In this document: positions 1 through 35,904 of the stretch, one piece after another
Layout of the letters: every line of letters starts with the position of its first letter
Position numbering within the stretch: the stretch's first letter is position 1
From: Sulfurospirillaceae bacterium
Lineage (GTDB): Bacteria; Campylobacterota; Campylobacteria; Campylobacterales; Sulfurospirillaceae
Direction of reading: 5' to 3'
Assembly (NCBI GenBank): GCA_028692875.1
Contig: JAQUWL010000021.1
Span: 1 to 35,904 of the forward strand
Length of the DNA: 35,904 bases
Made by a program: the position numbers and the translations under genes
The notes under the pieces: generated by a model
What the model saw: the letters and a program-made list of their open reading frames with translations, nothing else
What the model was told of the DNA's origin: nothing
Database searches by the model: none

Positions 1-615
1 GTCGAAGCATGTCCTTATGACACTTTATATTTGGCAAAACCAGGCGACAATAAGCCCATGGGTACACCTTACTTTATCCCTAGAGAGATGCCGTGCTATA
101 TGTGTACGGATATCCCTTGTGTTCCTGTATGTCCTACAGGTGCGTTGGATGAAGATAGTGTTTCATCTATGAAAAATGGCAAAAAAGAGCTTGATATCAA
201 CAAAGCAAGAATGGGACTCGCAGTAGTAGATACTGAGTCTTGTATCGCATTTTGGGGTATACAGTGTGATGCGTGTTATAGAGCTTGTCCTGTAATGGAT
301 AGTGCGATACGTTTGGAGTATCGAAGAAATGCCAGAACGGGAAAACACGCATTTTTAGTGCCAATGGTAAGTAGTGAGACATGTACTGGATGTGGTCTCT
401 GTGAACGAGCTTGTGTGACCAAAAAACCTGCCATATTTGTACTTCCTAGGGAGGTTGCAATGGGTAATGTTGGTGGTCACTATGTTAAGGGTTGGGACAA
501 AGAGGACGAGAAACGTATCGTTGATGTCTCTACTGATCACTTAACAACTCAGACGAAAAGGAGTGAAAAAACTCCAAAGGATTACCTAAATTCGGATGAG
601 GAGCTGTTCAAATGA
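1..615 (+). CDS. napG: NapG, ferredoxin-type quinol dehydrogenase subunit (5' truncated)
   Basis: The frame is open from base 1 (VEACPYDTLYLAKPG...), so the start codon lies before the window. NapG is the periplasm-facing iron-sulfur partner of membrane NapH; together they pass electrons from menaquinol toward the NapAB nitrate reductase in organisms without NapC. Cysteine clusters of the [4Fe-4S] ferredoxin type are visible: the tail of one at the very start, CYMCTDIPCVPVCPTGAL, CIAFWGIQCDACYRACP and CTGCGLCERAC. The stop codon overlaps the napH start (ATGA), which indicates translational coupling. In Campylobacterota the usual order is napAGHBFLD, so napA is expected just upstream, outside the window. 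The twin-arginine signal expected for this family would be in the missing part. Confidence 0.95.
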   Translation, partial: VEACPYDTLYLAKPGDNKPMGTPYFIPREMPCYMCTDIPCVPVCPTGALDEDSVSSMKNGKKELDINKARMGLAVVDTESCIAFWGIQCDACYRACPVMDSAIRLEYRRNARTGKHAFLVPMVSSETCTGCGLCERACVTKKPAIFVLPREVAMGNVGGHYVKGWDKEDEKRIVDVSTDHLTTQTKRSEKTPKDYLNSDEELFK

Positions 616-1430
616 TGAGATGGATATACAAGCATCGCTTTATGATGTTGCGACGTTTTAGTCAGTTGAGCATATTGGCTCTATATTTTTCAGCAAATGC
701 ATATGGGTTGAAAATTCTTACTGGAAATCTTAGTGGCTCATTGCTATTCGGATTTATTCCGTTATCTGATCCATTTGCTATAGTGCAAATGTTTGCAGCA
801 GGTGCGATAGTAGGAATCAATGCTCTAGTAGGTGCTGGACTTATAGTTCTTTTTTATATGGCAGTTGGTGGTCGAGCATTTTGTTCTTGGGTTTGCCCTA
901 TCAATATGGTAACCGATTTGGCAAATTGGCTCAGAAGGGTTTTGTACCTAGAAAAGGTAGAAAGAAAAGTGTGGTTGGGCAGAAGTGTTAGATATTGGAT
1001 TATAGGATTAAGTCTTGTTCTCTCATTTATAACAGGTGTCGCCGCATTTGAAATGGTAAGTCCGATTTCCATGCTACATAGAGGTATTGTATTTGGTATT
1101 GGCATGGGATTTGCTGCTGTGCTTTCTATATTTTTGTTTGACCTATTTGCTGTTAAAAATGGTTGGTGCGGACACATTTGTCCTTTGGGAGGAACGTATT
1201 CTCTTATTGGTCAATTTAGTGCAATCCGTGTAAAACACAACCAGTCCAATTGTACTCTTTGTATGAAATGCAAAGATGTATGTCCTGAGAAACAAGTGCT
1301 CTCTATCATAGGAAAAGAGAGTGGTGTTATAGCCTCGGGAGAATGCACCAATTGTGGAAGATGTGTTGAAGTTTGTGACGACAATGCCCTTGGCTTTGGT
1401 GTAAGGAATTATATTAATAAAAATGGATAG
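612..1430 (+). CDS. napH: NapH, membrane quinol dehydrogenase ferredoxin subunit
   Basis: A 272-residue membrane protein with about four hydrophobic segments (near residues 13-30, 50-85, 122-145 and 155-180). It carries two CxxxCP motifs (CSWVCP near residue 94, CGHICP near residue 192) and two C-terminal [4Fe-4S] ferredoxin motifs (CTLCMKCKDVCP, CTNCGRCVEVC). This is the NapH layout: a menaquinol oxidase anchor that works with NapG. The ATG overlaps the napG stop by four bases. The C-terminal ferredoxin domain faces the cytoplasm in the family model. Nothing is missing compared with the usual length of 260-290 residues. Confidence 0.95.
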   Translation: MMRWIYKHRFMMLRRFSQLSILALYFSANAYGLKILTGNLSGSLLFGFIPLSDPFAIVQMFAAGAIVGINALVGAGLIVLFYMAVGGRAFCSWVCPINMVTDLANWLRRVLYLEKVERKVWLGRSVRYWIIGLSLVLSFITGVAAFEMVSPISMLHRGIVFGIGMGFAAVLSIFLFDLFAVKNGWCGHICPLGGTYSLIGQFSAIRVKHNQSNCTLCMKCKDVCPEKQVLSIIGKESGVIASGECTNCGRCVEVCDDNALGFGVRNYINKNG

Positions 1431-1440
1431 GAGACAGATA

Positions 1441-1965
1441 ATGGTTAGTACTAAGACGTTAATTGCTGCTGCAGTTTTGTCGGCTTTCGTTGCCACTGGA
1501 TGTGCTGTTTCAAACACAATGAGTGAGGAAGAACTTGGACTAAGAAAAGTAGATCTTTACAGCGAAAAAGAAGTTGTAGCAGATCCTACTAGTTATTCTA
1601 AAGTTGCAGCCGGTGAGTCAAAAGTTTATCAGCGTGCATTTGAAAATGCACCGCCTATGATTTCACATGATGTTGAGGGTATGTTGCCTATTACTAAGGC
1701 AAACAACTCTTGTTTAGGTTGTCACGCTCCTGAGATAGCAGCTACAGTTAAGGCTACTTCTGTACCAGCTTCTCACATGTATGACCTAAGAACTATGAAG
1801 CAACTTAAAACAGTAAGTCCAGCTAGATATAACTGTTCACAGTGCCATGCTCCTCAGTCTAACAATGCTCCGCTTGTTGAAAATACATTTCAACCAGAGT
1901 TTAGAAGTGCTGATGGTGCTGCAAAAACAAACTTGCTTGATGTATTGAACGACGGCGTTAGATAA
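1441..1965 (+). CDS. napB: NapB, diheme cytochrome c electron-transfer subunit of periplasmic nitrate reductase
   Basis: A 174-residue exported protein with two CxxCH heme sites (C91-H95 CLGCH and C132-H136 CSQCH), as in NapB, which hands electrons to catalytic NapA. The ATG at 1441 is preferred over an in-frame ATG at 1423 because AGGAG sits just upstream (about 1429-1433) and the hydrophobic signal then begins properly (MVSTKTLIAAAVLSAFVATG). The 1423 start would overlap napH. The signal ends in VATGC at residues 17-21, which resembles a lipobox, so the protein may be membrane-tethered by lipid instead of free in the periplasm; this is only suggestive. The conserved NapB stretch SHMYDLR lies between the hemes. 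Confidence 0.95.
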   Translation: MVSTKTLIAAAVLSAFVATGCAVSNTMSEEELGLRKVDLYSEKEVVADPTSYSKVAAGESKVYQRAFENAPPMISHDVEGMLPITKANNSCLGCHAPEIAATVKATSVPASHMYDLRTMKQLKTVSPARYNCSQCHAPQSNNAPLVENTFQPEFRSADGAAKTNLLDVLNDGVR

Positions 1966-1969
1966 GTTT

Positions 1970-2494
1970 ATGCATTTGGCAGAAAACAGAAGAGAGGCTT
2001 TTGCCTCTCTTGCCTCTCGTTTTAAGAAAAAAAAAGAGGGTTCTACCTCCACAGTTGCACTAATTAGGCCTCCGTATAATAGGGATGAGGTTTTATTTGA
2101 GCAATTTTGTGTTTCATGCGAGCAGGCATTTTGTGTTGAGGCTTGCGAGCAGAGTATTTTAGCTTTGGACAATAAACATATACCTTATGTACTCTTCGCC
2201 AAAACAGGATGTACTTTTTGCGAAGAGTGTGTAAAAGCCTGCCCCCATCAGGTGCTGATGCTAGAAGAAGGGACCTTGCATTGCACTATAAAGGCTGATT
2301 TTAATATAGATATCAATGCATGTGTTGCATGGAAAAATGTGGTATGCAGTGCATGCAGAGATGTGTGCAATGATAGGGCAGTTGTTTTTTTTGGGTTGTT
2401 TAGACCAGTAATAGATATGGAAAAGTGTAGTGCATGTGGCTTTTGCTACGGAGTGTGTCCTGTAAATGCTATACAGTTTAAAAAAAGAGTATAA
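1970..2494 (+). CDS. napF: NapF, cytoplasmic iron-sulfur protein of the nap operon
   Basis: 174 residues, with a basic N-terminus (RREAFASLASRFKKKK) followed by four cysteine clusters: CVSCEQAFCVEAC, CTFCEECVKACP, CVAWKNVVCSACRDVC and CSACGFCYGVCP. NapF is a soluble [4Fe-4S] protein thought to act in the cytoplasm on NapA maturation. The start is the only ATG available. It lies five bases after the napB stop and has no clear ribosome binding site, so expression probably depends on coupling to napB. The length is close to other NapF proteins of Campylobacterota. Confidence 0.92.
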   Translation: MHLAENRREAFASLASRFKKKKEGSTSTVALIRPPYNRDEVLFEQFCVSCEQAFCVEACEQSILALDNKHIPYVLFAKTGCTFCEECVKACPHQVLMLEEGTLHCTIKADFNIDINACVAWKNVVCSACRDVCNDRAVVFFGLFRPVIDMEKCSACGFCYGVCPVNAIQFKKRV

Positions 2495-2506
2495 AAAGGA
2501 GAGTGT

Positions 2507-3460
2507 GTGAAATTTGTTATTGCTTTTTGTCTGTTTGTTTTAACAGTTCAGTCAGCTGATATATCGCCACGTAAGATAGTTGAGGCGAGTGGAAATGTAC
2601 AAAATATAGCTATATACGAAGATATGGTATTGGCTGGAACAAATGCAGGTACTTTGGATATTTATAAATTAGAAGATGGCTCTTTGGTTAAAAAAATAGA
2701 ATTTGGGAAGATAAAAGACTTTACTGGCGATGAGATAAATCCAAAAGTGTTTTCCGTTGATAAGATTGCTGGAAGCGAAAAATATTTAGCTGTAACTCAA
2801 GCATCAAATGGTGCAAGAAGTCTTTTTATCGTTGATGATGGCGAAATTACAGAAGTTATTAATCAAGACCAAAATCTGTTTATTTCTAAGGCGAAATTTA
2901 TAGACAAAGATAGAGCACTTTTGGCTTTGTTAAGCAATGAACTTATACTTTTTGATTTGAAAGCAAAGAAAGAGATATATAGAGTGCAAATAAGCCCTTC
3001 CCACTTTACCGATTTTATGCTCAGTAAAGATAAAAAAACGGTTGCAACTTCAAGCGAGTCAGGAGAAGTTGCCATAGTAGATGTTTCCACTGGAAAAACA
3101 ATGAAAACACTTTCCGGCGGTAATGTTGATAACATATATAAGGTTGATTTTAAAAACGGAAGAGTTTTGTGTGCAGGACAAGACAGAAGGGGCATTGTCT
3201 ATAATGTCGCTACGGGAGATTTCGATAGATATGATGGAAGTTTTTTAATTTATGCGGGGGCAATGAGTCCTAGTGGAAAATTGGGAGTTTTTGCTTTTAA
3301 CGAAAAGAACGATATGTTTGTTTTTAACTTAGATTCTAAATCTCAAATGCATAAACTAATAGGACAAAGAAGCACTTTGAATTCTATAGTTTTTGCAAAC
3401 GAAAAGGATTTGGTTAGTGGAAGCGATGATAAATTTATTATGATTTGGAGGTTACCTTGA
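2507..3460 (+). CDS. napL: NapL, periplasmic WD40/beta-propeller protein of the nap operon
   Basis: 317 residues starting at GTG (2507-2509) behind AAAGGAG. An N-terminal signal peptide (KFVIAFCLFVLTVQSAD) is followed by repeated beta-blade segments such as VAISGESGEV-like and VSGSDDKFIMIWRLP at the end, typical of WD40/quinoprotein-like propellers. NapL occurs in the nap operons of Campylobacterota (for example Wolinella and Campylobacter), between napF and napD. It has an accessory role that is not biochemically defined. Its TGA overlaps the TTG start of napD. The gene symbol rests on position and fold more than on a sequence match. Confidence 0.88.
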   Translation: MKFVIAFCLFVLTVQSADISPRKIVEASGNVQNIAIYEDMVLAGTNAGTLDIYKLEDGSLVKKIEFGKIKDFTGDEINPKVFSVDKIAGSEKYLAVTQASNGARSLFIVDDGEITEVINQDQNLFISKAKFIDKDRALLALLSNELILFDLKAKKEIYRVQISPSHFTDFMLSKDKKTVATSSESGEVAIVDVSTGKTMKTLSGGNVDNIYKVDFKNGRVLCAGQDRRGIVYNVATGDFDRYDGSFLIYAGAMSPSGKLGVFAFNEKNDMFVFNLDSKSQMHKLIGQRSTLNSIVFANEKDLVSGSDDKFIMIWRLP

Positions 3461-3810
3461 ACGTTTCTAGTATAGTTATACAAGCCAGAGCCGAGTATAT
3501 TGATGAAATAGTTGATACATGTAAGAAGAGTGATTTTTGTGATTATCATTTTCACGATAAAGATAAGGGAAAAATTATCGTAACGGTTGAAGGAGAGGGT
3601 ATCTCTGAGGAGATGGCTAAGGTAAAATTGATTGAGAAAATACCACATATTGTCTCGGTTGATTTAATGATGAGTTACAGCGAGGATGAGCTTGATAGAG
3701 AAAGAGAAAAGCTTGAAAAAGAGGGAAGTGTCCCAGCAATGTTAAATGATGATAGTTTAAGAGCTGAGGATATTGTTTATCATGGCGATTTGAAAAAGAA
3801 AATATTTTAA
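3457..3810 (+). CDS. napD: NapD, cytoplasmic chaperone for nitrate reductase NapA
   Basis: 117 residues starting with MNVSSIVIQARAEYIDEIV, the characteristic NapD opening. NapD is a small ferredoxin-fold chaperone that binds the Tat signal peptide of NapA. The start chosen is TTG at 3457. It overlaps the napL stop as TTGA and has GGAGG at 3447-3451, five bases away; the in-frame TTG at 3445 has no such spacing. A charged C-terminal extension (about residues 75-117) goes beyond the ~80-residue core. One copy of TACATGTA lies at 3516-3523 and reads Asp-Thr-Cys-Lys. Confidence 0.92.
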   Translation: MNVSSIVIQARAEYIDEIVDTCKKSDFCDYHFHDKDKGKIIVTVEGEGISEEMAKVKLIEKIPHIVSVDLMMSYSEDELDREREKLEKEGSVPAMLNDDSLRAEDIVYHGDLKKKIF

Positions 3811-3821
3811 AGGATTTGTTC

Positions 3822-4358
3822 ATGCAGACTTCTTATCAAATGTTTATAGAAACAGAAGTTCCAGAGGGGCAGTTAATAGTATCTAGAACTGACTTAAGGG
3901 GAAATATAACATATGCAAATGATGTGTTTGCAAATATTTCTGGCTACTCCATAGATGAGTTAGTCGGAAAGCCTCACTGTATCGTTAGGCATCCAGATAT
4001 GCCAAGGTCTGTCTTTAGAAACCTCTGGGAAACATTAAAAAATGAGCAAATTTGGAAGGGTTTTGTTAAAAATCTTAGAAAAGATGGCGGATATTATTGG
4101 GTATATGCCGAGATTTCAGGGGTATATAAAGATGGCAAACTAGTAGAGTACAAATCTATGAGAATGCCTATGAGTAGCGAAGATAAAAAAACAGCACAAA
4201 ACCAATACGATGTGCTAAGAGAAAAAGAAGAGGGCACATGTAGAGCGGTCGTCTCTTTATCAAAAGAAAATGTAGACAAGATAAAAAAACTAGCCAAAGA
4301 TGAAGGTGCTAGCGAAGATAAAGTTATCAATGATATCTTGAGCGACACGCTATTATAA
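3822..4358 (+). CDS. PAS-domain protein with a ribbon-helix-helix-like tail
   Basis: 178 residues. The ATG at 3822 is preferred over a TTG at 3816 because AAAGGA (3809-3814) is spaced seven bases from it. Residues ~15-125 form a PAS domain of the Aer/CetB type (TDLRGNITYANDVFANISGY, IVRHPDMP, GYYWVYAEISGVY), which in relatives binds FAD or heme and senses redox state or energy. The last 45 residues (VVSLSKENVDKIKKLAKDEG then VINDIL) look like a short beta strand plus two helices, as in CopG-type ribbon-helix-helix proteins; this part is inferred from pattern only. It lies 11 bases after napD, so it is probably cotranscribed with the nap genes and could report on or regulate nitrate respiration. 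No methyl-accepting or kinase domain is present. Confidence 0.8.
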   Translation: MQTSYQMFIETEVPEGQLIVSRTDLRGNITYANDVFANISGYSIDELVGKPHCIVRHPDMPRSVFRNLWETLKNEQIWKGFVKNLRKDGGYYWVYAEISGVYKDGKLVEYKSMRMPMSSEDKKTAQNQYDVLREKEEGTCRAVVSLSKENVDKIKKLAKDEGASEDKVINDILSDTLL

Positions 4359-4366
4359 TCTCCTTG

Positions 4367-4392
4367 TTCGTGTCGATTTTTCGGCACGAACA
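4367..4392. terminator. Inverted repeat, probable terminator of the nap operon
   Basis: Two 10-base arms (4367-4376 and 4383-4392, GTTCGTGTCG and CGGCACGAAC) pair with one G-U and enclose a six-base loop, eight bases after the PAS gene stop. There is no strong T run afterwards, so this is a probable and not a canonical intrinsic terminator. Confidence 0.6.
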
Positions 4393-4479
4393 CCTCTTTA
4401 ATATTATCTGTGTATTAAGTCAAAACAGAGTAAAATAACAAAAATTAAATCAAGTATTTTATACAACAAAGGTCATGCA

Positions 4480-5580
4480 ATGGGTTTAGGTGTAGGTATC
4501 GTAGGGCTTCCAAATGTAGGCAAATCAACAACATTTAATGCGCTGACAAAAGCACAAAATGCAGAATCAGCAAACTATCCTTTTTGCACTATCGAGCCAA
4601 ATAAAGCCATCGTTCCTGTTCCAGACGATAGACTTGGCGAGCTTGCTAAGATAGTTAAGCCTGAGCGTATTCAGCACTCTACGGTAGATTTTGTGGATAT
4701 CGCAGGGCTTGTAAAAGGTGCTAGTTCTGGAGAAGGTTTGGGCAATCAATTTTTATCCAATATCCGTGAAGTAGAAGTTATCCTTCATATGGTGCGTTGT
4801 TTTGAGGATGAAAACATTACACATGTGGAGCATGGTATAAATCCTTTGCGTGATATTGAGATTATTGAAAGTGAGTTGATTTTTGCTGATGTGCAACAAC
4901 TTGATAAAAAGATTGACAGACTAAAAAGACAAGCAAAACTTGACAAATCAGCAGCAGCAATCGCAGAAATTGCAGTCGAGCTTAGAGCACATTTGGACGA
5001 CATAAAGCCAGTGAGTACTTTTGCTAAAAAAGACGACGAGCATTTTAAAGCTTTGGACAAAGAGCTAAGATTTTTATCCAATAAAACTATCATATACGGT
5101 GCAAACGTCGATGAGGCAGGGCTTTTGGATGAAAATGAATTTGTTAAGGCAGTTAAGGCTCATGCAAAAGAGGTGGGGGCTGACGTGGTCGTTTTGTGTG
5201 CCAAAGTGGAAGAAGAGATGGTTGCACTTGACGAGGATGAGGCGGAAGAGTTTTTAAAAGAGCTAGGGGTTGAAGAGTCTGGTTTAAAGCAGATTATTCG
5301 TCTTAGTTTTGATAAGCTTCATTTGGCATCGTATTTTACTGCGGGCGTAAAAGAGGTTCGAGCTTGGACGATAGAAAAGGGTTGGAAAGCTCCGAAAGCC
5401 GCTTCTGTAATTCACAATGATTTTGAAAAAGGTTTTATCCGTGCTGAGGTTATTGGCTACGACGATTTTATAGCTTATAAGGGCGAAGCAGGCTCAAAAG
5501 AGGCAGGAAAAATGCGCCTTGAGGGAAAAGACTACGTAGTGCAAGATGGCGATGTTATGCACTTTAGATTTAACGTATAA
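4480..5580 (+). CDS. ychF: YchF, universally conserved Obg-family ATPase/GTPase
   Basis: 366 residues, the standard YchF length. Visible features are the P-loop GLPNVGKST (residues 8-16), NYPFCTIEPN (switch region), the G3 motif DIAGLVKGAS, and a C-terminal TGS domain (about residues 280-366, ending DVMHFRFNV). YchF/OLA1 proteins prefer ATP and bind ribosomes and stress-response partners. The ATG has AAAGG at 4468-4472, seven bases upstream. It is monocistronic: a hairpin precedes it and another follows. Confidence 0.97.
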   Translation: MGLGVGIVGLPNVGKSTTFNALTKAQNAESANYPFCTIEPNKAIVPVPDDRLGELAKIVKPERIQHSTVDFVDIAGLVKGASSGEGLGNQFLSNIREVEVILHMVRCFEDENITHVEHGINPLRDIEIIESELIFADVQQLDKKIDRLKRQAKLDKSAAAIAEIAVELRAHLDDIKPVSTFAKKDDEHFKALDKELRFLSNKTIIYGANVDEAGLLDENEFVKAVKAHAKEVGADVVVLCAKVEEEMVALDEDEAEEFLKELGVEESGLKQIIRLSFDKLHLASYFTAGVKEVRAWTIEKGWKAPKAASVIHNDFEKGFIRAEVIGYDDFIAYKGEAGSKEAGKMRLEGKDYVVQDGDVMHFRFNV

Positions 5581-5589
5581 AATAGTATT

Positions 5590-5618
5590 AAAGCCTCTAC
5601 ATGTAAAGAGGCTTTTTA
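5590..5618. terminator. Bidirectional terminator with TACATGTA in its loop
   Basis: The arms AAAGCCTCT (5590-5598) and AGAGGCTTT (5607-5615) are followed by T residues (5613-5617) on the + strand and preceded by A residues that give a short T run on the - strand. It lies between the convergent ychF and psd genes. The loop is essentially the repeated palindrome TACATGTA (5598-5605), so the iterated motif has been built into a terminator. Confidence 0.85.
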
Positions 5619-6443
5619 AATTTTTTGGGCGACGCTCTGACCGAAGCAAATCGACGTGTCCCTTTTGACTTTCAAATCAACACTATTTGTTTCAAAAAAC
5701 ATTACGATAGTTGAGCCCATCTCAAATCTGCCCAACTCATCACCTTTTTCTAGTTCCACGTTTTTGTACATGTAGAACTGCTGAGACGATGTTTTTGCAT
5801 TGGTTTGTATGCTCTCATCAAAAGTAAATCTCATCTTTCCAACATTTAGTGCCCCAACAAATACCATATAAAAAAGCTTATCATCCTTTGTGTAGCACTC
5901 TAAAACAACCCTTTCGTTTTCGATAAATAGTGAAGGGATTTTTTGAAGCCATTTAAAATTTACAGGATATAATTTTCCAGGAATGTGAACCGCTTTTGAG
6001 ATCCTCATATCAATCGGAGAATGATATCGGTGATAATCTTTTGGCGAGAGATAAAAGTTTATATATGTTCCATTTGAGAGTTTATCTCTGTTTTCCTTGG
6101 CGATATAATCCCCCAAAAGCTCTTTGTAGTTATATAAAAATCCTTTTATTTGTAGCACTTGGTCGTTTTCAGCCACTCCTGCTTCGCTGATGAATCCATC
6201 ACACGGAGATATAAATGTATTTTCATTTCCTTCTAATACTCTAGCGACGTTGAGTTTGCGTGTAAAAAGGGCGTTAAGACTAGCATAAGAGGTTGCGTCA
6301 TCGCATTCTTTTAGGTCAACATGCATCAATTTTGTATATGTTTGATTGATGATTTTTTGAATAGGAGTAGGAAACTCTTTTTGTGCAAAAGTGCCGAAAA
6401 TACGAGATATGCAAGATGTTTTAAAGGTAGGTTTTCGTTTCAT
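5616..6443 (-). CDS. psd: Phosphatidylserine decarboxylase
   Basis: 275 residues. Psd removes CO2 from phosphatidylserine to make phosphatidylethanolamine at the inner membrane. Recognisable family blocks are LNALFTRKLN, SPCDGFISEAG, FYLSPKDYHRYHSP (with the conserved Asp-Tyr-His-Arg and His residues), FVGALNVGKM and the self-cleavage site near the C-terminus, here MGST in place of the usual LGST. The serine that becomes the pyruvoyl group is present. The ATG at 6441-6443 has AAAGAG upstream. TACATGTA at 5767-5774 lies in the gene in the frame that reads Tyr-Met-Tyr. Confidence 0.95.
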   Translation of the reverse strand: MKRKPTFKTSCISRIFGTFAQKEFPTPIQKIINQTYTKLMHVDLKECDDATSYASLNALFTRKLNVARVLEGNENTFISPCDGFISEAGVAENDQVLQIKGFLYNYKELLGDYIAKENRDKLSNGTYINFYLSPKDYHRYHSPIDMRISKAVHIPGKLYPVNFKWLQKIPSLFIENERVVLECYTKDDKLFYMVFVGALNVGKMRFTFDESIQTNAKTSSQQFYMYKNVELEKGDELGRFEMGSTIVMFFETNSVDLKVKRDTSICFGQSVAQKI

Positions 6444-6512
6444 TTTTCTCTTTGTTGGTTGTTTTTAAAGACTGATTATACCAAATCTATATGGTATTTA
6501 GATAAAAGCCTA

Positions 6513-6534
6513 TATAATACAAACACTACATGTA
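6513..6534 (+). promoter_or_regulatory. Likely -10 element and leader TACATGTA of the DbpA-type helicase gene
   Basis: TATAAT at 6513-6518 is a good -10 hexamer 38 bases before the ATG; no convincing -35 is seen, which is common in Campylobacterota. A TACATGTA palindrome lies at 6527-6534, at or just after the expected transcription start. Confidence 0.5.
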
Positions 6535-6555
6535 AAACTATCACAAAGAAAAAAA

Positions 6556-7932
6556 ATGAAAAAAAAGTTTGACACTCTTGGGTTTGACGCCTCTATGATT
6601 AAAAATTTGTCAGATCTCGGCTATGCTTACATGACACCAATTCAAGAGGCATGCTTGCCTTTAGCGCTTGAGGGTAGAGATGTCGTAGCGAAAGCAAAAA
6701 CTGGTAGTGGCAAAACAGCCGCATTTGGTATACCGCTTTTGTTGCGTCTACATGTAAGAAATATGCGTGTTCAATCGCTTGTCTTATGCCCAACAAGAGA
6801 GCTAGCCGAGCAAGTTGCAAATGAGTTAAGAAAACTAGCACGTTTTAAGCACAACATCAAAATACTCACGCTTTGCGGAGGTGTTCCCTGCAGGGCACAA
6901 CGCTTTTCGCTCGAGCATGGTGCACATATCGTTGTTGGAACTCCTGGTAGGATTTTGCAACATTTGAGCGAAAAATCACTTTTTTTAGATAGTGTTGAAA
7001 CACTTGTTCTTGATGAGGCGGATAGAATGTTGGATATGGGCTTTTTTGAAGATATAGAGAAGATTATTGCCCAAATGCCAAAAAAACGTCAAACACTTCT
7101 TTTTTCAGCAACCTTTCCGCAAGAGATAAAATCAATATGCGAGCAAGTGCAAAATGATGCTCTACATGTAAGTGTTGAGGAAATTGAGTCTGAAAATAAA
7201 ATTGAGCAAATTTTTTACGAGGTAGAGCGAGAGGAAAAGCGTCAAGCTTTGAGTGCGTTTTTGCTCTCATATCGCCCAAAATCTGCCATTATTTTTTGCC
7301 GAACAAAGTTGCAAGTGAGTGAGCTGAGCGATGATTTGTATCAAGAGGGTTTTGATGCTATGGGTTTGCATGGGGATTTGGAGCAACTAGACAGGGATGA
7401 GAGTCTATTGCAATTTGCAAATGGCAGTATCGGTATGCTTGTGGCAACGGACTTGGCGTCACGTGGACTTGATATAAAAGATGTGGAGTGTGTTATAAAC
7501 TATGACCTGCCTCAAAGTGTCGAGATATACATACATCGTATCGGAAGAACAGCAAGAATGGGCAAAGAGGGGTTGGCGGTAACGTTTTATGAGCCTTTCC
7601 AAAAACCGTTTTTGCAAGAGCTAAATGAAGCCAATATGCTCTTTACATGTAAGAAGTTCTCGGAAATTGTAGTTGAAAATACAGAGCCATATCTTGCGCA
7701 GATGGTTACGCTATGTATAGATGCTGGCAAAAAAATGAAAATGAGAGCAGGCGATATCTTGGGCACATTGACTAAAGATGTAGGATTGGATGCTTCTTGC
7801 ATAGGCAAGATATATATCGCAGAAAAATACTCTTATGTGGCTATTGGGAGGGATTTTGTAGACAAAGCTTTTGATGCATTAAATAGTACAAAAATAAAAG
7901 GCAGAAATTTTAGAGTTTGGAAGTTGCAGTGA
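6556..7932 (+). CDS. dbpA: DEAD-box ATP-dependent RNA helicase, DbpA type
   Basis: 458 residues with a complete DEAD-box core: Q motif TPIQ, Walker A AKTGSGKT (residues 47-54), PTREL, TPGR, DEAD (LVLDEADRMLD), SAT, ATDLASRGLD and HRIGRTARMG. The last ~75 residues (MKMRAGDILGTLTKDVGLDA... to FRVWKLQ) match the DbpA RNA-binding domain, which targets hairpin 92 of 23S rRNA in E. coli DbpA; the role is therefore 50S subunit assembly. Three internal TACATGTA copies (6749, 7163, 7644) read LHV, LHV and TC. A second DEAD-box gene of a different subtype is at 14695. Confidence 0.92.
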   Translation: MKKKFDTLGFDASMIKNLSDLGYAYMTPIQEACLPLALEGRDVVAKAKTGSGKTAAFGIPLLLRLHVRNMRVQSLVLCPTRELAEQVANELRKLARFKHNIKILTLCGGVPCRAQRFSLEHGAHIVVGTPGRILQHLSEKSLFLDSVETLVLDEADRMLDMGFFEDIEKIIAQMPKKRQTLLFSATFPQEIKSICEQVQNDALHVSVEEIESENKIEQIFYEVEREEKRQALSAFLLSYRPKSAIIFCRTKLQVSELSDDLYQEGFDAMGLHGDLEQLDRDESLLQFANGSIGMLVATDLASRGLDIKDVECVINYDLPQSVEIYIHRIGRTARMGKEGLAVTFYEPFQKPFLQELNEANMLFTCKKFSEIVVENTEPYLAQMVTLCIDAGKKMKMRAGDILGTLTKDVGLDASCIGKIYIAEKYSYVAIGRDFVDKAFDALNSTKIKGRNFRVWKLQ

Positions 7933-7956
7933 GGCGTTAGATATAACGCCTTTTTT
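7933..7956 (+). terminator. Intrinsic terminator after the DbpA-type helicase gene
   Basis: The arms GGCGTTA (7933-7939) and TAACGCC (7944-7950) are separated by a four-base loop and followed by six T residues (7951-7956). It begins immediately after the TGA stop and lies between convergent genes. Confidence 0.9.
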
Positions 7957-7960
7957 GTTG

Positions 7961-8671
7961 TTAGCCGATGTTTGTATAAACAGCTTGTACGTCGTCATCG
8001 TCTTCTATCTTGTCGATGATTTTTTCAACATCCACCATCTGTTGCGGAGTAAATGAAACAGGCGTGTTGGCGATACGCTCTAATGTTGCTTTGGTTAATG
8101 CAATACCTAAGCGGTCGAACGCACTATTTAAGCTTCCAAAGTTCGTGTAGTCCGCATAAACGAGTACAACACCGTCTTCTTCTTCTATCTCTTCAAGTCC
8201 AGCGTCGATAAGCTCAAGCTCAAGCTCTTCAATGTCCATCTCTGCTGTTTTGGCAAACTCAAAGACTGCTTTTCGAGAAAACATAAACTCTAGTGAGCCG
8301 TTGTTTAGCATTTCACCGCCTGATTTTTTAAAGGCACTTTTGATATTGGCAACAGTTCTTGTGTTGTTGTCTGTCGCACATTCTACAAAAAAGAGTGAAC
8401 CGTGTGGTCCTTTTCCTTCGTAGGTAACTTCGCTTAAGGTTTGTGCATCTTTGCCAAGTGCTCTTTTTATCGCCGCATCAATGTTGTCTTTAGGCATATT
8501 TTCGGCTTTTGCGTTAAGAATCGCAGCTCTTAATTTTGGGTTGGATTCTGGGTCTCCTCCGCCATCTTTTGCTGCCATCATTATCATCCTACCAAGTCGT
8601 GGAAAAACACGAGACATATTGCCCCATCGCTTCATTTTTGCTGCTTTTCGATATTCAAACGCTCTACCCAT
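7961..8671 (-). CDS. YebC/PmpR-family protein (TACO1-like translation factor or transcriptional regulator)
   Basis: 236 residues starting at [19 protein letters not shown]; the ATG at 8669-8671 is preceded by AAGGA. A TTG 18 bases upstream would lengthen the protein but lacks support. Family signatures are [56 protein letters not shown], the acidic central domain and the C-terminal [17 protein letters not shown]. YebC proteins are now linked to relief of ribosome stalling at proline stretches, and some paralogues act as DNA-binding regulators; sequence alone does not decide between these. Confidence 0.92.
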
Positions 8672-8765
8672 GAGCTTATTCCTTTGCAATTAACATTAAA
8701 TTATTATGGCGGAATTATATCTTTTTTAAAATTAGGATACAATTTTCAAAAAAATAAAAAAGGCT

Positions 8766-8773
8766 TACATGTA
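8766..8773 (+). repeat. TACATGTA spanning the lhgO start codon
   Basis: The ATG at 8769-8771 is the centre of a TACATGTA palindrome (8766-8773), with AAAAAGG (8757-8763) acting as ribosome binding site. Anything binding this palindrome would overlap translation initiation of the gene. Confidence 0.8.
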
Positions 8774-9968
8774 CGATTATGTGGTTATAGGCGGAGGAAT
8801 TATTGGCTTAAATGTCGCCAGAGTTCTTATTGAAAAAGAGCCTAAGTCTAAAATTGTTCTTATTGAAAAAGAGAGTGATGTTGCAAAGCATAGTAGCGGA
8901 CGAAATAGTGGCGTGTTACATGCTGGATTTTACTATAGTGCTGATTCGCTTAAGGCAAAATTTACAAAAGAGGGCAATGTAAGACTGCGTGAATTTTGCT
9001 CAAGAAAAGGACTTAGTATCAACCCTTGTGCAAAAATTGTTGTTGCCCAAAATGAGTTTGAACTTGCAGGACTTGAAGAGTTAAAACGACGAGGCGATGC
9101 AAATGGTGTGGATATGGAGTGGATGAGCGAAGAAGAGCTTGCTCTAAAATATCCTATGGTTAAAACCCACCAAAAAGCACTTTTTTCGCCAAATACCGCT
9201 ACTGTAAATCCCATCGAAGTAACTCAAGCATTCAAGCAGGAAGTTTTAGAAAAAGGTGTTCATGTTCTGCTCAATACAGCTTACACTAAGAGAGTTTCAC
9301 AAAATGAGATAGCAACAACACAAGGAAATCTTAGATACAAAAAACTTATCAACTGTGCTGGGCTTTATGCGGACAAGATAGCGCAAGATTTTGGTTTTGC
9401 CAAAGAGTATATCATCATACCATTCAAGGGAATTTATCTCAAAGATGAAAACAATATTTGCGGTATCACGACAAATATATATCCAGTTCCAAATCTTGCC
9501 AACCCTTTTTTAGGAGTTCATTATACACTTACAGTGGACAATCAAGTCAAAATAGGACCAACAGCGATACCCGCTTTTTGGAGGGAAAATTATAAAGGAT
9601 GGGATAATTTTAAATGGAGCGAGTTTTTACAAACACTTTATTATGAGGCAAAACTATTTTTTACAAATGCTTTTGGGTTTCGGGATTTGGCGTTTTGTGA
9701 GATGAGAAAATACATCAAATCACACAATCTTTCTTTAGCAAAAGGGTTGACATACTCGATAGATACAAGCGGTTTTACTCATTGGAGCACTCCTGGAATA
9801 AGAGCACAACTTCTCAACACAAAGACGTTGGAGCTTGTTCAAGACTTCGTTGTTCAAGGCGATGATAAAACTATACATGTACTCAACGCTGTTTCTCCAG
9901 CGTTTACATCATCGATGCCTTTTTGTGAGTGGGTTGTTGAAAATTACGTTTTAAGAGCGGAGCAATAA
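8769..9968 (+). CDS. lhgO: L-2-hydroxyglutarate oxidase/dehydrogenase family FAD protein
   Basis: 399 residues with an N-terminal Rossmann FAD site (VIGGGIIGLNVARVL, residues 6-20), the LhgO/DAO stretch SSGRNSGVLHAGFYY, and the C-terminal GIRAQLL and SPAFTSSMPFCEWVVEN segments of the LhgO family (usual length about 400-420). The enzyme oxidises L-2-hydroxyglutarate to 2-oxoglutarate and donates electrons to the quinone pool. The promoter region (8694-8765) is short and AT-rich. The 3' end overlaps the convergent ygbA-like gene by 18 bases. TACATGTA copies occur at the start codon and at 9874-9881. Confidence 0.9.
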   Translation: MYDYVVIGGGIIGLNVARVLIEKEPKSKIVLIEKESDVAKHSSGRNSGVLHAGFYYSADSLKAKFTKEGNVRLREFCSRKGLSINPCAKIVVAQNEFELAGLEELKRRGDANGVDMEWMSEEELALKYPMVKTHQKALFSPNTATVNPIEVTQAFKQEVLEKGVHVLLNTAYTKRVSQNEIATTQGNLRYKKLINCAGLYADKIAQDFGFAKEYIIIPFKGIYLKDENNICGITTNIYPVPNLANPFLGVHYTLTVDNQVKIGPTAIPAFWRENYKGWDNFKWSEFLQTLYYEAKLFFTNAFGFRDLAFCEMRKYIKSHNLSLAKGLTYSIDTSGFTHWSTPGIRAQLLNTKTLELVQDFVVQGDDKTIHVLNAVSPAFTSSMPFCEWVVENYVLRAEQ

Positions 9969-10298
9969 AAAGTTTTTGACCTTACTAAGCCCTAGCTTCA
10001 TACCACTGTAACGCATAACTTTTGCCATCTGCTTCCATTGAGGTTTTTCATAGCAGGGGTTGGCACATGTGCGACATTTTGGCTTTGGGTCGTGTGGGCA
10101 GTTTTGAAGTCTTTGGATTCCGTATTCCAAAAGGACTCGGCAGTCATTGCATAAATTTACCTCATATGAAAAAGTTGCATCTTGATAACTTATATTTTGG
10201 ATATGTAGAGCTTGTTCGTGGTCCTTTACATCGTTGCAATATGTTTGTATAAATCTTGAAAGTGTCTCTACTTCGCTTTTAAATTTCACTATATCCAT
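9951..10298 (-). CDS. YgbA-family protein (nitrous oxide-stimulated promoter family, PF11756)
   Basis: 115 residues, close to E. coli YgbA (about 117). The start is the ATG at 10296-10298 (MDIVKFKSE) behind GAGGAAAA; longer in-frame starts lack a ribosome site. The family pattern is clear: FIQTYCNDV, LCNDCRVLLEYGIQRLQNCP, CRTCANPCY, then KVMRYSGMKL. Six conserved cysteines suggest a metal or Fe-S site. In E. coli ygbA belongs to the NsrR nitric-oxide regulon, so a role in recovery from nitrosative stress is likely, in keeping with nap and hcp in this window. The function is not biochemically established here. Confidence 0.85.
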   Translation of the reverse strand: MDIVKFKSEVETLSRFIQTYCNDVKDHEQALHIQNISYQDATFSYEVNLCNDCRVLLEYGIQRLQNCPHDPKPKCRTCANPCYEKPQWKQMAKVMRYSGMKLGLSKVKNFLLLRS

Positions 10299-10408
10299 TT
10301 TTTTCCTCTTGCTTTTTGGGTGTAAAAAGAGGATTAAACCATACTGTAACTTAATTTTAGCCATCATTTTAGCACTTGATTTTAGACTTTATGTTATACT
10401 TTTTGACC

Positions 10409-12025
10409 ATGGAAATAACACAAAAAAATACACCATCTCCCATCAGCACCGCTGTCTCTAAAGAGCTAGGAAAGATAGCCCTACAAGCTCAGATTGAAGC
10501 TTTGCTTAAAGGCAACAATGCACCTTTGATGGAGGAGGGAAGCTCAAGTGTTGGAAATTTGCTTGAGTCTCTTATGAAAGATGTTGCGACCAATGTTAAA
10601 ACCAAAGATGCAGTTTTGGCATTTTTGAAAAATAGCGATTTGCTCAAAAATCTCGGCTCACTCTCAAGCGAGTTAAAATCTCTTTTACAGAGCATCAGAA
10701 ATGATGAAAATCTGAGCCGATATGTGCCTGTTTTGCAAAAATTTTTAACCAATGCAAAAGTGCTTGATGAGTCAACTATCAAGGCACAACTAGCTCAAAC
10801 AGGTGTATTTTTAGAGTCAAAAATAGCCAAAAGCGTAGAGCCAAAAGGGCTTCCACCTGCGCTTAAAAGCGTTTTGGTTGAGCTTAAAGAAGCACTTGTC
10901 GCACATCTTAAAAACACACCCCAAAGCGAGCCACTTATCCAAAAACAGATAACATTTATAGATAAGATGCTAGAGCCTACAAAAGCTATTTTGGACAATC
11001 TTCCAAAAGCTGTTACTCTTCTTGCGCAGAGTGTGAAAGAGGCAAAAACTCCAACAAGCGAGATAGTCAAAATCGCAAACAAACTTGAAATTGTGGCAAA
11101 AAGTGCTGAGCTTGTTGAGGTTAAAGCAGAGTACAAAGTGCCAGTTGAAACAAAAGAGTTTGTCAAAATCGCAGAGACGCTTAAGCCTACGCTTGAAGAG
11201 TTAAAAACCACTCTTAATGCGATGAGCGAAAAAGGCACATTTTTTTCGACAGAAAAGATGCAGGAGATTATCAAAAATATAGACAATATATTGTCAAAAG
11301 AGTCACTTTTTCAGCAAGAGCCACTAAAAAATGCCTTAAGTAGCGATGTTAAGACTCTCGTTGGGCTTATCAAAGGAGATGAGAGTGTTGCTAAAAATTC
11401 TCTACATGTACAGAGTGATGTTTTTAAACTTGTCGCAAAACTGGAGCAAGGTTTAGTCGAACAGCCAAAGAGCCAAAGTGCTACGCTTGAGCCAAAGAGT
11501 GCTCAATATATAAATGAAGATATCAAAGCCGTTGTGTTAAAAATCAAAGAAGAGTTGCAAAACTCGCCACTACCTCACGCCAAAGAGGCGATGGCGATGG
11601 CGGATAAAGTCCTCAATAAAATTGAATATTATCAACTTTTTTCTTTTGCCTCATCTTCTATGACATCATATTTGCCATCATTGTGGGAGGGGCTGGAGGA
11701 TGGCTCCATCAGCCTTAAAAAACTCAAAGAAAATCGCTTTTTTTGTGAGATAAATCTAAATCTAAAAGAGCACGGAAATATCGACCTTTTGGTTATGTTG
11801 TATGATGAAAATCGCATTGTAGTTTCTGTTTATGCTGACAACGAAGCGTTTAAGCAGAAAGTTTCAACCCATCTAAGCGAGTTAAAAAGAGGATTTGCTA
11901 AGGCTGGGCTGGTTTGCGAGGGGGTAAATTTTTTCGAGGCAAAAGAGGTGCTAAAAGCCAAAAAAGAGGCACAACCTTTTGTGAGCGAAGAGGTGGTTAG
12001 TATGGGCATAAACTTAAAGGCTTAA
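10409..12025 (+). CDS. FliK-like flagellar hook-length control protein (divergent)
   Basis: 538 residues from the ATG at 10409. The long low-complexity, Lys/Glu/Leu-rich N-terminal part (about residues 1-400) predicts helices. The C-terminal ~120 residues (SSMTSYLPSLWEGLEDGSIS, then FFCEINLNLKEHGNIDLLVMLY and VSTHLSELKRGFAKAGL) resemble the Flg_hook domain of FliK. The following gene encodes an FlhB C-terminal homologue, the natural partner of FliK in export-specificity switching, which supports the call. No ribosome site precedes the ATG and TATACT lies at 10395-10400, so the message may be nearly leaderless; upstream in-frame TTG (10376) and ATG (10391) are alternatives. TACATGTA at 11403 reads LHV. 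Confidence 0.65.
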   Translation: MEITQKNTPSPISTAVSKELGKIALQAQIEALLKGNNAPLMEEGSSSVGNLLESLMKDVATNVKTKDAVLAFLKNSDLLKNLGSLSSELKSLLQSIRNDENLSRYVPVLQKFLTNAKVLDESTIKAQLAQTGVFLESKIAKSVEPKGLPPALKSVLVELKEALVAHLKNTPQSEPLIQKQITFIDKMLEPTKAILDNLPKAVTLLAQSVKEAKTPTSEIVKIANKLEIVAKSAELVEVKAEYKVPVETKEFVKIAETLKPTLEELKTTLNAMSEKGTFFSTEKMQEIIKNIDNILSKESLFQQEPLKNALSSDVKTLVGLIKGDESVAKNSLHVQSDVFKLVAKLEQGLVEQPKSQSATLEPKSAQYINEDIKAVVLKIKEELQNSPLPHAKEAMAMADKVLNKIEYYQLFSFASSSMTSYLPSLWEGLEDGSISLKKLKENRFFCEINLNLKEHGNIDLLVMLYDENRIVVSVYADNEAFKQKVSTHLSELKRGFAKAGLVCEGVNFFEAKEVLKAKKEAQPFVSEEVVSMGINLKA

Positions 12026-12026
12026 A

Positions 12027-12311
12027 ATGCAAAAAAATAGCTACGAAAAGCCAAAAAGAGCCGTTGCGCTAAAGTACGACAGACAAAAAGATGATGCTCC
12101 AAAAGTGGTCGCTTCTGGCAAGGGTTATGTGGCGGAAACTATCATCAAGCTAGCTCAAGAGAACAATATTTTTATCAAAAAAGACGAGGATTTGGTAGAG
12201 CTTTTGAGTAAAGTTGAGGTCAATAAAGAGATTCCTGACAATATGTACAAGGCTATCGCTGAGATTTTTAGTTTTATATATAAAATGAGCAATAAAGACA
12301 AACTTTTGTGA
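12027..12311 (+). CDS. flhX: FlhX, FlhB C-terminal domain homologue
   Basis: 94 residues starting one base after the upstream stop. The sequence KPKRAVALKYDRQKDDAPKV, GKGYVAETIIKLAQENNIFI and IPDNMYKAIAEIFSFIYKM follows the cytoplasmic domain of FlhB/YscU proteins. The NPTH autocleavage motif and the membrane domain are absent. In Campylobacterota such a stand-alone protein (FlhX) can replace the cleaved C-terminal piece of FlhB in the flagellar export gate. It is followed directly by a truncated hicA reading frame. Confidence 0.85.
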   Translation: MQKNSYEKPKRAVALKYDRQKDDAPKVVASGKGYVAETIIKLAQENNIFIKKDEDLVELLSKVEVNKEIPDNMYKAIAEIFSFIYKMSNKDKLL

Positions 12312-12393
12312 GCATATTGTCATTCCTTACCATAAGCCTATCAAAGCGATTTGTGTCAAACATGTATTAGAGATTTTAGGAGAGTTAAAATGA
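12312..12393 (+). pseudogene. hicA toxin remnant (last ~26 codons)
   Basis: Immediately after the flhX stop, the + frame starting at 12313 reads HIVIPYHKPIK then VKHVLEIL and ends in TGA at 12391-12393. This matches the C-terminal part of HicA mRNA interferases, including the catalytic-region H-x-x-x-P-x-H pattern. The TGA overlaps the hicB ATG (12390), the standard hicAB junction. The N-terminal ~35 residues of HicA are missing because flhX sequence occupies their place, so the toxin is broken. The breakpoint is at or next to the flhX stop. Confidence 0.75.
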
Positions 12394-12749
12394 AAAAGAA
12401 TCTTGATTATTTTATGAATTTAGACTATGAGATTATCGTTAAAAAAGTAAAACCAAATGAGGGTGGTGGTTGGTTTGCTTACTATAAAGATTTTAAAGGT
12501 GTAATGGGTGATGGTGAGAGTGCTGATGAGGCTTTGTCGTCGTGTCAAGAAGCATTTAAAGCCTTTTTAATGGTGGCGCTTGAAAAGAAAGATACTATTT
12601 CTGAGCCCAATGAAGCAGAAAAAAGTTTGCGCATCAATATCTCTATGCCAGAGAGATTAGTTAAAAAGATTGATGAATTTATTATGCCTTTACATCTTAC
12701 TCGGTCAGCATTTTTACAAAAAGTTGCCATGAAAGAGATAGGGGCATAA
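12390..12749 (+). CDS. hicB: HicB-family antitoxin (orphan)
   Basis: 119 residues from the ATG at 12390, which has TAGGAG upstream. The first ~65 residues form the HicB RNase-H-like fold (YEIIVKKVKPNEGGGWFAYY, then GVMGDGESADEALSSCQEAF). The tail (RINISMPERLVKKIDEF, then LTRSAFLQKVAMKEI) is a ribbon-helix-helix DNA-binding domain. HicB normally neutralises HicA and represses its own operon. Here the toxin is reduced to a stump, so HicB is an orphan; retention may reflect recent toxin loss or a function as immunity or regulator. A start further upstream would run through the hicA remnant and is not supported. Confidence 0.9.
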   Translation: MKKNLDYFMNLDYEIIVKKVKPNEGGGWFAYYKDFKGVMGDGESADEALSSCQEAFKAFLMVALEKKDTISEPNEAEKSLRINISMPERLVKKIDEFIMPLHLTRSAFLQKVAMKEIGA

Positions 12750-12943
12750 GCTAAAAAGGTATGAAATTTGCCATAAAAGGCATTGTATAAATAATTCTAT
12801 TATAGTAGTTATATTTATTCTATAATAAACGAAATTATTTTTACAAGTGTTTTATATGGGAGAAAATGTGTTGTGGATTATAATGCCCTGATTTGTCAAG
12901 ACAATATCACTTCTCATTTTATTTCCACCTAGCACCTGCAACT
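12750..12943. other. AT-rich intergenic stretch
   Basis: No gene, hairpin terminator or TACATGTA copy is seen here. The segment near 12890-12905 (TGATTTGTCAAGACAA) could be a degraded insertion-sequence end belonging to the transposase remnant that follows, but no matching second end was found. Confidence 0.4.
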
Positions 12944-13120
12944 TTATGCCACACTTTTAACATAATCAAGATAAACATTCATAGGTTTTTGATAGCCAAT
13001 CGATGAATGAAATCTTTTAAAGTTGTATTTGTGCATATAGTCATTGATTCCGTTTTTCAACTCCTCTATTGTAGTGAAATTACTGATGTATCCCGCTTGG
13101 TTAAATCTTTTTAACAATCC
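12944..13120 (-). pseudogene. IS3-family transposase remnant (C-terminal fragment)
   Basis: The - strand encodes about 58 residues ending IEELKNGINDYMHKYNFKRF, then HSSIGYQKPMNVYLDYV. The N-R/K-x-R/F-H-S-x-x-GYxxP pattern is the end of the integrase core of IS3-group OrfB transposases. The catalytic DDE residues and the rest of orfB and orfA are absent, so it is a dead fragment. No intact terminal repeats are seen. The fragment lies directly upstream of the hcp regulatory region and carries TACATGTA at 13121 just outside the recognisable homology. Confidence 0.8.
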
Positions 13121-13133
13121 TACATGTAAGTAC

Positions 13134-13147
13134 TTGATTGATATCAA
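13134..13147 (+). promoter_or_regulatory. Perfect FNR/CRP-family binding site upstream of hcp
   Basis: TTGATTGATATCAA is an exact TTGAT-N4-ATCAA palindrome. It lies about 40 bases upstream of the expected transcription start (a TATTTT or GATATT -10 lies at 13166-13177), the position of a class II activator site. It would give low-oxygen or nitrosative induction of hcp. Confidence 0.75.
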
Positions 13148-13205
13148 TCAGTCTTTTTTACTCTCTATTTTGATATTGTTTCGCAAAATTTAATTAGGAG
13201 AAAAT

Positions 13206-14537
13206 ATGTCTTTAAATATGTTTTGCGACCAATGCTCGATGAGTGCTATAAATGGATGTGGTGCTAAAGGGCAAGATATCGGCGTTTGCGGAAAAGATGC
13301 TACCTTGTCTAAGCTCCAAGATATTATGATTTATGGGCTTAAAGGCTTGAGTGCTTATCGTGGACACGCCAATGAATTTGGTGCCGATACGAAAAAAGTG
13401 GACGATGTTATCGCTGAAACACTTTACTTTACACTCACCAATGTCAACTTTAACTTTGATGATCATATCAAGCAGTTGATGAAAGTTGGAACCGCTGGTA
13501 TCGAGATGATGAACATCTTAAGCGAGGCTCACACTTCGCATCTTGGTATCCCAACGCCAGTGCGTATCTCTCAAAACAAAGCCGAGGGTAAAGGCATCTT
13601 AGTAAGCGGACACAACCTTGATATGTTGCTTGAGCTTTTGAAGCAAACCGAAGGAAAAGGCATCAACATCTATACGCATTCCGAGATGATACCTGCACAC
13701 GGCTACCCAGAACTACGCAAGTTTTCGCACCTCAAAGGCAACATCGGCAAATCATGGTTTGACCAAACAAAACTTTTTGAAGAGTGGGGCGGAACTATCA
13801 TCGTGAACACTAACTGTATCGTTCCTCCAAAGAAAAGTGCAACATATATCGACAGACTTTATACTTACGACATAGTGGGCATCAAAGAGGGCAAGAAAAT
13901 CCACGGCAACGACTTTGCTGAAGTTATCGCTCAAACTCTTTGTTTGCCTGATATTTCGGGATTTGACAGTGATGAAACACTTGTTACAGGACATCATTAT
14001 AAAACGATTTTGGGACTTGCTCCGCAAATCTTAGAAGCAGTCAAATCTGGCAAAATTAGCCAATTCTTCGTAATTGCGGGTTGTGATGCACCAGGAAAGG
14101 GTGGCGAGTATTTCCGCCAAATGGCTGAAAATCTGCCAAATGATTGTGTCATATTGACCTCTAGTTGTGGTAAGTTTAGATTTAACGATATCGATTTTGG
14201 AACTGTTGCAGACACGGGAATACCACGTTACCTAGACCTAGGACAATGCAACGACAGCAACGGCGGTATCCACATCGCAGTAGCATTGAGTGAAGCACTT
14301 AATATGCCAGTAAACGACCTTCCTCTTTCTATCGTTCTTAGCTGGATGGAGCAAAAAGCTGTTCTTATCTTGTTGTCACTTTTCAGCATCGGCATAAAAG
14401 ATATCTATCTTGGACCAAAACCACCACAATTTGTCAATGATGATATATTTGCATTTTTGCAAGAGCATTTCAATCTCCACCTGACTGGCGATGTTCAAGA
14501 AGATATGAAAGATTTATTGATTAAGAAAAGCGCGTAA
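13206..14537 (+). CDS. hcp: Hybrid cluster protein (hydroxylamine reductase / NO-stress protein), short class III-like form
   Basis: 443 residues, about 100 shorter than E. coli or Desulfovibrio Hcp. The N-terminal Fe-S motif has cysteines at 7, 10, 18 and 28 (C-x2-C-x7-C-x9-C), unusual spacing. The sequence then passes to the cluster-binding core without the second part of the helical domain, as in class III Hcps known mainly from archaea and Thermotogales. All hybrid-cluster ligand motifs are visible: GHNLDML, HSEMIPAHGYP, NTNCIVPP, AGCDAPG, SSCGKFRFN, LGQCND and the Glu/Lys of MEQKAV. The family reduces hydroxylamine and NO and nitrosylates proteins. The ATG has AGGAG at 13196-13200. The FNR box upstream fits induction during nitrate respiration. 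Confidence 0.95.
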   Translation: MSLNMFCDQCSMSAINGCGAKGQDIGVCGKDATLSKLQDIMIYGLKGLSAYRGHANEFGADTKKVDDVIAETLYFTLTNVNFNFDDHIKQLMKVGTAGIEMMNILSEAHTSHLGIPTPVRISQNKAEGKGILVSGHNLDMLLELLKQTEGKGINIYTHSEMIPAHGYPELRKFSHLKGNIGKSWFDQTKLFEEWGGTIIVNTNCIVPPKKSATYIDRLYTYDIVGIKEGKKIHGNDFAEVIAQTLCLPDISGFDSDETLVTGHHYKTILGLAPQILEAVKSGKISQFFVIAGCDAPGKGGEYFRQMAENLPNDCVILTSSCGKFRFNDIDFGTVADTGIPRYLDLGQCNDSNGGIHIAVALSEALNMPVNDLPLSIVLSWMEQKAVLILLSLFSIGIKDIYLGPKPPQFVNDDIFAFLQEHFNLHLTGDVQEDMKDLLIKKSA

Positions 14538-14551
14538 ATATCTCTACATGT

Positions 14552-14590
14552 AAAGAAGAGAAGCCAGCCTAGGATTCTCTTCTTTTTTGC
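14552..14590 (+). terminator. Intrinsic terminator after hcp, abutting TACATGTA
   Basis: The 11-base arms AAAGAAGAGAA (14552-14562) and TTCTCTTCTTT (14575-14585) are followed by further T residues. TACATGTA (14545-14552) touches the 5' arm. Confidence 0.85.
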
Positions 14591-14694
14591 TTTTATCTTG
14601 TTTATCGCTAAAAAGTTTAAAGTTTAGACCTGACCCCTTTTGATTTAAAGTTAAAGTATTCTAAAATATATTAACTTTTAAAAGGACGCTAGAT

Positions 14695-15933
14695 ATGCCA
14701 TTTTCCAAACTCAACTTAAACTCTAAAATCCAACAAGCACTATGCGAAAATAACTATATTGTGCCGACGGCTATTCAAGAAAAGGTGATTCCTTTGGTGC
14801 TTGATGGTAAAGATGTTATAGCAAGAGCACAAACTGGAAGTGGAAAAAGTGCGAGTTTTGTGTTGCCTATTTTGGAGCTTTGGAAGCAAGATAAAGGCGA
14901 GGGTAAAGCAAAAATAAAAGCTTTAGTTCTGACGCCAACTCGTGAGCTAACCGTGCAAGTAGCTGATACGTTTCGACTCTTTGGAGATGCCTTACATGTA
15001 AAGCCTAAAGTAGTTAGCATCATCGGCGGAGAGAGGATTGGCGAGCAACTTTATGACATCCAACAAGGCTGTGATATCGTGGTGGCGACTTCTGGAAGAT
15101 TGCTGGATATTGTTGGTAAAAAACAGATAAATCTCTTACATGTAAAGCATTTTGTGCTTGACGAAGCGGACAAAATGTTGGATTTGGGATTTGCTGAAGA
15201 GCTGGAGCTTATCTTGAAGCAACTACCTTCTAAACGGCAAAATCTTCTCTTTTCGGCTACTTATCCTCCAAAGATGCAAGCCATAGCTTCACGCATCACT
15301 CAAAATGCGGTTGAAGTGAGCATTGAGGCAGAAGCACCAACAGTTGAGCTTATTGCTCAGCGTGCTATCGAGGTAAATCGTGAAAATCGTGGTCCTTTGC
15401 TTCGCCATTTGTTGAAAACAAACCGTTGGGAATTGGTGCTTGTTTTTATGGCAAATAAAAGAGCAAGTGACAATATCGCACAGAAGTTTAGAAGTCATGG
15501 ATTTTCAGCCGAATCTTTTCATGGGGATTTAAATCAAGAAGACCGCACATGGACGCTAGATGCTTTTAAAACACGCAAAATCCGTATTTTATTTGCCACC
15601 GATATTGCAGCGCGTGGGCTTGATATCAACGATGTAAGCTGTGTTATAAACTTTGATTTGCCTCGCTCTCCGGAGGATTATATTCATCGAATAGGGCGAA
15701 CGGGTAGAGCTGGCAAAGATGGTGTAGCCATCTCTTTTGTGGGGCTTGAGGATAAAGCACATTTTACATTGATTGAAAAACGTGCTTCCATTTGTTTGAA
15801 AAAAGAGCAAATCGAAGGTTTTGAGATGATAGGCGAAACTCCCGCAAAAGAAAAAGGAGTCGCACCCATCAAGGGCAAACGCAAAAGCAAAAAAGATAAA
15901 CTTAGAGAAAAGAATTTGAAAGAAAATGGTTAA
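14695..15933 (+). CDS. rhlE: DEAD-box RNA helicase, RhlE type
   Basis: 412 residues with all DEAD-box motifs: TAIQ Q motif, AQTGSGKS (residues 45-52), PTREL, ATSGR (in place of TPGR), VLDEADKMLD, SAT, ATDIAARGLD and HRIGRTGRAG. A basic tail (KGKRKSKKDKLREK) replaces the DbpA domain, which places it in the RhlE/cold-shock group and separates it from the other helicase in the window. Role: RNA unwinding in ribosome assembly or mRNA decay. The ATG has AAAGGA at 14681-14686, and TAAAAT at 14662-14667 is a plausible -10. Two TACATGTA copies (14993, 15137) read LHVK in both cases. Confidence 0.88.
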   Translation: MPFSKLNLNSKIQQALCENNYIVPTAIQEKVIPLVLDGKDVIARAQTGSGKSASFVLPILELWKQDKGEGKAKIKALVLTPTRELTVQVADTFRLFGDALHVKPKVVSIIGGERIGEQLYDIQQGCDIVVATSGRLLDIVGKKQINLLHVKHFVLDEADKMLDLGFAEELELILKQLPSKRQNLLFSATYPPKMQAIASRITQNAVEVSIEAEAPTVELIAQRAIEVNRENRGPLLRHLLKTNRWELVLVFMANKRASDNIAQKFRSHGFSAESFHGDLNQEDRTWTLDAFKTRKIRILFATDIAARGLDINDVSCVINFDLPRSPEDYIHRIGRTGRAGKDGVAISFVGLEDKAHFTLIEKRASICLKKEQIEGFEMIGETPAKEKGVAPIKGKRKSKKDKLREKNLKENG

Positions 15934-15943
15934 TAACAAAGAC

Positions 15944-15973
15944 TAACCCCATCTCTATAAAGAGACGGGGTTA
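15944..15973. terminator. Inverted repeat between convergent genes
   Basis: TAACCCCATCTCT (15944-15956) pairs with AGAGACGGGGTTA (15961-15973) around a four-base loop. The single mismatch is A-C on the + transcript but G-U on the - transcript, so the hairpin is better formed downstream of the - strand cytochrome gene. No clear T run follows on either strand. Confidence 0.6.
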
Positions 15974-15992
15974 AGACTATAATATTAGGGGG

Positions 15993-16736
15993 TTATTTAT
16001 TTTGCGTGCCTGTTGCTGGAGCAGCTGTTATTGGAGCACCTGTTTCTGGATCTATCTCAGGTGAATAAATCCACGCTGGAGGACTTGTATAATTTGGCAT
16101 TATGTCATTTGGAGGTAATTTACCTAATGGCTTAACATATTCTTTTGTTTTATTCTGAGTTACAACCTCATTTCTAAGAGAGTATCCAGCACCTTTTTCT
16201 TGATCCATTGCACTAAATATTTCCATTTTTTCAACACTCTGTATGCCAGCACTTGCCAAGTCTACTTTGGCTGAGTGACATGTAGCACAAAGTTTTTGTA
16301 TATTTTCTGCTTGCTTGCCAACATCTACTCTAAGATATGCAAAGTTTGGATTTGACGGATGAACTTCGTGACAACTTACACAATCAAGCAAACCTTCTCT
16401 TAGTATATTTTGAGGAACGCTTGCGATTTTTGGATTTGGTATCATTCCGATAGGGTGGGAGTTGTGTAGATGGATAGGTCTTATGCCGCTTCCGCCATAT
16501 TCAGGTAGTTGATGACATCCTAGGCAGTTTTTTGCGACTAATTTATCGAGGATTTCTCCTGTTAAAGGGTTTTTGGCATTTGGATTTTTTACCGCAAATA
16601 TCTTATGATCCACCGCATAGTGCGTGCTGTGACATGCTAAACAACCTATGCCATCATGCATACCATGTCCAAAAAGTGACAGTGGTGCAACGACAAGTAT
16701 CGCCATTAAAGCCAATGTGACTTTAAATCTTTTCAT
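15993..16736 (-). CDS. Exported tetraheme cytochrome c
   Basis: 247 residues with an N-terminal signal (MKRFKVTLALMAILVVAPLS) and four CxxCH heme sites at residues 32-36 (CLACH), 71-75 (CLGCH), 119-123 (CVSCH) and 150-154 (CATCH), plus extra histidines (SHPIG, HEVHPSN) able to be distal ligands. The spacing is like doubled-CxxCH/cytochrome c3-type multiheme proteins of the periplasm. The C-terminal ~60 residues are Pro-rich and heme-free. The ATG has AAGGAGAG upstream. It is divergent from the DUF4405 membrane gene across 177-183 bases, so they may form a quinol-to-cytochrome pair; this is inference. I do not recognise a specific named cytochrome. Confidence 0.88.
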   Translation of the reverse strand: MKRFKVTLALMAILVVAPLSLFGHGMHDGIGCLACHSTHYAVDHKIFAVKNPNAKNPLTGEILDKLVAKNCLGCHQLPEYGGSGIRPIHLHNSHPIGMIPNPKIASVPQNILREGLLDCVSCHEVHPSNPNFAYLRVDVGKQAENIQKLCATCHSAKVDLASAGIQSVEKMEIFSAMDQEKGAGYSLRNEVVTQNKTKEYVKPLGKLPPNDIMPNYTSPPAWIYSPEIDPETGAPITAAPATGTQNK

Positions 16737-16919
16737 AATCTCTCCTTATAGCCTCAAAAAACATAAAACAAAATATATAATATAAAATCATTAAAACTAG
16801 CTAATAATCAGCAAAAGTAAAGAGTGTAAAAAGTAAAAATAATCTCTCTTTTCTCATTTATATAAAAATCAGCCTCTTTTTTATACCATATCGGATTATT
16901 TTCTAACTAAGGTGTGTGT

Positions 16920-17342
16920 ATGGTAAGAAAAATAACATCTTTTTTGATGCTGTTTTCGTTTTTGGTTTTGGTGCTCAGCGGTGTGGCTGAGTTTATCTCT
17001 CCTTTTGGGAGGCTTGGTATGATGATAAAATGGGAGATGCTTTGGCTAGATAAAATGCAATGGCAAGCACTTCATTTGGTTTTTATGATTGTTTTTACCG
17101 TTGCTGGTTTTGTGCATATTTTTCTTAATATAAGACCTATCAAAGCGTATCTTAAAAATAGATCCAAAACCATGGTAGTTTTTACCAAAGAGATGAGTAT
17201 TGCTCTTGCTATTACTGTGGTTTTGTTTGTGGCAACTGTGCAAAAGTTTGAGCCTATCGAAAACTTTGTCAAGCTAAACAAAAGTTTCAATGACTATTGG
17301 GTTGAGCAGTTTAGAAAAAACTCAATACAAAACGGAGGTTAA
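16920..17342 (+). CDS. DUF4405-type small membrane protein, putative b-type cytochrome
   Basis: 140 residues with three predicted membrane segments (about residues 4-27, 45-68, 88-108). The ATG at 16920 has AAGG at 16909-16912; a GTG six bases upstream is less well placed. Two histidines in the second segment (LHLVFMIVFTVAGFVHIFLN) and the following Asn fit the DUF4405 pattern, related to di-heme cytochrome b subunits of formate dehydrogenase or hydrogenase type. Heme binding is inferred. No partner dehydrogenase is adjacent; the divergent tetraheme cytochrome is the only nearby redox protein. Confidence 0.7.
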   Translation: MVRKITSFLMLFSFLVLVLSGVAEFISPFGRLGMMIKWEMLWLDKMQWQALHLVFMIVFTVAGFVHIFLNIRPIKAYLKNRSKTMVVFTKEMSIALAITVVLFVATVQKFEPIENFVKLNKSFNDYWVEQFRKNSIQNGG

Positions 17343-17424
17343 ACCCCTCCCTCTCAGATATTATTGCTACCAATATTATTGTGGATGTGTGATAAAATTC
17401 AAAATGAATTTTTAAGGAGACCTT

Positions 17425-18674
17425 GTGCGATATTTATTGTTAAGCCTCACTTTTATTTTGGTTTTGGCAGGATGCCAGACTCCTTCAGTTCCGACGCAAT
17501 CAGATGCAAAAGGATTTTCGTTTGTTGATGGCAAAGTGGTGCAAAGCTTTGGAGATTTTGTTGTTGTTGTCGTCGATAAAAAAATATTTTTCAAGGTGAT
17601 AACTTTGAAAATCGTCTAACCAATCGCATAATAAATCAAACCCTCTTTGTCGGTGGAATGAATACATATTTGGATGACAAAGAGGCGATTGTAAGTGATA
17701 TTAGGGGTATGGAGATAACCTTCAAACTTAAAAATTCAATATTTAAGCCAGAGCAAAAGGTAAAAATATATGTACCAAAAAAGAGCATAGCCATCGTTGA
17801 TTTTGAGGTTATTCGAGGAAGTGCTGATGGTATTGAGCGTGTTTCTATGGAAAATATGACCTCCAAATTTGTGCAAAGTGGGCAATATGTTGTGATTGAG
17901 CGCAACAAGCTTCAAGGCATTATGGAGGAGCAAAAATTGATAGAGCTTGGCATTATCAATGAGGGCAATGCCATAAAGCTTGGAAAACTGGTTTCAGCAG
18001 ATTTGATATTGACTGGCACATTGGCGAAAAACAAAAAAGATTGGGATATAAATTTACGCATTATTGATGTGGCGACAGGCGTTATACTTTCGGCAGTTCG
18101 TGAAAAAGCAGCACTTGAGGAGTTCAGAGTAGAGCTTCCTAGAGACAATGCCAACATTAGCGAAAATTTTGAAAATGGTTTAAAAAACGGCTGGTCTGCT
18201 TTTGCAAAAACAAGTGATGGAGCAAAAGCAAGTGTACGAATTGATGAGAAAATAGGAGCAAATTTAAGTCAAAAATCTCTTAGGATGGATTATGAGTTTT
18301 TAGGCGAGCAAAGGGCTTCCGCTTCTATATCCAATGACAAATCCAGAGATATAAGCTCTTACCGGGGAGCTGAATTTCATGTAAAAAGCACTCAAGATAC
18401 CACTCTTGTATTCTCCTTGAATGATCAAAATTATGACAATGCAAACTCCAATAAATGGTATGTTTTTGTAAATTCTTCTCCCAAATGGCAGAAAATAAAA
18501 ATTAATTTTAGCGATTTGGCACTTGGAAAAAACTATACTAAAGCATATCCTGGTGGTGATGGAAAGTTGGATTTGGATAGGGTATACCAAATAGAATTTC
18601 AAGTGCGAAGCAAAGACAACAATCACGGCAAAGAAAAGCAGATTCTCTGGCTGGATGAGGTAAGATTTTATTAG
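17425..18674 (+). pseudogene. CsgG-like lipoprotein with C-terminal galactose-binding-like domain, frameshifted
   Basis: The first part (GTG 17425, AAGGAG upstream) encodes a lipoprotein signal MRYLLLSLTFILVLAGC and runs to a stop at 17617-17619. A second frame, open from before 17580, continues NIFQGDNFENRL... into 17658-18674. The two join at an A7 run (17578-17584): one extra A would give a single protein of about 415 residues. The middle (AIVDFEVIRG, FVQSGQYVVIERNKLQGIMEEQ, DLILTGTL) is a CsgG/FlgP-like domain of outer-membrane-associated lipoproteins. The last ~180 residues resemble CIA30/carbohydrate-binding beta-sandwiches. The break could be a sequencing indel, phase variation or a true lesion; the downstream frame shows no decay. 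Confidence 0.7.
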
Positions 18675-18693
18675 ATTTGCGGTAGAAGAGGGT

Positions 18694-18725
18694 GGGGTGC
18701 AAAGATACCAGCACCCCTACATGTA
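18694..18725. terminator. Hairpin plus TACATGTA between convergent genes
   Basis: GGGGTGC (18694-18700) and GCACCCC (18711-18717) form a stem with a ten-base loop. TACATGTA (18718-18725) follows directly. It sits between the CsgG-like gene and groEL, which converge. No T run is seen, so termination strength is uncertain. Confidence 0.5.
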
Positions 18726-18737
18726 GCGGTTGATGAT

Positions 18738-20673
<1,936 letters not shown>

Positions 20674-20697
20674 TTTCTTTCCTTTTTACTAATTTTT

Positions 20698-20724
20698 TTA
20701 GCACTCTTTTGTTTTGAGTGACAA
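20698..20724 (-). promoter_or_regulatory. CIRCE operator (HrcA site) of groESL
   Basis: On the + strand TTAGCACTC (20698-20706), nine bases, then GAGTGACAA (20716-20724). The consensus is TTAGCACTC-N9-GAGTGCTAA, so one arm is perfect and the other has two changes. It lies between the promoter and groES. Confidence 0.88.
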
Positions 20725-20725
20725 A

Positions 20726-20755
20726 ATTTTACACAAAAGAGAGGGTAAATGTCAA
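20726..20755 (-). promoter_or_regulatory. Sigma-70-like promoter of groESL
   Basis: Reading the - strand, TTGACA (20755-20750) and TAAAAT (20731-20726) are separated by 18 bases. The start point would fall inside the CIRCE operator, the usual arrangement for HrcA repression. Confidence 0.7.
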
Positions 20756-20838
20756 GAATTTTCATCAAAAAAGGATTAAAGTTTAGTCTTGTTAGCTAAA
20801 GTATATTTAGCTCAATAACTATACTGTAGGAGTCAATA

Positions 20839-22833
20839 ATGCGTTTTTTAGCTTTTTTGCTTTTTGTAATGTCTTGTTTATTGGGTGTTGTTTATTGGTT
20901 GTTGTTCACACAAAGTGGCAATGGTATTCTAAAGCCTTATGTTGAAGCTGAGCTTTCAAAAAGAGTTGGCAAAGATGTTGTTTTAGAAGTTTTTACTCTG
21001 CGCAATGATTTTTTGGATATAGCCGTGCTTGTTGATAAGAAAGCAAAGGTAGTAGTAAATGGCGAAATCGACCTTTTAAATAGAAAATTTGACGTTAAGT
21101 ATGATGTAAAAGCGCAAAATATCAAGACAAATTTTATGGAAATTGTGGGCAATTTTGACATCTCAGGTGAGGCTAGGGGTGGTATAAATAACTTTTTGGT
21201 AAATGGTCTAGGCGAAGCATTTAAGTCAAATATAAAATTTGTAGCATCTGTTAAAGATAAAAAATTGCAAAGACTTAAACTTGACTCCAATGGTGTTCGC
21301 ATGGAGGAGGTACTCTCTGTTTTAAATAAGCCTATCTACTCAAAAGGCATAGTGGATATCCAAGCCGATATCGAGATAGTCGATAGTTTAAACTACAAAG
21401 GCGATGCTACATGTAAGGTTCTTTTTGGTGTTTTAAATCCTGATGTTATCGAAAAAGAGTTTGGTGTTTCATCTGCAAATATAAATTACAAGGGCGAGTT
21501 TAAAGCCAAAATAGATAATACAATCTTAAAGGGTGAAGGGGCTATCTACTCAAGTGTGATGAATATTTTTCTAAAAAACAGTGCATTTGATTTGGATAGC
21601 AATGTTTTTTTTACGCAGTATAAGTTGAGTCTGCCTGATTTTAGAGTGTTTGAGCCGATGATAGGCGTAAAACTTATTGGAAAAGCCGACGTGGAAGGAA
21701 GTTTGAAACACGACTCAAAAACACTAGAAATTGAGGCAAATGCCGACACATTTGGTGGAAAAATAGAAGCCAAAATGCAAAACAACCAAGCTAATATTAT
21801 TGCCCAAAACATTCAGCTTTCACAACTTTTTGCGTTATTTGGAGAGCCGAGTTATGCACAAGGCTCAATAGGGGGCAATGCTACTTTTGAAAACCTTGAC
21901 AAGCAAGTCTCTTATAAGGCGGATTTTGCCCTAGAAGATGGTGTCGCAAGTGCCCAAACAATCGGTAAATTAACATCTCTTAGACTGCCTCCATCAATGC
22001 CTTTTAGTGCAACAGCTTCAGCAGAAAGTATGGGCAATGTAATAAATATTAAAAGCTCGATCCAAAGCAATGTGCTAGAGGTAAGCACGGCAGATACTGT
22101 GTTTGTGCCACAAACTCAGAAGGTAGAAGGTGCTTATGTTGGTATGGCTAGGGATTTAGGTATTTTTAGTGATATCGTTGGGGCGGATATGCAAGGCTCA
22201 ACTCACTTTAAAGGGGATTTCGCAAAAGAGGCTCAAAGCTTACATGTAAGAAGTGAGCTTGATATAGCCGATGGCAAAACAGAGGTCGTTTTAAATGATA
22301 AATCCTTACATGTAGACTCTAAGGGCTTAAGTGCGCAAGGTATTTGTGGGATATTTGGAGTGCCTGAGGTTTTTAGTGCAAATGCAAATATGAGGCTTGA
22401 TTATGACTTGAGTAAGCAGATAGGCTCGTTTGATGTTAGTGCTTTGGATGGAAAAATTTTAAAAAGCGAAATGACTGATTTGGTGGCTACTTTTACGGCA
22501 TTTGACTTGACGCAAGAGGTTTTTAAAACGTCAAACCTTAAAGGCGATATCGAAAATAAAAATGTTGATTTTTCTTTGAGTATGGAAGGTTTGCAGAGTC
22601 ATATAAATATACCAAAAGGCTACCTAAATCTTGAAAATTCGCAGGTTGATGCGCCATTTGACTTGGCTATTAAAAAGATGGATTTGCAGGGCAAGATAAA
22701 AGGCGATTTGCACGCACCAAAGGTCAATATAGAGTCATCAGAGTACCTAAAAGACAAGGTTGAGAAGGAAATCGAAAAGCATGTGCCAGAGAAATACAAA
22801 GAACCACTTCAGAATTTGCTGAAGCTTTTTTAG
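20839..22833 (+). CDS. AsmA/TamB-like inner-membrane-anchored periplasmic protein
   Basis: 664 residues: one N-terminal membrane segment (residues 3-23), then a long beta-rich repetitive region with many short D/N-G strands (for example KVVVNGEIDLLNRKFDVKYD), as in AsmA-like, YhdP or TamB proteins that bridge the periplasm and handle lipid or outer-membrane traffic. The C-terminus (KDKVEKEIEKHVPEKYKEPL) is helical and charged. I cannot assign a subfamily. The ATG has TAGGAG at 20828-20833. Three TACATGTA copies (21408 reading TC, 22241 and 22307 reading LHV). The last codons overlap a terminator hairpin. Confidence 0.7.
   Translation: MRFLAFLLFVMSCLLGVVYWLLFTQSGNGILKPYVEAELSKRVGKDVVLEVFTLRNDFLDIAVLVDKKAKVVVNGEIDLLNRKFDVKYDVKAQNIKTNFMEIVGNFDISGEARGGINNFLVNGLGEAFKSNIKFVASVKDKKLQRLKLDSNGVRMEEVLSVLNKPIYSKGIVDIQADIEIVDSLNYKGDATCKVLFGVLNPDVIEKEFGVSSANINYKGEFKAKIDNTILKGEGAIYSSVMNIFLKNSAFDLDSNVFFTQYKLSLPDFRVFEPMIGVKLIGKADVEGSLKHDSKTLEIEANADTFGGKIEAKMQNNQANIIAQNIQLSQLFALFGEPSYAQGSIGGNATFENLDKQVSYKADFALEDGVASAQTIGKLTSLRLPPSMPFSATASAESMGNVINIKSSIQSNVLEVSTADTVFVPQTQKVEGAYVGMARDLGIFSDIVGADMQGSTHFKGDFAKEAQSLHVRSELDIADGKTEVVLNDKSLHVDSKGLSAQGICGIFGVPEVFSANANMRLDYDLSKQIGSFDVSALDGKILKSEMTDLVATFTAFDLTQEVFKTSNLKGDIENKNVDFSLSMEGLQSHINIPKGYLNLENSQVDAPFDLAIKKMDLQGKIKGDLHAPKVNIESSEYLKDKVEKEIEKHVPEKYKEPLQNLLKLF
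22807..22831 (+). terminator. Intrinsic terminator overlapping the 3' end of the AsmA-like gene
   Basis: CTTCAG (22807-22812) and CTGAAG (22819-22824) with a six-base loop are followed by C then six T residues (22826-22831). The T run includes the first base of the TAG stop, so the terminator is encoded within the last eight codons. Confidence 0.65.
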
Positions 22834-22886
22834 TATTAACCAAAGTGTAAGCTTTGGAAATATATAATTTCGACCTCTTAAAGCGT

Positions 22887-22963
22887 GTCAAGGTAGCTCA
22901 GCTGGTTAGAGCGCTGGTCTCATAAGCCGGAGGTCGAGGGTTCGAGTCCCTCTCTTGACACCA
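22887..22963 (+). tRNA. tRNA with CAU anticodon (elongator Met; Ile2 possible)
   Basis: A 77-base cloverleaf with CCA encoded: acceptor GTCAAGG/TCTTGAC, D stem GCTC/GAGC, anticodon loop CTCATAA, T stem GAGGG/CCCTC with loop TTCGAGT. The G1-C72 pair and the absence of three G-C pairs in the anticodon stem exclude initiator tRNA. Elongator Met is most likely; an Ile tRNA with lysidine-modified CAU cannot be excluded by eye. TATAAT at 22862-22867 is a probable -10. Confidence 0.95.
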
Positions 22964-23064
22964 CTTACTCTCGCTAGATATTAAAATTCAAAGTTATTAG
23001 TAGTATTTAATAAAAAATCACTATAATTGCCAAAGCGTTTTGTGTGGATACAAAAGGTAAATAT

Positions 23065-24183
23065 TTGAAAATAGTGCATTTTAGCGATACGCATTTAGGT
23101 TTTAACGATTTAGACATTATCAATGAGCTTGGTATCAACCAACGTGAGGCTGATTTCTACGATGCTTTTACGCAAGTCGTTGAACAGATTAAAGTGATAA
23201 AACCTGACTATATCATCCACACAGGCGATCTCTTTCACCGTCCATCTCCCAGTAACCGAGCCATCACCTTTGCTCTTGAGCAATTCAAAATCATCGAAGC
23301 GCTGAATATCCCCTTTATCATGATAGCGGGCAATCACTCCACACCACGAACCAACCTAAGCTCTCCAATCCTCAAGATATTTGAAAACTTCAAAAACATT
23401 TATGTTTCATACAATCAAGAGTACAAAAAGATAGAGTTCGATGATGTGATCTTTCACACTTTGCCACACATGCACGATGAAACAAAAGCCCTTTCTCAAA
23501 TCGAGCTGTGCGAAGCAAACATCGATACAACCAAACGCAACATCATGATGCTTCACTGTTCTGTCGGTGCGCACTATCTGATGGCAGAGTTTGGTGAGTG
23601 GGTGTATCCGCACGATAAAGAGAGCCTTTTTTCTAAAGTGGATTATGTCGCTCTTGGGCACTGGCACGGCTTTGGAAAAGTAGGCAAACACGAAAATGTT
23701 TACTATGCAGGCTCCACCGAGCGAACCAGTTTAAACGACAAACGAAACTCAAAAGGTTTTCTTGAAGTTACACTTGATGAGGCTTTACATGTAAACTACC
23801 ATGATATACAAATACGCCCCATTAAAACGTACGAGATTGATTGCGAGGACCACGAGCAATCAATTGAGTCTTTACATGTAAACAATACAAAAGACGCTCT
23901 TGTCGAAGTCAAACTGACCCATCTTACCCCGTTGCAGTCCATCGACATTCAAACACGTGATATCAAAAATCTCTTTAGCGAAGCTTTACATGTAAGCATC
24001 AAACGAGAGTTCAAACAAACCAACGGTGAAGCCATACTAAACGACATCGAAGCACTTTCTTTGGAAGCGTACTTTTTAGAACACATCAAAGAAGAGAGTC
24101 AGCCTGAAGCGTTTGAACGGCTCAAAGGCAAAATCCAAGGCTTGTTTAGTGCCTACGAAGAGGTGAGCGATGATACTTTCTAA
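23065..24183 (+). CDS. sbcD: SbcD/Mre11-type DNA exonuclease
   Basis: 372 residues from TTG 23065 (MKIVHFSDTHLGF), chosen because AAAAGG lies seven bases upstream; a GTG at 23044 lacks a site. Metallophosphoesterase motifs are complete: SDTH, GDLFH, GNHS, LHCSVG and GHWHGFG. Mre11/SbcD cuts DNA ends, hairpins and palindromes in complex with the Rad50/SbcC ATPase. It overlaps sbcC by 14 bases. Three TACATGTA copies (23786, 23873, 23987) all read LHV, in the C-terminal capping and partner-binding part, outside the catalytic motifs. Confidence 0.92.
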   Translation: MKIVHFSDTHLGFNDLDIINELGINQREADFYDAFTQVVEQIKVIKPDYIIHTGDLFHRPSPSNRAITFALEQFKIIEALNIPFIMIAGNHSTPRTNLSSPILKIFENFKNIYVSYNQEYKKIEFDDVIFHTLPHMHDETKALSQIELCEANIDTTKRNIMMLHCSVGAHYLMAEFGEWVYPHDKESLFSKVDYVALGHWHGFGKVGKHENVYYAGSTERTSLNDKRNSKGFLEVTLDEALHVNYHDIQIRPIKTYEIDCEDHEQSIESLHVNNTKDALVEVKLTHLTPLQSIDIQTRDIKNLFSEALHVSIKREFKQTNGEAILNDIEALSLEAYFLEHIKEESQPEAFERLKGKIQGLFSAYEEVSDDTF

Positions 24184-26539
24184 ACTCCACCTTGAAAACT
24201 TCAAACGCTACACCTCCTTTGATATCGAGTTTGGCGAGGGACTGATAGGTATCATTGGTAAAAATGGCAGTGGCAAATCGACCCTTTTTGAAGCCATTCT
24301 CTTTGCCTTGTATGGCGAGCTACGAAATAAAAAATTTAAAGAAGTCATACGCAACGCTAGTGCGAGTGACAAAGATGCCGTTTTGGTCGAGCTTGATTTT
24401 GAGTTTGAAGGTATGGCGTACAAAGTCATGCGTGAGTTTCGTGGAAAAGCGCTCAGTGCCAATGCTAAGCTGTATAAAAATGGCGAGCTTACAACCAGTG
24501 GAGCGAGAGAAGTTACCGTGGCTATCACGAAACTCACAAAGATGAGCAAAGAGGCATTTTTACATACGCTTTTTGCTTCTCAAAAAGAACTTACTAGTCT
24601 AAGTACGCTTAAAAATGAAGATCGAAAAAAAATGATACGCAAACTTCTTGGGCTTGAAAAGATAGACTTTGTGGAAAATGAACTCATCGAAAAAAGCAGA
24701 GAGCTCAAAAGAGACATCGCCGCAAGTGCCGAGTTTCTCTTAGGCGAAGAAGAGTTAAAGAGCAAAACAGCGTTGATAAAAGAGACTAGCACCATAAAAC
24801 AAGTCTTTGAAAAAGAAGTCAAAACCAAATCCACGGAACTAGAAACCACCAAAAAACAAGAGTTACATGTAAAGCAAGAACTAGAAGTATTTGTCAAAAC
24901 AAAAGAGCAAAAACAAAAGCTCATCAGCGAACTTTCCCTCATCAAAAACACGATAAATGCAAACCTAGCCACGCAGACCAAACTCACCACAGAGCTCAAA
25001 ACCTTAGAAACAAAAGCTAAAGAACTTAAAAGTTTAAGCACCGTTAAAAAAGAGTACGAAGCTTTACATGTAAAGATAAAAGAGCAAGAAACTCTCAAAA
25101 ATATACAGATAAAAAAAGAGGGCTTGGAAAAAGAGCAAACCCAGTTACGCGCCCAGTACACCAAAGCCAAAGCAGATATCGCAACACTCGAAGAGCAAAC
25201 CAAACCGTACGAGACACTGTTAGGGCAAAAAAAAGAAAATGAAACTTTACATGTAAAACTAAAAACGGAACTTTCGGCAAAGAAAACCGAGCAAAAACAA
25301 CTCCAAAACGAACTCTCAGCCGAACAGCGAGTCGTCTCAGACACACAACAAAAGATAGCCAAGATACAAAGCCTAGGTCGAGAATCAAACTGCCCTACCT
25401 GTACAAGGCAACTGCTTGATGAGTACGACAATGTCATCGCATCCCTAAATGACATCGTGCAAAAGACACAAAGCCAAAAGATAGACAAAACCAAAGAAAA
25501 ACTTGAACTCCTCACCAAACAGATAGGAGAGATTGAACTTCAAAAAGAGCAAACGCAAAAAGCGTTACATGTAAACGAAACGGCTCTCAGTTTGATACTC
25601 AGTAAGCAAAAAGATTTGGCAAACGCCAAAGAGAATTTTATAAAAGTGAATGAACAAGGTAAATGCAACAAAGAGGAACTTGATACACTCTCAAAACACG
25701 CTTATGATGAAGCGTTACATGTAAGCCTACAAAAAAGCTTTTTGGAGCTAAAACCAAAGTACGAAGCCGTCCTAAGTCTTGAAACTGAGCTCAAACGAGA
25801 GCAGGGCGTGAGAGAAGATTTGGCGCTTACATGTAAGAGTGCAGAAGCTTTACATGTAAAGGCTAAAGAGAAAGAAATGGAAGTTGCAAAAACACTTTAC
25901 GATGAGCCAAAACACACCGCAAAACAAAGCGAATACGACGAACTTCAAAAGCAAAAAGAGAAACAATACAGCGTTATTACAGAGCTAAAAGAAAAGATAG
26001 CCAAAAATGAAGGCGAGATAAAAACCTTGCAAAACGCTCTGGAAAATAACGACATACAACTTAAAAAAGTACAGAGTAAAAAAGACGATTTGCAAGACTA
26101 CGAAAAAATCAAACTAAGCCTCAGCGAGTTTAAAACAAAACTCAACTCAAAAATCGCCCCACGCATTTCCCAAATCGCTTCGCAGATGTACGCCTCCATC
26201 ACCAAAGGCAAATACCAATACATCGAAGTGAACAACGACTTTGACTTTTTCATCTACGACGAGGGCAAATGCTACCCCATAGAACGCTTCAGCGGCGGCG
26301 AGATAGACCTCGCCAACTTAGTGCTTCGCATCGCCATCTCCAAAACACTGAGTGAACTCAGCGGTGCAAGTAGTGTGGGATTTTTAGCCTTCGACGAAGT
26401 ATTTGGAAGTCAAGATGAAAACCGAAGAATGGAAATTTTAGAAGCGTTTCATACTATAAAAGAGCAGTACCGACAGATATTTTTGATAAGTCATGAGATG
26501 GAGATTAAAGAGATGTTTGAGAGGGTTGTGGAATTATAA
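24170..26539 (+). CDS. sbcC: SbcC/Rad50-type ATPase with zinc hook
   Basis: 789 residues. Walker A GKNGSGKST (near residue 30), a long coiled coil with the zinc hook CPTC at residues 408-411 in the middle, the ABC signature FSGGEIDL near residue 707, and Walker B FLAFDEVFGSQD. It forms the SbcCD/Mre11-Rad50 complex with the preceding gene for processing DNA ends and palindromes. Seven TACATGTA copies lie in the coiled coil (24864, 25065, 25248, 25566, 25716, 25828, 25851); six read Leu-His-Val, one reads Leu-Thr-Cys-Lys. None is in the ATPase lobes. No terminator separates it from the next gene. Confidence 0.93.
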   Translation: MILSKLHLENFKRYTSFDIEFGEGLIGIIGKNGSGKSTLFEAILFALYGELRNKKFKEVIRNASASDKDAVLVELDFEFEGMAYKVMREFRGKALSANAKLYKNGELTTSGAREVTVAITKLTKMSKEAFLHTLFASQKELTSLSTLKNEDRKKMIRKLLGLEKIDFVENELIEKSRELKRDIAASAEFLLGEEELKSKTALIKETSTIKQVFEKEVKTKSTELETTKKQELHVKQELEVFVKTKEQKQKLISELSLIKNTINANLATQTKLTTELKTLETKAKELKSLSTVKKEYEALHVKIKEQETLKNIQIKKEGLEKEQTQLRAQYTKAKADIATLEEQTKPYETLLGQKKENETLHVKLKTELSAKKTEQKQLQNELSAEQRVVSDTQQKIAKIQSLGRESNCPTCTRQLLDEYDNVIASLNDIVQKTQSQKIDKTKEKLELLTKQIGEIELQKEQTQKALHVNETALSLILSKQKDLANAKENFIKVNEQGKCNKEELDTLSKHAYDEALHVSLQKSFLELKPKYEAVLSLETELKREQGVREDLALTCKSAEALHVKAKEKEMEVAKTLYDEPKHTAKQSEYDELQKQKEKQYSVITELKEKIAKNEGEIKTLQNALENNDIQLKKVQSKKDDLQDYEKIKLSLSEFKTKLNSKIAPRISQIASQMYASITKGKYQYIEVNNDFDFFIYDEGKCYPIERFSGGEIDLANLVLRIAISKTLSELSGASSVGFLAFDEVFGSQDENRRMEILEAFHTIKEQYRQIFLISHEMEIKEMFERVVEL

Positions 26540-26556
26540 AAAATAAGGAGATTTGA

Positions 26557-28806
26557 ATGTTAGAAAATATTGTTTTAAAAAAAGTTGCAACATATAGTGA
26601 TGAAGGAACAAATATACTAGATTTGAAAAAAATAAATTTTATTTATGGTTCCAATGGTAGTGGAAAAACAACTGTATCAAATTTTATTTCAAATCCTACA
26701 GATTCAAAATTTACTCATTGTAGTTTGCAATGGAAAAATGGGCAGTACCTCGAAACGATTGTTTATAATAAAGAATTCAAAGAAAAAAATTTCAACTCCT
26801 CAAATAGCATAAAAGGTGTTTTTACTCTGGGACAGGCAACAGATGAAGAAATTAAAATTATAGAAGAAAAAAAAGAAGAGTTGAAACAGATAAAAGAGCA
26901 AGAAGTTATTTTTAAAACATCATTAGATAGGAAAGTCGGTACAGATAAAGATGAAGGAGAAATACAAGTATTAGAAAATAAATTTCAAGAATCTTGTTGG
27001 ACAGATTTGTATAAAAAATATGAATCTACTTTTAATGAAGCATTTGATGGAGTAAAAAGAAAGCAAAATTTCAAAGAAAAAATACTTTATGAGTATGAGA
27101 ATAATGGCGCAAGTTTACTAAAACTGGATGATTTAAAAGATAAAGCACAAACTATATTTGGAGAGATTCCTCAAAAATTAGATGTAATTTCTTTATTTGA
27201 CAATGAAATGCTCAATACAATTGAAGTCAATAAAATATGGAGTATGAAAATAATTGGCAAATTTGATGTTGATATTGCAAACTTGATTCAAAGGTTGAAT
27301 ATTAATGATTGGGTTGCTCAAGGAAAAGAGTATATTCAAGATAACAATATATGTCCATTTTGTCAACAAGAAACTATTACAAGTGATTTTAGAACTCAAC
27401 TTGAAAATTATTTTGATACAACATTTATTGAATCAATTGAGAGTATAAAACTATATAAACAACAATATGATTTGTTATTGGGAAATATTGCTAATCAACT
27501 TAATCAAATAGAAACTACACATAAAAATATAAAGAATACAAAGTTAGATATTGAAAAATTTTCAATTTATTTGAAAACGCTTATGAGTCAACTTAACTCA
27601 AATAAAGAGATACTGAATAACAAGATTAAAGAACCGAGCCGAGTATTAGAGCTTATTTCAACGAAAGAGCAATTTGACAATATTAAAGCGTTAATAACAA
27701 CAGCAAATGAAAATATCAACAAACATAATCAAATTGTTGAAAACTATCAAGCAGAAAAAACTTTTTTAATTAGTTCAATTTGGAAATTTTTGATTCATAG
27801 TTTTGATGTTGAAATTAAAGAGTATATAAAAAACCATAATAATCTAGAAAAAGGGATAGAAAGTCTAACAAAACAATATAAAGAAAAACAGGAAGCATGG
27901 AAAAAATTAAATAATGAAATAAAAGAGTTAGATAAAAACATTACTAGCGTTCAACCGACAATAGCTGAAATAAACAAACTTTTAAAATTTTATGGATTTT
28001 TAAATTTTGAGATTGTACCTTCGGATAGGAATATAAACCAGTATCAAATTAAACGAGAAGATGGCAGTTTGGCGCAAGAAACCCTTAGTGAAGGTGAAAT
28101 TACTTTTATTACTTTTTTATATTACTATCAACTTGCGAAAGGTGCAATTAGTGAAAATGAAGTATCAAGTGATAGAATTTTAGTTATTGACGATCCTATT
28201 TCGAGTTTAGATAGTAATGTACTTTTTGTTGTAAGTACGTTAATAAAAAGGATAATTGATGATATACGAGAAAATCGAGGCAATATTAAACAGTTGATTA
28301 TTTTAACTCATAATGTTTACTTTCATAAAGAGGTATCCTTTATTAATGGTAGAGATACTGGAGTAAGAAAAGACACACACTTTTGGATTTTACGAAAAAA
28401 AAATAAAGTTTCTACATTTTTTCCTTATCCAAAAAATCCAATCAAAACATCTTATCAATTATTATGGCAAGAACTAAAAGATAAAGAAAAAAGTTCTGCT
28501 GTTACCTTGCAAAATACGATGAGAAGAATAATTGAAAATTATTTTAAAATTCTTGGGAATTATAGTGATGATAACTTGATTGAAAAATTTGATGACTATG
28601 AAGAACAAGTAATATGCCGTTCACTTATCTCATGGATTAATGACGGTTCACATAGTGTATCCGATGATTTATATGTGGAAGATCAAGATGAATCTATGGA
28701 AAAATATTTAGGTGTTTTCAAAAATATTTTTAAATATACAAATCATGAAGGACATTATAATATGATGATGAATTTAGAAGAAAAGGAAAATAACAATGCC
28801 ATTTAG
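26557..28806 (+). CDS. PrrC/RloC-like AAA_13 ATPase, candidate anticodon nuclease or toxin
   Basis: 749 residues. Walker A IYGSNGSGKTT (about residues 28-38), a coiled coil with CPFC at 266-269 that looks like a zinc hook, the ABC signature LSEGEIT near 510, Walker B ILVIDDPISSLDS and the H-loop LTHN. This is the AAA_13 (PF13166) layout of RloC and PrrC, tRNA anticodon nucleases used against phage. The C-terminal part has R656-x3-E660 (MRRIIENYF) and H699 (NDGSHS), similar in order to the PrrC catalytic Arg-Glu-His but with wider spacing, so nuclease activity is a candidate only. The gene is visibly more AT-rich than sbcC and has no TACATGTA. It overlaps the next gene by 11 bases. Confidence 0.75.
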   Translation: MLENIVLKKVATYSDEGTNILDLKKINFIYGSNGSGKTTVSNFISNPTDSKFTHCSLQWKNGQYLETIVYNKEFKEKNFNSSNSIKGVFTLGQATDEEIKIIEEKKEELKQIKEQEVIFKTSLDRKVGTDKDEGEIQVLENKFQESCWTDLYKKYESTFNEAFDGVKRKQNFKEKILYEYENNGASLLKLDDLKDKAQTIFGEIPQKLDVISLFDNEMLNTIEVNKIWSMKIIGKFDVDIANLIQRLNINDWVAQGKEYIQDNNICPFCQQETITSDFRTQLENYFDTTFIESIESIKLYKQQYDLLLGNIANQLNQIETTHKNIKNTKLDIEKFSIYLKTLMSQLNSNKEILNNKIKEPSRVLELISTKEQFDNIKALITTANENINKHNQIVENYQAEKTFLISSIWKFLIHSFDVEIKEYIKNHNNLEKGIESLTKQYKEKQEAWKKLNNEIKELDKNITSVQPTIAEINKLLKFYGFLNFEIVPSDRNINQYQIKREDGSLAQETLSEGEITFITFLYYYQLAKGAISENEVSSDRILVIDDPISSLDSNVLFVVSTLIKRIIDDIRENRGNIKQLIILTHNVYFHKEVSFINGRDTGVRKDTHFWILRKKNKVSTFFPYPKNPIKTSYQLLWQELKDKEKSSAVTLQNTMRRIIENYFKILGNYSDDNLIEKFDDYEEQVICRSLISWINDGSHSVSDDLYVEDQDESMEKYLGVFKNIFKYTNHEGHYNMMMNLEEKENNNAI

Positions 28807-29446
28807 TGATAAATTAATTAAAGAAATTGATGATTATGTTGTATCTCATTTACCAGATGATAGTTGGTATGAAAACTACTTTAATTTTATTGATGATAAA
28901 GTTCTTGCTGAAAGGTTAGAAAAAGAATTTAAAACAGTAAGATATATTTACAAAATTTTGGAGGGTTTGAAATCAACTGATGAATTACAATTAGCACAAA
29001 TTCGTATTCAAATAATTTTATATGCTTCTATTTATGAAGCAATGGTGCATTATCTATTATTTGAAAAACTAAAAGATAGAAAAGAAGTAAATGAGTTATT
29101 TGATATTACTATACCAGTTGAAATTTCAATACCTGCGCATAAAAAAGAAAAAATTCTTAGTGCTTTAGAGCATGATGGAAAAGAAATTTTGACATACGAA
29201 AAAAAGAAAAAAAAGACAGATATTTCAAAAATTAGATTTGATAAAAAAGCAGAGTGCCTTTATTCTCTTGGTTTTATTGACGAAGAACTTAAAGAGGAAT
29301 TGATTCTATTTTATGAATATAGGAATGCTATTCATATACATGCAGAAATCAAAAAAGATATTCAATATGAGCTTGAAATTTCTAAAAAAGCTTATTGGCG
29401 ATTTCAAAAATTTAAGCAACTTGTTGAAAATAAATTAAAAAGTTAA
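28796..29446 (+). CDS. HEPN-like protein paired with the AAA_13 ATPase
   Basis: 216 mostly helical residues. Near the C-terminus, YEYRNAIHIHAEI contains R176-x3-H180 and R176-x5-H182; the latter fits the R-x4-6-H signature of HEPN ribonucleases, many of which have an RN-x-I-H core. It resembles the short HEPN proteins (MAE_28990/MAE_18760 type) found beside ABC-type ATPases, though I cannot confirm the family by eye. Its start overlaps the ATPase gene by 11 bases, so the two are translationally coupled and probably act together. An alternative is a non-catalytic antitoxin-like partner. No TACATGTA is present. Confidence 0.6.
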   Translation: MPFSDKLIKEIDDYVVSHLPDDSWYENYFNFIDDKVLAERLEKEFKTVRYIYKILEGLKSTDELQLAQIRIQIILYASIYEAMVHYLLFEKLKDRKEVNELFDITIPVEISIPAHKKEKILSALEHDGKEILTYEKKKKKTDISKIRFDKKAECLYSLGFIDEELKEELILFYEYRNAIHIHAEIKKDIQYELEISKKAYWRFQKFKQLVENKLKS

Positions 29447-29449
29447 GTA

Positions 29450-30943
29450 ATGTCCCTCTCAAAATCCCTCTATACTAGAGCCGTTCAATGCCCAAAATCC
29501 CTCTGGCTGAAAAAGTACACGCCAGAGGTTTTAACCACACCCGATGCTAGTGCCAAAGCGCGGTTTGAGACGGGTAACATCGTGGGGGATTTGGCGTGTG
29601 AGTTGTTTCCTGATGGGCGTGAGATACCTTTTGATGCACACGATTTTAAAAGTATGGCGAGGCTGACTAAGGCGTATCTTGAGGAGGGCGTGGAGAACAT
29701 CTACGAGGCGACGTTTATACATGAGGGCATCGTGGTGATGGTGGACATCTTGCGCCAAACGCCTCTTGGCTTGGAGCTGTATGAAGTGAAGAGTTCCACC
29801 GATGTGAAGCCTATTTATCTGCATGATGTTTCCATTCAGCTGTATGTTTTAGAAGCCCTTGGGTTTAGGGTTGGGGCGTGTCATGTGGTGCATATCAACT
29901 CAGGTTATGTGCGAGAAGAAGCATTGGAGCTTGAAAAGCTTTTTGCAATAGTGGATGTTACAGGTGAAGTGCGAGATTTGCAAGGCTCTATTCCTGCGAG
30001 GCTTGAAGCGTTTGAGGCGTATCTGGATGATAAAGTTCATGAGCCAAACATCGACATTGGAAAACAGTGCAATGACCCTTACGAGTGCGATGCAAAGGCG
30101 TATTGTTGGAAGGTTCAGCGACATATCCCAGAGTACAGCATCTTTAACATCTTCAATCTTGGCAGTAAAAAACAACAAGAACTTTATGCCCAAAACATCG
30201 TGGCTATCGAAGCTATACCCGAAGAGTTTGCGATGACACCCATCCAATGGCAAAAGGTTGATAACTGGAAAAAGCAACACACGTTTATCGACCATGATTC
30301 AATCGCTGAGTTTTTGGAAACACTCACCTATCCCATCTATCATCTTGACTTTGAAACCTTTCAACAAGCCATTCCTTTGTGGAGCAGTGTCAGTCCTTAT
30401 AAACAAATACCGTTTCAATACTCTTTACATGTAGAACACCGTGATGGCACTTTGGAGCATAAAGCATTTCTAGCTGAGGCAGGAGTTGACCCAAGACGTG
30501 CTTTGGCTGAGAAACTAGTCGAAGATATACCTTTACATGTAAATATTTTGACATACAATATGAGCTTTGAAAAAGGCGTTATCACCTCACTCGCCCAGCT
30601 GTATCCAGACTTGTCAACTAAGCTTATGCACCTGCACGACACCATCAAAGATTTGATGATTCCTTTCCAAAAAGGACACTACGTCACCCCAAGTATGCAA
30701 GGCAGTTACTCCATCAAATACGTTCTTCCTGCCCTTGTTCCTGAGATGGAACTCGCCTATAAAAAGCTAGAGGGCATCCAAAATGGCGGTGACGCTATGA
30801 ACGCCTTTGCCTCTTTACATGTAAAGCGTTTGGAAGAGCAAATGAAAGTGCGTGAGCAGTTGTTGCAGTACTGTGAACTCGATACTTTGGCTATGGTGAA
30901 GGTGTTGGGAAAATTGAAAGAAGTAAGGAAAAAGAATGAGTAA
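29450..30943 (+). CDS. DUF2779 protein: Cas4-like PD-(D/E)xK nuclease plus DEDD exonuclease
   Basis: 497 residues. N-terminal half: E87, D99, E112-x-K114 (LYEVKSST) and Q130 form a Cas4/RecB-like PD-(D/E)xK site. C14 with C207, C213 and C219 can hold a [4Fe-4S] cluster as in Cas4 and AddB. C-terminal half (DUF2779): D300-x-E302 (YHLDFETF), D397 (HDTIKDL) and D478 (CELDTLAM) fit a DEDD 3'-5' exonuclease. It is therefore a double nuclease for DNA or RNA ends; the substrate is unknown. It carries three TACATGTA copies (30426, 30534, 30816, all LHV), unlike both neighbours. The stop overlaps the start of the helicase gene by eight bases. Confidence 0.8.
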   Translation: MSLSKSLYTRAVQCPKSLWLKKYTPEVLTTPDASAKARFETGNIVGDLACELFPDGREIPFDAHDFKSMARLTKAYLEEGVENIYEATFIHEGIVVMVDILRQTPLGLELYEVKSSTDVKPIYLHDVSIQLYVLEALGFRVGACHVVHINSGYVREEALELEKLFAIVDVTGEVRDLQGSIPARLEAFEAYLDDKVHEPNIDIGKQCNDPYECDAKAYCWKVQRHIPEYSIFNIFNLGSKKQQELYAQNIVAIEAIPEEFAMTPIQWQKVDNWKKQHTFIDHDSIAEFLETLTYPIYHLDFETFQQAIPLWSSVSPYKQIPFQYSLHVEHRDGTLEHKAFLAEAGVDPRRALAEKLVEDIPLHVNILTYNMSFEKGVITSLAQLYPDLSTKLMHLHDTIKDLMIPFQKGHYVTPSMQGSYSIKYVLPALVPEMELAYKKLEGIQNGGDAMNAFASLHVKRLEEQMKVREQLLQYCELDTLAMVKVLGKLKEVRKKNE

Positions 30944-33900
30944 TAATCCATACAATATTATTTTTTGCGATATTGAAGCCAATACAAAAACAAAAAAAGT
31001 TCAAGAAATTGGTTTATTGCATCAAGATAAAGAGTTAAAAACTTCATCTATGCAAGAGAGTATAGCATTTATCAATCTTTGTGACTCTGATTATCTTGCA
31101 GGACATAATTTTATAGATTTTGATATGGAGATATTGAAAGAAACCTCTATGTATCAGCATATTAAAGAATATAACATTATAGATACATTGCCTTTATCGT
31201 TGCTTCTTTTTAATGAAAAAACAGTACATAGCCTTCCTAAAAACTATAAGAGTGAAGATGATTTTAAAAACAATCCCGTCGAAGATTCTAAAATTACATT
31301 AAAACTATTTATCAAACTAGAAGAGAGATTTTTATCTTTAGATAAAGATACGCAAACAATTTTTTATTCGCTTTTAAAAGAGGAAGTCTATTTCAAAGCT
31401 TTTTTTAAATATATTGACGACAAAGTAGTTTTAGTTTCTCTAAATCATCCTCAATTAAAAAGTGCGATAAGAGAAGTCCATCAAAACGTTATCATTAACT
31501 ATGACTATTTAGAAGAAGTTATAACAACAAATCCTATAGAATTGGCATATATCTTAGCTATTTTAACACCCCATATAGAGATAAAATCACACCCTCCTAA
31601 AATTCTATTTTCATATCCGCATATTGTTGAGATGCAAAAAAAGCTCTGTTTTGATCTCGACAATGCCAATGAAACTTTAAGTGCTTTTTCAAAAGAAATA
31701 TTTGGATTTGGTGAGTTTAGAGAATTCCCTAGACTAAATGCAGGTGTGTTGGATGATCCAATAATTTCACAAAGAGAGATTGTTGAAGCATCACTTCGTG
31801 ATGAGTCTTTTTTGGTCATTCTTCCAACAGGAGGTGGGAAAACATTTACGTTTTGGCTTCCAGCAGTTTTCAAAGCAAAAGCCTATAAAGCTCTAACGGT
31901 TGTCATATCGCCTTTGCAAGCATTGATAGAAGATCACATCAAAAGTTTTAATGCCAAAGTAGCGAACTTTAAAGCCGTGGCTATAAGCGGTTTTATGAGT
32001 CCATTGGAGCGAAGTGAAGCGATAGAACAAGTCATCAATGGAGAAGCGGATATACTCTATCTTGCGCCTGAATCTTTACGCTCAAATATGATATTTGGCA
32101 TACTGAAAAATAGGCTTATTGAAAGATTTGTGATTGATGAAGCACACTGTTTGTCCACATGGGGCAATGATTTTAGGCAAGATTATTATTATATTTGTGA
32201 GTATGTTAAAGATTTGTTAGATAAAAAACCTTTTCAAAAGCATATCCCTATCTCATGTTTTACAGCAACAGCAAAGCCTAGTGTTATTGAAGATATAGAG
32301 AAGTTTTTCCAAGAAGGCTTAAATATAAAATTGGATAAATATTTAGCTGTTCCAGAACGAAAGAATTTAAAATATCAATCAATACCAATAGGAATAAAAG
32401 ACAAATATAATGAACTTTTGAGGCTTATCAATGAAAACGAAGGTTCCACTCTTGTATATATTCCTTCTTCAACAAAAAGTTGTGATGAAATAGCTGAAAA
32501 ACTATCTTTAGACACTACAAAAATCGTCAAATCATTTCATTCAAAAATTGATTCACAAGATAAGATGACGATACTGAAAGATTATATTGAAAATAGAATT
32601 GATATTATAGTTGCGACAACAGCTTTTGGTATGGGAGTTGATAAGTCAAATATAACTAATGTCATTCATTATGAAGTTTCAGATTCGTTGGAAAGTTATG
32701 CGCAAGAAGCGGGTAGGGGTGCTAGGGATGAAAAGTTAAGTGCGTATTGTCCTATATTGTTTAATGAAGATGATTTGGACAAGCATTTTCATGCACTTAG
32801 CAGATCAAAACTAACAGCCAGTGAAATTAATTCTATCTTTAAAGTGATAAAGAAATCTAAAACTGATGTGATGCATAAAACAGCTTTTGAGTTAGCGCAC
32901 GATGCGGGTTGGGATGTAGAAGATAGTTCTTCAGATTATCTCACAAAAGTAAAAACAGCACTTTTAGAGTTGGAGCGAGAGGGTTATATCAGTAGAAAAA
33001 GAAATAAAACCAACTTTTTTGCTGATTCGATAGCCTCAGAGGGTATGGCAGAACTTCATGAAAAACTAAAAGATTCAAATTACAATGAGAATGGAAAACA
33101 AACACTCATATTGGTATTGCAAAGTATTCTTGGTAGAGGCAAAGTAGAGTCTGTACAAGTAGATGAATTAGCATATCTTTTAGGATATGAAAAAGATGCT
33201 ATATCTTTAGCAATTTATCAGCTTAAGGAGATGAATATTTTAGGGGACAGTAAGGATTTAAGCTTAGAACTTAGTTTGGAGACTGTTGGAAAGTTCCAAA
33301 ATATTGCAATAATAGAACTATCTTTGTTGCAATACCTAGAATCTTTACAAGGCGCACAAATATCCATGAGAGAATTAAATGAACATTTGCATAGTCAAAA
33401 AATAATCCATAATAATCAGATAGAGTTAATAAAATCAATTATAAAAAACTGGAAAGATAAATCAAATTTTTTATTCAAAAGAATAAACAGAGAACAAGAT
33501 TTGTGGTATTTTAAATTTTTAGAGTTAGAAAATGTTAAGAACACCATAGCATTAAAGCATAGAATCGCAAAACAAGTTTTAACTTTCTTTACCAAATATT
33601 TAACACCCAGCAAAAAAGAAAAAATTATTTTTTCCTTGAAAGAGTTACATGAGGAACTAGATACTAGTGTTACTATAAAAGAGATAGACAAGACATTATT
33701 GTATTTGCATCATTTGAATATATTGGAATTATTAACGGGTAGATTTATAAGCTATAGCCCTATGGATATTCATGTTGAAGAAAAATCTTCTCTCAAAAGA
33801 AAATACACAGAATATAAAAATAGACTGGAAGAGCATTATAGAACAAAGATTGAATCCATTCATATTATGGGAGAGTATGCAAAAAGACTAAAAGGTGATG

Positions 33901-35741
33901 ACTATAAAGCTATATTATTTTTAAAAGATTATTTTACATTGTCATATGATTCATTCAAAAAGAAGTACAATCTTTTAAAAGAGCAGATTTCTAGGCCTAT
34001 TACACAACAAAGATTCAACAAAATCTTTGAAAAAATGTCAGATGAACAGAAAGAAATCATTGAAGATACCAAAAGTAAAGCTATGATGGTTTTAGCAGGA
34101 CCGGGAAGTGGCAAAACAAAAGTTTTGGTGCATAAGATAGCCTCTTTGATTTTGACAGAAGATATTAAGCCTGAGCAATTCATGATGCTTACTTTTTCAA
34201 AAACTGCAAAATGGGAATTTAAAACAAGACTCAATGAACTAATTGGTGCATTATCATACGATGTAGAAATTCAAACATTTCACTCTTACGCTTTAAAATT
34301 GATAGCTAGAAATACAAAAAATGATGAAGGTATTTTAGATAAAGCTATAGAAGAAGCCACAAGAGCAATCAATAACGGTAATATTAAATTACCTTACATA
34401 ACGGTTTTAGTTTTGGATGAGTTTCAAGATATTAACGAAAAAAGTTTTGAATTCGTTAAAGCTATTTATAATGCTAATGCTCAAGATTTAAAAATTATTG
34501 CTGTTGGCGATGATGACCAATGTATCATGGAGCATATTGGTGCCGATGTACGGCTTATAGATGCTTTTGAAAAAGAATTTGGAACCAATGAAGAAGGGGA
34601 GAATTTATACAAGCAGTATGAGCTTTTATGTAATTTTAGAAGCCATAAAAATATCGTTGAGTATTCTAATAATTTTGTCTCCACAGTGAGTCATAGATAT
34701 AAACATAGCCCTCTTTATGCGTATTCGCAAGAAAAGGGAAGTGTGTGTGTTTGCACCTATACTTCAGCCCTATCGCTGGTCACTCCTGCCATAGAGCTTA
34801 TAAAATTGGAAGAAAAATTAGAAAACATTGCTATATTGGCTTTTACTAATGATGAAGTTATGCAAATTTACTCTTTGTTGCAAGAAAATCATATAGAAGC
34901 AAAATATATTATTGAAAGAGAGAAGTTTGAGTTAAAAAATATTATTGAGCTATTTGAATTTAATAAAGTTTTAAATAGCTTTTTATCCGATGAAACTTCC
35001 TATAAAGAGAGTTACTTTGAAAAATCACTCAAAATAATAGAGGAAAAATATAAAAGCTCAACCAATCTTAAACTGCTTTACAAAATCGTAGATAGATTTA
35101 TGAATGAAAGTGATGATTACTATATCTCTCAATGGATCTCTTACTTAGAAGAGATAAAATTGGAAAGTTTTGAAGATTATAAGAAAAATATCGTTGTATC
35201 GACGATACATAAATCAAAAGGGATGGAGTTTGATAAAGTATTTTTATTGGTCGGCGAAAATCCAAATGATGATATAAAAAAGAGATTATATTATGTAGGA
35301 ATGACGCGCGCAAAATATGCACTTAATATACTAAGAAAAGGAAAAGATTATAACAGTAAAAAGGATTATGCCCAGTATGTATTGGATGAGCACCCTTATC
35401 TGCAAAATGAAAAAATCTTTACACATGTTATGAGTTTATCTGATATACGCCTTGGTTTTGATGTGGATAAATACAGCAAAAATGATAGTTTTTTTGCTGG
35501 GATGAAAGTATCGATTGAAAAAAAACCAAATTTTGACAATATGTGTATCATTTGTAACAATAGAGTTATTGGTATATTTTCAGATTCATTTCAAAAAATA
35601 TTAATGGAAAAACTAAGCGGCGGTTACCTTTTTAATGAGATAGTGATTGATAATGTTGTCGTATGGTTTGACAGAGATAATAACAAATATCTGAAACATC
35701 CGTTGTGCAAGATTGTATTGAAAAATAATAAAATAGTTTGA
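30936..35741 (+). CDS. DEDD exonuclease-RecQ helicase-UvrD helicase fusion
   Basis: 1601 residues with three enzymes in order. (1) Residues ~1-130, DnaQ-like exonuclease: D12-x-E14 (FCDIEAN), GHNFIDFD (D61/D63), D83, VED117. (2) ~270-640, RecQ-type SF2 helicase: LPTGGGKT (K302), DEAH 401-404, TATA, FGMGVDK and QEAGRGARD; a winged-helix-like region follows but the RecQ zinc cysteines are not seen. (3) ~1030-1480, UvrD-type SF1 helicase: GPGSGKT 1055-1061, DEFQD 1161-1165, GDDDQC, NFRS, STIHKSKGMEF and LYYVGMTRAK. All key residues are intact. Translational overlap with the DUF2779 nuclease suggests joint action. It is AT-rich with no TACATGTA. Role: likely DNA repair or anti-phage DNA processing; not established. 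Confidence 0.88.
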   Translation: MSNNPYNIIFCDIEANTKTKKVQEIGLLHQDKELKTSSMQESIAFINLCDSDYLAGHNFIDFDMEILKETSMYQHIKEYNIIDTLPLSLLLFNEKTVHSLPKNYKSEDDFKNNPVEDSKITLKLFIKLEERFLSLDKDTQTIFYSLLKEEVYFKAFFKYIDDKVVLVSLNHPQLKSAIREVHQNVIINYDYLEEVITTNPIELAYILAILTPHIEIKSHPPKILFSYPHIVEMQKKLCFDLDNANETLSAFSKEIFGFGEFREFPRLNAGVLDDPIISQREIVEASLRDESFLVILPTGGGKTFTFWLPAVFKAKAYKALTVVISPLQALIEDHIKSFNAKVANFKAVAISGFMSPLERSEAIEQVINGEADILYLAPESLRSNMIFGILKNRLIERFVIDEAHCLSTWGNDFRQDYYYICEYVKDLLDKKPFQKHIPISCFTATAKPSVIEDIEKFFQEGLNIKLDKYLAVPERKNLKYQSIPIGIKDKYNELLRLINENEGSTLVYIPSSTKSCDEIAEKLSLDTTKIVKSFHSKIDSQDKMTILKDYIENRIDIIVATTAFGMGVDKSNITNVIHYEVSDSLESYAQEAGRGARDEKLSAYCPILFNEDDLDKHFHALSRSKLTASEINSIFKVIKKSKTDVMHKTAFELAHDAGWDVEDSSSDYLTKVKTALLELEREGYISRKRNKTNFFADSIASEGMAELHEKLKDSNYNENGKQTLILVLQSILGRGKVESVQVDELAYLLGYEKDAISLAIYQLKEMNILGDSKDLSLELSLETVGKFQNIAIIELSLLQYLESLQGAQISMRELNEHLHSQKIIHNNQIELIKSIIKNWKDKSNFLFKRINREQDLWYFKFLELENVKNTIALKHRIAKQVLTFFTKYLTPSKKEKIIFSLKELHEELDTSVTIKEIDKTLLYLHHLNILELLTGRFISYSPMDIHVEEKSSLKRKYTEYKNRLEEHYRTKIESIHIMGEYAKRLKGDDYKAILFLKDYFTLSYDSFKKKYNLLKEQISRPITQQRFNKIFEKMSDEQKEIIEDTKSKAMMVLAGPGSGKTKVLVHKIASLILTEDIKPEQFMMLTFSKTAKWEFKTRLNELIGALSYDVEIQTFHSYALKLIARNTKNDEGILDKAIEEATRAINNGNIKLPYITVLVLDEFQDINEKSFEFVKAIYNANAQDLKIIAVGDDDQCIMEHIGADVRLIDAFEKEFGTNEEGENLYKQYELLCNFRSHKNIVEYSNNFVSTVSHRYKHSPLYAYSQEKGSVCVCTYTSALSLVTPAIELIKLEEKLENIAILAFTNDEVMQIYSLLQENHIEAKYIIEREKFELKNIIELFEFNKVLNSFLSDETSYKESYFEKSLKIIEEKYKSSTNLKLLYKIVDRFMNESDDYYISQWISYLEEIKLESFEDYKKNIVVSTIHKSKGMEFDKVFLLVGENPNDDIKKRLYYVGMTRAKYALNILRKGKDYNSKKDYAQYVLDEHPYLQNEKIFTHVMSLSDIRLGFDVDKYSKNDSFFAGMKVSIEKKPNFDNMCIICNNRVIGIFSDSFQKILMEKLSGGYLFNEIVIDNVVVWFDRDNNKYLKHPLCKIVLKNNKIV

Positions 35742-35748
35742 GGTAAAA

Positions 35749-35787
35749 ATGAGTATTTTTAAGTGGCTAAAGCTTTACCATAGGTAG
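35749..35787 (+). pseudogene. Gene cut by the IS256-type insertion (first 12 codons)
   Basis: An ATG seven bases after the helicase stop, preceded by GAGGTAAAA, begins MSIFKWLKLYHR and hits TAG at 35785-35787, exactly where the insertion-sequence end begins. A fourth gene of the helicase operon was probably interrupted here; its remainder would lie beyond the element. Confidence 0.6.
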
Positions 35788-35904
35788 TGTCAAAATAACT
35801 GTGTAAATCCAAAAATTTAATTTATCAGGAAGGCTTGAAAGTTGCTTTATCTGGTAAATTTATTCAAAGGATTTACAAATGAACATTTTAAATAAAGAAG
35901 AACT
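35785..35904 (+). mobile_element. IS256-family insertion sequence, left end (truncated by the window)
   Basis: The end sequence GTGTCAAAATAACTGTG (35788-35804) is typical of IS256-family terminal repeats. About 75 bases later a transposase reading frame begins. The exact outer boundary (about 35783-35788) needs the other end to define. Confidence 0.75.
35879..35904 (+). CDS. IS256-type transposase (N-terminal start only)
   Basis: The ATG at 35879 with AAAGG upstream encodes MNILNKEEL before the window ends. The start and its distance from the terminal repeat fit a mutator-type (IS256) transposase; the catalytic domain is not in view. Confidence 0.7.

What the first reader, a model, noticed from the sequence alone, without database searches (positions are those of the whole stretch)
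30936..35741. Single polypeptide joining a DEDD exonuclease, a RecQ helicase and a UvrD helicase
Three complete enzymatic modules, each with intact catalytic motifs, sit in one 1601-residue protein. Pairing a 3'-5' SF2 helicase with an SF1 helicase and a proofreading-type exonuclease suggests a self-contained DNA unwinding and degrading machine, analogous in logic to RecBCD/AddAB but built from different parts. The RecQ zinc-binding cysteines seem absent, so DNA recognition may differ. Similar long fusions may exist in databases as RecQ-family helicases; I know of no characterised function.
Basis: partly seen in the sequence, partly recalled or inferred. Interest (0 to 1): 0.8.

Follow-up and report, generated by a model that had tools for sequence, protein, structure and literature searches.

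The report
Exonuclease–RecQ–UvrD fusion in defence islands
A real and widely shared bacterial protein joins a DNA-trimming enzyme and two DNA-unwinding motors in one chain; it moves between bacteria alone or among anti-virus genes, so it is probably an uncharacterised one-protein DNA-attack (defence) enzyme.

Summary
The 1601-aa ORF is real and not an assembly artefact. Homologues with the same order (DEDD exonuclease, RecQ core, winged helices, UvrD core) occur in Campylobacterota, Bacteroidota, Clostridia, Proteobacteria and Verrucomicrobia, and on closed plasmids. Both helicase cores keep every catalytic residue checked. The exonuclease keeps its D-E-D-D tetrad in 45–46 of 46 homologues, but the usual His/Tyr is replaced by a near-invariant Asn, so nuclease activity is likely, not shown. 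RecQ zinc cysteines and HRDC are absent. RecBCD/AddAB is a poor analogy: RecQ and UvrD motors share 3'->5' polarity, and the nuclease is DEDD, not PD-(D/E)XK. WRN and DinG are closer.

The gene is patchy (14/298 Campylobacterota genomes), horizontally moved, usually without a fixed partner, and often beside R-M, CRISPR, Fic or LeoBC genes. It is most likely a self-contained mobile DNA-processing defence enzyme (function inferred).

Unexpectedly, in the window it lies in a slot of a modular island: sbcD–sbcC | swapped defence cargo | DUF2779 nuclease | this gene. In sister genomes the constant genes are 90–95% identical while the cargo is exchanged exactly at gene borders. A palindrome, TTACATGTAA, is packed into the constant genes and nearly absent from cargo.

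The parts
30936..35741 (+). Exonuclease-RecQ-UvrD fusion gene (FUS), 1601 aa; ATG overlaps the stop of the upstream gene by 8 nt, with AAGGAAA just upstream
30957..31325 (+). DEDD 3'-5' exonuclease core (aa 8-130): D12, E14, D63, D117; Asn112 at the general-base position
31326..31760 (+). helical linker (aa 131-275); in most non-Campylobacterota homologues it carries a C-x(2-5)-C-x(1-3)-C cluster, absent here
31770..32735 (+). RecQ-type SF2 helicase core (aa 279-600): GGGKT 299-303, DEAH 401-404, QEAGRGAR 590-597
32736..34025 (+). tandem winged-helix region (aa 601-1030) in place of RecQ-Ct; no zinc cysteines, no HRDC
34035..35345 (+). UvrD-type SF1A helicase core (aa 1034-1470): GPGSGKT, DEFQD, GDDDQ, IHKSKG, MTRAK
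35346..35738 (+). poorly conserved C-terminal domain (aa 1471-1601), function unknown
29450..30943 (+). DUF2779 protein (497 aa), predicted PD-(D/E)XK (DUF83-like) plus RNase H-like exonuclease; constant gene of the cassette
   Evidence: PMC3985635
28796..29446 (+). 216-aa protein of unknown family, slot-1 cargo
26557..28806 (+). AAA_13 ATPase, PADLOC PDC-S06 (E 9e-274), slot-1 cargo
24170..26539 (+). SbcC/Rad50-like ATPase, constant gene
23044..24183 (+). SbcD/Mre11-like metallophosphatase, constant gene
22887..22963 (+). tRNA-Met directly upstream of the cassette

Best explanation
FUS is a horizontally moving, stand-alone DNA-processing enzyme, most probably an anti-phage/anti-plasmid effector. 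Shown: one chain with a DEDD-fold exonuclease, a RecQ-type SF2 motor, tandem winged helices and a UvrD-type SF1 motor, all catalytic residues conserved across phyla except the exonuclease general base (Asn); patchy, plasmid-borne, often beside defence genes; in the window it fills a slot of a defence cassette. Inferred mechanism: the winged-helix region and the RecQ motor engage a duplex with a 3' single strand or an abnormal fork, as found in replicating or recombining invading DNA. RecQ and UvrD, both 3'->5' translocases, open it on the same strand in tandem or on the two arms of a fork. The exposed 3' end is fed to the DEDD exonuclease, which trims it 3'->5'. Structure-specific loading would give selectivity without sequence recognition.
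For: Fold and motifs. Conserved three-part architecture across phyla. Patchy, non-vertical distribution: 14/298 genomes in the phylum and 5/44 in the family; the closest relative (69%) is on an Aliarcobacter plasmid, while same-family copies share 40-63%. Found alone on plasmids of three phyla. Defence neighbours: LeoBC pair + WYL, PDC-S37/Hhe, type I, III and IIG R-M, Dcm, RmrA-like, Fic, PDC-M21B, type I-D CRISPR. In the window it follows DUF2779 in a cassette whose other slot holds known or candidate defence genes in sister genomes, and it lies next to a dGTPase in G320.
Against: No activity or phage assay exists. Several Campylobacterota copies sit alone between housekeeping genes, which fits repair equally well. 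The neighbour survey was small and the control neighbours also gave some PADLOC hits. PADLOC has no full-length model. Asn112 could mean a weak or inactive nuclease.
Confidence: 0.55

Rival explanations
1. Accessory genome- or plasmid-maintenance enzyme, a bacterial WRN/DinG-like fork and recombination processor that helps the host or its plasmids survive replication stress; defence neighbours only reflect shared mobile elements.
For: Architecture resembles exonuclease-helicase repair enzymes; S. aureus DinG is the top structural match to the exonuclease plus linker. B. subtilis DinG mitigates replication stress (PMC12525004). Several copies are alone between housekeeping genes; one lies beside parAB on pACIB.
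Against: Very patchy even within a family (5/44) and repeatedly beside R-M, CRISPR and other defence genes.
Confidence: 0.25
2. Subunit of a larger machine with the neighbouring SbcCD and DUF2779 nucleases: the cassette is one multi-protein system in which FUS is the helicase engine.
For: Tight co-directional operon with overlapping genes; DUF2779-FUS adjacency and overlap also in G240.
Against: Most homologues lack these genes nearby. DUF2779 occurs in 5 of 14 FUS genomes against 3.0 expected (p=0.15). G240 keeps FUS although its sbcDC is reduced to remnants.
Confidence: 0.12
3. The exonuclease domain is not a nuclease but an end-binding or regulatory module, so FUS is only a double helicase.
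For: The DEDDh His / DEDDy Tyr is replaced by Asn112 in 45/46 homologues; one homologue (L016) has lost E14 and another (L138) is altered at motif III.
Against: The four metal-binding acidic residues are kept across phylum-level divergence and are among the only 14 near-invariant columns of the domain, as expected for an active two-metal nuclease.
Confidence: 0.2

Closest known systems
WRN (human Werner helicase-exonuclease)
   Same: N-terminal DEDD-superfamily exonuclease followed by a RecQ helicase core
   Different: WRN is DEDDy and has RQC (zinc + WH) and HRDC domains and no UvrD module; here Asn replaces Tyr, there is no zinc or HRDC, and a UvrD core is added
DinG of Firmicutes (DEDD exonuclease + XPD-like helicase)
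   Same: best structural match to the exonuclease and linker (Z 12.4); exonuclease-helicase fusion
   Different: single XPD-like helicase instead of RecQ + UvrD
RecQ family helicases (TIGR00614)
   Same: complete RecQ core motifs, score above the curated cut-off
   Different: no RecQ zinc, no HRDC, two extra enzymatic modules
GajB (Gabija UvrD-like helicase)
   Same: UvrD-type core in a defence setting; several PADLOC GajB models match
   Different: no GajA partner seen; fused to RecQ and exonuclease
RNase H-like family F.14 of the 2014 superfamily survey (PMC3985635)
   Same: that survey already noted an RNase H-like exonuclease domain in 'RecQ ATP-dependent DNA helicases', clustered with T7 DNA polymerases
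   Different: the passages read do not describe a UvrD module or a function; whether these are the same proteins was not tested
RecBCD / AddAB
   Same: nuclease plus helicase acting on DNA
   Different: PD-(D/E)XK nuclease, multi-subunit, in RecBCD opposite-polarity motors; none of these seen here

Membership tests
RecQ helicase family | RecQ-type SF2 core with conserved motifs | tested here: met
   TIGR00614 230 bits vs cut-off 219.8; K302, D401, H404, R594, R597 46/46
RecQ helicase family | RecQ-Ct four-cysteine zinc site after the core | tested here: not met
   no Cx(5-30)CxxCxxC in residues 598-760 of any of 46 homologues; a RecQ-like helicase core, not a canonical RecQ
RecQ helicase family | HRDC domain | tested here: not met
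   no Pfam HRDC match at E<=1 in the window protein
UvrD/Rep SF1A helicases | full set of SF1A motifs | tested here: met
   PF00580 and PF13361 above cut-off; K1060, DE 1161-1162, R1458 43/43
DEDD (DnaQ-like) 3'-5' exonucleases | RNase H-like exonuclease fold | tested here: met
   all 50 top structural rows are DnaQ-fold exonucleases, Z 10-12; Foldseek itself gave no E<=0.001
DEDD (DnaQ-like) 3'-5' exonucleases | D-E-D-D metal-binding tetrad | tested here: met
   45-46 of 46 homologues
DEDD (DnaQ-like) 3'-5' exonucleases | catalytic His (DEDDh) or Tyr (DEDDy) | tested here: not met
   Asn112 at D-5 in 45/46; D-4 is variable
WRN orthologues | DEDDy exonuclease + RecQ + RQC + HRDC | tested here: not met
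   no Tyr, no zinc site, no HRDC; UvrD core present
RecBCD/AddAB | RecB-type PD-(D/E)XK nuclease domain | tested here: not met
   no such Pfam match in the chain; the nuclease is DEDD
RecBCD/AddAB | Chi recognition | not testable with these tools
   needs biochemistry
Known anti-phage systems (PADLOC-DB 2.0) | match over most of the protein to a system model | tested here: not met
   only partial helicase matches (DpdF, PsyrT, GajB) among the best 25 of 53 families

The most novel reading that the evidence does not exclude
FUS is an interchangeable effector plugged into a modular defence chassis. SbcCD and a DUF2779 double nuclease (often followed by a dGTPase) are the constant parts; slot 1 (between sbcC and DUF2779) and slot 2 (after DUF2779) receive different defence genes. 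Exchange is driven by natural transformation and homologous recombination at the constant genes, which carry a dense uptake-signal-like palindrome TTACATGTAA.
Probability: 0.35. Interest if true: 0.82.

Novelty: new variant of a known kind. Interest (0 to 1): 0.6.

Why it matters
If active, this is a single-chain enzyme combining two helicase superfamilies with a proofreading-type exonuclease, present across many bacterial phyla yet uncharacterised: a tractable model for coupled unwinding and degradation, and a candidate one-gene defence system missing from PADLOC. Its location reveals a cassette with constant nuclease genes and exchangeable defence cargo, which would give a handle on how defence islands swap parts.

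Tried and rejected
Assembly artefact: rejected, same architecture in closed plasmids and genomes. Dead helicase core: rejected, motifs invariant. Conserved operon with SbcCD/DUF2779 as an obligate complex: not supported (hypergeometric p=0.15; solo copies elsewhere). Zinc site relocated to the linker: a C-x-C cluster is there in most non-Campylobacterota homologues but absent in P0001. Phage gene: phage records gave RecQ-only matches; full-length copies in IMG/VR contigs look like cargo beside R-M genes, some beside phage-like genes. dGTPase elsewhere in the own genome to complete the cassette: none found, uninformative because the contig ends 163 bp after FUS. Foldseek of the middle region gave no strong single match, only weak winged-helix similarity. 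Fold models could not be opened for distances, so whether His98 replaces the missing base was not tested.
Full report
Abbreviation: FUS = the ORF at 30936-35741. Genome handles (G...) are unnamed; the organism is most likely a member of Campylobacterota, inferred from its close relatives.

1. The ORF is a single open frame of 1601 codons. Pfam finds a RecQ-type DEAD/Helicase_C pair and a UvrD N/C pair; of the NCBIfam models shown, it passes the cut-off of recQ_fam only, which is why homologues are labelled 'RecQ family ATP-dependent DNA helicase'. No Pfam model hits the N-terminus. A profile of 31 homologues finds only weak PDB sequence matches (best E 0.03), but most of them are DEDD exonucleases: TREX1-like, PolC exonuclease, Cas2-DEDDh, Pol II. 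An AlphaFold model of residues 1-275 (pLDDT 86) aligns in all top 50 VIA-align rows with DnaQ-fold exonucleases, best S. aureus DinG (Z 12.4, 227 residues, rmsd 5.3). Foldseek's own E-values were not below 0.001, so the assignment rests on fold, motifs and consistency of the list together.

2. Catalytic residues. In 46 homologues from several phyla, RecQ K302, D401, H404, R594, R597 are 46/46 and UvrD K1060, D1161, E1162, R1458 are 43/43 where present; further motifs are listed. Exonuclease D12 and D63 are 46/46, E14 and D117 45/46. Position D117-5, which holds the catalytic His in DEDDh enzymes, is Asn in 45/46; D117-4, the Tyr of DEDDy, is variable. His98 and Lys102 are also near-invariant. 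The exonuclease is therefore conserved but of an unusual 'Asn' type; activity is inferred. The RecQ zinc cysteines are absent from all 46. The region 601-1030 is predicted as tandem winged helices.

3. The fusion is a widely conserved unit. Full-length homologues (about 1570-1900 aa, same order) occur in Campylobacterota, Bacteroidota, Clostridia, Gamma-, Beta- and Alphaproteobacteria and Verrucomicrobia, and on closed plasmids of Aliarcobacter, Bacteroides and Thiothrix. It is not an assembly product. An RNase H-like domain in 'RecQ ATP-dependent DNA helicases' was already recorded as family F.14 in a 2014 survey (PMC3985635); the passages read mention no UvrD module, and I could not test whether those are the same proteins. 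Literature searches found no description of the three-part fusion.

4. It moves. 14 of 298 phylum genomes and 5 of 44 family genomes carry it. Its closest relative (69%) is on the Aliarcobacter plasmid pACIB, beside parAB, while copies in the same family as the window share 40-63%.

5. Neighbours. Most copies have no fixed partner. Several lie beside defence genes: two LeoBC-like dynamins and a WYL regulator (L040), PDC-S37/Hhe directly upstream (L067), type I R-M (L052), type III R-M (L140), type IIG (L133), Dcm (L130), RmrA-like (L055), Fic (L054), PDC-M21B (L058), and type I-D CRISPR genes within about 8 kb (L049). A tally of 103 neighbours against 104 neighbours of ordinary RecQ genes gave matches to 127 versus 40 PADLOC models. 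The models are redundant and the set small, so this is suggestive only.

6. The window's own locus is a modular island. Upstream lie sbcD, sbcC, an AAA_13/PDC-S06 ATPase, a 216-aa protein and a DUF2779 protein, behind a tRNA-Met. In sister genomes sbcC (91-95%) and DUF2779 (90-93%) recur, patchily and sometimes twice per genome, against 70-74% for one control window gene in the three genomes where a clear homologue was found. The genes between them differ, with the change at the sbcC stop and the DUF2779 start. Cargo there includes OLD, Ppl-like, KAP, HNH, DEAD helicase, RT-UG6, LmuB-like and a second PDC-S06. On Arcobacteraceae plasmids the same order continues to a dGTPase, with a Qat locus (annotated qatC) or SIR2/DUF87 genes in slot 1; a 2019 plasmid paper lists these genes in a table, and the passage found says nothing more of them (PMC6690266). 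FUS occupies slot 2 in the window and in G240; in G320 it follows a dGTPase. DUF2779 is not significantly associated with FUS overall (5 of 14 versus 3.0 expected, p 0.15), so FUS does not depend on it.

7. A palindrome marks the constant genes. TTACATGTAA occurs 16 times in the window against 0.1 expected and 265 times in the genome, with 0 for the reversed control. Over eight loci the density is 2.6/kb in sbcDC, 1.6/kb in DUF2779, 0.35/kb in flanks and 0.06/kb in cargo (the loci are related, so not independent). Within the window alone, 12 in 5 kb has Poisson p about 2e-10 relative to the upstream rate. I read it as an uptake-signal-like repeat that would favour exchange of cargo by recombination at the constant genes; this is untested. 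It is absent from the loci of other families examined.

8. Mechanism. RecQ and UvrD enzymes are 3'->5' translocases and DEDD enzymes degrade 3'->5' (established knowledge). The three modules are therefore expected to share polarity: RecBCD-like opposite motors are unlikely, whereas tandem action on one strand or action on both arms of a fork is possible. The likeliest role is a self-contained defence enzyme against replicating invading DNA (0.55); accessory repair or plasmid maintenance is the main rival (0.25). The rival confidences are not mutually exclusive.

Verdict: a real, conserved, uncharacterised new variant of known nuclease-helicase fusions; interest 0.6, raised by the modular island.

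Noticed in passing
window 23044-35741; L232-L246, L250, L251-L254: Modular island: constant sbcD-sbcC and DUF2779 (often followed by dGTPase) with swapped cargo in the slots, exchanged at gene borders; cargo includes Qat, OLD, RT-UG6, Ppl-like, KAP, HNH and PDC-S06 genes.
   Followed up: partly
window 23785-25859, 30533, 30815; 265 sites in the whole genome: Palindrome TTACATGTAA is hugely over-represented (0.1 expected in the window, 16 found), concentrated in sbcDC and DUF2779 and nearly absent from cargo; possible DNA uptake or other chromosomal signal.
   Followed up: partly
L048-L067, L130-L143, linker before RecQ: Most non-Campylobacterota homologues have a C-x(2-5)-C-x(1-3)-C cluster in the linker between exonuclease and RecQ, possibly a relocated zinc site; absent in the Campylobacterota clade.
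   Followed up: no
G240 (L026:9662-9985): sbcDC of this cassette is reduced to an sbcD start joined near an sbcC end, while the DUF2779-FUS pair is intact.
   Followed up: partly
L034:1401-7517: G245 carries a 2039-aa FUS homologue with extra low-complexity DSKxDSK-like stretches, plus a second full-length copy (L032).
   Followed up: no
L018/L033 (G003): A degraded FUS copy with an internal stop and a deletion, showing local loss of the gene.
   Followed up: no
L236:8141-15266: Downstream of DUF2779 in G123: an HTH/WYL-like regulator followed by genes including a 1234-aa P-loop protein with no PADLOC match at 1e-10; Wadjet-like from its look only.
   Followed up: no
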